The notes beneath the pieces were generated by a model. That model ran no database searches. It had not been told where the DNA came from and saw nothing but the letters and a program-made list of their open reading frames with translations. This document shows, piece by piece, positions 1 to 45,553 of a DNA stretch of 45,553 bases. The position numbers and the translations under genes are program-made. How positions within the stretch are numbered: position 1 is the first letter of the stretch; each line of letters opens with the position of its first letter. The stretch comes from an uncultured Mycoplasmatota bacterium (lineage in GTDB: Bacteria > Bacillota_I > Bacilli_A > RF39 > UBA660), in NCBI GenBank assembly GCA_947574255.1, contig CANPJT010000005.1, positions 1 to 45,553 on the forward strand, given 5' to 3'.

Positions 1-86
1 GCGAATTGGTGCTAGTATCACACTAGTCAACCCCTTTTTATTCTTTTAGAAGCTGTCTTCAGGGGGCAGCTTCAATGTAGAATTTT
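1..86. other. Intergenic edge with a GC-rich hairpin
   Basis: No gene is visible here. There is a 9-bp hairpin (49-57 with 65-73, one G-U pair, loop 58-64) that is unusually GC-rich for this window, and a small inverted repeat CTAGT/ACTAG at 12-16 and 22-26. Neither strand has a U-run after the hairpin, so it is not a typical intrinsic terminator. It lies downstream of the PFOR gene and may belong to the next gene outside the window. Confidence 0.4.
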
Positions 87-116
87 AAAAGTACTAATTT
101 AATTATTAGTACTTTT
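87..116 (-). terminator. Intrinsic terminator of the PFOR gene, possibly bidirectional
   Basis: A perfect 12-bp inverted repeat, AAAAGTACTAAT (87-98) and ATTAGTACTTTT (105-116), has the PFOR stop codon in its loop. The A/T-rich flanks give U-rich tails on both strands, so it could also stop a convergent transcript. The rubrerythrin terminator at 36017-36040 uses the same GTAC core. Confidence 0.75.
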
Positions 117-3100
117 TTCTTTATAAAAATTATAACGCTTTATTGCATTTTCTTTATTTAAAGATAATAATTTCTCTGCTAGTTTTTCATCTTTAATCTT
201 TAAAGAATTATATCTTATTTCATTATTTAAAAACTTTTCATACAACTCAAAATTAGGTTCATTTGAATCCAAATATAACTTTTCTTCTAAAGGATTATAA
301 CGCATTAACAATTGATAGCCACATTTAACAGCTAAATCTTGCTCCTGTGTTGTACAAGAAAGACCACCCTTTATTCCATGTTCTACACAAGGAGAATAAG
401 CAATAATTATTGATGGTCCATTATGAGCTTCTGCTTCTTTTATCGTTTTTATTGTTTGATTAAAATCAGCACCTAAACAAATACTACCAACATAGCAATT
501 TGGGTAACACATTGCAATATGAAATAAATCTTTTTTAAAATTACGTTTCCCAAAATCTGCAAACTCCGATATCTGTCCAATTTTAGAAGCCTTAGACATC
601 TGTCCTCCAGTATTAGAATATACTTCTGTATCAAGTACTAAAATCTTTACTGGATCACTTCCTGATAATACATGATCTATTCCCCCAAAACCTATATCAT
701 AAGCCCATCCATCACCACCAACAGCCCATATACTTCGTGCTGGAATATAATCAAGTAAATCTCTTAAATCTTTAGGAATTTCTAAATTATTAAACTCTTT
801 TTTTAATTTATAAGTTATTTCAAAATCATCTTGATTATTTAACCATAACATAAACTTTTCTTTTACTTCACTATTTACAGCAAGTAATGACTTTTTCATT
901 ATTTTTTTTATCATTTCTCTTTTTTGTTTATTCGACAAATACATACCAAGTGCAAATTCAGCATTATCTTCAAATAAAGAATTAGCCCACGGAATACTAT
1001 AAGAAGTCGAAGGGGCGCTACCACCATAAATACTGGAACAACCAGTAGCATTTGCAATTATTAACTTTTTTCCAACTATTTGAGTTAAAAGTTTTAAATA
1101 AGTAGCTTCCCCACATCCTGCACAAGCTCCTGAAAACTCAAAAAATGGTTTAACAAAACTCAAATCTTTAACTGTATTTTTCTTATCTATATCTGGATTT
1201 TGATACTCATTAAAATAATAATCACTAATTTTTTGTTTACTACTATCATATTCTCCAAATTCTAAAGCTTTATTTCCTTTAAAACCGGGACAAATATCAA
1301 TACAAAGTCCACAACTAGTACAATCCGCTTCACTAATACTTACTAAATAATTATATTTTTTATCTGTTAAACTTGTTTTTCCCAGCACTTTATCTTTTAT
1401 TTTAAAAGATCGAATAACTGCATGAGGACAAACAAAACTACATCGTCCACATTCAATACAATTTTCTGGAAGCCATTTTACTACTTTTTCTGAAATATTA
1501 CGTTTTTCATTTTTAGATAACCCCCCCAAAAATGTTCCATCTCGAATTTCCAAAACATCTTTTACACTTAAAGTATTGCCTAAACGTCTATTTATTTTTT
1601 CAAACAAATTTATAGAATCTTGTTTTTGATAACTCTTTTCTGTTAAATTTAAACAATACAATTTATCAATTGCCTTTTGAATAGCTTTTTTATTGTTATT
1701 AATTAAATCCACACCTTTATTTTTAAATTGTTTTTCAATGGAATCTTCAACAATATTTAAAGCATCATCTACTCCAACTAATTTCAAAATAAGAACCTCT
1801 AAAATCTTATTAATCTTACCTTTTATACCATTTTCTAAAGCTATTTCAGAAGCATTAATTGCCAAAACTTTTATATTTTTTTCTTGAATTATTTTTTTAT
1901 CTTTTTCATTTATTTTTAAATCTAATATTTTTGGATCCATAGTATTTACTAATAAAATTCCGTTTTTCTTTATATTATCAATCATATCATATTTTTTAAA
2001 ATACTCATCTTTACTTACTATTACAATATCTGGATTTACTATATAAAATGGAGCTTTAAAACTTGAATTCTTTATTCTTAAATTACTTACTGTAACTCCG
2101 CCACTTTTTTTAGAATCATATTCAAAATAACCATCTACATCTTTTTCTAAAATTCTAGTAACAATTTTTAATATATTTTTGCTAGCACTTACCATTCCAT
2201 CACTACCAAAGCCATAAATAAGAATTTCTTTAGCATCCAAGTCTATAGAATAATCATATTTTTTTAAACTTAAATTAGTTACATCATCATTAATTCCTAT
2301 TGTAAAATTATTTTGTAAATCACTTTCAAGCATTTTAAAAATACTGTAAATATCACTTGGGGTGGTATTTTTACTAGAAAGACCAAAGCGTCCTCCTACA
2401 ATATCAATATTTTTATCTTTTAAAGCAGCAACGATATCTAAGTATAAAGGTTCTCCTATACTTCCTGCTTCTTTAGTTCGATCCAATACCGCAATTTTTT
2501 TAACACTCTTAGGCAAAACTTGAAGTAAATATTTTACACTAAATGGTCTATACAAATGTACACTAATTACACCTATTTTATTTCCTTTTTTATTTTCTTT
2601 ATCAACTACAAGTTTTATTGTATCTACAACACTTCCCATTGCCACTATAATACTTGTCGCATTAATATCACCATAATAATTAAACGGTTTACAATCAGTT
2701 CCTGTAATTTCATTAACTTTCTGCATATAATTATTAACAATATCTGGTATTACATCATAAACTTTATTTCTTGCCTCTAAAGACTGAAAATAAATATCTT
2801 CATTCTCTGCTAATCCTTTTTCAATTACATGATCTACATTAAGCATTCTTTTTTTATATTCATTTATTTTATCATAATTAACTATTTGTAAAAACTGTGT
2901 TGCATCAATCTCATTAATACTATCAAGTTCATGACTAGTTCTAAAACCATCAAAAAAATGTAAAAATGGTAGACTACCTTCAATCGAAGACAAATGAGCA
3001 ACACTAGCATTTGTCCTAACCTCTTCTATATTACTAGAGGCTAAAATACAAAAACCAGTTTGACGTGTTGCATAAATATCACTATGATCTCCAAATATTG

Positions 3101-3455
3101 ATAATGCATGCGTAGCAACTGTCCGAGAAGCAACATGTATAACACCAGGAAGCATTTCACCCGCCATTTTATACATATTAGGTATCATTAATAATAATCC
3201 TTGACTAGCTGTAAAAGTTGTAGCAAGAGAGCCAGTTATTAAAGCTCCATGCATTGCCCCAGCAGCTCCTGCCTCACTTTGCATTTCAATAAGTTCAATC
3301 TTATTATTAAATAAATTATATTTATCAGTATAATTTAAATAATCAATATTCGAAGCCATTGGACTTGATGGTGTAATTGGATATATTGAAACTATTTCAC
3401 TAAAAAGATAAGCCATATCAGAACAAATTTTATTAGCATCAGCTACTACTTTCAA
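99..3455 (-). CDS. nifJ: Pyruvate:ferredoxin (flavodoxin) oxidoreductase
   Basis: Oxidatively decarboxylates pyruvate to acetyl-CoA, passing electrons to ferredoxin or flavodoxin; a core enzyme of anaerobic energy metabolism in the cytosol. The 1118-aa single chain has the expected order: pyruvate-binding YPITPSSPMA near residues 25-34, an ATHALSIFGDHSD stretch near 115, two [4Fe-4S] ferredoxin motifs (CIECGRCSFVCP near 662-675 and CTSCGLCIDICP near 711-722), and a TPP domain with GACAGCGEA (about 775), GDGWAYDIG and NTGGQ (about 912-950). The proximal-cluster cysteines, including that in YSPCVEHG near 1020, are present. The start is TTG, supported by AGAGGAAG seven bases upstream; no ATG gives a full N-terminus. 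It is monocistronic with its own promoter and terminator. Confidence 0.96.
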   Translation of the reverse strand: MKVVADANKICSDMAYLFSEIVSIYPITPSSPMASNIDYLNYTDKYNLFNNKIELIEMQSEAGAAGAMHGALITGSLATTFTASQGLLLMIPNMYKMAGEMLPGVIHVASRTVATHALSIFGDHSDIYATRQTGFCILASSNIEEVRTNASVAHLSSIEGSLPFLHFFDGFRTSHELDSINEIDATQFLQIVNYDKINEYKKRMLNVDHVIEKGLAENEDIYFQSLEARNKVYDVIPDIVNNYMQKVNEITGTDCKPFNYYGDINATSIIVAMGSVVDTIKLVVDKENKKGNKIGVISVHLYRPFSVKYLLQVLPKSVKKIAVLDRTKEAGSIGEPLYLDIVAALKDKNIDIVGGRFGLSSKNTTPSDIYSIFKMLESDLQNNFTIGINDDVTNLSLKKYDYSIDLDAKEILIYGFGSDGMVSASKNILKIVTRILEKDVDGYFEYDSKKSGGVTVSNLRIKNSSFKAPFYIVNPDIVIVSKDEYFKKYDMIDNIKKNGILLVNTMDPKILDLKINEKDKKIIQEKNIKVLAINASEIALENGIKGKINKILEVLILKLVGVDDALNIVEDSIEKQFKNKGVDLINNNKKAIQKAIDKLYCLNLTEKSYQKQDSINLFEKINRRLGNTLSVKDVLEIRDGTFLGGLSKNEKRNISEKVVKWLPENCIECGRCSFVCPHAVIRSFKIKDKVLGKTSLTDKKYNYLVSISEADCTSCGLCIDICPGFKGNKALEFGEYDSSKQKISDYYFNEYQNPDIDKKNTVKDLSFVKPFFEFSGACAGCGEATYLKLLTQIVGKKLIIANATGCSSIYGGSAPSTSYSIPWANSLFEDNAEFALGMYLSNKQKREMIKKIMKKSLLAVNSEVKEKFMLWLNNQDDFEITYKLKKEFNNLEIPKDLRDLLDYIPARSIWAVGGDGWAYDIGFGGIDHVLSGSDPVKILVLDTEVYSNTGGQMSKASKIGQISEFADFGKRNFKKDLFHIAMCYPNCYVGSICLGADFNQTIKTIKEAEAHNGPSIIIAYSPCVEHGIKGGLSCTTQEQDLAVKCGYQLLMRYNPLEEKLYLDSNEPNFELYEKFLNNEIRYNSLKIKDEKLAEKLLSLNKENAIKRYNFYKEKSTNN

Positions 3456-3470
3456 AAAACCACTTCCTCT

Positions 3471-3496
3471 ATTATTTATAGTATATCATAAATAAT
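3471..3496 (-). promoter_or_regulatory. PFOR promoter with an overlapping palindrome
   Basis: Read on the minus strand, TATACT (3485-3480) is preceded by TGA, giving an extended -10 about 25 bases upstream of the TTG start. The element sits at the centre of a perfect 9-bp inverted repeat, ATTATTTAT (3471-3479) and ATAAATAAT (3488-3496). A repressor bound here would block RNA polymerase. No good -35 is seen. The operator role is inference. Confidence 0.5.
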
Positions 3497-3510
3497 AGAA
3501 AAATTAGAGA

Positions 3511-3549
3511 ATCTAAAATAAAAAAGATTTATTTTTTTTCTAAATCTTT
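3511..3549 (-). terminator. Intrinsic terminator of the GtrB-like gene
   Basis: On the minus strand AAAGATTTA and TAAATCTTT (3549-3541 and 3531-3523) form a 9-bp stem followed by TTTATTTT. The stem contains the last codons and the stop codon of the upstream gene. Confidence 0.75.
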
Positions 3550-4485
3550 TTCTGTTTCTTTAACAATATATACTGGACGTTTTTTAGTTTCTAAATATGT
3601 TTTAGATAAATATTCTCCTATAATTCCTAAACAAAATAATTGTACACCACTAACCAAAAAAATCACACAAATCATTGATGGCCAACCACTTGTTGGATCT
3701 CCAAAAATCAAAGTCTTAGCAATAATTACAACAATCATGATAAATGCAATTATACAAAATAATATTCCTAAAATAGCAGCAATAGTAAGAGGAACAGTTG
3801 TAAACGCCACTATTCCTTCAATAGCATATTTAAACAATTTCCAAAAAGACCATTTAGTCTCTCCTGCTATTCTTTCAATATTTTTATACTCTAACCATTT
3901 AATATTAAATCCTACAAAACCAAATAATCCTTTTGAGAATCTATTATACTCTTTTAACTCCAGAATAGCATCTACCATTTTTCTTTTCATCAAACGATAA
4001 TCTCTAGCTCCATCAACTAATTCCACATCTGACATCTTATTAATAATTTTATAAAAAGCTTTAGCAAAAAAACTTCTAATTGGCGGTTCGCCATTTCTAC
4101 TTACTCTCCTTGTTGCCACACAATCATAATCTTTTTCTAAATCATTTAATAAATCCAACATATTAGGAAGTAATGATGGAGGATCTTGCAAATCAGCATC
4201 CATTAGTCCAACATAATCACCAGTTGCATTTTCTAATCCAGCATACATGGCAGCTTCCTTTCCAAAATTACGTGAAAAAGAAATAAATCTTACTCTATTA
4301 TCTTCCTGATGTAGTTTTTTCATTTCTTCTAAAGTCTTATCCTTACTTCCATCATTAACTAAAATTAATTCTAACTTATATTTGGGAAGAGAATCAAAAA
4401 CTTTATTTATTTCTTTATAAAATAAAGGCAAGGATTTTTCCTCGTTATAACACGAAACTACAATACTTACAACTTCTTTAGCCAT
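3529..4485 (-). CDS. GtrB/DPM1-like polyprenyl-phosphate glycosyltransferase (GT2)
   Basis: Predicted to move a sugar from a nucleotide donor onto undecaprenyl phosphate at the inner face of the membrane. The GT2 core starts at VSIVVSCYNEE and has the metal-binding region LMDADLQDPP; two hydrophobic segments follow near the C-terminus, as in GtrB, CsbB and YfdH-type enzymes. I chose the ATG at 4485 (318 aa) because AAAGGAG lies just upstream; an extension to 4527 has no such site. It overlaps the preceding gene by 8 bases, so the two are probably translationally coupled, and the pair resembles CsbB with YfhO, which decorate teichoic acids. The sugar cannot be read from sequence. Confidence 0.9.
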   Translation of the reverse strand: MAKEVVSIVVSCYNEEKSLPLFYKEINKVFDSLPKYKLELILVNDGSKDKTLEEMKKLHQEDNRVRFISFSRNFGKEAAMYAGLENATGDYVGLMDADLQDPPSLLPNMLDLLNDLEKDYDCVATRRVSRNGEPPIRSFFAKAFYKIINKMSDVELVDGARDYRLMKRKMVDAILELKEYNRFSKGLFGFVGFNIKWLEYKNIERIAGETKWSFWKLFKYAIEGIVAFTTVPLTIAAILGILFCIIAFIMIVVIIAKTLIFGDPTSGWPSMICVIFLVSGVQLFCLGIIGEYLSKTYLETKKRPVYIVKETEKDLEKK

Positions 4486-6160
4486 TATATTCTCCTTTCT
4501 TAAAAATAATAAAAATACCAAAACCAATAATCGTAATTAAACTAATTATAGTACCTATTTTTGTTTCTTTGGTTCCTGTATAATTTACCTCAATTATAGC
4601 ACTTTTTTCTAAATTTATCTCTATAAAACCATTTTTATTTTCTATATAAGAAATTATTTCTTCTTTACCATCATAACTTGCTTTTATCTCATATCCTAAA
4701 TAATATAATCTCGGCAATTCAAGTACCACTTGTGATTCACTTTCTACATTAAATTTTAAATAAGGTATATCACTAACAATATTTGTTACTTCAGCTATAC
4801 CAGCTATCACTACAATGTCTTCTCCTCTATTATTTAAATATTCCTTATTTTTTTTTGCATTTATAGGTAAATATTCACTTTGCCATCCCATACCAAGCTC
4901 TGATAAATTATAATCATTTATAGTTAATTCTTTATAACTTTGACAAAACATACAAAATAATGCAATCAATATACAAGATATAACACTTAATTTTATCGTT
5001 CTTCTTCTTTGGGCGCTTTTCATTTCCAATAAAGCATAATAACATAAAATAACAATTCCAAAACTTGTAAAAGTTCCAAGACGCCAAGGAAATTGAATCA
5101 TTAACAAAAAATTAGGCATTAAAAACCAAGGAAATAATAATGATGACATCCATATTCCTAAAATAGTACAAATAAACCCTGTAGCAAATAAATAATCATC
5201 TTTTATTTTTTTCCTTAATTTCTTTTCCTTTATTAGTTTTTTTAATAAATATAAAACTAAATACAAAGCAATATAATTTAAAAAATGATACCCAATATTT
5301 ATTGGCCAACCTATAAAATAATGAAATATATTTAAACCATTTCCATAAACTCCAAAACTATTTGCCATTGAATTATTATCAAATACGACATAAGAACCAT
5401 TAAGTTTATGAGTTAATAATGGAATAATAAATGGTAAACAAATTAATAAAACTATTATTGTCGATATAAAGCATTTTTTTATTACTTCTTTATTCCAAAA
5501 CTTATTAGTTTGTGATATTAAAACTATAAATAAGATTAATGTAGTATATATTGTCATTACCAAATGCGAATTAATTAATCCAACATAACCTATAATAAAA
5601 TTAACATAAAATTTCTTATACTGTTTATTAAATAAATAATAAATACTTAAAAAAATTATAGGAATAAAAACAAAGACAAAAGATTCAGCAATTGCATCAC
5701 GAACTAAATAATCATATATCTTATAAGGCATTGTTAAATAAAATAAAGTACTTATAAAAGAAATTTTATTATTTTTTGTTACTAATTTTATAAATCTATA
5801 CATAAAAATTCCTGATAAAAAAATAATTACAAAATTAGTTAACTTTAATGAGGTAAAAACAGAAATATTTAAAGGCAATAATATTTTATAAAAAAAAGCT
5901 GCTATTACATGAGATAATTGAGGATAAAAAATTCCTGCTCCATAGCCAAAGTTATTAGCAATTGTTGAAAATATTTTTAAATTAAATATATTATGATAAC
6001 TTAAGTTATCACTTATAGCTAAGATATTAGCTATATGATATCCTGTATCATGTCCTTCAAAGTATAAATCATTTATAAGAGGTAGCATTAAAAATAATGA
6101 AATAATTAAAATTAAAAAATAATACTTATCAATTTTTAAACTTTCCTTTATTTTTTTCAA
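4478..6160 (-). CDS. Multispanning GT-C-like membrane protein (YfhO / PTPS-related type)
   Basis: A 560-aa protein with about a dozen hydrophobic segments. An acidic, His-containing motif after the first segment (EGHDTGYH, about residues 35-42) matches the position of catalytic acids in GT-C glycosyltransferases, and the protein resembles the 6-pyruvoyl-tetrahydropterin synthase-related membrane family. A non-membrane stretch of about 90 residues lies before the last hydrophobic helix and probably faces outside. Its 3' end overlaps the GtrB-like gene, so I infer that it uses the lipid-linked sugar made by that enzyme to glycosylate a surface polymer. The start is TTG with GAAGGGA seven bases upstream; no ATG occurs before the first membrane segment. 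Confidence 0.7.
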   Translation of the reverse strand: MKKIKESLKIDKYYFLILIISLFLMLPLINDLYFEGHDTGYHIANILAISDNLSYHNIFNLKIFSTIANNFGYGAGIFYPQLSHVIAAFFYKILLPLNISVFTSLKLTNFVIIFLSGIFMYRFIKLVTKNNKISFISTLFYLTMPYKIYDYLVRDAIAESFVFVFIPIIFLSIYYLFNKQYKKFYVNFIIGYVGLINSHLVMTIYTTLILFIVLISQTNKFWNKEVIKKCFISTIIVLLICLPFIIPLLTHKLNGSYVVFDNNSMANSFGVYGNGLNIFHYFIGWPINIGYHFLNYIALYLVLYLLKKLIKEKKLRKKIKDDYLFATGFICTILGIWMSSLLFPWFLMPNFLLMIQFPWRLGTFTSFGIVILCYYALLEMKSAQRRRTIKLSVISCILIALFCMFCQSYKELTINDYNLSELGMGWQSEYLPINAKKNKEYLNNRGEDIVVIAGIAEVTNIVSDIPYLKFNVESESQVVLELPRLYYLGYEIKASYDGKEEIISYIENKNGFIEINLEKSAIIEVNYTGTKETKIGTIISLITIIGFGIFIIFKKGEYNG

Positions 6161-6182
6161 AATATAATCCCTTCTTTTTTTT

Positions 6183-6211
6183 ATTATAACATATTCCTAT
6201 TGTATTATAAA
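6183..6211 (-). promoter_or_regulatory. Promoter of the GT-C/GtrB pair
   Basis: On the minus strand TGTTATAAT (6191-6183) is a perfect extended -10. A weak TTTATA lies 17 bases upstream. The start codon is about 22 bases downstream. Confidence 0.6.
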
Positions 6212-6263
6212 TTACTTAATCTTTCATATAAATATTCTTTGACTTATATACTTATAATAAGGC

Positions 6264-6290
6264 ATAAAAAAACTCCAAATAATGGAGGTT
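6264..6290 (-). terminator. Intrinsic terminator after glf
   Basis: On the minus strand CTCC and GGAG, with outer AA/TT pairs and one mismatch, form a short stem (6290-6284 and 6276-6271) followed by a run of seven T. It lies 18 bases past the glf stop and closes the operon of glf, the DUF4422 gene and the GT4 gene. Confidence 0.65.
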
Positions 6291-6307
6291 ATTATAAAAA
6301 TTAAAAA

Positions 6308-7411
6308 TTAATTATCCACTTTATTAAACATTTCTAAAGCTGACTTAATTACATCATCCATATCATAATACTTATATTCAGCTAATCTTCCACCAAAAAT
6401 AACATTTTTCTCATTATTAGCTAGTTCTCTATAACAATCAGCTAATTTATTATTCTTTTCATCATTAATAGTATAATATTTTTCCATTCCTTCTTCATAA
6501 TCTGCTGGATACTCATAAGTAATAACAGTCTTCTTTTGATTACCATATTCAAAATGCTTATGTTCAATAACTCTTGTATATTCTACTTCATGTCCAGTAT
6601 AATTAACTACTGCATTTCCTTGATAATTATTATTATCTAATACTTTTGTTTCAAACTTTAAACTACGCCATTCTAAAGTTCCTAAAGAATAATTAAAGTA
6701 TTCATCAATAGGACCAGTATAAATTATCTTTTCTGCAATAGATTTATAATAATTGACATCATCAAAATAATTTGTATTAAGTTTCACATCAATTCCTTCA
6801 AGCATTTTTTCAACAAATTTAGTATAACCTCCTATTGGAATACCTTGATATTTATCGTTAAAATAATTATTATCATATATTAATCTTACAGGTAATCTTT
6901 TTATAATAAAAGCTGGTAAATCTTTACAATCTCTATTCCATTGCTTTTCCGTATAACCTTTAATTAACTTTTCATAAATAGTTCTTCCTACCAAAGAAAT
7001 CGCTTGTTCTTCTAAATTTTTAGGTTCTCCTTTAATTTCTTTCTTCTCTTCATTAATATGTCTTAATGCATCTTCTGGAGTAAACACATCATTCCAAATC
7101 TTAGCAAAAGTATTCATATTAAATGGCATATTATAAATTTCATTTCCGATTCTAGCTACTGGTGAATTAGTATACCTATTAAACTCTATAAAAGAATTTA
7201 CATAATCCCATACATCTTTATAATCCGTATGAAAAATATGAGCTCCATATTTATGAACATTTATTCCTTCTATTTCTTCTGTATAAACATTTCCTGCAAT
7301 ATGATTTCTTTTATCAATTACTAATACTTTTTTACCTTTTTCATAAGCTTTTTGAGCAAATGTTGCTCCAAATAAACCAGAACCTACAACTACATAATCA
7401 TATTTTTTCAT
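6308..7411 (-). CDS. glf: UDP-galactopyranose mutase
   Basis: Flavoenzyme that interconverts UDP-galactopyranose and UDP-galactofuranose, supplying galactofuranose for surface glycans. The FAD-binding Rossmann motif (VVGSGLFGATFA) is at the N-terminus and KYGAHIFHTD follows near residue 60; the C-terminus retains IFGGRLAEYKYYDMD, typical of the family. The 367-aa length from the ATG at 7411 is normal. This start has GGTGGTGG just upstream, whereas the ATG at 7426, five codons earlier, overlaps the preceding stop and lacks a site. Its presence implies a Galf-containing polymer; which glycosyltransferase uses the donor is not evident. Confidence 0.96.
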   Translation of the reverse strand: MKKYDYVVVGSGLFGATFAQKAYEKGKKVLVIDKRNHIAGNVYTEEIEGINVHKYGAHIFHTDYKDVWDYVNSFIEFNRYTNSPVARIGNEIYNMPFNMNTFAKIWNDVFTPEDALRHINEEKKEIKGEPKNLEEQAISLVGRTIYEKLIKGYTEKQWNRDCKDLPAFIIKRLPVRLIYDNNYFNDKYQGIPIGGYTKFVEKMLEGIDVKLNTNYFDDVNYYKSIAEKIIYTGPIDEYFNYSLGTLEWRSLKFETKVLDNNNYQGNAVVNYTGHEVEYTRVIEHKHFEYGNQKKTVITYEYPADYEEGMEKYYTINDEKNNKLADCYRELANNEKNVIFGGRLAEYKYYDMDDVIKSALEMFNKVDN

Positions 7412-7425
7412 TTTTACCACCACCA

Positions 7426-8169
7426 TTAATTTATCATAAAATATTGATTATAAGGCCTCTTATCTGTATTATATACTGGCATGCGTTTTACACTAAATTC
7501 CTTATGATTTAATAACCATACATTAAACAATCTCTCTGACATAAAGCCAAATAACCTTTTATTATAATCATCATAATTATTTATATCTGTCCTTTTTTCT
7601 AGTTCAAACAAAATATCAAACAACCAAGAATAATAAGCATTAAAAATTTCTTTTTTCGAAATAAACATATTACATATATAGAGAGATTTCTTTCTAGAAA
7701 ATCTATCAAAACTATCCAAATAATCAGGATATTTTTCTAAAATAATCTCTCTAACTAAATCATAATCTTTAGGCATATGAGTTTTATACCAAGAATTTTT
7801 AGCATTATGTTTTATAATAAATGTTCGATTAGGAACAATTATATCATAATCATCCAATATATTTTCAATTTCATTTTTATCTAAAATATTTTCTAAAGAC
7901 ATTTTTTTCTTTCTTTTAAAAAAATATCTTCGATAATGAACTAATCCTACTATATCCGATTTATCATTTTTCCAAATCCAATAAGCGGCTGTTAATTCAC
8001 AAAAAGATTTATTTTTTTTTGATATATTCTCTTTGGTATCATCTCTTACAAAGCCAAAATCATCTTTATTTAAAGCTGCACCTACTCTTATCGGAACATA
8101 TATTTTATCTTCAGGAAATTTAGCTTTTTTATGAGTGGCTACATAAATACTTATTTTCTTATTTTTCAT
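7426..8169 (-). CDS. DUF4422 family protein, probable glycosyltransferase
   Basis: A 247-aa soluble protein of the DUF4422 family, found in capsule and exopolysaccharide loci and thought to include glycosyltransferases. Supporting motifs are IYVATHKK at the start, LTAAYWIWKN near residue 60 and VGLVHYRRYF near residue 75, the family's most conserved block. It overlaps the upstream GT4 gene by 11 bases and reaches glf with a one-base overlap, so the three form one translational unit. AAAGG lies directly before the ATG. The acceptor and sugar are unknown; a role next to Glf suggests, but does not prove, a galactose-related step. Confidence 0.85.
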   Translation of the reverse strand: MKNKKISIYVATHKKAKFPEDKIYVPIRVGAALNKDDFGFVRDDTKENISKKNKSFCELTAAYWIWKNDKSDIVGLVHYRRYFFKRKKKMSLENILDKNEIENILDDYDIIVPNRTFIIKHNAKNSWYKTHMPKDYDLVREIILEKYPDYLDSFDRFSRKKSLYICNMFISKKEIFNAYYSWLFDILFELEKRTDINNYDDYNKRLFGFMSERLFNVWLLNHKEFSVKRMPVYNTDKRPYNQYFMIN

Positions 8170-9301
8170 CCTTTACTTTCCTTTCAAATGCCTCTATTAC
8201 TTTTTTAGCATTAATATCCCATGTAAAATTCTTAATAACTTCTTTATGAATATTTTCTTTATATCTTTCCATTATTTTATTATCATTTAATAATATTTTT
8301 ACATTTTTTACAATTGATTCAATATTTTCTTCAATTATAATTCCAGTTTTTTTATTTATTACTTCTTTTGTTCCACCTCTATTAGTAGCAAGTACAGCAT
8401 TTTTCATTAAACCTGCTTCTAATATAACTGTAGGTAATCCCTCAGGATACATTGAAGGATGAATAAAAATATCTGATATATTAAATAATTTCATTACCTC
8501 ATCATGACCAACTTTACCTAAATAATAAATATTATTACTCTTATATTTTTCTTTTAATTCTTTTAAGCAAGAACCATCTCCAGCTATTACTAAAACAATA
8601 TTATCATACTCTTTTTCTAATATAGAAAAAGCATCTAATAAATTAAATAAACCTTTCTCTTTAATTATTCTTCCAGCATAACACAATACTGTTTTATTAC
8701 CAAAATCCATTTTGTTTTTTTTATTTTTATATTCTAAATATTCTTTTTTATCAATTGAATTGTAAAATACTCCAATTGCTTCTATTTTAAAATGTTTTAT
8801 CCATTCATTTGTTCTTTTTGATACTCCATAAAAATCCGTTATTTTTTTCTTTAAGAAAAATGTTATAAAATGTTCATATATAGCTCCAAAAAAGTCTAAT
8901 ATTTTATTATTAACACTTAAATGTCCACTACTATGATCAATACAAATTATAGGCAAATGATTTTTTTTAGCAAACTTGGCAGCTAAACGCGAAGTAGAAT
9001 AATACCTAGTATTACATAAAATATAATCAAATTTTTCATCTTGCAATTTTGACATCAATAATCTAAATTTTTTATTTTTTTTCAAAATAGGATATCTATT
9101 TTTAAACAAATTATATACTGGCAATCTAAATACCGAAATTTTATCTTTAATATAATCTTCTAAATTATCAAGATTAGTAGTAACAATAATAACTTCATGA
9201 CCTTGATTAACTAATTCTGTTGCTAAATTAAATGTATAAGTTTCTACTCCTCCTAAATGTGGTAAATAAAGACCATTAAATATTGCTATTTTCTTTTTCA
9301 T
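8159..9301 (-). CDS. GT4 family glycosyltransferase
   Basis: A 380-aa GT-B fold retaining glycosyltransferase. The N-terminal acceptor domain has the glycine-rich GLYLPHLGGVETYT; the C-terminal donor domain has CYAGRIIKEKG (about 205) and the EX7E-type motif EGLPTVILEA (about 285-294). Length is normal. It is the first gene of a three-gene unit with DUF4422 and glf. The ribosome binding site is weak (AGATGG). Sugar specificity cannot be told from sequence. Confidence 0.93.
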   Translation of the reverse strand: MKKKIAIFNGLYLPHLGGVETYTFNLATELVNQGHEVIIVTTNLDNLEDYIKDKISVFRLPVYNLFKNRYPILKKNKKFRLLMSKLQDEKFDYILCNTRYYSTSRLAAKFAKKNHLPIICIDHSSGHLSVNNKILDFFGAIYEHFITFFLKKKITDFYGVSKRTNEWIKHFKIEAIGVFYNSIDKKEYLEYKNKKNKMDFGNKTVLCYAGRIIKEKGLFNLLDAFSILEKEYDNIVLVIAGDGSCLKELKEKYKSNNIYYLGKVGHDEVMKLFNISDIFIHPSMYPEGLPTVILEAGLMKNAVLATNRGGTKEVINKKTGIIIEENIESIVKNVKILLNDNKIMERYKENIHKEVIKNFTWDINAKKVIEAFERKVKDEK

Positions 9302-9554
9302 ATTAATACCATCTACATTTCTATTATTTTTATATTTCTTTAATTAAATATAGTTAAATTTATCACTTTCTTTTAAACCACCAACAATAATAACTTATCC
9401 AATAAAATTTATCTTCGTCAATATCAATCTTTATTTCATAAATACACTTTTTAATTGTTCAATAACCTAAATTTTTACTTGGAATATAGAATTGTTAATA
9501 ACAAAAAAGTATTTTGACAATATCTATAAATTAATCTTAAATACAATTTCATTT
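9302..9554. other. 253-base intergenic region, possible coding remnant
   Basis: Separates the flippase gene from the GT4 unit. No intact gene is seen. On the minus strand about 31 codons at 9363-9458 are open and read like a protein tail (ending YYCWWFKRK and a TGA) but have no start codon or ribosome binding site. It may be a decayed gene end or chance. No convincing terminator for the flippase gene is seen. Confidence 0.3.
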
Positions 9555-10985
9555 TTATCTCAATTTTTTCTTTTTATTTATCATGTTAAATATATAATCA
9601 TACTTTATTATAAATAATACACCAATATAAGTAATAATGCCAATTACTATTAATAAAATTGTATTAACAACTGATGGTGTTAAATGCTTTATAAATAATA
9701 ATAAAACTATAGCCATTACTATACCAGCGAACAAGCATTTTCTTGATTGTTTAAAAATATCTTTTATTTTATAAACATTTTTTACATATTTAAAATGGTA
9801 AACAAGAATAGTTATTTCAGCAATTACAGACGCCACCGCGGCACCTACTGCTCCGTATAAATAAATTAATATAACATTAGCAATTACATTTACCAAAGCA
9901 CCAAGTATTACTGACCTTGTATAAATATTTTGTTTTTCAGTTTGAATTAGATATACAATCCCTGTAACTCCACTTAGTCCAATAACAACTATTATAGGAG
10001 AAATAAATTTCAAAATATATTCTACTTGTGCAAAACCTTCTCCAAAATACCAAGGAACTAAATTATTAGAAACAATTAGTATTCCTAAGGTAAGAGGGAT
10101 TCCTAAAAACCATACATAATCAAAATTAATTTTCATATTTTTAACAATTTCTTTATTATTTTTCTTATTATAAGCACTTGCAATTTTAGAACTCATTACA
10201 GTTTGCATTGCATTTATGATAACTAATGCTGCTCTTGCAATTTTTTGAGATTGTTCATAAAATCCAACTTCACTCATATCATCAGTTATTAATCCCACCA
10301 TCGTTTTATCTAAAACAGTATATATTTGAGTAGCTATTTGAGGAATTAAAAGCATCATAATTAACTTAATATGTTTTTTTAATTTAATTTCTTTACAACT
10401 TGTTTTTTCAATATATTTAGGAACATATAACCAGAGTGATATATTACCCATTAACTCTGTTACAGCAAATATTAACATATAAATCCATAAATCATTAGAA
10501 GTTTTAACAAGAGCAAATGTTAGAATTAATCCTAACAACTTAACTATGATATTTCTAATTACAGTTTTACTAAAATCTTCTATTCCTTGAAAATACCAAT
10601 TTATATCAAAAGCCGAAGATAATATATATAATACTAAAATTAAATAATATAAAGAATATTGATTATTCAAACAAAAAAAACATATATAAATAACAATGGC
10701 AATAAAAATTGCAATAAATCGAATAATGCATAATTCCCAAAAAATAATCGAATATTGTTTAGAATTATCTTGATTTTTAGCTATTTCTCTTTGACCATAC
10801 ATCGATATTCCTAAAGAACCAAATAAAATAAAATACATAGATATAGCTAAAGTATAACCATAAATTCCTACTGGTTCCGCTCCTAATACTCTAGAAATAT
10901 AAGGGGTTGTTACTAAAGGAAGGATAATAGTGAGCATTTGATAAATTAGACTATATATTAAATTTGACTGAGTACTTTTTTTCAT
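9555..10985 (-). CDS. Wzx-type polysaccharide flippase (MOP/MATE superfamily)
   Basis: A 476-aa integral membrane protein with 12-14 predicted helices. The N-terminus (LVTTPYISRVLGAEPVGIYGY) is the signature of the RfbX/Wzx branch. It should flip undecaprenyl-diphosphate-linked repeat units to the outer face. It overlaps the DUF2304 gene by ATGA. It is one of two possible export routes in the locus, the other being the ABC exporter at 17738-19259. Confidence 0.92.
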   Translation of the reverse strand: MKKSTQSNLIYSLIYQMLTIILPLVTTPYISRVLGAEPVGIYGYTLAISMYFILFGSLGISMYGQREIAKNQDNSKQYSIIFWELCIIRFIAIFIAIVIYICFFCLNNQYSLYYLILVLYILSSAFDINWYFQGIEDFSKTVIRNIIVKLLGLILTFALVKTSNDLWIYMLIFAVTELMGNISLWLYVPKYIEKTSCKEIKLKKHIKLIMMLLIPQIATQIYTVLDKTMVGLITDDMSEVGFYEQSQKIARAALVIINAMQTVMSSKIASAYNKKNNKEIVKNMKINFDYVWFLGIPLTLGILIVSNNLVPWYFGEGFAQVEYILKFISPIIVVIGLSGVTGIVYLIQTEKQNIYTRSVILGALVNVIANVILIYLYGAVGAAVASVIAEITILVYHFKYVKNVYKIKDIFKQSRKCLFAGIVMAIVLLLFIKHLTPSVVNTILLIVIGIITYIGVLFIIKYDYIFNMINKKKKLR

Positions 10986-11317
10986 TTTTGACTTTGTACC
11001 TTATCTTTTAAAATAGCAAGTTCTTGACCAAGTTCAATTATTTTTTCTTGTTGTTCCGCAATTTTTTTACTACTTCTAAAATTTATAAATACTAAAAAAA
11101 CAATACATAAAACAAATAATAAAGAAGGAGGATAAGAAATTTTTAAAAAATCTGCTAGTCTATCTATTGAATAAGGAAAAATCGATAATATGATCATAAC
11201 AAGTGCTGCTAATACCCACCAAAAACTTTCTTTAATAGAAAATCTTCTTTTTCTTATTTCCCTAATTATATAAACAAAAACAACTAGAGCAATAATAACA
11301 AAATAAGTCTTTTTCAT
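10982..11317 (-). CDS. DUF2304 family small membrane protein
   Basis: A 111-aa protein with three hydrophobic segments (about 3-17, 31-49, 64-79), then a charged, coiled-coil-like cytosolic tail. The central FSIKESFWWVLAAL is typical of DUF2304. These proteins usually follow a GT2 glycosyltransferase, as here (3-base gap), and are thought to partner with it at the membrane; the biochemical role is not established. AAAGGA lies upstream of the ATG, and the 3' end overlaps the flippase gene by ATGA. Confidence 0.85.
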   Translation of the reverse strand: MKKTYFVIIALVVFVYIIREIRKRRFSIKESFWWVLAALVMIILSIFPYSIDRLADFLKISYPPSLLFVLCIVFLVFINFRSSKKIAEQQEKIIELGQELAILKDKVQSQK

Positions 11318-11320
11318 TAT

Positions 11321-12043
11321 CTATTTTCCTTTCCTTGGATATTGAATTAAAATAAAAATAATTGTATAAAACATATTTATCATATATTTAATTGGTTTTA
11401 TAATTCCCCCATGCATACTCTCTCCCGCTTCTCTCAAACGCATTTTAACCGGGACTTCTTCAATTTTATATCCCAAAAGTAACATTTCTATTACCAAATT
11501 AGCATCAGGAAATTCTGGATAATTTCCCATAATTGCATATCTTTCAATAACTTTCTTATTCAAACATTGAAATCCTGATAAGGGATCAGCAATTCTTCTT
11601 TTGCAAAAAACTTTGATTATAAATTCGAAAATTCTTGTTCCTATTCTTCGAAATAAAGGACAAGGGTAACCAGTATCTTTTAAATATCTTGAACCAATTA
11701 CAATATCACAATTATTTTCTTTCATCTTTTCATATAATTTAATCGCCTCTTTTGCAATATGTTGGCCATCAGCATCAAATTGAATCACATAATCATAATT
11801 ATTTTGATAAGCATATTTAATACCAGTTTGAACATTCCACGCATATCTCATATTAAAAATATTAGTTATACATTTAACACCATTTTTCTCTACTACCTCT
11901 TTAGTTTTATCAGTAGAACAATCATTTAAAACTACAATATCAGCAAAAGAAGCATCATTTTTTATTTCCTCTAAAACTCCTGCAATATTTTCTTCTTCAT
12001 TATAAGCTGGTATAACAAATAACACTTTATTTTTCTTTTCCAT
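11321..12043 (-). CDS. GT2 family glycosyltransferase, DPM1-like, without membrane tail
   Basis: A 240-aa GT2 enzyme opening with VLFVIPAYNEEENI and carrying FDADGQH (the DXD-type metal site, about residue 88) and a GSRYL motif. Unlike the GtrB-like protein at 3529 it has at most one weak C-terminal hydrophobic stretch; the adjacent DUF2304 protein may supply membrane contact. Probably adds a sugar to polyprenyl phosphate or to a growing repeat unit. Confidence 0.9.
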   Translation of the reverse strand: MEKKNKVLFVIPAYNEEENIAGVLEEIKNDASFADIVVLNDCSTDKTKEVVEKNGVKCITNIFNMRYAWNVQTGIKYAYQNNYDYVIQFDADGQHIAKEAIKLYEKMKENNCDIVIGSRYLKDTGYPCPLFRRIGTRIFEFIIKVFCKRRIADPLSGFQCLNKKVIERYAIMGNYPEFPDANLVIEMLLLGYKIEEVPVKMRLREAGESMHGGIIKPIKYMINMFYTIIFILIQYPRKGK

Positions 12044-12061
12044 TCCTGCATCACATCTTTT

Positions 12062-13912
12062 CTACAAACAATAAATTTTAATCACAAGATTATAAATTAA
12101 TAAAGTAATAGCAATAATACTAATTAGAGAACATGTAACCATTAAACTCTTATCATTCATCTCATTTTTCAATTTAATATTAGAAAAACAATAAATAATT
12201 GGCAATAATAATGGAATAAAATATCTATTTTGTACTCCATTTATTGTTGCTTCTCCTACTGGAGTAAACAATAAATACATTGACCCCCAAATTGAACAAA
12301 TAATAAACACATAAATTAATATCATTACAATTTTATCCTTTAACAAAATTTTGCTACGATTTTTTTCAGAAATAAAAGCCATAATTAATGATATTAGTAA
12401 AAGAAAATAACTTGTATCTAATCCCATACTTCCATAATAAGAAAATTGTCCCAATGTTACTGGTGAAAGTAGTCTTCCAAAAGTATTCAAAATAGCCTCA
12501 TTCCAAAAAGTTTTAATAAAAGAAATAGGACAATGAAATATTAATTTTAATTGTCTAACCGATGAGGTATCTCCCCCTCTAGTATCTGCTCTTGTTGATG
12601 GATCAGTAATTAAAGGTAAAAGAAACGTCGCCATACTAAGAATAAATAAACAAACTATTAATACTCTAAACCATTTATATTGTTTGTTCGAATAAAACTT
12701 TTCCTTAGGTAATAATAACATAAGCAATATAATTGGGGAATAAATAGCTTTTGGAAAAGCTCCATATAATGCTGCAAAAATAAATATCAAAATATTACTT
12801 TTTTCAACCTTTTTATCTTTATTAAAATATTCATTTGCAAAACAAGAAAAAGCTAAAAGTAAAAATGCTGTAACCGTTGGATCATAATTATAATTAGTCG
12901 CTAAAAATATACTTGTAGGAAGTATTCCAATCATCATCGTTAACAACTTATAATTAGGCATAATTTTAACAGCTAATGAAATAACAAAAGTATACATTAA
13001 AATTTGCATTACTCTTCCTAAAAAGAAAGCGATAGTTTGTTTTACACCTATTACATTTAATAGTTTTAATAATAAAGCCAATGGTAAATAATTAATTTTA
13101 TTTGTATTTAATAAATTAACATCAGATTTAAAATTTGCAATTTTTACTTTTGAATTTTCATTCATAAAATTTTGAAAATTTTTCTTTTCTAATGATGTAT
13201 CTTGACTTCGAAAATTAACAAAACAATTTTCTAAATAATAATTAGTAACACTTGTCTCATCCCTAGTCTTATTTAATGAATTAAAAACGCCATAATGATT
13301 ATCATCATCCAAAGTTGTCGTAGTCATATTATGCTCAGAAATTAAAAGTAAAAAGCCAAGTGATATGCAAATAAAAAAGGTTAAAACATGCAATTTTTTA
13401 CTAAAATAAGATTTGTACATAACAATTACTAATATTAAATTTACAAGAACAAACCAAAAAATAAATGTCACCCAATTAAAATAAAAACTATTATTAACAC
13501 TTATTTCTAACAAATCTACATCAGAAGAATTTATATCTATATTTAAAACTCCTACTTTTTGATTTATCCTTATTCCACAAGAATCTGTATAACTATAACA
13601 CGTTTCTTCTTTATCAAAATCTTTATACAAACCATAATTATTTGCTACTTCACCATTATAGGATATAAGAAAATCATCTGAAGTATTATATTTAATCGTC
13701 AATTCTCGTACATATTTTCCTTTTAAATTTATTTGTTTTATTTCATTTTTTTTACTAAAATCCACTAAATAATTTCTACTATCTTTATCTACTTTTAATA
13801 TTTGATAATTATAAAATAAAATATTAAATATAACAATAAAGGCCGAAACAATAACTATTATTAATAATTTATATTTATTTTGCAAATTTTCTAGCTTATC
13901 CAAAACTTTCAT
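12062..13912 (-). CDS. DUF2142 family multispanning membrane protein
   Basis: A 616-aa protein with an N-terminal membrane anchor, an extracytoplasmic region of about 100 residues, then ten or more helices. The C-terminal GVQNRYFIPLLLP matches the GxQxRYFxPLxP hallmark of DUF2142, a GT-C-like family common in polysaccharide loci. A DDDNHYG stretch near residue 203, after the second helix, could be the acidic catalytic site. The start overlaps the preceding stop by ATGA. Probably a lipid-linked-sugar-dependent glycosyltransferase; the role is inferred. Confidence 0.82.
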   Translation of the reverse strand: MKVLDKLENLQNKYKLLIIVIVSAFIVIFNILFYNYQILKVDKDSRNYLVDFSKKNEIKQINLKGKYVRELTIKYNTSDDFLISYNGEVANNYGLYKDFDKEETCYSYTDSCGIRINQKVGVLNIDINSSDVDLLEISVNNSFYFNWVTFIFWFVLVNLILVIVMYKSYFSKKLHVLTFFICISLGFLLLISEHNMTTTTLDDDNHYGVFNSLNKTRDETSVTNYYLENCFVNFRSQDTSLEKKNFQNFMNENSKVKIANFKSDVNLLNTNKINYLPLALLLKLLNVIGVKQTIAFFLGRVMQILMYTFVISLAVKIMPNYKLLTMMIGILPTSIFLATNYNYDPTVTAFLLLAFSCFANEYFNKDKKVEKSNILIFIFAALYGAFPKAIYSPIILLMLLLPKEKFYSNKQYKWFRVLIVCLFILSMATFLLPLITDPSTRADTRGGDTSSVRQLKLIFHCPISFIKTFWNEAILNTFGRLLSPVTLGQFSYYGSMGLDTSYFLLLISLIMAFISEKNRSKILLKDKIVMILIYVFIICSIWGSMYLLFTPVGEATINGVQNRYFIPLLLPIIYCFSNIKLKNEMNDKSLMVTCSLISIIAITLLIYNLVIKIYCL

Positions 13913-14508
13913 TTTTTAACCTTCCCACTATTTTCTTTTAAAATTTCTATCATCGCTACAATAACTATGTAAAAAGCAAAATATAGCACCAATTTATAAT
14001 CATTATTTTTCCCATTAACAATAACTATGTAATCTTTATCAATCACTTTTGAATCAACCTTTAACAATTTATCTTTTGAATAATATCCCCATATACCTAC
14101 ATTCGTATCATTATCTACTTCTTTGACTTTTATAATTATTTTATACACTTTATTTTTGGAATCTTTTTGGTTATTAAAATCAAAAAAATAAAATTCATTA
14201 TCCACAATATTTTCTAATTGTATATCTTGATTATATATTTCTAAATTATTAGAATCATCAATAATTCTTACATTCATAATACCTTGATTATTTTTAGCCA
14301 TATATGTTGCAAATTTAATTCCAATCTTATTTAAATCATCATATAAAGAAGTAAAATTTTTCTCAATTTCCATACCATTTTTAAAATCTACTGCAACAAT
14401 ATTACTATCTCCAACTGTAGTATATACATTAAATTTCAATAAAACACTAATCAAAATTATAATTAACCCAATTATTCCATAAATAAAATATTTCAATTTA
14501 AACCTCAT
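13909..14508 (-). CDS. Small membrane protein with an extracytoplasmic domain, unknown function
   Basis: A 199-aa protein with a helix at about 8-27, roughly 145 outside residues likely to be beta-rich, and a second helix near 175-190. I recognise no named family. The layout matches the N-terminal part of the DUF2142 protein encoded immediately downstream (ATGA overlap), so it may be a detached partner domain. AGGAGAG precedes the ATG, and a promoter-like element lies upstream, making it the first gene of a unit running to 9555. Confidence 0.75.
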   Translation of the reverse strand: MRFKLKYFIYGIIGLIIILISVLLKFNVYTTVGDSNIVAVDFKNGMEIEKNFTSLYDDLNKIGIKFATYMAKNNQGIMNVRIIDDSNNLEIYNQDIQLENIVDNEFYFFDFNNQKDSKNKVYKIIIKVKEVDNDTNVGIWGYYSKDKLLKVDSKVIDKDYIVIVNGKNNDYKLVLYFAFYIVIVAMIEILKENSGKVKK

Positions 14509-14525
14509 ACTACTCTCCTAATAAA

Positions 14526-14555
14526 AGTATATCATTAACACTAAGTTAAAAGCAA
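14526..14555 (-). promoter_or_regulatory. Promoter of the 14508-9555 unit
   Basis: On the minus strand TTGCTT (14555-14550) and TATACT (14531-14526) are 18 bases apart, with TGA before the -10. The ATG at 14508 is about 18 bases further on. Confidence 0.5.
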
Positions 14556-14590
14556 CAAAAAGGTGTTTTACACAAAACAATCGTAAATCA

Positions 14591-14660
14591 ATATAAAAAA
14601 ATGACATGTTATACAAGTAATTTCAAAAAATATTGAAAATCTTATATTAAACGTCATTTC
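14591..14660 (-). terminator. Probable terminator of the upstream glycosyltransferase operon
   Basis: On the minus strand AAATGAC (14659-14653) pairs with GTCATTT (14605-14599), enclosing a second small hairpin, and is followed by a T-rich tail. It lies about 75 bases past the stop at 14734. The loop is long, so confidence is moderate. Confidence 0.45.
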
Positions 14661-14733
14661 TTATTCATATTATTAAACTTTAAACTATTTTTTTATTATT
14701 GCATTATCAAAAAATAAAGTATTAACCTTCTTG

Positions 14734-16899
14734 CTATATGTAAAGCTTTTTTATATCTTCTTCAATTTTTTTCCAATTTCTTTGTTCTACAGTTTTTAAT
14801 CCATTTTGAATCAAATGTTCTCTCAATTTACTATCATTTCTAATTCTTTCAATTTTTTCAATTGCATCATCTATATTGCCTTGTTCATAAAACAAACAAT
14901 TATTTTCATTTTTTATATATTCTATATTTCCTTCATTAGGAACAACCACACAAATACCACCAGTAGCCATCATTTCTAATGGAGGATATGAGAAACTTTC
15001 TAAAATACTAGACTTTATTAAAATGTCAGCTTGTTGATAAATTTTTCCAACCTCATCATATGAAACCTTATGATAAAACTTATCAACATAATACCATTCT
15101 TTAGGTTTTCCTTGATATGATAAAAAATGTATTTCATATTTTGATTTATCTAATTTATCTATAATTTTAAAACTTTCGTCAACATTTTTATAATAATCGT
15201 CACTATTTCCTTCAACCAAAATTTTAATTTTTCCTTTAAAATTTCTTTTTTTAAATGGAAACTGTTCTATATTTATACCATTTGGAGCATATTTGGAATT
15301 CTTTTCATAATCTTCCTTAAGCCATTTTTCACACCATTTTGATATGGTAATATATTCTATATCGTCCAATGAATTATAAGTCGCATTAGCAACCCTTTTC
15401 GAAACACTTCCATAATTCAGAAAATTCGTTTCAAAATTTTGAACCAAATATAATTTTTTACTAACTTGTGGATAAGATTTTATAAATTCTAAAGTAGTCC
15501 ATAAGGTGGCAACCATAGTATTAAATATACCAAATATGTCGGTTTTTAATACACTTATAACATTAATTTCCCCATCTTTATTGAGAATATTTTTATCAGA
15601 TTGAGCCATATTTAAAATTGAAACATCAAAACCAAAATTGCGCAAAATATTACAATGTTTAATTACTACATTTACGCCTCCACTAATATTTGTTGTTGGC
15701 AAAACAAATGCAAAGTTTTTTACTAATTTACTAGTTATAAACTTTTTCAAATCCAATCCAGTATAAGTAGCTACACAATTTTTTAAAACATATTTATAAG
15801 CATTATTAGCGATACGATCCTTTTCATCTGGATTATCAATTAAAAATTTCAATTTTTCATACCAATCATCTTTTGATTTACACAATAAACCAGTTTCATT
15901 ATTTTTAATCTTAGTTTTAAAGGCCCCAAAGTCTGAAGCAACAGTAACTACTTTACACAAAGCTGCCTCTGTCCATTTGTTTTCTGATTTTGCTTCATTA
16001 AAAATCGACTTTTCAAGTGGAGCTAAATTTATATCTAATTTAGCAATTATTTTAGGTAAATTTTGCCAATCAGTAAAATTACTTACCCTTATTCTATTTT
16101 TAAAGTTATCAAATTCTTTTGGAATATCTAAATGTCCTACTAAACGTAAATAAACATTATCATATTCAGTCATTATTTTAATTAATGATTCTTTAATTAA
16201 TTCAAAATCAGGATTATGGGTAATACTTCCACTCAAATATCCTATTTCAATTTCATTTTCATTTTTATCAATATTTTTTATTGCATCCATTGATAATTCA
16301 ACCATTCTTTCAGATACAACATTTCTATTAATAAAAACTTCTTTTCCATATTTTTTTAATTCATCTGCTAGTGAATCAGTAGATGTAATAACATAATCAC
16401 ATTTCTGTAAAGTCTTTTCCATACGATTAACACCATCATCATAAATCTGTTTTTCGCTTTCAGACATTTCTTGAACATATTTTATTGTATTTGTATACTT
16501 TGTATTTATTACTAAATCGTCTATATCAAAAAAAACTTTTTTATTAAAATAATGAGCCTTATCAATAAATTTATTTATTGTATCAGTTATCGGACATCTA
16601 AAAAAAACAAAACATCTATAAAATTTTAACATTGATATATCTAAATCTTCGAAAAAAACTTTATTAACTGACAAACCATAAGATTCCAATTGTTCCATTT
16701 GATGGTCAACTCGATATCTTTCAGGATGAGGTAAATAACATCCATTAATAAATAACACATCTTTATAAGAAGAAACTTTAGTTTTATGAATTTTTATATT
16801 AATATATCTAAAAATTTTTTTTATTAATTTAATAATCCCTTCCTCTTTAAGCGTTTTTAATGATTTACTTATTAAATATTTTATTTTATCTTTTTTCAT
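14734..16899 (-). CDS. Tandem two-domain glycosyltransferase (two GT-B modules)
   Basis: A 721-aa protein with two GT-B-like halves. The first (about 45-370) has FDIDDL, then GYLSGSITHNPDFE and a donor-site-like region. The second (about 385-721) starts FVLPTTNISGGVNVVIKH and has SFSYPPLEMMATGG near 636, a GT4 donor motif. About 45 basic residues lead the protein and may touch the membrane. One protein could add two sugars in sequence, as in other two-module polymer enzymes, or one half may be structural. AAGGAG lies seven bases before the ATG; the upstream GT2 gene ends 11 bases away. Confidence 0.85.
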   Translation of the reverse strand: MKKDKIKYLISKSLKTLKEEGIIKLIKKIFRYINIKIHKTKVSSYKDVLFINGCYLPHPERYRVDHQMEQLESYGLSVNKVFFEDLDISMLKFYRCFVFFRCPITDTINKFIDKAHYFNKKVFFDIDDLVINTKYTNTIKYVQEMSESEKQIYDDGVNRMEKTLQKCDYVITSTDSLADELKKYGKEVFINRNVVSERMVELSMDAIKNIDKNENEIEIGYLSGSITHNPDFELIKESLIKIMTEYDNVYLRLVGHLDIPKEFDNFKNRIRVSNFTDWQNLPKIIAKLDINLAPLEKSIFNEAKSENKWTEAALCKVVTVASDFGAFKTKIKNNETGLLCKSKDDWYEKLKFLIDNPDEKDRIANNAYKYVLKNCVATYTGLDLKKFITSKLVKNFAFVLPTTNISGGVNVVIKHCNILRNFGFDVSILNMAQSDKNILNKDGEINVISVLKTDIFGIFNTMVATLWTTLEFIKSYPQVSKKLYLVQNFETNFLNYGSVSKRVANATYNSLDDIEYITISKWCEKWLKEDYEKNSKYAPNGINIEQFPFKKRNFKGKIKILVEGNSDDYYKNVDESFKIIDKLDKSKYEIHFLSYQGKPKEWYYVDKFYHKVSYDEVGKIYQQADILIKSSILESFSYPPLEMMATGGICVVVPNEGNIEYIKNENNCLFYEQGNIDDAIEKIERIRNDSKLREHLIQNGLKTVEQRNWKKIEEDIKKLYI

Positions 16900-16910
16900 A
16901 TTATAACTCC

Positions 16911-17738
16911 TTAATGATAATATTTCCCCTTAATATTTTTTTTATAATCTTTATAACCATCATATACCGCACGTAATTTTCTATACTTGTCTTTTTCATA
17001 AAAAATAATACACCAAATCATAGCTCGAAATTTTAAAATACTATTGCAATATTCTGGTTCATTTTTATAATACAAGTCATATATATAGTGATAATTTCTA
17101 ACTCGATAATAATACCTTACGTAATTATGATTCATACACAAAAAATTTTTTTTAAAGAATTTTTTATAAAATATATTACCTAAATTATGTTTAATACTTA
17201 TAATATTAATCCGTTTTATTTTATATCCATATTTTTTTAAACGTAAGCAATACTCCATATCCACACCATCTATAAAGAAATCGTCTAAAAAGCCACCTAT
17301 TTTTCTATAAACATTCAAATTTAACAAATTTCCCGAAGTCATTACATCTAAAGGATAATCTATTTTTTGTTTACTCTTTTTTATTTTTAATTTAGTATCT
17401 AACCAAGGACAAATAATAGCAATTTTTTCTTCCTTTTTATCAATATACTTTTTTAATTCTTCTAGTTTTTCAAATTCAAACACTGTATCTTGATCCATTG
17501 TTAGTAACCATTCATATCCATTATCTAAAGATTTTTTAGCAGCTATATTTAAAGCTTTGGCAATACCTTTATTTTCACCATTAAAAATATACTCAATTTT
17601 TTTATCTAATTTAAAACTATTTTCCTCATCACTATTATCAATAATATACAATTTATCTAAACCTGGTAAATAACTATAAATATTTTTTTTATCATTATCT
17701 GTTGGATTATACCATACTACTACCCCAGCAAATTTCAT
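16911..17738 (-). CDS. GT2 glycosyltransferase, rhamnosyltransferase-like
   Basis: A 275-aa GT2 enzyme. VVVWYNP opens the fold, ENKGIAKALNIA binds nucleotide and TMDQDT (about residue 92) is the metal site; MTSGNLLNL and FIDGVDMEYCLRL follow as in RfbF/WbbL-type enzymes that transfer rhamnose. The sugar remains unproven. Its ATG overlaps the stop of the ABC permease gene by one base (TAATG) and a GAGGAG site lies inside that gene, so translation is probably coupled. Confidence 0.88.
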   Translation of the reverse strand: MKFAGVVVWYNPTDNDKKNIYSYLPGLDKLYIIDNSDEENSFKLDKKIEYIFNGENKGIAKALNIAAKKSLDNGYEWLLTMDQDTVFEFEKLEELKKYIDKKEEKIAIICPWLDTKLKIKKSKQKIDYPLDVMTSGNLLNLNVYRKIGGFLDDFFIDGVDMEYCLRLKKYGYKIKRINIISIKHNLGNIFYKKFFKKNFLCMNHNYVRYYYRVRNYHYIYDLYYKNEPEYCNSILKFRAMIWCIIFYEKDKYRKLRAVYDGYKDYKKNIKGKYYH

Positions 17739-18514
17739 TACAACTCCTCAGCAAATCCCTTTTCTAATTTTTTAAATGCCTTATAACAAACAAATAACAA
17801 AACAAACCCTACTAAAATAATTACTAAAAGAGATTTAATTCCAGGCATAACTTGATAAAAGAAAATATTCCTATAACTATTAATAATAGTTACTAATGGA
17901 TTTAACAGTAAAATTTTTTGAAATCTAGCTGGAAACATATCCATTGTATATAAAACTGGTGTAGCATAAAATAACATTGTTATTAAAAAATTAATTATAT
18001 ACTCTGCATCTTTTATATATACATTTATTGCACTTGTTAAAAAAACCGCTGCCAAACAAACTATATACTCTGCAATCAAAATTATAGGAAAAAATATAAT
18101 ATATTTACTAAATCCTATCCCACTACATATCAAAAATACTATAATAATCAAACAAGATATTAAAAAATTAACAAGTCCACTTGTAACAACACTTATTGGT
18201 ATAATTTCTCTAGGAAAATAAACTTTTTTAATAATTCCAGCATTAGATAAAAAAGATGTTGTTCCTTGAGCAATAACTGTCGTAAACCAATTCCAAGGCA
18301 AAATTCCTATTATTAAATAAGTCACATAATGGGGAGTTGTATTTTTTAAAATAAAAGGAAAAACAATTGCATACACTAAAGTCATTAATAAAGGATTTAT
18401 AAAAGACCATAAAACTCCTAAAAAAGAGCCCTTATATTTTCCTCTAATTTCTTTTTTTACATTAGTTTTTAATAGTTCTCTATATTTATATAATTCTTGA
18501 AAAAGCCTTACCAT
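17738..18514 (-). CDS. ABC-2 type polysaccharide exporter, permease (Wzm/TagG-like)
   Basis: A 258-aa permease with six predicted helices that, with the adjacent ATPase, would export a completed lipid-linked polymer (O-antigen or teichoic acid type). ELYKYRELL, then EIRGKYKGSFLGVLWSF, is the conserved amphipathic N-terminal region. I chose the ATG at 18514 because it gives the usual spacing to LYKYRELL; a GTG at 18523 is also possible, and the GAAGG site upstream is far from the first and very close to the second. The gene overlaps or adjoins the ATPase gene. Confidence 0.92.
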   Translation of the reverse strand: MVRLFQELYKYRELLKTNVKKEIRGKYKGSFLGVLWSFINPLLMTLVYAIVFPFILKNTTPHYVTYLIIGILPWNWFTTVIAQGTTSFLSNAGIIKKVYFPREIIPISVVTSGLVNFLISCLIIIVFLICSGIGFSKYIIFFPIILIAEYIVCLAAVFLTSAINVYIKDAEYIINFLITMLFYATPVLYTMDMFPARFQKILLLNPLVTIINSYRNIFFYQVMPGIKSLLVIILVGFVLLFVCYKAFKKLEKGFAEEL

Positions 18515-18515
18515 A

Positions 18516-19259
18516 TTATCCACACACCTTCAAGTATTCATCAATAACATCATTTGTTTTTCCATCCATTCGAACTTCACCATCAAAAAGCCATACAGCT
18601 CTATCACATAACAATTTTACAGCTCCTAAACTATGACTAACAATAACTATTGTTTTATTGCTATTTTTTAATTCTTTTAACTTTTCAAAGCATTTATCTT
18701 GAAAATGCTGATCCCCAACTGCTAAGATTTCATCAATCAACAATATATCAGCCTCAACATTAATAGCAACTGAAAAGGCAAGCCGCATATACATACCCGA
18801 TGAATAAGTTCTAACAGGACTATCAATAAATTCTCCTAATTCAGAAAATTCTATAATATCATCTAATCTTTCATCAATTTCTTTTTTTGTTAAACCAAAT
18901 ATAGCAGCATTAAAATAAATATTTTCTCTTCCAGTAAAATCTTGGTGAAAACCAGCACCTAACTCTAATAAAGAAGTTAACTTACCCTTAGTAATGATTT
19001 TACCTGTTGTTGGATAAATAATTTTAGTCATCAATTTTAAAAGAGTTGATTTACCACTTCCATTTGTTCCTATTAAAGCAACCGTTTCACCCTTTTTAAT
19101 ATTTAAATTAATATTTTTTAAAACTTCATGTTCATCACTTTTTTTCTTATTCCAAAAAACTAATCGTTCTTTTAAAGTTGTTGGTTTTTCATAAAATAAT
19201 TTAAAGGATTTTTTTACATCAATTACACTAATTGAATAACTAGAATTTTTCTGTTTCAT
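18516..19259 (-). CDS. ABC exporter ATPase (Wzt/TagH-like)
   Basis: A 247-aa ATPase with Walker A GTNGSGKST, signature YSSGM, Walker B LLIDEILAVGD and the H-loop VSHSL. It follows the polysaccharide-export pattern, with a long segment before Walker A and a LELGAGFHQDFTGREN block. It ends after the ATPase core, so it lacks the C-terminal carbohydrate-binding domain of some Wzt proteins; recognition of the polymer end would have to lie elsewhere. Start ATG 19259 has GGAGG five bases upstream; ATGs further upstream lack such a site. Confidence 0.94.
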   Translation of the reverse strand: MKQKNSSYSISVIDVKKSFKLFYEKPTTLKERLVFWNKKKSDEHEVLKNINLNIKKGETVALIGTNGSGKSTLLKLMTKIIYPTTGKIITKGKLTSLLELGAGFHQDFTGRENIYFNAAIFGLTKKEIDERLDDIIEFSELGEFIDSPVRTYSSGMYMRLAFSVAINVEADILLIDEILAVGDQHFQDKCFEKLKELKNSNKTIVIVSHSLGAVKLLCDRAVWLFDGEVRMDGKTNDVIDEYLKVCG

Positions 19260-19315
19260 CTTTGCCTCCATATTCATTTAATTATATCATATCTTAAAAC
19301 TACTATCTACCAAAT

Positions 19316-20549
19316 TTATTTAAACATAAATTCTTTTAACTTTTGAAACTTTGTAATTATTTTCCAACTTTTACTATTTATAATTTTCAAATATTTACTT
19401 TCTAAATCCTTTAAAACATTCTCATTATATTTTATAATATCACTCTGCTTTTTTATTAATTTTTCCTTTTCAGTTATATTTTTCTGTAGATCAAACTGAA
19501 TAATTATTAAATTTTTAATTTCTTCTAAAACTTCACTAAAATCATCTTTTATAAATTCTTTTAATTTAACTTTAAACTTAAGTCGAGTTCCTTTTTTAAA
19601 ATCTCCTTTAAGCAAAAAAACTGGCTTATCATAAAAATAAATTTTATTATTTAAATCTAAAAAATTAAATTTAATTATATCTATTTTTCTATAATAACTT
19701 ACTTCAAAATTTTCTATCATTAAATTTTTTTTCTCACTTAACTCAAATTCTATCTCTTTAGTATCATTAGGAATATCAACATTAAATTTATAAAAATCGC
19801 TTTCATAATTATAATATCCTTCAACATATTTTTCTAATTCAAATTCTTTACTATCACCAAAATACAATCGATAAAAGTCTAAACGATTATCTTCAGGTTT
19901 ATGAAAATAATGACCAGTCCACTCATTATCCCATATATTTAAATCAATATAAGAAACAGGCATATTTGTTTTATAAACACAATAATTAAATGTCAACTGA
20001 TCTCTTTTAGTATATTTAAATAAATACTTAAACCACATATCCATTGTTTTTTCTACTAATTTATTTCTATTTTTCCTAACAATTATACTTGATTCAATCA
20101 AACCATTATGTAATGGATATTTTTCTTTTAAATAAAAATCTTTTATTTTCAAAAGTTTCTGTTTCTCTTCTTTTTTAAATTGCATACAAGCATTAATTTC
20201 TTCATAAATACAATCTCTTGCATGATGTTTAAAAGAAATAAAATCTTCATTCTTATTATTAACAAAAGTATCTAAAAAATCGTGAATACTTTTTTTAAAA
20301 TATTGATTCCCATCCATCCAAATTGTTATATCATATTTTTTAGTATATTCATTTCCTAATATTTTAGTTTTTCTTGCCAATTGTACATTAGTTAGCTTTG
20401 AATCTTTAATGTAAATAACTTTCCAAGTTTTTGATTTTATATTTTTGTTATTTGTAAAACAAAGATAATCTTCCTTTTTCTTTATTTTTTAATTCATTTA
20501 AATTATCATAATCTCCCGTAATACAAGTATAAACACATATTTTATTCAT
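19316..20549 (-). pseudogene. DUF616 family glycosyltransferase-like gene, apparent +1 frameshift
   Basis: The DUF616 (TOD1/MUCI70-like) domain is split between two frames. An ATG at 20549 with GAGGG five bases upstream begins the usual N-terminus (VYTCITGDYDNLNE) but runs into a stop at 20448 after 33 codons. Removing one base from the GAAAAAGG tract at 20473-20480 restores the frame through DYLCFTNN and ARKTKILGNEY to WMDGN and the DCIYEE block of the family. A beta-rich region (about 180-290 of the long frame) and a coiled-coil tail ending near NSKSWKI follow. It is a real inactivation, a reversible switch or a sequence error. It lies within the polysaccharide operon. Confidence 0.85.
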
Positions 20550-20560
20550 TTTTTCCCTCA

Positions 20561-21379
20561 TTAAATATGACACAAGAATTCTAAATCTTTCGATACACAA
20601 ATATAAACACTTGTAGTTCCCCAGTATTGATATCCACTATAGAATTTTATTTTATTATTATCTAATTTTTCTTCCAACATTTGAATTGTTCTTTGTTCTC
20701 CTATTCTTTCGCTATCATCAATTAAAATAATAAATTTGTCTTCTAAACATTCTGGAACGATATCTAAAATATCCATTCTTGAATATTCCTGTCCTACCCC
20801 TACAGGTCCATCAATAGTAATTAAATCAAATTTTTTATTTTTAAATTCTTCTCTAAAGTTTTTATAAGCATTTAATTCACAGCCATTAAATTTTCTTTTA
20901 TAATTCTTTAATAAATGTATATTTTGAAATTCGCTCATATTCGTATTTGTTTTAAAAAACTCAATCCATTCCTTATCATGTTCTACCACATCATGTTTTA
21001 CCTTTTTATGTGACTTAACATATTCTGTAATTATTTTTGTCGATTGCCCCATACCTGTTTCTAAAATATTTTTAGGCTCTATTTCATCTAAAATTCGATA
21101 CAAAATATATGCAAAAGGATATCCTATTGCCCCTGATGATAAAGACAAAGGAATATTAAACCAATTACTATTCTTTATAGTATCATGAAAAATAGTGGCA
21201 AAAAGATTCTCATTAGATATCTTAAGATTTTTTATCAATAAATCATTAAGGTTATTGATCTGTTCTTGACTTTGAATTAACTTTTGCTCCAATTCTATAA
21301 TCCTATTATTAGTTTCATTAATCTTATTTGTATTTGAATACAATCTATATAATTTAGTTTTTTTCAATAGCTTTTTCAT
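20561..21379 (-). CDS. Coiled-coil protein with a Rossmann, SAM-methyltransferase-like domain
   Basis: A 272-aa protein. A coiled coil (about 12-55) is followed by a class I methyltransferase-like core: LETGMGQSTKII (glycine motif, about 110), VEHDKEWIEFF (acidic strand end) and FDLITIDGPVG. Such fusions occur in polysaccharide loci, where they may methylate a chain end or regulate length; that is inference. The start at 21379 overlaps the previous stop by ATGA; a GTG six codons earlier has no ribosome binding site. The frameshifted DUF616 gene follows closely. Confidence 0.78.
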   Translation of the reverse strand: MKKLLKKTKLYRLYSNTNKINETNNRIIELEQKLIQSQEQINNLNDLLIKNLKISNENLFATIFHDTIKNSNWFNIPLSLSSGAIGYPFAYILYRILDEIEPKNILETGMGQSTKIITEYVKSHKKVKHDVVEHDKEWIEFFKTNTNMSEFQNIHLLKNYKRKFNGCELNAYKNFREEFKNKKFDLITIDGPVGVGQEYSRMDILDIVPECLEDKFIILIDDSERIGEQRTIQMLEEKLDNNKIKFYSGYQYWGTTSVYICVSKDLEFLCHI

Positions 21380-22545
21380 TTTTTCACTTCTTTCCACATT
21401 TTTTTATACTTATCAACAACTAAATCCCAAGTATATTCTTCTTTAATTCTTTCTTTAGCAAGCTTACCATATTTTTTTATATCTTTATCACTAAAATTCT
21501 CTACACGTTCAATTATTCTTTTTAAATCTCCATCTTGTTTACTGAAATAAAGACTTGACATCATTCCAACTTCTACATTGTAAACAGCATTAAACAAAAT
21601 ATTTACATTAGTAGTTGCCAAAGCTTCTAAAAGGGATGGATTTGTTCCTCCAGCAGAATGACCATGGATGTATGCATAAGCATTTTCTCTTATATAAATT
21701 AAAGCTTCTTTATCATATATACTTCCTACAAACTTAATTCGCTTGTCCTTATCAAAAGATGTTCTTTCTTTTAAATTATTATAAAACTTGTTTTCTTCTA
21801 CATTAGATACAATAACTAAATCTTTTTTAATATTAGTTTTCATAAACTCTTTAATTATTAACTCATAATTATTCTCTGGCACAAATCTTCCAACAATTAA
21901 ATAATAACTCTTTTCTTTAATTTTACACTTTTTAAACAAATCGTTTACAATTATATTTTTAACACCTTTTTGACTCAAATAAGCACCATATGAAATAAAA
22001 TATGAATCTTTATTAAACTTTTTATACTTTGTATCAATATAATTTTGAATTGCTTTTGAATCACTTACAATAACATCGCTATTCTTAACCATACAATATT
22101 CACTTATTTTAAAACATTGTTTAATTACTTTATTCCACTTTTCTCTCATCCACTCTAAACCATCAGGATTTAAATAAATTGTTATTCCTTTTTTTTGTAA
22201 AGGTCTAACTAAATAATGATAAAATGGCCCCATCCTACATCCTAAAATATAAACCACAACATTTTCTAAATTCCTATCTTCGATATATTTATTAACTTTT
22301 TTTAAAGCTTTAATCGCATATATGAACATTGTTACAAAGCCTACACTTGGTGAATAAACTTGTAAACAATCGACATTATCTTTTTTCAAAACTTTATTCT
22401 TTAATAGCTTATCATTTGTTAATTCAGGAATATGAAATATTGTATTTTTTTCTTTATAATTTTCTACTAAGTTAGTTACAAAAGTTTCCCATCCACCATA
22501 ACTAGCTTTATAACCTCGAGCTCCAATAATTATAATATTCTTCAT
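21376..22545 (-). CDS. DUF1972-type glycosyltransferase (rhamnosyltransferase-like, GT4)
   Basis: A 389-aa GT-B enzyme whose N-terminal half is DUF1972 (IIIIGARGYKASYGGWETFV), as in streptococcal Cps2T and RgpA-type rhamnosyltransferases. The C-terminal half carries VGRFVPENN and HSAGGTNPSLLEA, the donor-site motif. Likely transfers a deoxyhexose to the growing unit; the exact sugar is not visible. AGGAAG lies seven bases before the ATG. The next gene overlaps by ATGA. Confidence 0.9.
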   Translation of the reverse strand: MKNIIIIGARGYKASYGGWETFVTNLVENYKEKNTIFHIPELTNDKLLKNKVLKKDNVDCLQVYSPSVGFVTMFIYAIKALKKVNKYIEDRNLENVVVYILGCRMGPFYHYLVRPLQKKGITIYLNPDGLEWMREKWNKVIKQCFKISEYCMVKNSDVIVSDSKAIQNYIDTKYKKFNKDSYFISYGAYLSQKGVKNIIVNDLFKKCKIKEKSYYLIVGRFVPENNYELIIKEFMKTNIKKDLVIVSNVEENKFYNNLKERTSFDKDKRIKFVGSIYDKEALIYIRENAYAYIHGHSAGGTNPSLLEALATTNVNILFNAVYNVEVGMMSSLYFSKQDGDLKRIIERVENFSDKDIKKYGKLAKERIKEEYTWDLVVDKYKKMWKEVKK

Positions 22546-22549
22546 TCCA

Positions 22550-23398
22550 TCACTTCCTAAATAAATTAATAAACTTAGATAAATACAAATTTACATAATA
22601 AGTAAGTCTTAACAAAGCTAATTTAAATACATCAATTTTATTTACATCCTTTTCATAATAATACTGACTACTCTTTAATATTTTAAACTTATTTATCCGA
22701 TTAATACTCTTATCCACACTTTGACTTAATGCATGAATAATAGTAACCCTGTTATCAACAAAAGTTTTAAAGCCCAATTCTTTTAGTTTTTTACCAATTA
22801 TTATTTCTTCATAGTATAAAAATGTATTTTCATCAAAAAAATCTATCGCTTTAAATACATCTTTTTTAATTATAAAAAAACATCCTTTAACAACTTCAAC
22901 TTGTGTTAAATCATTTTTATACTCTTCTTCACTATAACTAAGAATTTTATCTGATAAAAAATGAAAATATGGTACATTTGATAATAATTCTGACAAAAAT
23001 GTTGGTAATTTCCAGCCTTTAGATATTCCATTTGGTTCTTTGATATTTGGAGCAATTACAGATATCTCTTTTTTTTCTAAATCATTTATCAACGTTTTTA
23101 TTTCTCTTTCACTTACAATAATATCTGGATTAGATATAATAATATTATCAATTTCATAATTATCTATTAAGTATTTAATTCCAACATTATTTCCCGCAGC
23201 ATAACCTTTATTCTCTTTAGCTTCCACAATTTTAATTTTATTACTTACATACTTTTTTAATTGTTTTACAGAATCGTCTGTGCTTTTATTATCAACTACA
23301 ACAATAATATCTAAAATTTTATAATTTTTTATATCATTAATCATTAATGAAGTATTTTCAAAATCATTATAATTTAAAATTACCATTCCATTTTTCAT
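22550..23398 (-). CDS. GT2 family glycosyltransferase
   Basis: A 282-aa GT2 enzyme with MVILNYNDFENT, ENKGYAAGNN and IISNPDIIV (metal site), then VKGCFFIIKKDVF and YYEEIIIGKKL, the layout of WbbL/RfbF-like enzymes. It has an ordinary AGAGGG site. It follows a terminator at 23435-23468, so it probably starts a transcript; an extended -10-like TGTTAAAAT lies in the short gap. Confidence 0.9.
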   Translation of the reverse strand: MKNGMVILNYNDFENTSLMINDIKNYKILDIIVVVDNKSTDDSVKQLKKYVSNKIKIVEAKENKGYAAGNNVGIKYLIDNYEIDNIIISNPDIIVSEREIKTLINDLEKKEISVIAPNIKEPNGISKGWKLPTFLSELLSNVPYFHFLSDKILSYSEEEYKNDLTQVEVVKGCFFIIKKDVFKAIDFFDENTFLYYEEIIIGKKLKELGFKTFVDNRVTIIHALSQSVDKSINRINKFKILKSSQYYYEKDVNKIDVFKLALLRLTYYVNLYLSKFINLFRK

Positions 23399-23434
23399 AA
23401 ATTACCCTCTAATAACATTTTAACATATCTAAAA

Positions 23435-23468
23435 ATAAATAAAAACCTATAATCCTTTTATTATAGGT
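23435..23468 (-). terminator. Intrinsic terminator of the ligase-GT fusion gene
   Basis: A perfect 9-bp stem on the minus strand, ACCTATAAT and ATTATAGGT (23468-23460 and 23453-23445), followed by TTTTATTTATTTTT. It begins immediately after the TAG stop at 23469. Confidence 0.85.
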
Positions 23469-25754
23469 CTAATTACTTTTTTTAAATACATCAAGCAAAA
23501 TATTACTTGTTTTATTCACACTAAATTTTTCACTAGTTTTATGAGCATTCTTAATTAAATTTTCTTTTTCTTTCTTTTTCATTTCTAAAACTTCTTCTAT
23601 TTTAGTTGCTAATTCTTTATAATCCTCAGAATTAAATGTTATACTATTTTTACTATCTACTAAATAAGAACCTGGTCCATACTTATTACTTCCAATAACC
23701 AAAGCACCACAAGCCATAGCTTCTAACCCTGTTAACCCCAAACTTTCACTCTTACGTCTTGTTGGATAAATAAAAGCCTCTATCACATTAAATATATTTA
23801 TCAACTCACTTTGACTAACTAAAGGTTTTCTCACAATATATGTTGATAACTTATACTTATCAATCATTTCCTTTAAAATATTTTCTTCTTGTCCGCTTCC
23901 GACAATTATAAACTTTATATTCTTTAATTTATCTCTTTTCTTTAATTCATTTATTGCTAATAAAAGAGTATCATATCCTTTATCTTTTTCAATACGAGCT
24001 GCATATCCAAAATATTTTATATCTTTATCTATTTCTAATTTTTCCAAAGCTTCTTCTTTTTTTATTACTTTAAATTTATTTAAATCAACCCCACCTGCTG
24101 GATAAACAACTATTTTTTCTTCCGAAACTTGATATTTATTTTTAAGTACATCTCTAAAATAATTAGATGAAGCGATGACTATATCAGCTTTCTTTAAATA
24201 CTTAGCACTAACAATTTCATTCCTAATTTCAAAATCATAATCAGCAACTATATCATTACCATGCGTATTTAAAACTAATTTTGTATTTTTGGAACAAATA
24301 AATGGTATAAAAACTCCTCTTGTTGAATGTGAAATAAAATGAACATATATATAATCATAATTATTCCATACAGACTTCCAAAAAGATACTAAATAAAATT
24401 TGAAATAATATATAACTTTTTTTAACTTATTATTTGTCTTGTGAATAACTACTAAATCCATATTAAAGCCATTTTTATTTAATAAATCATAAGTATTCTT
24501 AACAAAAATACCATAATGTGGATATTTATCATTTGGATACATATTACTAACTAATAAAATATTTACTTTTTCCAAACCTTTATCATTGTTGGAAACCAAA
24601 AACAACAATGCAATATAAGTACTAACCATTGGGCTTAGCAAAACATGTCCTGAAAAACAAGATATTAAAAATATTAAGATAATGCTAAACTTATAAACAT
24701 TTTTTAACTTAGCTTGTTTAAATATATAGAAAAAGAAAACAATATAAAAAGCACTCCCAATAATCCCTAAACTATAAAAAATATCAAAACAATCTATCTC
24801 AACATCTTTTGTTGCCAAAATTTTTTCTCTTCCAATACCTAAAAGTTTTTCTATAGAATCACTCTTTAAATACTGTTTATTAATATCACAAAGAAAAGTA
24901 AGACGATTACTAAAAATAATATGATCAATATTTTCTAATTTTAATAATTCTCTAACATCATCTATTTCATAATAATTTAAAGAAGTTTTAATATTTTCAT
25001 ATAAATCCATTTTCGGAACATATACAATAAGACCAGCTAGAATAGCTATAACTCCTAATAATATTTTTAATTGATTCTTTTTTATTACTTTAAAAATGTC
25101 TTTGTAATAGAAAATAATAAAATAAATAAATATAATTCCTAAACTTAAATAAAATGCTTTAGTTCCCAACAAACAAATAGTTACAAATAATAAAACTAAA
25201 AACATCCCTTTTAATAAATAGCTATTGCTTTCTATTAAATAAACAATAACCGCTGGCAATAAAACAACAAAAATATTAACTAGTTCATTACCAATATAAA
25301 AATAAGACAAATATAAATTTTTATTAGGATACACTTCATTAATGTTATGACCCATTCCTAAAAACATTGGAACAAGATACAAAATTAAATAAAAAAATAA
25401 TATATAACTGATAGTTTTCTTATTTAATTTTTTATTCTCATAATTAGAAAAAAACAAAATTAAAATTGGCAAATAAAATATTTTAATAATATTGGTTATT
25501 TCTATCTTTAAACTCATTTCATTTAGGATTAAATACAGAAAATAAATCACAAAATAAATTCCCATAAATAAAAATATTTTTTTATTTGGATAGTTTTTCA
25601 AAAGATAAATTACTGTAAATATCAAAAAAAGACCTTTAGTTATAAAACCTATACTATAATCAAGATTTTGCCATGTAAGAATTCCCGTCAAAAAATCAAT
25701 TAAAGGAAAAAATATAATAAAATATTCTAAATAATTATCAATTTTTTTTAACAT
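23469..25754 (-). CDS. Fusion: polymerase/O-antigen-ligase-like membrane domain plus GT4 glycosyltransferase
   Basis: A 761-aa two-part protein. Residues 1 to about 385 form a multispanning domain of the O-antigen ligase/Wzy type, with a GTKAFYL segment, a long outside loop (about 250-320) and FDIFYSLGIIGSAFY. Residues from about 392 form a complete GT4 enzyme: VNILLVSNMYP, YFGYAARIEKDKGYDT and ESLGLTGLEAMACG (about 668). The outer-face part would polymerise or ligate lipid-linked units while the inner-face part adds a sugar. The reading frame is continuous with no sign of error at the junction. AAAGGTGAT lies before the ATG. Ligase versus polymerase cannot be told apart here. Confidence 0.85.
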   Translation of the reverse strand: MLKKIDNYLEYFIIFFPLIDFLTGILTWQNLDYSIGFITKGLFLIFTVIYLLKNYPNKKIFLFMGIYFVIYFLYLILNEMSLKIEITNIIKIFYLPILILFFSNYENKKLNKKTISYILFFYLILYLVPMFLGMGHNINEVYPNKNLYLSYFYIGNELVNIFVVLLPAVIVYLIESNSYLLKGMFLVLLFVTICLLGTKAFYLSLGIIFIYFIIFYYKDIFKVIKKNQLKILLGVIAILAGLIVYVPKMDLYENIKTSLNYYEIDDVRELLKLENIDHIIFSNRLTFLCDINKQYLKSDSIEKLLGIGREKILATKDVEIDCFDIFYSLGIIGSAFYIVFFFYIFKQAKLKNVYKFSIILIFLISCFSGHVLLSPMVSTYIALLFLVSNNDKGLEKVNILLVSNMYPNDKYPHYGIFVKNTYDLLNKNGFNMDLVVIHKTNNKLKKVIYYFKFYLVSFWKSVWNNYDYIYVHFISHSTRGVFIPFICSKNTKLVLNTHGNDIVADYDFEIRNEIVSAKYLKKADIVIASSNYFRDVLKNKYQVSEEKIVVYPAGGVDLNKFKVIKKEEALEKLEIDKDIKYFGYAARIEKDKGYDTLLLAINELKKRDKLKNIKFIIVGSGQEENILKEMIDKYKLSTYIVRKPLVSQSELINIFNVIEAFIYPTRRKSESLGLTGLEAMACGALVIGSNKYGPGSYLVDSKNSITFNSEDYKELATKIEEVLEMKKKEKENLIKNAHKTSEKFSVNKTSNILLDVFKKSN

Positions 25755-25772
25755 ATTATCACCTTTAAATTA

Positions 25773-25801
25773 ATTATAGCATAATAAAAGATTCCTATTA
25801 A
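25773..25801 (-). promoter_or_regulatory. Promoter of the ligase-GT fusion gene
   Basis: On the minus strand TGCTATAAT is an extended -10 (hexamer 25778-25773), with a weak TTAATA 17 bases upstream. The -35 region lies inside the loop of the preceding terminator, so the two elements overlap. Confidence 0.5.
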
Positions 25802-25815
25802 GAATCTTTTATTAT
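25781..25815 (-). terminator. Intrinsic terminator after the GtrA-like gene
   Basis: A perfect 14-bp inverted repeat, ATAATAAAAGATTC (25781-25794) and GAATCTTTTATTAT (25802-25815), with a 7-base loop. The U-rich tract is part of the stem. It lies directly after the stop at 25819 and is nearly symmetrical, so it may act on both strands. Confidence 0.7.
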
Positions 25816-25818
25816 CTT

Positions 25819-26235
25819 TTATTTTTTAAAAACAAATAACTTACTAAAAATATAATTAGCAACTATTATTACAACTTGACTAAAAATTTTAGCTATTGAA
25901 TCATTTAATCTTAAAAGGCTGACTAAAACAAACATTATCGCCATATCCATTAAAAGAGTCAATATTCTTGCAGAAAAGAAACTCATAATTTCTTTTAAAT
26001 AATTATTTGACTCACTTTTAAAAACAAATACTCGATTAGCAACATAAGCAAATATTACTGACAAAATCCACGAAATAATATTAGCAATTTGCAACTCTAC
26101 TGCATTTGTTACGTCTAAAAAAGTATGTACACAAATAAAATAAGTAACTAAACTAATAACTGTTGTTAAAATGCCAACAGCTAAATAATTAATAATTTCC
26201 TCATACCTTTTATATAAATTAATTACTTTTTTCAT
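25819..26235 (-). CDS. GtrA-like membrane protein
   Basis: A 138-aa protein with four predicted helices (about 17-37, 46-66, 83-103, 112-132). NYLAVGILTTVISL and ANRVFVFKSESN are typical of the GtrA family, linked to moving polyprenyl-phosphate sugars across the membrane. It overlaps the TagO/WecA-like gene by 17 bases, so the two are coupled. The GtrB-like partners in this window are at 3529 and 11321. Confidence 0.9.
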   Translation of the reverse strand: MKKVINLYKRYEEIINYLAVGILTTVISLVTYFICVHTFLDVTNAVELQIANIISWILSVIFAYVANRVFVFKSESNNYLKEIMSFFSARILTLLMDMAIMFVLVSLLRLNDSIAKIFSQVVIIVANYIFSKLFVFKK

Positions 26236-27283
26236 TATTTTTATCCTTACTACGCTTAAATAAGATGTCTGTTTTTAATACTATAAACAAAAAAATAATC
26301 ATTAATCCAATATAAATAAATATTGCATAATATGTATCTCCTAAAGCATAAAAAATAGAAATACCAGCAAATAAAATATCGATTGCATAAATTATTAACA
26401 AAGATGATCTAGTAGAAAACTGCATTTTTAACAATTGATGGTGCAAATGTTGCTTATCTGGCGTATTAAAAGGATTCTGACCTTTTGAAATTCGCCGGAT
26501 AATCGAAAATAATACATCAATAATTGGAGTCGCTAAAATAACTAAAGGAATAATTAAAGATGTAAATGTTGCTGTTTTATATCCTAAAAGTGCTGTTACC
26601 GCAATAATAAATCCAAGTAAATTACTTCCAGTATCTCCTAAATATATTTGAGCTGGAGGAAAATTGTAAACTAAAAATCCCAAAATTGATCCAAGCATAA
26701 TCAATGAAAGTGTAGTATCAAGTCCTTCTTTTGTATTCATAATAAAAGCAATAATAGCTATAGTTAAAAAATAAATTGCACTAACTCCTGAACACAAACC
26801 ATCCAATCCATCAGATAAATTTATAGCATTAATAATAGCTACAATAATAGAAATAGTTATAATATAATTCCAAGGTGCTAAAAAAGTTAAATTTAAACCT
26901 AAAAAACTTATATAATCAAGAGTAATATTACCATAAAAAACAATTATTCCTGCTGCAATAATTTGAGCAACTAACTGATATTTTGCTTTTATTGGACTAA
27001 TATCATCAATCATACCCATTAAAACTAAAATAAAACTCCCTATTAATATTGATAACATTTGTATACTACTTCTAGCATACAACATATATCCTAGCATAAA
27101 TGAAAAGAATATTGCTAAACCTCCAATGGTAGGCATTGAAACCTTATTTAATCTTCTTGCATTAGGATGATCTAATGCTTTAATATGAACTGCAATCTTT
27201 CTAACAATTGGAGTTGTCACTAAACTACAAAAAAAAGTAACAAATACTACAATAAAAACATTATGTCCATTAACTAAATACAT
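26219..27283 (-). CDS. tagO: Undecaprenyl-phosphate HexNAc-1-phosphate transferase (TagO/WecA type)
   Basis: Starts polymer synthesis by moving an N-acetylhexosamine phosphate, probably GlcNAc-1-P, from UDP to undecaprenyl phosphate. The protein has about ten helices with GMIDDISPIKAKYQL, NAINLSDGLDGL, YLGDTGSN and the HLHHQLL loop, marking the WecA/TagO branch rather than MraY. I place the start at ATG 27283 (354 aa) because AGGAG lies eight bases upstream; a GTG three codons earlier would overlap that site. It is the best candidate for the committed first step of the locus. Confidence 0.93.
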   Translation of the reverse strand: MYLVNGHNVFIVVFVTFFCSLVTTPIVRKIAVHIKALDHPNARRLNKVSMPTIGGLAIFFSFMLGYMLYARSSIQMLSILIGSFILVLMGMIDDISPIKAKYQLVAQIIAAGIIVFYGNITLDYISFLGLNLTFLAPWNYIITISIIVAIINAINLSDGLDGLCSGVSAIYFLTIAIIAFIMNTKEGLDTTLSLIMLGSILGFLVYNFPPAQIYLGDTGSNLLGFIIAVTALLGYKTATFTSLIIPLVILATPIIDVLFSIIRRISKGQNPFNTPDKQHLHHQLLKMQFSTRSSLLIIYAIDILFAGISIFYALGDTYYAIFIYIGLMIIFLFIVLKTDILFKRSKDKNNEKSN

Positions 27284-27302
27284 AACATTCACTCCTAAAA
27301 TT

Positions 27303-27331
27303 ATTATACCTTAAAACAAAAAAAAAATGAA
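27303..27331 (-). promoter_or_regulatory. Promoter of the tagO-gtrA unit
   Basis: On the minus strand TATAAT (27308-27303) lies 20 bases before the start codon. TTCATT 17 bases upstream is a poor -35. Confidence 0.5.
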
Positions 27332-27369
27332 GAAAATCAAAAAACAGACGTAAATAAAATAATAACTAT

Positions 27370-27987
27370 TTATTTTAATCTTTTAATTGAAAAAATCTTT
27401 CCATCTTCAAATTCAACTTTAACTAAATCAATTTCATGAAAAATACCATCAAAAATAACTTCTTCCTGATAATCTAAAATTAATCTGTCTTCTAAATTAA
27501 ATCCTTTATTACATAAAGAAATAAAATAACTTAAAAGTGCAATATTATGTGTAACTACTAAAACATTTTCATAATCACTTTGTAAAATATCGTTTATACA
27601 GGATATCATTCTTACTTTTACCTCTTTAATTGACTCTCCATTCTTTAACTTATAATTAAAATCATGCTCTTGCATCCCCTTTAAAAAACGATATTCATTA
27701 CATCCAAGTTCTCCAACTATTCTTTCTCCTAAGCGATCATCTAAAATAATATCCAAAGCATTTATATCTGCCACATACTTACTTGTGTTCATTGCTCCAA
27801 AATAATTAGATGAATATATAACTTCACACTTTGAAAATATATCTAAATTAGCAATACTCTTAGCAAGTTCTTCGCCTCTTATACTAAGCATTGTTCTTTC
27901 TCTTATTTTATTAAAAGTTACATGTTTAGGATAAACCACATTAATATTACTTACCATATTATTACTAATAAAATAAAGAGTTTTCAT
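27370..27987 (-). CDS. Histidine-phosphatase-fold protein lacking the RHG motif
   Basis: A 205-aa protein with the phosphoglycerate-mutase-like layout: a first strand LYFIS, then SIRGEELAKSI, VIYSSNYFGAMNTSKYV, LGERIVGELG, NGESIKEV and VLVVTHNIALL. In active members the first strand ends RHG and the YSS helix carries an Arg; here the equivalents are SNN and Gly. Only the second His (VVTHN) and the Glu region remain. It is therefore likely a pseudoenzyme or a strongly changed enzyme. Its ATG follows the preceding stop with no gap, with GGAGG upstream, so it is co-expressed with the small export protein. Confidence 0.75.
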   Translation of the reverse strand: MKTLYFISNNMVSNINVVYPKHVTFNKIRERTMLSIRGEELAKSIANLDIFSKCEVIYSSNYFGAMNTSKYVADINALDIILDDRLGERIVGELGCNEYRFLKGMQEHDFNYKLKNGESIKEVKVRMISCINDILQSDYENVLVVTHNIALLSYFISLCNKGFNLEDRLILDYQEEVIFDGIFHEIDLVKVEFEDGKIFSIKRLK

Positions 27988-28500
27988 TTAAATTATCCTC
28001 CCTAAAATTCCATAAGAAAAAACTAGCATTATAACTCCTGCTAATACTACACCTAAAAATGCAGCTAAGCAAGACTTTCTCTTATCCATATTAAGTAGTG
28101 CGGCAATTAAACAACCAGTCCAAGCCCCTGTACCAGGAAGAGGAATACCAACAAACAAAAACAACCCTAAATACTTCAAATTCTCAATTTGATCTTTTTT
28201 AGAATTAGCTTTATTCTCACACCAAATAACCACTTTTCCCATATGTTTCCAATCACGCATTTTTCGAAATATTGGATTAATAAGCCATAATATAAAAGGT
28301 ATTGGTATTATATTTCCTAGAAAGCAAACTAAAAAACTTTGCCACATCGGTAAATCAAATAAACTTGCCGCAATAAGTCCTCCTCTTAATTCTAGTATTG
28401 GAATCATTGATAAAATAAAAATAACTATATATTTTCCTAATAAACTACTTGCAATTCCTCCAAATAAACCTATCATAAAATTTGCTAACTTTTGAGTCAT
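27988..28500 (-). CDS. Small multidrug export family membrane protein (COG2426)
   Basis: A 170-aa integral membrane protein with four or five helices. ILELRGGLIAAS and FVGIPLPGTGAWTG are the two signature blocks of the Sm_multidrug_ex family; the transport role is weakly established and substrates are unknown. AGGAG lies nine bases before the ATG. It heads a two-gene unit with the phosphatase-fold gene. Confidence 0.88.
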   Translation of the reverse strand: MTQKLANFMIGLFGGIASSLLGKYIVIFILSMIPILELRGGLIAASLFDLPMWQSFLVCFLGNIIPIPFILWLINPIFRKMRDWKHMGKVVIWCENKANSKKDQIENLKYLGLFLFVGIPLPGTGAWTGCLIAALLNMDKRKSCLAAFLGVVLAGVIMLVFSYGILGRII

Positions 28501-28520
28501 AACATCATTCTCCTAAATCT

Positions 28521-28530
28521 ATTTTAGCAT
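28521..28530 (-). promoter_or_regulatory. Promoter of the 28500 unit
   Basis: On the minus strand TGCTAAAAT is an extended -10 about 20 bases upstream of the start codon. No clear -35 is seen. Confidence 0.45.
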
Positions 28531-28593
28531 ACAAAGAATAAAATTTAAAATATTTATCTTTAATAATTTTATGTTCAAAAATAATAACTTATC

Positions 28594-28634
28594 AAAAAAA
28601 TAAAAGAAGAAGAAAAGGTTAATTCTTTTCTTCT
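28594..28634 (-). terminator. Strong intrinsic terminator upstream of the 28500 unit
   Basis: On the minus strand AGAAGAAAAG and CTTTTCTTCT (28634-28625 and 28617-28608) form a perfect 10-bp stem with a 7-base loop, followed by TCTTTTATTTTTTT. It is 160 bases past the kinase gene and would close either the kinase operon or the candidate small RNA. Confidence 0.8.
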
Positions 28635-28745
28635 AAAAGTGTGAGTTTGAGTTTATATGTTATTTATATTGTATAGAGTTATCGTTTATTTATTTTTTAA
28701 CTTTTAATATCTTTTTTTAATCTATATAATCACTTTCCTTTCATA
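28594..28745 (-). ncRNA. Candidate small RNA behind the two-component operon
   Basis: About 150 bases between a promoter-like element with phased boxes (28751-28793) and a strong terminator, on the same strand as the kinase gene. Only trivial frames exist (for example a 4-codon ATG frame near 28744), so a protein is unlikely. A C-containing, apparently unpaired stretch near 28635-28655 could be a pairing region. Without the boxes this would simply be the 3' UTR of the kinase mRNA, which remains the alternative. Confidence 0.35.
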
Positions 28746-28750
28746 TTTAC

Positions 28751-28793
28751 ATGATAACAAACAAATATGAACTTTTTGTGAAGTTAAAGTGAA
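28751..28793 (-). promoter_or_regulatory. Phased PhoP-box-like repeats with a -10 element
   Basis: On the minus strand TTCACT (28793), TTCACA (28782), TTCATA (28771) and TTGTTA (28760) start exactly 11 bases apart, with 5-base spacers. TATCAT (28756-28751) follows as a possible -10. The middle two match the Bacillus PhoP consensus TT[ATC]A[CT]A. The first box lies only five bases past the kinase stop codon. Confidence 0.5.
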
Positions 28794-28797
28794 ATAT

Positions 28798-30234
28798 TTA
28801 GCATTTGTCAATTTCAAAGAAAAATGTAGTTCCTCTAACCTTTTTACAAACTACACCATATTTAAATCGATGCTGTTCTAAAATATTACGAACAATCGAA
28901 AGACCTATTCCCGTTCCAACAACATTTCTTTGGTGCTTCTTATCATTTTTATAATATTTATCCCAAATATAAGGTAAATCATCATGTTTAATTCCTTTTC
29001 CAGTATCTATTATTTCTACCAAATATTTCTTTCCTTTGTCCGTAACTCGAATAATAACCTTTTTATCTTTACCAGTATAATTAACCGCATTATTTATTAA
29101 ATTATAAATTACTTGATTAATCTTACTCTTTTCTGCTTTAACCATTGCTTTTTCAGGAATTTCTAAAACAAAATTATAATTTTCTTTTTCCTTAACAATA
29201 TCATATTTAGTAAGAATATTTTTTATTTCTTTTACCAAATCATATTCTTCTAATACTATTTTTTCACCATTTAATGATTGTAATTTAGAAAGTTCTAATA
29301 AATCATTTACTAAAACTGTTAATCGGTCCGTTTCAGCAATTATTACATTTAAATTTTTATTACGTTTTTCTTGATCCTCATAAGTAATATCTCTTACCAT
29401 TTCAGCATAAGCTTTAATCATTGTAAGAGGAGTCTTTAAATCATGTGAAACATTTGCAAGCAAATCACGTCTTAATTCATCAATTTTCTTCATATCTTTA
29501 CAAGCAGCGTTTAAGGTCCTAGAAAGCTCATCAATTTCTAAAGTTCCATTTTCTTGAAAAACAATATCATAATTTCCTTTTCCCATCTCTTTTGCTTTCT
29601 TAGTAATTCCCATAATTGGTCTTGTAATTTTTTTAGATAAAAAATATGCTACCAAACATGCAAAAAACAAAACTAAAAACATAATATAAATAAGTTGACT
29701 TCTTAAAACAACACTAGTTGAATCAATATCTTCTAGAGTACTATAAACAAAAATATAACCATAATCATTCTTTATTTCATATAAATAAGCTTTAGTTCGA
29801 CTAATAGGATTAACTAACTTAACTCCTTTCTTCTCATAATTCTCTTTTAAATCTTCCTTAATTGCATTAATACTATTAATATTTTTATTTAATCCACAAC
29901 CAATTTGCATTGTATTATAAAACAAATTATTTCCATAATTTGTCTCAAATTCTATACAAACACTATTTTGATAAGCCATTGTTGATAACATATTATCTAA
30001 ATCATCCCAGGAAGTTTTTTCTAGTTTAGCCACTATATTATTCATTTTTTTTATTTGATAATGTTCATAACTTATTTGTAAAAATATCACTTGAAACAAC
30101 CATAAAAATACAACTATTCCTAAACTAAATAAAATTAAATATAATAAAGTTTTAACATTAAAACTATTATGTTTTTCTCTTAATTTAGAAACAATTTTTA
30201 TACTTTTATTCTTTATATTCAAACTTATAACCAA
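28798..30234 (-). CDS. Membrane sensor histidine kinase
   Basis: A 478-aa sensor with a helix near 30-52, an extracytoplasmic sensing region of about 130 residues, a second helix near 183-203, HAMP (about 205-255), HisKA with phospho-acceptor His264 in NVSHDLKTPL, and an HATPase domain with NLINNAVNYT, DTGKGI and GTGIGLSIV. It pairs with the response regulator directly upstream, whose 3' end it overlaps. The start is uncertain: TTG at 30234, giving a 29-base overlap, or TTG at 30222; neither has a strong ribosome binding site, so translation may depend on coupling. The signal is unknown; box similarity hints at a PhoR-like system. Confidence 0.93.
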   Translation of the reverse strand: MVISLNIKNKSIKIVSKLREKHNSFNVKTLLYLILFSLGIVVFLWLFQVIFLQISYEHYQIKKMNNIVAKLEKTSWDDLDNMLSTMAYQNSVCIEFETNYGNNLFYNTMQIGCGLNKNINSINAIKEDLKENYEKKGVKLVNPISRTKAYLYEIKNDYGYIFVYSTLEDIDSTSVVLRSQLIYIMFLVLFFACLVAYFLSKKITRPIMGITKKAKEMGKGNYDIVFQENGTLEIDELSRTLNAACKDMKKIDELRRDLLANVSHDLKTPLTMIKAYAEMVRDITYEDQEKRNKNLNVIIAETDRLTVLVNDLLELSKLQSLNGEKIVLEEYDLVKEIKNILTKYDIVKEKENYNFVLEIPEKAMVKAEKSKINQVIYNLINNAVNYTGKDKKVIIRVTDKGKKYLVEIIDTGKGIKHDDLPYIWDKYYKNDKKHQRNVVGTGIGLSIVRNILEQHRFKYGVVCKKVRGTTFFFEIDKC

Positions 30235-30877
30235 CTTTTCTAATTGTAATTATAAAATTACGATACTTTCCTAAATTATTTCGAAGTGTTTTTATATGAG
30301 TATCAACAGTCCTATCATCTCCATAAAAATCATATCCCCAAATATTAGTTAACAAATTTTCACGAGTTAAAGCAATATTTTTATTTTCTATTAAGTACAT
30401 TAACAAATCATATTCTTTTGGAGTTAAATATATATTATTTCCATCAATATATACTTCATGTGCTGAAGCATCAATTTCTAAACCTTTAAATTTATAACTA
30501 ACTTGATTATTATCAACTACATTATTGCGTTTAGTTACTGCTTTTATTCTGGCAATTAATTCTCGAGGACTAAATGGTTTTGTAACATAATCATCTACTC
30601 CTATATCAAAACAAGTAAGTTTATCATACTCTTCACTTCTTGCTGATAACATAATAAATGGTACATTACTAAACTCTCTTATTTCTTTTACAGCCTTATA
30701 ACCATCCATTTTAGGCATCATAATATCCATAATAATTACATCAAAATCTTCTTGTTTAGCCTTTTCTATTGCTTCATATCCATTACTCGCCTCTTCGAAT
30801 AACATATTCTCTAAATTTAAGTACTCTTTAATAACATCTCTTATAAGTTCTTCATCATCAACAATTAATACTTTCAT
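30206..30877 (-). CDS. OmpR/PhoB-family response regulator
   Basis: A 223-aa regulator with a receiver domain (DD at 7-8, phospho-acceptor Asp51 in IIMDIMMPKMDG, Lys in YVTKPFSP) and a C-terminal winged-helix DNA-binding domain (LTPKEYDLLMYL, DDRTVDTHIKTLR). The AAAGGGAG site and ATG are clear. Its own promoter contains 11-bp-phased boxes like those after the kinase gene, so it probably controls itself and the region at 28594-28793. Confidence 0.96.
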   Translation of the reverse strand: MKVLIVDDEELIRDVIKEYLNLENMLFEEASNGYEAIEKAKQEDFDVIIMDIMMPKMDGYKAVKEIREFSNVPFIMLSARSEEYDKLTCFDIGVDDYVTKPFSPRELIARIKAVTKRNNVVDNNQVSYKFKGLEIDASAHEVYIDGNNIYLTPKEYDLLMYLIENKNIALTRENLLTNIWGYDFYGDDRTVDTHIKTLRNNLGKYRNFIITIRKVGYKFEYKE

Positions 30878-30898
30878 AATTCACTCCCTTTAAAATAT

Positions 30899-30939
30899 AT
30901 TATAACTTAATTGTGAAAAACAAATGAAAAAATCTATAA
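30899..30939 (-). promoter_or_regulatory. Response-regulator promoter with phased boxes
   Basis: On the minus strand TTATAG (30939), TTCATT (30928) and TTCACA (30917) start 11 bases apart, and TATAAT (30904-30899) follows. The boxes replace a -35, as expected of activator-dependent PhoB/PhoP-type promoters. Autoregulation is inferred. Confidence 0.55.
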
Positions 30940-30982
30940 TAATAATTGATTATAAATATTTAATTATAAAACTTATAAATTA

Positions 30983-31014
30983 CAAAAAAAGTTAATACCT
31001 GATTAGCATTAACT
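30983..31014 (-). terminator. Intrinsic terminator after pheT
   Basis: On the minus strand AGTTAAT and ATTAACT (31014-31008 and 30996-30990) form a 7-bp stem with an 11-base loop and a run of seven T. It lies 20 bases past the pheT stop. Confidence 0.85.
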
Positions 31015-31033
31015 AAAATTTAATGAAATTAAT

Positions 31034-33457
31034 TTATTCCTCTCGAAGTTCAGCTCCACATTTTTTATATAAAATTTTAACAATTTGTTCCATTTCCTTG
31101 GTAATTTCTTCAGAAGTCATTGTTCCATTATCATTACCAATTTTAATTCGCAGCATAACTGATTTTTTACCATCTGGTATTTGATTCCCACGATATTCTT
31201 CAATAAATTGGATTTCTTTTACTTTTCCTTTAATCGTTTCAGTAATAACTTCCCAAGAAATATCATTGTCTATTAATAAAGATAAGTCTTTTTCTACTAA
31301 AGGAAATTGTGGTAAATGTTTAAATTCATTTGTTCTTGAATCAAATGGTTTTAAATAACCAAAATTAATTTCAAATAAAGCTACATTTGTCCGCTTAATT
31401 TTTGTCTCACTCATAACTGCAAAAGATAATAATCCTATAGAACCAATTATTTTTTCGTCACACATAATATTTAAATAAACATTTACATCAGCCCAAGATG
31501 GCTTTTCTTCTCTTATAAATGTTAAATCTTTCATATGACAAAATGAAGCCATAGATTCAATAGCACCTTTTAATTGATAGAATATATCTTTAGCATTTTT
31601 ACCAACAATACATCCTGTTAAATATTTTTTATGAATTGGGAGAGTTTCATCTAATGAAGATTCATGATATTCTCCTTTTTCAAAAATTTGTGCCATTTCA
31701 AACATTTTAAAGTTTTCATAATATCTTAAATTTTTACTAATAGCTTCTAACATTCCAGGAATTAACGAACTTCTAAGAAAAGAAAGTTCAGGTGCTGGAG
31801 GTGTTGCTAACTTAATAGATTTAGATAAATCTGTTTTTATAGCTTTAATATATTTTTCATCAATCCAAGGATAAGTAAATATTTCATTAAAACCACAACG
31901 ATAAGCCAAATACTCTCTTAATCTTCTTTCTAATAAAATACTATCCTGATGAACAGCATGTGAAAAAGTAATCGTTAATGGTTTAGCAGAAAAACTATCA
32001 AAACTAAGAAGGCGTGCTATATCTCCCATTACATCATCTTTAATAGATACATCTCCTGTAGAGCGCCATACTGGAACAATAACATGATAAACGTTATCTT
32101 TAAATTCCACTTCATATCCAAGAGCTTTTAAAACCCTTTCAACAATATCTTTTGCTAATACTTTTCCTAAACGAATATTTAAAAATTCTTGTGATATAGA
32201 AATCTCTGCTCTTTTTGTTTTTTTAGGATATTGATCACAAAAAGATACAATATTACTTTCAGGAAAAAACTCTTTAAATAATTCTAAAGATAAAGCAATT
32301 CCCTGATCAACACGTTCTGTATCAATATTCTTTTCATAACGAATAGAAGCATCTGTTTTTTCATCAAAACGTTTACCAGATTTTCTTATAGTTTGAGCAG
32401 TAAAATTAGCTATTTCTAAAATAATTCCAGTTGTATCCGATAATATAGAATCTTTCATTCCCCCCCGAATACCAGCAAGAGCCATGGCATTATGTTCATC
32501 ACTAATAACTAAATCATCTTCCGTTAAATCAATAGTATTATTATCTAGTAATAATAATTGTTCACCTTTTTTTGCATTACGTACCACAATTTTTTCTCCA
32601 TCTACATGAGTTCGATCAAAAGCATGTAATGGTTGACCCACAGCAATCATTACATAATTTGTAATATCTACAATCGCATTAATTGGACGTAATCCACAAT
32701 TAACAAGTAACGCTTTCATCCACATTGGTGACGCTTTTTCATAAACAGAATCTATTTCTATAGCCACATAACGTTGGCATTTCTCAGGATCCATTATTTC
32801 TACGTTATATTCTGGTAAGCTAAAATCTATTTTATGTTTAGGAAGTTCTTTAAGGGGCACATCATAAATTGCTGATAACTCACGGGCAATTCCATAATGT
32901 CCCCATAAATCTGGACGATTTGTTAAGGACTTATTATCAATTTCTAAAACTGTATCGTCCATACATAATACCTCAGCAATATTTTGACCCGGAATACATT
33001 CTATTCCTTTTAAATCTACAATTTCATGATTATCTTTAGGAGGAAATAATTTACTTAAATAAACTTCTTCAGCTCCACAAATCATTCCATAAGACGATTC
33101 TCCACGCATTTTAGTTTCTTTGATTTTAACAGGTTCTCCTTCACCATGCCAAACTACTTCTGCACCTGGTTTTGACACAACCACATATTCTTCTTCATAT
33201 AAATTAGAACCACCACAAACAATTTGTACAGGTTTTGCTTCTCCAATATCTACTATACAAATTCTTAATAAATCTGCATTTGGATGTTTATTAACATTTA
33301 AAATTTTACCAACAACAATATCATGATACTTTTCACTAGTATTTTCAACTGATTCTACTTCTACGGTTCTAAGTGTTAAATCATAAGCAATTTGTGCAGA
33401 AGTTAAATTAGCTGGTAAATCAACATATTTTTTTACTAAATTTAATGATACTCTCAT
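31034..33457 (-). CDS. pheT: Phenylalanine-tRNA ligase, beta subunit
   Basis: Forms the alpha2-beta2 enzyme that charges tRNA-Phe. The 807-aa length is typical. Domains in order: N-terminal OB/tRNA-binding (about 39-148, with NKHPNADLL and IVCGGSN), B3/B4 editing domain (about 210-380), B5, a catalytic-like core, and the C-terminal anticodon-binding FDX-ACB domain (about 710-806, FPLVEKDLSLL). AGGGAGGA precedes the ATG, and pheS ends 12 bases upstream. It is expressed from the T-box-controlled pheST transcript. Confidence 0.98.
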   Translation of the reverse strand: MRVSLNLVKKYVDLPANLTSAQIAYDLTLRTVEVESVENTSEKYHDIVVGKILNVNKHPNADLLRICIVDIGEAKPVQIVCGGSNLYEEEYVVVSKPGAEVVWHGEGEPVKIKETKMRGESSYGMICGAEEVYLSKLFPPKDNHEIVDLKGIECIPGQNIAEVLCMDDTVLEIDNKSLTNRPDLWGHYGIARELSAIYDVPLKELPKHKIDFSLPEYNVEIMDPEKCQRYVAIEIDSVYEKASPMWMKALLVNCGLRPINAIVDITNYVMIAVGQPLHAFDRTHVDGEKIVVRNAKKGEQLLLLDNNTIDLTEDDLVISDEHNAMALAGIRGGMKDSILSDTTGIILEIANFTAQTIRKSGKRFDEKTDASIRYEKNIDTERVDQGIALSLELFKEFFPESNIVSFCDQYPKKTKRAEISISQEFLNIRLGKVLAKDIVERVLKALGYEVEFKDNVYHVIVPVWRSTGDVSIKDDVMGDIARLLSFDSFSAKPLTITFSHAVHQDSILLERRLREYLAYRCGFNEIFTYPWIDEKYIKAIKTDLSKSIKLATPPAPELSFLRSSLIPGMLEAISKNLRYYENFKMFEMAQIFEKGEYHESSLDETLPIHKKYLTGCIVGKNAKDIFYQLKGAIESMASFCHMKDLTFIREEKPSWADVNVYLNIMCDEKIIGSIGLLSFAVMSETKIKRTNVALFEINFGYLKPFDSRTNEFKHLPQFPLVEKDLSLLIDNDISWEVITETIKGKVKEIQFIEEYRGNQIPDGKKSVMLRIKIGNDNGTMTSEEITKEMEQIVKILYKKCGAELREE

Positions 33458-33469
33458 AAAAAATCCTCC

Positions 33470-34507
33470 CTATTTAAATTGTTCTAAAAATCTGAGATCA
33501 GCACTATGAAATAATCTTACATCATCAACTCCATAACGCATCATAACAAGTCGATCTAATCCTATATTAATATAAAACCCAGTCCAAACCTCTGGATCTA
33601 AATTAGCAGATTTTAAAACATTTGGATGAATTACTCCACCAGGCATAACTTCAATCCAGCCATTATGATTACAAACTCTACAACCTTTTCCTGTACATAC
33701 TAAACATTCCATATCAATTTCATAACCAGGTTCTGTAAAAGGGAAAAATCCTTCACGCATACGTACATTAATTTTTCTACCAAAAACTTTTTCAAAAATA
33801 GTTTGAATCATAACAACACCTGATGAAAAAGATATATCTTTGTCAACAATCAAAGCTTCATATTGAAAAAAAGCTCTTTCATGTCTAGCATCTGTTGTTT
33901 CATTTCGATAAACTCTTCCTGGATAAACAAATCTTGCTGGAGCACCATGTTCTAACAAATATCTAACTGAACCTCCAGTTAAGTGAGGTCGAAGACAAAG
34001 TCTTTCATTTCCTAACTTATCTTCTGTTCCCTCAATCCAAAAAGTATCCATTGATTGACGAGCTGGATGATCAGGTGCAAAGTTTAAATTATCAAAAGCA
34101 TATTTTTCACTACTAATATCATCTTCATTATATACTTCAAATCCTAAAGATAAAAAGGCATCATTTAAATCATAGCACATTTGTGTAATTGGATGTAAAA
34201 CTCCTTCCTCTGGTTTAATACCAGGTAAAGTTAAATCAATTGGTTCATCAACTACACTTTTTGCCGCAATTAATTCTTCTTCTTTTTCATCTAATTTTAA
34301 AGAAAAAGTATTTTTTATCTCAGTTGCCTTCATGCCAACTTCCTTTTTCATATCTGGATTTAATGTTCCAAGCGTTTTTAAAACTTCGGATAAAGGACTT
34401 TTCTTTCCCATTAATTCTTTACGTAAATCTTGTAATTCCTCTATACTTTTTATATTATCTATTTTTTGTAAACCTTGTTTACTAATTTCTTCTAATTTTT
34501 CTTTCAT
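33470..34507 (-). CDS. pheS: Phenylalanine-tRNA ligase, alpha subunit
   Basis: Catalytic subunit of the class II synthetase. The 345-aa protein has an N-terminal coiled coil (about 1-85), then class II motifs: HPARQSMDTFWIEG, VYRNETTDARHERAFFQYE, and GLDRLVMMRYG as motif 3. A CLVCTGKGCRVC segment near 285 could hold zinc. The start is ATG 34507, with GGAGG eight bases upstream; the open frame continues upstream into the T-box leader but has no translation signal there. Confidence 0.98.
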   Translation of the reverse strand: MKEKLEEISKQGLQKIDNIKSIEELQDLRKELMGKKSPLSEVLKTLGTLNPDMKKEVGMKATEIKNTFSLKLDEKEEELIAAKSVVDEPIDLTLPGIKPEEGVLHPITQMCYDLNDAFLSLGFEVYNEDDISSEKYAFDNLNFAPDHPARQSMDTFWIEGTEDKLGNERLCLRPHLTGGSVRYLLEHGAPARFVYPGRVYRNETTDARHERAFFQYEALIVDKDISFSSGVVMIQTIFEKVFGRKINVRMREGFFPFTEPGYEIDMECLVCTGKGCRVCNHNGWIEVMPGGVIHPNVLKSANLDPEVWTGFYINIGLDRLVMMRYGVDDVRLFHSADLRFLEQFK

Positions 34508-34523
34508 TTTTAATTCCTCCATT

Positions 34524-34762
34524 AAAAAGTCCCTTACAAAAATTCTGTAAGGGACGAAAAAGCTTTTTCCGCGGTACCACCCAAATTCTAGATAAAAATC
34601 TAGCACTCAAATTTAGATATAACGCATTCATTACGGCAAAACTCAAGTATTACGAACTTCATTATATTACTTATCTTTAAGTGCTCCCAGCCTTTATGGC
34701 ACCTAATCTCTTAATAGAACTTAATATAATTACTAAAAAATACTTTCAAACGTCTCACTAAA
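34524..34762 (-). ncRNA. T-box leader of pheST, tRNA-Phe specific
   Basis: Read on the minus strand, the leader has Stem I with a lower helix AAGTATT/AATACTT and an upper helix ATTATATTA/TAATATAAT that bracket a specifier loop holding UUC (34656-34654), a Phe codon. The T-box GGGTGGTACCGCGG (34583-34570) follows, then a 10-bp terminator, GTCCCTTACA/TGTAAGGGAC (34529-34538, 34546-34555), with a U-tail ending just before the pheS ribosome binding site. Uncharged tRNA-Phe should favour the antiterminator and allow pheST expression. Confidence 0.95.
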
Positions 34763-34766
34763 AATT

Positions 34767-34775
34767 ATTATAACA
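34767..34775 (-). promoter_or_regulatory. pheST promoter
   Basis: On the minus strand TGTTATAAT is a perfect extended -10 (hexamer 34772-34767), placing the transcript start close to the beginning of T-box Stem I. No -35 is recognisable. Confidence 0.65.
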
Positions 34776-34939
34776 TAAAATAAAAAAATACATAGAAAAA
34801 ATATTTAATTTTGCGTTGAGTAAATTTAAAAATAAAATAAAGGAAAAATAATTATAAAAATTGAAATTAAAAAATTTATTACATCTAATTATTTAAATCT
34901 CTCAAATAAAATTAAATATTTAATATAATTATACCTAAA

Positions 34940-34973
34940 AATTTTAAAAATACATAACGGTCTATCGTTATTT
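34940..34973 (-). terminator. Intrinsic terminator overlapping a stop codon
   Basis: On the minus strand ATAACG and CGTTAT (34971-34966 and 34959-34954) form a 6-bp stem followed by GTATTTTTAAAATTTTT. The 5' arm includes the TAA of the gene at 34968. The rest of the gap to the pheST promoter (34773-34939) is AT-rich with nothing recognisable. Confidence 0.6.
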
Positions 34974-35972
34974 TAACTTAGTAATAGAATCTAAATAATA
35001 AATATCATCTACTTTTTTAAATACATATTGATATTTATTTAATTTTTTAGCATTTTCTTCCAGATTCTCTTCTGTTACATCCATCATTATTGGATCATAT
35101 AAATTGTCAAAAGTATAATAACTACTTTCATTTTTATCAAAAATAGTTGCTGTTGTTAAAATATATAACTTATTTCCTTCCTCAAACATATCAGAAATAA
35201 TTTCTAAAACTTTTTTATTAGATTCGCTACATTTATTATTATCTGCAACATATCTATCTTTATCTTTATTATAAATAAAATTTAAACACTTATAAGAAAA
35301 TGAAACATCTTTATAAGAATCCAAAGTCCCAAATAATTGTTGATAAGAATTTCTTAAAATTTCGGCATCTATCATGACATTAAGGGAATTAGTTTTAATA
35401 TCTTTTTCATGTACTTTCTTTAAAGCCATATTTAATAAATACGAAGTTTTTATCTCATCTAACTTATGATCATTGCTATATAAATAATAAGCATTTGCTT
35501 GATCTGCACTTAATAATACTTGAGCATCATTTAGTAAATATCCATAATTATTTATATACCAATCTTTATCTTTAATTATTTCTTCTGTTTTATCTTCTGG
35601 AATAAGGTTAGTCTCTATATTATTTACACAACTTCCATTTTTTTCACAATCACTTTTCATAAAAGAAAAATATTTAACATCGTAAAGACAATATCCAAAA
35701 TAACAAAGCAAAATAAATAAAACTATAATAATAATATTCTTTTTAAACAATGAAAAATTCTTACTTCTTAAAACTCTTTTTTCTTCTCTTTTAACAATAT
35801 TAACTACTTCATTGTTAATTTCATCACTTATATCACTTTTAAATTCTTCTTTAAACTTATCAACATTATTTAAAATTGAATTATTTATCTCTTTATTCAA
35901 ATCTGTTAAAACTTTCTCTTTTATTTCTTTTATAATTGTTTTTTTTATATCATTTTCTTCTCTTTTTGTCAT
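34968..35972 (-). CDS. Single-pass membrane protein, unknown function
   Basis: A 334-aa protein: a highly charged cytosolic N-terminus with a probable coiled coil (about 1-72), one helix near 79-98, and about 235 outside residues with a possible disulfide pair (CEKNGSC, about 112-118). I recognise no named family; the outside domain includes several Tyr-rich segments. It has its own promoter and terminator and stands alone between rubrerythrin and pheST. GGGGAAG precedes the ATG. Confidence 0.8.
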   Translation of the reverse strand: MTKREENDIKKTIIKEIKEKVLTDLNKEINNSILNNVDKFKEEFKSDISDEINNEVVNIVKREEKRVLRSKNFSLFKKNIIIIVLFILLCYFGYCLYDVKYFSFMKSDCEKNGSCVNNIETNLIPEDKTEEIIKDKDWYINNYGYLLNDAQVLLSADQANAYYLYSNDHKLDEIKTSYLLNMALKKVHEKDIKTNSLNVMIDAEILRNSYQQLFGTLDSYKDVSFSYKCLNFIYNKDKDRYVADNNKCSESNKKVLEIISDMFEEGNKLYILTTATIFDKNESSYYTFDNLYDPIMMDVTEENLEENAKKLNKYQYVFKKVDDIYYLDSITKLK

Positions 35973-35995
35973 AAAACTTCCCCTTTATGCCATGT

Positions 35996-36004
35996 ATTAT
36001 AACA
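35996..36004 (-). promoter_or_regulatory. Promoter of the 35972 gene
   Basis: On the minus strand TGTTATAAT is a perfect extended -10 (hexamer 36001-35996), about 23 bases upstream of the ATG. It lies just after the rubrerythrin terminator. Confidence 0.6.
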
Positions 36005-36016
36005 TTTATTTTCAAG

Positions 36017-36040
36017 AAAAAAAGTACTAATATGTACTTT
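36017..36040 (-). terminator. Intrinsic terminator of rubrerythrin
   Basis: On the minus strand AAAGTAC and GTACTTT (36040-36034 and 36027-36021), with a 6-base loop, are followed by TTTT. The stem begins at the last base of the stop codon. Confidence 0.8.
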
Positions 36041-36579
36041 TAATAATTTTCTGCTTTTAATTCCATAAAAGATTGAGGATGTTTACAAACTGGACATACT
36101 TTTGGTGCAGCTTCTCCTACATAAACATGTCCACAATTTCGACAAATCCATACCTTCTCTTCTCCTTTTTGGAATACTAAATCTGATTCTATATTTTCTA
36201 CTAACTTCATGTATCTTTCTTCATGATGCTTCTCTATATCTCCAACCATTTCAAATAAATTGGCAATTTCTGTAAATCCTTCTTCACGAGCAGTTTGAGC
36301 AAATTCTTTATACATCTCAGTCCACTCATAATTCTCACCACTTGCTGCATCTTTTAAATTTGTAAGTGTATCTGGTACATCACCATCATGTAAAGCTTTA
36401 AACCAAAGTTTTGCATGTTCTTTTTCATTATTTGCTGTTTCTTCAAAAATAGCTGCTATTTGTTCATAACCATCTTTTTTTGCTTTAGATGCATAATATG
36501 TATACTTATTTCTTGCTTGAGACTCACCTGCAAAAGCAGCCATTAAATTACTTTCTGTTTTACTTCCTTTTAATTCCAT
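36040..36579 (-). CDS. rbr: Rubrerythrin
   Basis: Non-haem diiron peroxidase that protects anaerobes from hydrogen peroxide. The 179-aa protein has a ferritin-like four-helix domain (residues 1 to about 140) with carboxylate ligands in [25 protein letters not shown] and [13 protein letters not shown], and a C-terminal rubredoxin domain with Cys146, Cys149, Cys162 and Cys165. AGGAGG precedes the ATG. Together with PFOR it points to an anaerobic lifestyle. Confidence 0.98.
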
Positions 36580-36605
36580 AAATTATACCTCCTACTTCCT
36601 AAACT

Positions 36606-36634
36606 ATTATAACGATTTTTACTAAAATTGTAAA
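36606..36634 (-). promoter_or_regulatory. Rubrerythrin promoter
   Basis: On the minus strand TTTACA (36634-36629) and TATAAT (36611-36606) are exactly 17 bases apart, one of the best sigma-A-type promoters in the window. No palindromic PerR-like site was noticed next to it. Confidence 0.65.
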
Positions 36635-36641
36635 TTACTTT

Positions 36642-37247
36642 TTATTGTTTCTCATATTTATTTACTGTATCATTTAAATGCATCATTTGTTTATCGAGCT
36701 CTTTTATAATTAGTGAATTTTCATACATTCTCTCTTTAACATCTAAAGGTATTTCTTTAGGAAATTTATATTGTATTTTATGATCTAAACTTGCCCAAAA
36801 ATCCATTGCAATAGTACGAATTTGTATTTCAGCTTCTACTGAAATAGTTTTATCTTCTAAATAAATAGGCACTAAAACGTTTAAATGATAAGAAATATAT
36901 CCTGTATCCTTAGGATCTTTTATATAATCTTTTTGGCCAACAATAATTAAATTCTTTGATTTCTTTATAACAGATACAATATCATAAACATCACTCAAAA
37001 AAGAAACAACTATACGTACACCAACAGCATCATGAATATGACTAGCCACATTATCAAGTGTTTTATCATAATCTTTTTTTTCTAGCTTCTTCATAATGCT
37101 TTCTTCAGACTTTATCCTAGACTTTACATGTTCAACAGGATTATAACCATATTTAAAAATAAACTCTTCAATTAAAATATTTATTTCAGTTTCTAACATT
37201 TGCTTGGCAAATTTATATTTCAAATAAAGCTCTTCCTTTGAATTCAT
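36642..37247 (-). CDS. Small alarmone synthetase (RelP/RelQ type)
   Basis: A 201-aa single-domain (p)ppGpp synthetase that would make the stringent-response alarmone from GTP or GDP and ATP. It contains the RelA/SpoT synthetase core: EHVKSRIKSEESIMKKL, HDAVGVRIVVSF, DTGYISYHLNV and VEAEIQIRTIAMDFWASLDH. The hydrolase (HD), TGS and ACT domains of long RelA are absent, so it only synthesises. I cannot choose between RelP and RelQ. AGAGGAAAG precedes the ATG. Confidence 0.92.
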   Translation of the reverse strand: MNSKEELYLKYKFAKQMLETEINILIEEFIFKYGYNPVEHVKSRIKSEESIMKKLEKKDYDKTLDNVASHIHDAVGVRIVVSFLSDVYDIVSVIKKSKNLIIVGQKDYIKDPKDTGYISYHLNVLVPIYLEDKTISVEAEIQIRTIAMDFWASLDHKIQYKFPKEIPLDVKERMYENSLIIKELDKQMMHLNDTVNKYEKQ

Positions 37248-37276
37248 TTTCTTTCCTCTCTATAAAATATTAACTT

Positions 37277-37306
37277 AATTTAACATAAATAAAAATTACT
37301 TGTCAA
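37277..37306 (-). promoter_or_regulatory. Promoter of the alarmone synthetase gene
   Basis: On the minus strand a consensus TTGACA (37306-37301) is followed after 18 bases by TAAATT (37282-37277), or after 17 by TTAAAT, with an upstream TG. This is the only perfect -35 noticed in the window. Confidence 0.6.
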
Positions 37307-37386
37307 ATATTTAACTATGAATTACAAATATCATTAAGCTGAATATATAACTAAAAATCATATTAATATTTAAAAAATTTTTCTTC

Positions 37387-37422
37387 AAAAAAGAAGCCAA
37401 TGTAAACATTAACCTCTCTTCT
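37387..37422 (-). terminator. Probable terminator after the DUF1292-like gene
   Basis: On the minus strand AGAAG and CTTCT (37422-37418 and 37396-37392) enclose a second stem AATGT/ACATT and are followed by a T-run. The stem is interrupted, so confidence is moderate. Confidence 0.5.
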
Positions 37423-37477
37423 CATTTTGCATTTATATTGATTATTATCAATAATTATTCAAAAATTTATCTTTTTA

Positions 37478-37711
37478 TCAAAATAATTTTGTTAATTGCT
37501 CTAGTAAATTATCATCAATAACTTTTCTTACATAAATGTCTAAATCATCTATTTCTTCACGAAAAATTACTATATTATTTGATTCAATTCCTTTAGCTTC
37601 ATCCATTTTAATTGCTCTAAAATACTTATCTTTAAAAAAAGTTGCTTCACTTAAAATAATATATTTTTCATTATTAGAAAGAGTAATTATTGTATTAATC
37701 TGCAACTCCAT
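37478..37711 (-). CDS. Small DUF1292-like protein, function unknown
   Basis: A 77-aa soluble protein. The early pattern of ITLSNNEKYIILSEA with alternating strands and a late acidic helix resembles DUF1292 proteins, but the match is tentative. Its ATG overlaps the stop of the long coiled-coil gene by one base, with GAGGTGG upstream, so the two are coupled. Confidence 0.6.
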   Translation of the reverse strand: MELQINTIITLSNNEKYIILSEATFFKDKYFRAIKMDEAKGIESNNIVIFREEIDDLDIYVRKVIDDNLLEQLTKLF

Positions 37712-39594
37712 TAATCCACCTCATCATTACTATCTTTATATTCACCTATAATAAAAGGGTTTTCCTGATTTGGATTTTCAATTGGTTCTATTGAAACTAC
37801 TTTTAATCTTTCATTTTCTACTCCATCATCTATTTTGGAAAACTCATTTATATCATTTTGCAAATCTACTACATCTTTAGAATTGATATTGCTCATACTT
37901 TGTATTTCAATACCATCAATAGAATCTTCCAACTCTACTGATTCTATCACTTCATCTTTATTTTCAGAATTTTTTATTTTAAAAGAATCTTCAATTATTT
38001 GTGAATCATCTATCTTTTCAACAATTGTATCATTTAAATCAATATTTAAGTCTCCAAAACTATCTTTTATCTCTTTATCATCAACTGATCCTAAATAAAT
38101 CTCTATTTCATCAAAAATTTCATTTGGAGTTGCATTATATTTTTGACGATGTTGTATTGCTTTTACCGCATCATCTAACTCTTTTAATTTTTTCTTATCA
38201 TTTTCCATTGCTAAAACATCTTTTGTTTTATTAACTTCAGCCAAAGCGTTATTAAGCATTTCTATTTCATCTTTTAATTTTTTAATACTTTCTTCATAAG
38301 AAGCAATCTCTATTGCTTCAATATCATAAGTTCTTTTAATCAAATCTTTTTGATCTTTTTTATAACTCTCAATAACCATATAAACATTTTCTAAATCTTT
38401 TTGTTTCATTTGGAAAGCAGAATTTAGTATTCCACGTCTTTTTGGAGTTTTATCTTCACCATTAGCAATTATTTCTTCATAATCTTGAATACTTAATTCT
38501 AATTTCTCAGACACTTTTATAGTTTCAAGTAATTTTTCATTAAGAATTACAAAATCATTTGTATCTAAACTACTTATCTCTTCTTGAGCTTTCCTTATTT
38601 TTTCTTCAAAATAAGCAATTTGTTTCTTTAAATATTCAATACGTTCTAAAATTACACTTGAATCAGTTATATTATAATCTTTAGAATCAATTAAAGCAGC
38701 AAATTCATCTCTAATATTACTAGCATTTTCAAACTCTTCTGGCAACATTGAATCTAATTCTTTTTGACTTAAAATATTCATATAAGGCTTTTCTTTAACA
38801 ATAGTCACTAATTCTTTAATTTTTGATAAAGCATTTATAAAGTCATTTACATCTATTAACTTTTTAGCCTCTTCCGCAATCATTGCAGGATCTGTAATTA
38901 TTTCAATTCTTCTTTTATCTAACTCTAATATATGTTTAGTTATTTCATCAATTCGCCCTTCATCTATTTTCTTTAAATCTTCGTCAACATATGAAGTAGG
39001 ATTAACTAAACTAGCTTTAGTTTCAACAAGTTGCTCTTTATCACTTTCTAATTTAGCATAAATTTCTTTTCTAGCTAAATCTAAATAGTTTAATTTTTCT
39101 AAAACAATGCTATATTCTTCCTCTTTCTTATTTAAAAGTAAATTTAAATCTTCAAGACGTTTATTTTCAATCTCTAAAGTATTTTTATATCTTTCTAAAG
39201 AAGTAGCATCAGATATAGTGGCGATACGTTCACTTAAAGCTACTATATATTCATTACTTGATGAAATTTTTTCTTTGATGACATTAATACTATCATGAAG
39301 TTTAGCTTCTTCAATTGACACAGAATCTATTTCTTCTTGTAACTCATCAAGTGTAGCTTCTTGCTTTCTTATCTTTGATTCTAAACTAACTTTAATATTT
39401 TCATCAACTTGTTTTTCACTAGCCTTAAAATACTTTACATTTATAGCATCACTTGTCAAAAGAGAAAGTTCTCTATTTAATTTATCACTTTCTTTTTCAA
39501 TTTCATTTAACTCAGCTTGTAATGTATCTACACTAACTGATGATCCAGCCATATCAACTAAAACATCAATCTTTTTTAAAATATCAGCTTGCAT
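37711..39594 (-). CDS. Long cytosolic coiled-coil protein with an acidic tail, unknown function
   Basis: A 627-aa protein without signal peptide or membrane helix. Residues 1 to about 480 are almost all charged heptad-like coiled coil with breaks near 215-260; from about 480 the chain turns acidic and low in complexity. Such proteins act as scaffolds in division, segregation or envelope organisation, but no family is recognised, so no function is assigned. AAGGAAGTGG precedes the ATG. The DUF1292-like gene follows with overlap. Confidence 0.8.
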   Translation of the reverse strand: MQADILKKIDVLVDMAGSSVSVDTLQAELNEIEKESDKLNRELSLLTSDAINVKYFKASEKQVDENIKVSLESKIRKQEATLDELQEEIDSVSIEEAKLHDSINVIKEKISSSNEYIVALSERIATISDATSLERYKNTLEIENKRLEDLNLLLNKKEEEYSIVLEKLNYLDLARKEIYAKLESDKEQLVETKASLVNPTSYVDEDLKKIDEGRIDEITKHILELDKRRIEIITDPAMIAEEAKKLIDVNDFINALSKIKELVTIVKEKPYMNILSQKELDSMLPEEFENASNIRDEFAALIDSKDYNITDSSVILERIEYLKKQIAYFEEKIRKAQEEISSLDTNDFVILNEKLLETIKVSEKLELSIQDYEEIIANGEDKTPKRRGILNSAFQMKQKDLENVYMVIESYKKDQKDLIKRTYDIEAIEIASYEESIKKLKDEIEMLNNALAEVNKTKDVLAMENDKKKLKELDDAVKAIQHRQKYNATPNEIFDEIEIYLGSVDDKEIKDSFGDLNIDLNDTIVEKIDDSQIIEDSFKIKNSENKDEVIESVELEDSIDGIEIQSMSNINSKDVVDLQNDINEFSKIDDGVENERLKVVSIEPIENPNQENPFIIGEYKDSNDEVD

Positions 39595-39629
39595 ATCTAG
39601 CCACTTCCTTTTATTCTTACACTATTAAC

Positions 39630-39658
39630 ATAATACCATATCAAAAATCAATTTGCAA
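39630..39658 (-). promoter_or_regulatory. Promoter of the coiled-coil gene
   Basis: On the minus strand TTGCAA (39658-39653) and TATTAT (39635-39630) are 17 bases apart, about 35 bases before the ATG. Confidence 0.5.
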
Positions 39659-39682
39659 TAAAGAGAACTTATGATTTTCCTA

Positions 39683-39705
39683 AAAATTAAAAAAGTGAAA
39701 ACTTT
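39683..39705 (-). terminator. Weak intrinsic terminator after the zinc peptidase gene
   Basis: On the minus strand a 5-bp stem AAAGT/ACTTT (39705-39701 and 39696-39692) is followed by TTTTAATTTTT. The stem is short, so activity is uncertain. Confidence 0.4.
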
Positions 39706-39725
39706 AAATATCAAGTAAACACTCT

Positions 39726-40397
39726 TTAATCATCTCTTCTATTGCCATAAATTAAAATCAATCTTAATATTTCTAATGCACTTGATAATACCCCTGCTAA
39801 ATAAGTACTTGCCGCGGCACTTAACATATTCTTAACACTATCTTGTTCACTTTCGTTAACAAGATCTAATTTTTCTATCAATTCTTTAGCTCGTTTACTA
39901 GCATCAATTTCAACAGGTAAAGTAACTATTTGAAATAAAAGACCTAACCCAACTAAAATTATTCCTACCCAAATTAAATTTAAAGATTCAAATATTAAAC
40001 CTAAAAATAATATAAAATAAGAAATAGAAGTTGCAAAATTTACAACTGGAAAAATAACACTTCTTATTCTCATGTAAAAATAAGCCTCTTTATCCTGCAT
40101 TGCATGACCACACTCATGAGCAGCAACCGCAACAGATGCAATAGTTTTTCCATGATATATATCTGTAGATAAACGAACAACTTTTCTTTTTGGATCATAA
40201 TGATCTGTTAAATTCCCTTTAGTTTCAACTACGTATATATTCTTTAAACCATTAGCATCTAATATTTTTCTTGCTACTTCAAAACCTGCCATTCCTTTTT
40301 CATTATTAATACCTCTATATTTACTATAACTAGAAGTTACCACCATTTGAGCTATTGCTGGTATAATAAGCATTAATAAAAATAATAATAAATCCAT
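39726..40397 (-). CDS. Membrane zinc metallopeptidase (YugP-like, Zn_peptidase_2)
   Basis: A 223-aa protein of the neutral zinc metallopeptidase family. The catalytic HECGH motif lies in AVAAHECGHAMQ (about residue 94), after an N-terminal helix and before two or three C-terminal helices; a later acidic DASKRAKE segment may supply the third zinc ligand. Substrates are unknown. I use ATG 40397, with GAGGAG seven bases upstream, rather than an upstream TTG that overlaps that site. A TTCACA hexamer sits 15 bases before the likely -10. Confidence 0.92.
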   Translation of the reverse strand: MDLLLFLLMLIIPAIAQMVVTSSYSKYRGINNEKGMAGFEVARKILDANGLKNIYVVETKGNLTDHYDPKRKVVRLSTDIYHGKTIASVAVAAHECGHAMQDKEAYFYMRIRSVIFPVVNFATSISYFILFLGLIFESLNLIWVGIILVGLGLLFQIVTLPVEIDASKRAKELIEKLDLVNESEQDSVKNMLSAAASTYLAGVLSSALEILRLILIYGNRRDD

Positions 40398-40446
40398 AAA
40401 TTCACTCCTCAATTTATAATACTCTATAATTGTGAAATTTTTGTGT

Positions 40447-40545
40447 TTAAAGTATATTAATTAGTATCATTATTAAAAAAATAATTATTCCTAAAATATA
40501 AGCTACAATTTCTAAATCATCATACCCAACATTTTTTTCATCCAA
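40447..40545 (-). CDS. Candidate small membrane protein behind cysS, possibly frameshifted
   Basis: Thirty-two codons starting TTG directly after, and in frame with, the cysS TGA stop. The C-terminal three quarters is a convincing single helix (YDDLEIVAYILGIIIFLI) ending in TAA. A more natural start is ATG 40562 inside cysS, giving MKKLFDWMKK, but it lies in another frame; one extra A in the A7 tract at 40532-40538 would join the two into a 38-aa protein with a basic amphipathic head. The ribosome binding site is weak in both cases. Confidence 0.35.
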   Translation of the reverse strand: MDEKNVGYDDLEIVAYILGIIIFLIMILINIL

Positions 40546-41940
40546 TCAAACAACTTTTTCATACACTGTCCCATTTCTTGTGTCTTTTAAAATAATTCCT
40601 TCTTCTTCTAATTCATGACGTATTTTATCTGCTAGTTCATAATTTTCTTGCCTCTTTGCTTCATTTCTTTCGGCAATCTTTCTTTCAATGTAATCTTTAT
40701 CAATTTGTTCTTCATTAAAATCATTCTTTATCAAATCTAATGATAATACCATATCCCATTTTTTAATCAAATTATATTTTGTTATATCTTTAGCACTACT
40801 TTTTAATAAATCATATATTAATGTAATCGTATTAGCCGTATTTAAATCATCAGCTATACTTTCTTTAAATTTTGCATCATATTCTCTAAATATTTCTTTT
40901 TCCATCTCGCCCTTATTATTTAATGATTTAATCTTATTTCTTAACTTCTCATAAGCTATTGTTGCATTATCAAGGGCAGTATATGAAAATATCAATACTT
41001 TACGATAAGATGTATTTAAACACATGAATCTATATGCTAGTGGATTATATCCTTTTTCTTTCAACAATGAAATAGTTAAAAATTCTCCTTTAGATTTGCT
41101 CATTTTACCAGTTTCATCATTTAAATGTTCAGCATGAACCCAAAACTTGCACCATTTATGCCCAAGATAGGCTTCACTTTGGGCTATTTCATTTGTATGA
41201 TGTGGAAAAATATTGTCAATACCACCACAATGGATATCTAAATTTTCTCCTAAATATTTCATACTAATCCCCGAACACTCAATATGCCAACCAGGATATC
41301 CAATACCCCAAGGAGAATCCCATTTAAGCTCTTGATCATCAAATTTAGATTTAGTAAACCATAAAGCAAAATCAGCTTGAGTTTTTTTATTCTGATCTTC
41401 TTCTACTCCATCTCTTACTCCAACAACCATTTCGTTAGCTCTATGATTAGTAAGTTTATAATAATCATCTAACTTAGATGTATCAAAATAAACATTTCCA
41501 CCACTTTGATAAGCGTATCCAGATTCAATTAATTTCATAATTATTTTAATATATTCATCAATATTATCGGTTGCACAAGATACAATCTCTGGCCATTTAA
41601 TATTTAGTTCATCGGTATCTTTTTTAAAAGCATCTGTATAAAACTTAGCAACTTCTAAAACAGATTTATTTTCTCTTTTAGCTCCTTTAAGCATCTTATC
41701 TTCACCAGAATCAGAATCACTAGTTAAATGCCCAACATCCGTAATATTCATAACTCTTTTAACTTCATAGCCTAAATATTTTAAAGTTTTTTCTAAAATA
41801 TCTTCAAAAATATAACACCTTAAATTACCAATATGCGCAAAGTGATATACAGTTGGTCCACATGTATACATTTTAACTTTCCCTGGTTCATTTGGAACAA
41901 ACTCTTCAACTTGTCTTGTTAAAGTATTAAATATTTTCAT
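40546..41940 (-). CDS. cysS: Cysteine-tRNA ligase
   Basis: Class I synthetase that charges tRNA-Cys. The 464-aa protein has the zinc ligand Cys in YTCGPTVYHFAHIGN with the HIGH-type HIGN, further ligand residues in WHIECSG and FPHHTNEIAQSEA, and the KMSKSKG loop. The C-terminal anticodon domain is complete. I choose ATG 41940 (MKIFNTLT, the usual N-terminus); two ATGs just upstream sit almost on the AGAGAG site. The start overlaps the GNAT gene by 14 bases. It is the last known gene of the gltX operon. Confidence 0.98.
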   Translation of the reverse strand: MKIFNTLTRQVEEFVPNEPGKVKMYTCGPTVYHFAHIGNLRCYIFEDILEKTLKYLGYEVKRVMNITDVGHLTSDSDSGEDKMLKGAKRENKSVLEVAKFYTDAFKKDTDELNIKWPEIVSCATDNIDEYIKIIMKLIESGYAYQSGGNVYFDTSKLDDYYKLTNHRANEMVVGVRDGVEEDQNKKTQADFALWFTKSKFDDQELKWDSPWGIGYPGWHIECSGISMKYLGENLDIHCGGIDNIFPHHTNEIAQSEAYLGHKWCKFWVHAEHLNDETGKMSKSKGEFLTISLLKEKGYNPLAYRFMCLNTSYRKVLIFSYTALDNATIAYEKLRNKIKSLNNKGEMEKEIFREYDAKFKESIADDLNTANTITLIYDLLKSSAKDITKYNLIKKWDMVLSLDLIKNDFNEEQIDKDYIERKIAERNEAKRQENYELADKIRHELEEEGIILKDTRNGTVYEKVV

Positions 41941-42388
41941 GTTCATCATCTCTCTTTTTAATTAATCTATAGTATATTATTAAATCAGAAGATTTAAAAT
42001 TCAATTTACCTTGTGATTTATTCATTACTTCATTTTCTTTCCCTACAAAATCAGTAATAAAGTTACAATTTCTTTCTTTTTCTTCCAATTCGTTTAATAA
42101 TAGTTTTAAAATCCCTTTCTTACGATAATCTTCCTTTACATAAGCTTGAGATAAATAAATTCCTTGACCACAATTAGCCCAATAAATATAAGAATACAAA
42201 ACAAAACCTATTGCTTCAGTATTCTCTTCTGCAATAATACATTTACATAATTTATCTTTAAATAAATCTTTATCAATATTATTATCTAATGTACTATCAT
42301 TTAATCCTGATAATACATTTATTTCTCTATTTGCCTTTAAAATAAAATCTTTATCTTCCAATTTTACATTTCTAAAATGTATATCCAT
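41927..42388 (-). CDS. GNAT family N-acetyltransferase
   Basis: A 153-aa acetyltransferase. The acetyl-CoA site is YVKEDYRKKGILKLLL (about residues 81-96, RxxGI type) after the strand GIYLSQAYV. The substrate is unknown. It occupies the place where many Firmicutes carry cysE between gltX and cysS, but it is a GNAT, not a left-handed-helix serine acetyltransferase. AGGAGG precedes the ATG. Confidence 0.88.
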   Translation of the reverse strand: MDIHFRNVKLEDKDFILKANREINVLSGLNDSTLDNNIDKDLFKDKLCKCIIAEENTEAIGFVLYSYIYWANCGQGIYLSQAYVKEDYRKKGILKLLLNELEEKERNCNFITDFVGKENEVMNKSQGKLNFKSSDLIIYYRLIKKRDDEHENI

Positions 42389-42397
42389 TTTAACCTC

Positions 42398-43054
42398 CTA
42401 TGGTTTTACAACTTTTTCATTAACCATAAAAATACAATCTTTATTTAAATATTTTGCTATTCTTATAGGAATTGAAATCATTTTCTCCCATTTTTTTAAT
42501 AAAGAAAAATTTAACACTCCATCTACTTTATACTTTACAATTAAATTTTCATCATCTATACAAACTTCAACATTTCTTATTTTTTGAAATTCTTTATTCA
42601 CATCATCTTGAATACTTGAATTAATAGTTCGATGATAGGTTACATCCAATTTATCTGCTAAAACCAAAGCAACATCTATAAGAGAATTTAAATTTTCTCC
42701 TTTTGAGTGATCACTAATAGCATGCTCTAATATTGTCTCCTCTTTTTTAGTAACATCTGTCCCTATTAAAAATTTTCTAAACATTTCACTACTTTTCTTT
42801 GCATGATCAACTTTTTCTGTACTACTTTCACTTAATCCAATATCATGAAGTAAAGCTGCAGCCATTCCCAGTTCTATTGTTCTCTCATCTGCATCTAATT
42901 GTTCTAAAATATTTTTTACAAAATTAGCAACTCTTTTATAATGACTAATACCATGTTCCCAATCCCATTTATCATCTGTAATAAATTTCATTCCAGCGAT
43001 TTTATCAGTTAATTTCAAATAAGATTTATTATTCAGAATAGCTTCATATAACAT
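42398..43054 (-). CDS. HD-domain phosphohydrolase-like protein
   Basis: A 218-aa protein with the metal-binding pattern of the HD superfamily: His in HGISHYKRV (about residue 38), LLHDIG (about 69), EHAISDHS (about 110) and VLADKLD (about 131). It is probably a nucleotide or phosphate-ester hydrolase, substrate unknown. The ATG follows the gltX stop directly, with AGGAAA inside gltX, so translation is coupled. Confidence 0.88.
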   Translation of the reverse strand: MLYEAILNNKSYLKLTDKIAGMKFITDDKWDWEHGISHYKRVANFVKNILEQLDADERTIELGMAAALLHDIGLSESSTEKVDHAKKSSEMFRKFLIGTDVTKKEETILEHAISDHSKGENLNSLIDVALVLADKLDVTYHRTINSSIQDDVNKEFQKIRNVEVCIDDENLIVKYKVDGVLNFSLLKKWEKMISIPIRIAKYLNKDCIFMVNEKVVKP

Positions 43055-44479
43055 TTAGTTTCCTAACCTTTCTATAATTGTTTCTTTTCCAATTAAATAT
43101 ATAGTATCTATCAAATCAGGACCTTTCATAAATCCACTTATTATAATTCGAATTGGCATATACAAAAGCTTTCCATCAACACTTGTTTTTGATTTTACAT
43201 TATTAACAACTATATTTATATTTTCTTTACTCCATTCCTTTACACCAAAAATTTCTTCTTTAAATACATTGATAGTATTTTGAATACTTTCATCACTTTG
43301 TAAAAAATCAATGCAATCTTTATTTAATTCTATCCTTTGCTTAAAAAACATATTAGTTACTATAGTTATTTCTTGACCAAAAGAAATATAATTTTTATAC
43401 AATAATAACAAATTTTTAATCCATTCTTCACTCTTATTAGTTAAATCATAAAATTTTTCTAAAAAAGGACGAACAAACTTTAAATATTCTTCATCAGTCA
43501 TTTCCATAATATAATGAGCATTAAACCATTTTAGCTTATTAATATCATAACTTCCTGGATTTTTATGAATTCTTGAAACATCAAACTCTTTAATTAATTC
43601 TTCTAAAGTAAAAAACTCATGTGTTTCTTTTGGAGACCACCCAATTAATGCTACATAATTTAAAATTGCTTCTGGTAAAAAACCATTATTTAATAAATCT
43701 ATTAAATTATCATCTTTATTTCTTTTGCTTATTTTTGTTCCATCTTTTTTAACCACTAAAGGAAAATGTATAAATTTTGGTCTTTCAAAACGTAATGCAT
43801 CATATAAAAGTAAATATTTAGGTGTACTAGATAAATACTCATTTCCTCGAGTTACATGTGTAATATTCATTAGAGCATCATCTATTACATTGGCAAAATT
43901 ATAAGTTGGATACCCATCGCTTTTAAGCAAAATGTTATCTTCTAAATATTTATTCTCTATTTTTATATCTCCATAAACTAAATCATGATAACTAGTTGTT
44001 CCTTCTCGTGGCATTTTTTGACGAATAACATATTTTTCTCCATCTTTTATTCTCTTTTTAGCTTCTTCTAAAGATATATTTCGACAAGTTCCTGGATAAA
44101 TATAAGATTTTTTTTCTTCCAAAAACTTCATTCGTTTGTTATTTAAATCATTTTCATCGCAAAAGCAATAATAAGCATAACCTTCTTTTACTAAATATTC
44201 TGCATATTTTTTATATAAATTAAGTCTTTCACTTTGAACATAAGGTCCATATTCTCCAGGATTTTTAGGGCTTTCATCACATTTAAAATTAAAAACATCC
44301 AATACCTTATAAATAAACTCTTCCGCTCCCAATTCATAAGAATTTTGATCTGTGTCTTCTATTCTTAAAATAAAAGCACCATTAGCATGTTTAGCAATTA
44401 AATAAGCAAACAAAGCACTTCGTAAATTACCAATATGCATATAACCTGTTGGACTTGGAGCATATCTTGTTCTTATCAC
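43055..44479 (-). CDS. gltX: Glutamate-tRNA ligase
   Basis: Class I synthetase; in most Firmicutes it also charges tRNA-Gln for later amidation, not testable here. The 474-aa protein has RYAPSPTGYMHIGNLRSALF (HIGH motif), LRIEDTDQ and KISKRN (KMSKS motif, about 250), with a full C-terminal anticodon domain. The start is GTG, with AAAGGTG five bases upstream. It leads a four-gene operon with HD, GNAT and cysS, divergent from tRNA-Gly. Confidence 0.97.
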   Translation of the reverse strand: MIRTRYAPSPTGYMHIGNLRSALFAYLIAKHANGAFILRIEDTDQNSYELGAEEFIYKVLDVFNFKCDESPKNPGEYGPYVQSERLNLYKKYAEYLVKEGYAYYCFCDENDLNNKRMKFLEEKKSYIYPGTCRNISLEEAKKRIKDGEKYVIRQKMPREGTTSYHDLVYGDIKIENKYLEDNILLKSDGYPTYNFANVIDDALMNITHVTRGNEYLSSTPKYLLLYDALRFERPKFIHFPLVVKKDGTKISKRNKDDNLIDLLNNGFLPEAILNYVALIGWSPKETHEFFTLEELIKEFDVSRIHKNPGSYDINKLKWFNAHYIMEMTDEEYLKFVRPFLEKFYDLTNKSEEWIKNLLLLYKNYISFGQEITIVTNMFFKQRIELNKDCIDFLQSDESIQNTINVFKEEIFGVKEWSKENINIVVNNVKSKTSVDGKLLYMPIRIIISGFMKGPDLIDTIYLIGKETIIERLGN

Positions 44480-44521
44480 AAAATCACCTTTTCTATTTGT
44501 AAGTTTTAAAATATTAAAAAA

Positions 44522-44530
44522 ATTATATCA
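44522..44530 (-). promoter_or_regulatory. gltX promoter
   Basis: On the minus strand TGATATAAT is an extended -10 (hexamer 44527-44522), about 42 bases before the GTG. It is back to back with the tRNA-Gly promoter. Confidence 0.6.
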
Positions 44531-44548
44531 TAAATCAACAAAAAATAG

Positions 44549-44576
44549 TTGAATTTTATAGATTTTATGTTATAAT
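44549..44576 (+). promoter_or_regulatory. tRNA-Gly promoter
   Basis: TTGAAT (44549-44554), a 16-base spacer and TATAAT (44571-44576) preceded by TGT. The tRNA 5' end is 13 bases downstream. Confidence 0.7.
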
Positions 44577-44588
44577 CTTAATTGTCAT

Positions 44589-44662
44589 GCGGATGTAGTT
44601 TAATGGTAGAGCTTCAGCCTTCCAAGCTGATAACGTGGGTTCGATTCCCATCATCCGCTCCA
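44589..44662 (+). tRNA. tRNA-Gly (anticodon TCC)
   Basis: A complete 74-base cloverleaf with encoded CCA. Acceptor arms GCGGATG (44589-44595) and CATCCGC (44652-44658); anticodon stem TCAGC/GCTGA around loop CTTCCAA, with anticodon TCC at 44621-44623; T arm with GTTCGATTC. It is the only RNA gene on the plus strand and borders the mobile-looking segment, so it may mark an insertion boundary. Confidence 0.97.
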
Positions 44663-44672
44663 TTGACAAATC

Positions 44673-44691
44673 TGTTCGAACTTTTCGAACA
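44673..44691. repeat. 8-bp palindrome just past tRNA-Gly
   Basis: TGTTCGAA and TTCGAACA (44673-44680 and 44684-44691) separated by CTT, a perfect dyad, unusual in this AT-rich setting. It is an operator or attachment-site candidate for the adjacent recombinase; neither is shown. It is not a LexA box, because the half-sites point the wrong way. Confidence 0.5.
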
Positions 44692-44703
44692 TTGATATAT
44701 AGA

Positions 44704-44728
44704 AATCAATCGAAAGATTGGTTTTTTT
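44704..44728 (+). terminator. Intrinsic terminator of tRNA-Gly
   Basis: AATCAATC, a GAAA loop and GATTGGTT (8 bp with one G-U pair), then five further T. It lies 41 bases past the tRNA. Confidence 0.85.
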
Positions 44729-44742
44729 GTTGTTACAAAGAA

Positions 44743-44764
44743 ATCATCCTAAAGGAAGGATGGT
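44743..44764 (+). promoter_or_regulatory. Hairpin that could hide a ribosome binding site
   Basis: ATCATCCT (44743-44750) pairs with AGGATGGT (44757-44764), one G-U pair, around the loop AAAGGA. The loop and 3' arm contain the AAGGAAGG binding site of the next gene, so folding could limit its translation. Confidence 0.45.
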
Positions 44765-44768
44765 GTTT

Positions 44769-45044
44769 ATGATTAAGTTTATCACACAAGAGATACCCTT
44801 TGAAAAATCTTTAAAGCAAAGATTAGAGTTTATCTGTCAGTTCTGTAAAACCAAACCTACATTTATTAATGGCAATATTAGAAGGATTGATAAAACTAAT
44901 CTCTCTTACATTGAACCTCATAGAGTTATCATCAAAGATATTACATTTCTTGTATTTAATTATTCTACTGATATTTACATTAGAAATCTAACAAATAAGA
45001 TACAAATATCAGAGTTAGAAAATTACTTGAACACTATGAGCTAA
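44769..45044 (+). CDS. Orphan 91-aa protein, unknown function
   Basis: A small soluble protein beginning MIKFITQEIPFEKSL, with CQFCK near residue 25 and alternating strand-like segments. I recognise no family. I chose ATG 44769, nine bases after AAGGAAGG; an ATG at 44760 lies almost on that site. No promoter is seen between the tRNA terminator and this gene, so it may be transcribed by readthrough from tRNA-Gly. It probably belongs to the element carrying the recombinase. Confidence 0.6.
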   Translation: MIKFITQEIPFEKSLKQRLEFICQFCKTKPTFINGNIRRIDKTNLSYIEPHRVIIKDITFLVFNYSTDIYIRNLTNKIQISELENYLNTMS

Positions 45045-45066
45045 ACTTTCACAGGATGGACATTTT

Positions 45067-45094
45067 AAGACAAAAGTTGTATAATTAATATAAT
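45067..45094 (+). promoter_or_regulatory. Promoter of the recombinase leader
   Basis: AAGACA (45067-45072) and TATAAT (45089-45094) are 16 bases apart. A second TATAAT lies at 45080-45085. Confidence 0.5.
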
Positions 45095-45131
45095 GGATAG
45101 AGAATTATCCCATAGTCTTACAATGTATTTT

Positions 45132-45180
45132 GAGAAGTGAAAGTATTATATTTCGTAGTACCTTCACTTCTCTTTTTTTT
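45132..45180 (+). terminator. Intrinsic terminator inside the recombinase leader (possible attenuator)
   Basis: GAGAAGTGAA (45132-45141) and TTCACTTCTC (45163-45172) form a perfect 10-bp stem with a 21-base loop, followed by eight T. It lies between the promoter at about 45090 and the recombinase start at 45221, so transcription must pass it to express the gene. Confidence 0.75.
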
Positions 45181-45220
45181 GAAATGACGCAAGAAAAAAA
45201 GAAAAGGAGATGAATTTGTA

Positions 45221-45553
45221 TTGAATGAAAAAGAAGTTATTTGTGGTTTGTACCCTCGTGTAAGCACAGAAGATCAAGTCCGTGAAGGGTTTAGTCTTGA
45301 TGAGCAAGAAGAAAGCATGAAAAGATTATGTGATTATAAGAAGTATAAGATTTACAAAATTTATCGCGAAGAAGGAGTTTCAGCTAAAAATATGAAACGA
45401 CCTAAATTTCAAGAAATGGTTCAAGATATGAAAGATGGCAAAATAAACAAAATTATTGTTTATAAACTTGATAGACTTACTCGTTCTATTCAAGATTTAG
45501 AGTTCATTTGTAATTTGCTAGGAGAAACTAATTGTAGTTTAGAAAGTATATGC
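45221..45553 (+). CDS. Serine recombinase (resolvase/invertase family), truncated by the window end
   Basis: The first 111 codons of a site-specific recombinase. LYPRVSTEDQ carries the catalytic Ser and neighbouring Arg, and VYKLDRLTRS carries the conserved Asp-Arg and second Arg motif of the resolvase catalytic domain. GFSLDEQEESMKRLCDY is typical of large serine recombinases that move conjugative or mobilisable elements, but the C-terminal DNA-binding part is outside the window. The start is TTG, 11 bases after AAAGGAG; no ATG fits. The gene is on the opposite strand to the chromosomal block. Confidence 0.93.
   Translation, partial: MNEKEVICGLYPRVSTEDQVREGFSLDEQEESMKRLCDYKKYKIYKIYREEGVSAKNMKRPKFQEMVQDMKDGKINKIIVYKLDRLTRSIQDLEFICNLLGETNCSLESIC

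Follow-up and report, generated by a model that had tools for sequence, protein, structure and literature searches.

A putative small RNA gene behind three phased regulator boxes at a two-component operon of uncultured gut Bacilli

The regulator-kinase operon and its neighbors

The window, meaning the whole 45,553-nucleotide stretch of DNA analyzed here, carries a two-component operon followed on the same strand by a membrane protein gene. These genes and the operon promoter are:

30899..30929 (minus strand): regulator-operon promoter, TTTCAT-N6-TTCACA (30929-30912), then TATAAT (30904-30899); the same box pair is found in relatives
30206..30877 (minus strand): OmpR/PhoB-family response regulator, 223 aa (Pfam Response_reg and Trans_reg_C)
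28798..30234 (minus strand): sensor histidine kinase, 478 aa, with two transmembrane segments, an extracytoplasmic Cache/PAS-like domain, HAMP, HisKA and HATPase_c (Pfam and a model of the sensor domain)
27988..28500 (minus strand): Sm_multidrug_ex membrane protein gene, next downstream (Pfam PF06695)

The kinase stop codon occupies 28798-28800. The sensor domain (29635-30147) was modelled as Cache/PAS-like with a pLDDT of 84 and has two invariant cysteines; structure comparison of this domain returned weak Cache/chemoreceptor-like matches, none of them confident, and no ligand was inferred. Elsewhere in the window, positions 23469-25754 of the minus strand encode a single 761-aa open reading frame that joins an O-antigen-ligase-like membrane domain to a group 1 glycosyltransferase.

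Phased boxes and an extended -10

Just behind the kinase gene the minus strand reads TTCACT-ttaac-TTCACA-aaaag-TTCATA-tttgt-TTGTTA-TCAT. The sequence-only reading had taken this as four hexamers, each 11 bases from the next, and the spacing is as it described: the hexamers start at 28793, 28782, 28771 and 28760, and all of the steps are 11. Three of the four stand as boxes. At the fourth position, 16 aligned relatives keep only the TA of the -10 (TGTTATNAT / TGGTATNAT), and TTGTTA (28760-28755) is overlapped by the extended -10. On this sequence evidence TTGTTA is part of an extended -10 of the form TG-n-TATNAT and not a fourth box. The TATCAT noted earlier after the repeats lies at 28756-28751 and is conserved in the relatives as that extended -10. 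The promoter features are therefore listed as follows:

28766..28793 (minus strand): three 11-bp-phased regulator boxes, TTCACT (28793-28788), TTCACA (28782-28777) and TTCATA (28771-28766), from sequence, chance expectation (0.01) and conservation
28751..28758 (minus strand): extended -10, TG-T-TATCAT, 9 bases past box 3, from the promoter alignment and the conserved gap

Could the phasing be a coincidence in the AT-rich terminator region or 3' untranslated region of the regulator-kinase operon? The composition is extreme (75% A+T), and a version of the box triplet with two mismatches is not rare, with five matches in the window against 3.8 expected, which is not significant. However, the exact pattern TTCAY-N6-TTCAY-N6-TTCAY occurs once in the window, whereas dinucleotide shuffles lead one to expect 0.01 (one of 100 shuffles had a match). 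Since the two-mismatch pattern is common, the strength of the triplet rests on the exact match and, above all, on conservation.

A scan of genome contigs with an alignment of the kinase gave 80 loci, 13 of which (L075-L087) repeat genomes already in the set of close orthologs described below; nearly all are titled as metagenome-assembled genomes (MAGs) of uncultured Bacilli, Tenericutes, Erysipelotrichaceae or Candidatus Ventrenecus. A position weight matrix for the boxes was trained on L003-L018 and applied to 66 other loci, with mononucleotide shuffles as the control. The matrix scored 17.9 bits on these loci and -11.4 +/- 0.5 in the shuffles, and it had a single optimum, at box spacings of 11 and 11 bp with 9 nt to the -10. 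Three boxes with the 9-base gap lie 3' of the orthologous kinase above the 99% shuffle level in 54 of the 66 loci, although these loci share descent and their number is not a number of independent events. Recurrence of the repeats in related genomes had been set as one test of the sequence-only reading, and this is the result of it. The conserved phase, sequence and -10 distance, together with units that are inverted or duplicated in some genomes (see below), contradict the view that the phasing is accidental, and we regard it as almost certainly wrong.

The columns that never vary in the promoter alignment are TTTCA, TTCAC, the CA of box 3 and the TA...T of the -10. Direct repeats in 11-bp phase that stand upstream of a -10, in place of a -35, are what one finds in an operator of the OmpR/PhoB type.

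A proposed small RNA gene

Behind the kinases of L004-L018 the boxes are part of a larger unit. It consists of TTTCAY-N6-TTCAC-N..-CAtatt, an extended -10 of the form TG(T/G)TATNAT, the element GAAAGGAnnGTGAT, a block of about 50 nt (AAACGATAACTCTATACAATTTAAATAACATATAAACTCAAACTCACACTTT) and a hairpin with a T-run. The exceptions are L009, L013 and L016, where the unit is shortened, and L018, where the contig stops in the terminator region. In the window the predicted parts of the unit past the -10 are:

28595..28744 (minus strand): proposed gene for a small RNA of about 150 nt, with the 5' end predicted from the -10 and the 3' end from the terminator
28729..28742 (minus strand): extended Shine-Dalgarno (SD)-like element GAAAGGAAAGTGAT with no usable open reading frame, able to pair with most of the 16S rRNA 3' tail
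28635..28687 (minus strand): highly conserved block AAACGATAACTCTATACAATATAAATAACATATAAACTCAAACTCACACTTTT, from alignment
28654-28639 (minus strand): core AAACTCAAACTCACAC
28594..28634 (minus strand): intrinsic terminator, AGAAGAAAAG, a 7-nt loop and CTTTTCTTCT (28634-28608), then a T-rich tail, from sequence and fold

Among distant loci the most conserved element is the core AAACUCACAC, and the form ACTCACAC is common to nearly all of them. The core is unpaired or partly paired in most single-sequence folds. Past it, 66 of 71 loci have a hairpin with a T-run, compared with 7% of shuffled sequences, and the stem sequences differ. RNAalifold found no consensus structure in the alignment of the block, because terminator stems of differing sequence were aligned out of register. 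No Rfam family matched in the window except for a distant tRNA, and none matched at E<=1 in L099 or L105. Having its own promoter, an intrinsic terminator and no conserved open reading frame, the unit resembles, at the sequence level, the gene of a trans-acting sRNA.

The 5' end of the predicted RNA also has a recurrent form. A(A/G)GG stands ahead of the core in 73 of 75 units, 64 of them with the extended SD form, and the element GAAAGGAnnGTGAT is similar to what a complete complement of the 16S 3' tail would be (AGAAAGGAGGTGATCC); the tail GGATCACCTCCTTTCT is present in two genomes of the genus. One might suppose that such an SD, followed by ATG, GTG or TTG, opens a very short regulated reading frame, so that the unit encodes a micropeptide. 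An NTG codon does lie right past the SD in 68 of the 75 units (GTG in 39, ATG in 23 and TTG in 6), but only about 0-4 nt separate SD and start, which is too little for initiation to be efficient, the median frame is four codons long, the frame sequences are not conserved, only one frame reaches the core and stop codons abound in the conserved block. A micropeptide therefore seems very unlikely.

Some units depart from this anatomy. In L138, L144 and L152 variant units without clear boxes follow the kinase stop, and the 5' end of their RNA (GAAAAAAGGAAT) complements the hairpin region near the 3' end, which places the core in a large loop. The RNA is preceded by a second promoter-like unit in L093-L097, L103, L106 and L107. 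One sub-clade (L113, L115, L118, L121 and L137) has an altered core, AAACACACCTAAA, with the boxes unchanged, and it offers a natural test of co-variation with a target.

Linkage to the kinase and independence as a gene

In 74 of the 80 loci, no more than 420 nt separate the kinase stop from the RNA core. In the genus, close orthologs of the kinase and regulator occur in 13 of the 21 other genomes, and they also occur in two further genera; in all 13 genomes of the genus that have the ortholog, and in these two genera, the kinase is followed by the promoter, the SD-like 5' end of the RNA, the core and the terminator. Counting the present genome, kinase and RNA occur together in 14 of 22 genomes, and the other eight have no kinase ortholog and only weak partial matches to the RNA. 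Among 145 genomes of the family there are 11 matches to the RNA model, and in 10 of these a kinase ortholog ends about 90-200 nt before the match. No recognizable RNA accompanies the orthologous kinases of six further genera (L019-L024), and viral contigs contained no exact match to the conserved block.

The unit is not always in the same place or number. In L091 (about 6398-6489, minus strand) it faces the other way and converges with the kinase, and two RNA copies are present in L105 (2286-2376 and 2495-2586) and in L099 (3771-3850 and 3974-4014). The inverted and doubled units imply that the RNA is its own transcription unit. A tandem duplicate of the RNA also occurs at G115:C25:384-625, and L017 has a duplicated core-like stretch.

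These patterns also bear on whether the region is a cis-acting, riboswitch-like leader or attenuator of the Sm_multidrug_ex gene, with the boxes as the promoter of that gene. Here, as in about 16 of 72 relatives, Sm_multidrug_ex is indeed the next gene within 500 nt. Elsewhere, however, the unit is kept while the next gene varies, nearly all of the loci have a terminator at its end, the L091 unit points at the kinase and no Rfam riboswitch matches. We consider a leader highly unlikely; with an end less than 500 nt from that of the kinase in only 16 of 72 loci, the Sm_multidrug_ex gene is a neighbor that stands outside the RNA unit.

Which regulator binds the boxes?

In 58 of 62 loci the promoter of the regulator itself has a box pair whose spacing is exactly 11 bp, where 0.2 would be expected. 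Similar pairs also precede the regulator in genera without the RNA (L019-L025), and the recognition helix of the regulator reads RT[VIL]DTH[VI]K[TN]LR throughout. The 58 regulator promoters with the pair point both to autoregulation and to direct activation of the RNA promoter by the neighboring OmpR-family regulator, and on sequence grounds we take these two roles as well supported. The earlier proposal that the boxes form an OmpR/PhoB-type operator for the two-component system next to them thus gains from the conserved boxes, phase and -10 distance, from the pair at the regulator promoter and from the invariant helix.

OmpR-family paralogs share 11-bp direct repeats and these genomes contain further kinases, so one could imagine a real operator that is bound by another member of the family, such as the true PhoP/PhoB of the cell. 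This is quite improbable, since the adjacent regulator carries the same box pair in its own promoter in 58 of 62 loci and the unit stays linked to the regulator-kinase pair, both being present or both absent in the genus.

A genome-wide search for the repeats had been suggested along with the first reading. In its own genome, which is 74% complete, TTTCAY-N6-TTCAC has seven matches against four for the reversed control. The matches include the promoters of the sRNA and of the regulator, but the other five are not promoter-like and were rejected as promoters; they resemble reverse-complemented start regions or coding sequence. The simplest reading is that the two-component system regulates itself and that its regulator has a single additional putative site, the promoter of the RNA.

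Searches for a target

Sites complementary to the core are not enriched near start codons, with 143 found and 137 for the reversed pattern. The exact anti-core 10-mer GTGTGAGTTT has 21 matches besides the RNA in 16 genomes, against 15 for the reversed sequence, with no gene in common, and the regulator-kinase mRNA has no anti-core. Several of the exact GTGTGAGTTT matches are one recurrent hairpin, ACTCACAC..GTGTGAGTTT, which stands before short genes (for example, at G000:C7:6222-6255 and G000:C30:7494-7528, that is, L072 and L074) and in similar form elsewhere; it is possibly a mobile or repeated leader element. Another sequence, GTGTGAGCATG, recurs in most genomes and is presumably the complement of RNase P RNA, which makes it irrelevant to targets.

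One candidate target was the mRNA of a membrane protein of about 400 aa with the SD AAAGGAGTGTGAGTTTATG (L185-L188, four orthologs). It failed the control with RNA-less genomes and was rejected, because this SD is also present in front of the ortholog of G014, a genome without the RNA, and is missing from most of the orthologs in RNA-bearing genomes. The family of this rejected target, membrane-anchored proteins of about 400 aa, is represented by L205-L225, and the two N-terminal parts that were scanned stay below all Pfam cut-offs.

A different role would account for an ultraconserved core without a conserved mRNA target. The RNA could be a signal-controlled ligand of the ribosome and not a classical antisense sRNA: its near-complete complement to the 16S tail would capture 30S subunits, and within this complex the single-stranded core AAACUCACAC would either bring ribosomes to one class of mRNAs, keep them from it, or bind a protein partner. 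We consider this unlikely. The preferred reading is that the RNA is probably a trans-acting sRNA and the main output of the two-component system, where the trans-acting antisense role is suggested by the anatomy of the RNA.

Comparison with known systems

The closest parallels are the FasX and csRNA systems of streptococci, the PHO boxes and STAB-SD. In Streptococcus pyogenes, the regulator of the FasBCA-FasX locus has been proposed to activate the sRNA of the same locus, argued to be its only site (PMC12675982). The present locus is like Fas in having an sRNA gene inside a sensor/regulator locus. It differs in that FasA is ComE-like and works with two sensor proteins, whereas here there are an OmpR/PhoB-type regulator, one kinase and three 11-bp boxes; moreover, the RNA matches no Rfam family.

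The csRNA promoters of the streptococcal CiaRH system have TTTAAG-N5-TTTAAG in 11-bp phase, about 10 bp before the -10, and unpaired segments of the csRNAs are thought to pair with translation starts (PMC3091779, PMC8186281). Shared with the csRNAs are an 11-bp-phased repeat near the -10, a short RNA, an intrinsic terminator and the possibility of several copies. Here, in contrast, three boxes replace two, a single gene is fixed behind the kinase, the core AAACUCACAC takes the place of an anti-SD stretch, the 5' end is SD-like and no broad regulon is seen. Membership in the csRNAs was rejected on the boxes, which are TTCAC/TTCATA and not TTTAAG-N5-TTTAAG.

The PHO boxes of PhoB and PhoP are 11-nt direct repeat units upstream of promoters, with the unit GTTCACC in Streptomyces (PMC4415409). 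The sequence-only reading had called the hexamers PhoP-box-like, and this holds for the architecture of 11-nt units and for the resemblance of GTTCACC to TTCAC, but it does not extend to identity. The regulator and kinase score below the NCBIfam cut-offs of the PhoB/PhoR models (201.6 bits against 296.2 for PhoB, 198.4 against 400 for PnpS and 188.7 against 334.2 for phoR_proteo), no box-carrying phosphate genes were found and the output is an RNA, so a PhoP/PhoR phosphate system was rejected. Because boxes, regulator class or RNA differ in each case, the small RNA locus belongs by sequence to none of the FasX, csRNA or PHO groups.

The STAB-SD of the cry3A mRNA binds 16S rRNA, starts no translation and guards against RNase J1 (PMC4113751). 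As in STAB-SD, a 16S-complementary SD-like sequence is present near the predicted 5' end and, judged from the sequence, opens no usable reading frame. It heads a noncoding RNA here, whereas STAB-SD stabilizes a protein-coding mRNA, and the stabilizing role here is putative.

A proposed circuit and conclusions

Taken together, we consider it likely that the repeats serve as the operator through which an activator controls a small RNA gene directly 3' of the regulator-kinase operon. In the proposed mechanism the kinase would sense an extracytoplasmic cue and phosphorylate the OmpR/PhoB-family regulator, as their families suggest. The phosphorylated regulator would bind the three 11-bp-phased TTCAC/TTCATA boxes head to tail, an arrangement that conservation supports, and box 3, ending 9 bp before the extended -10, would replace a poor -35 so that RNA polymerase is recruited. 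The regulator would presumably also bind the conserved 11-bp pair at its own promoter and thereby regulate itself. The RNA promoter would give a predicted noncoding transcript of about 150 nt that ends at the intrinsic terminator. Its extended SD at the 5' end probably docks a 30S subunit and may shield the RNA from 5' decay in the manner of STAB-SD, and the exposed core AAACUCACAC would base-pair with target mRNA near ribosome-binding sites. The self-contained regulatory circuit suggested at the outset is thus probably right, with three boxes in place of four and the RNA gene as the output.

The RNA would represent a new, previously undescribed sRNA family outside Rfam. Since the operator, the autoregulatory promoter and the RNA occupy about 2.4 kb and no other promoter-like sites of this type turned up in their genome, the circuit is compact enough for testing in a surrogate host. 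A noncoding RNA with an SD-like 5' end also offers a case in which ribosome-based stabilization of RNA can be tested. In conclusion, a two-component system with an apparent built-in RNA output exists in a large uncultured lineage of gut Bacilli, the RF39-like Tenericutes, and it is conserved in some 75 species-level genomes.
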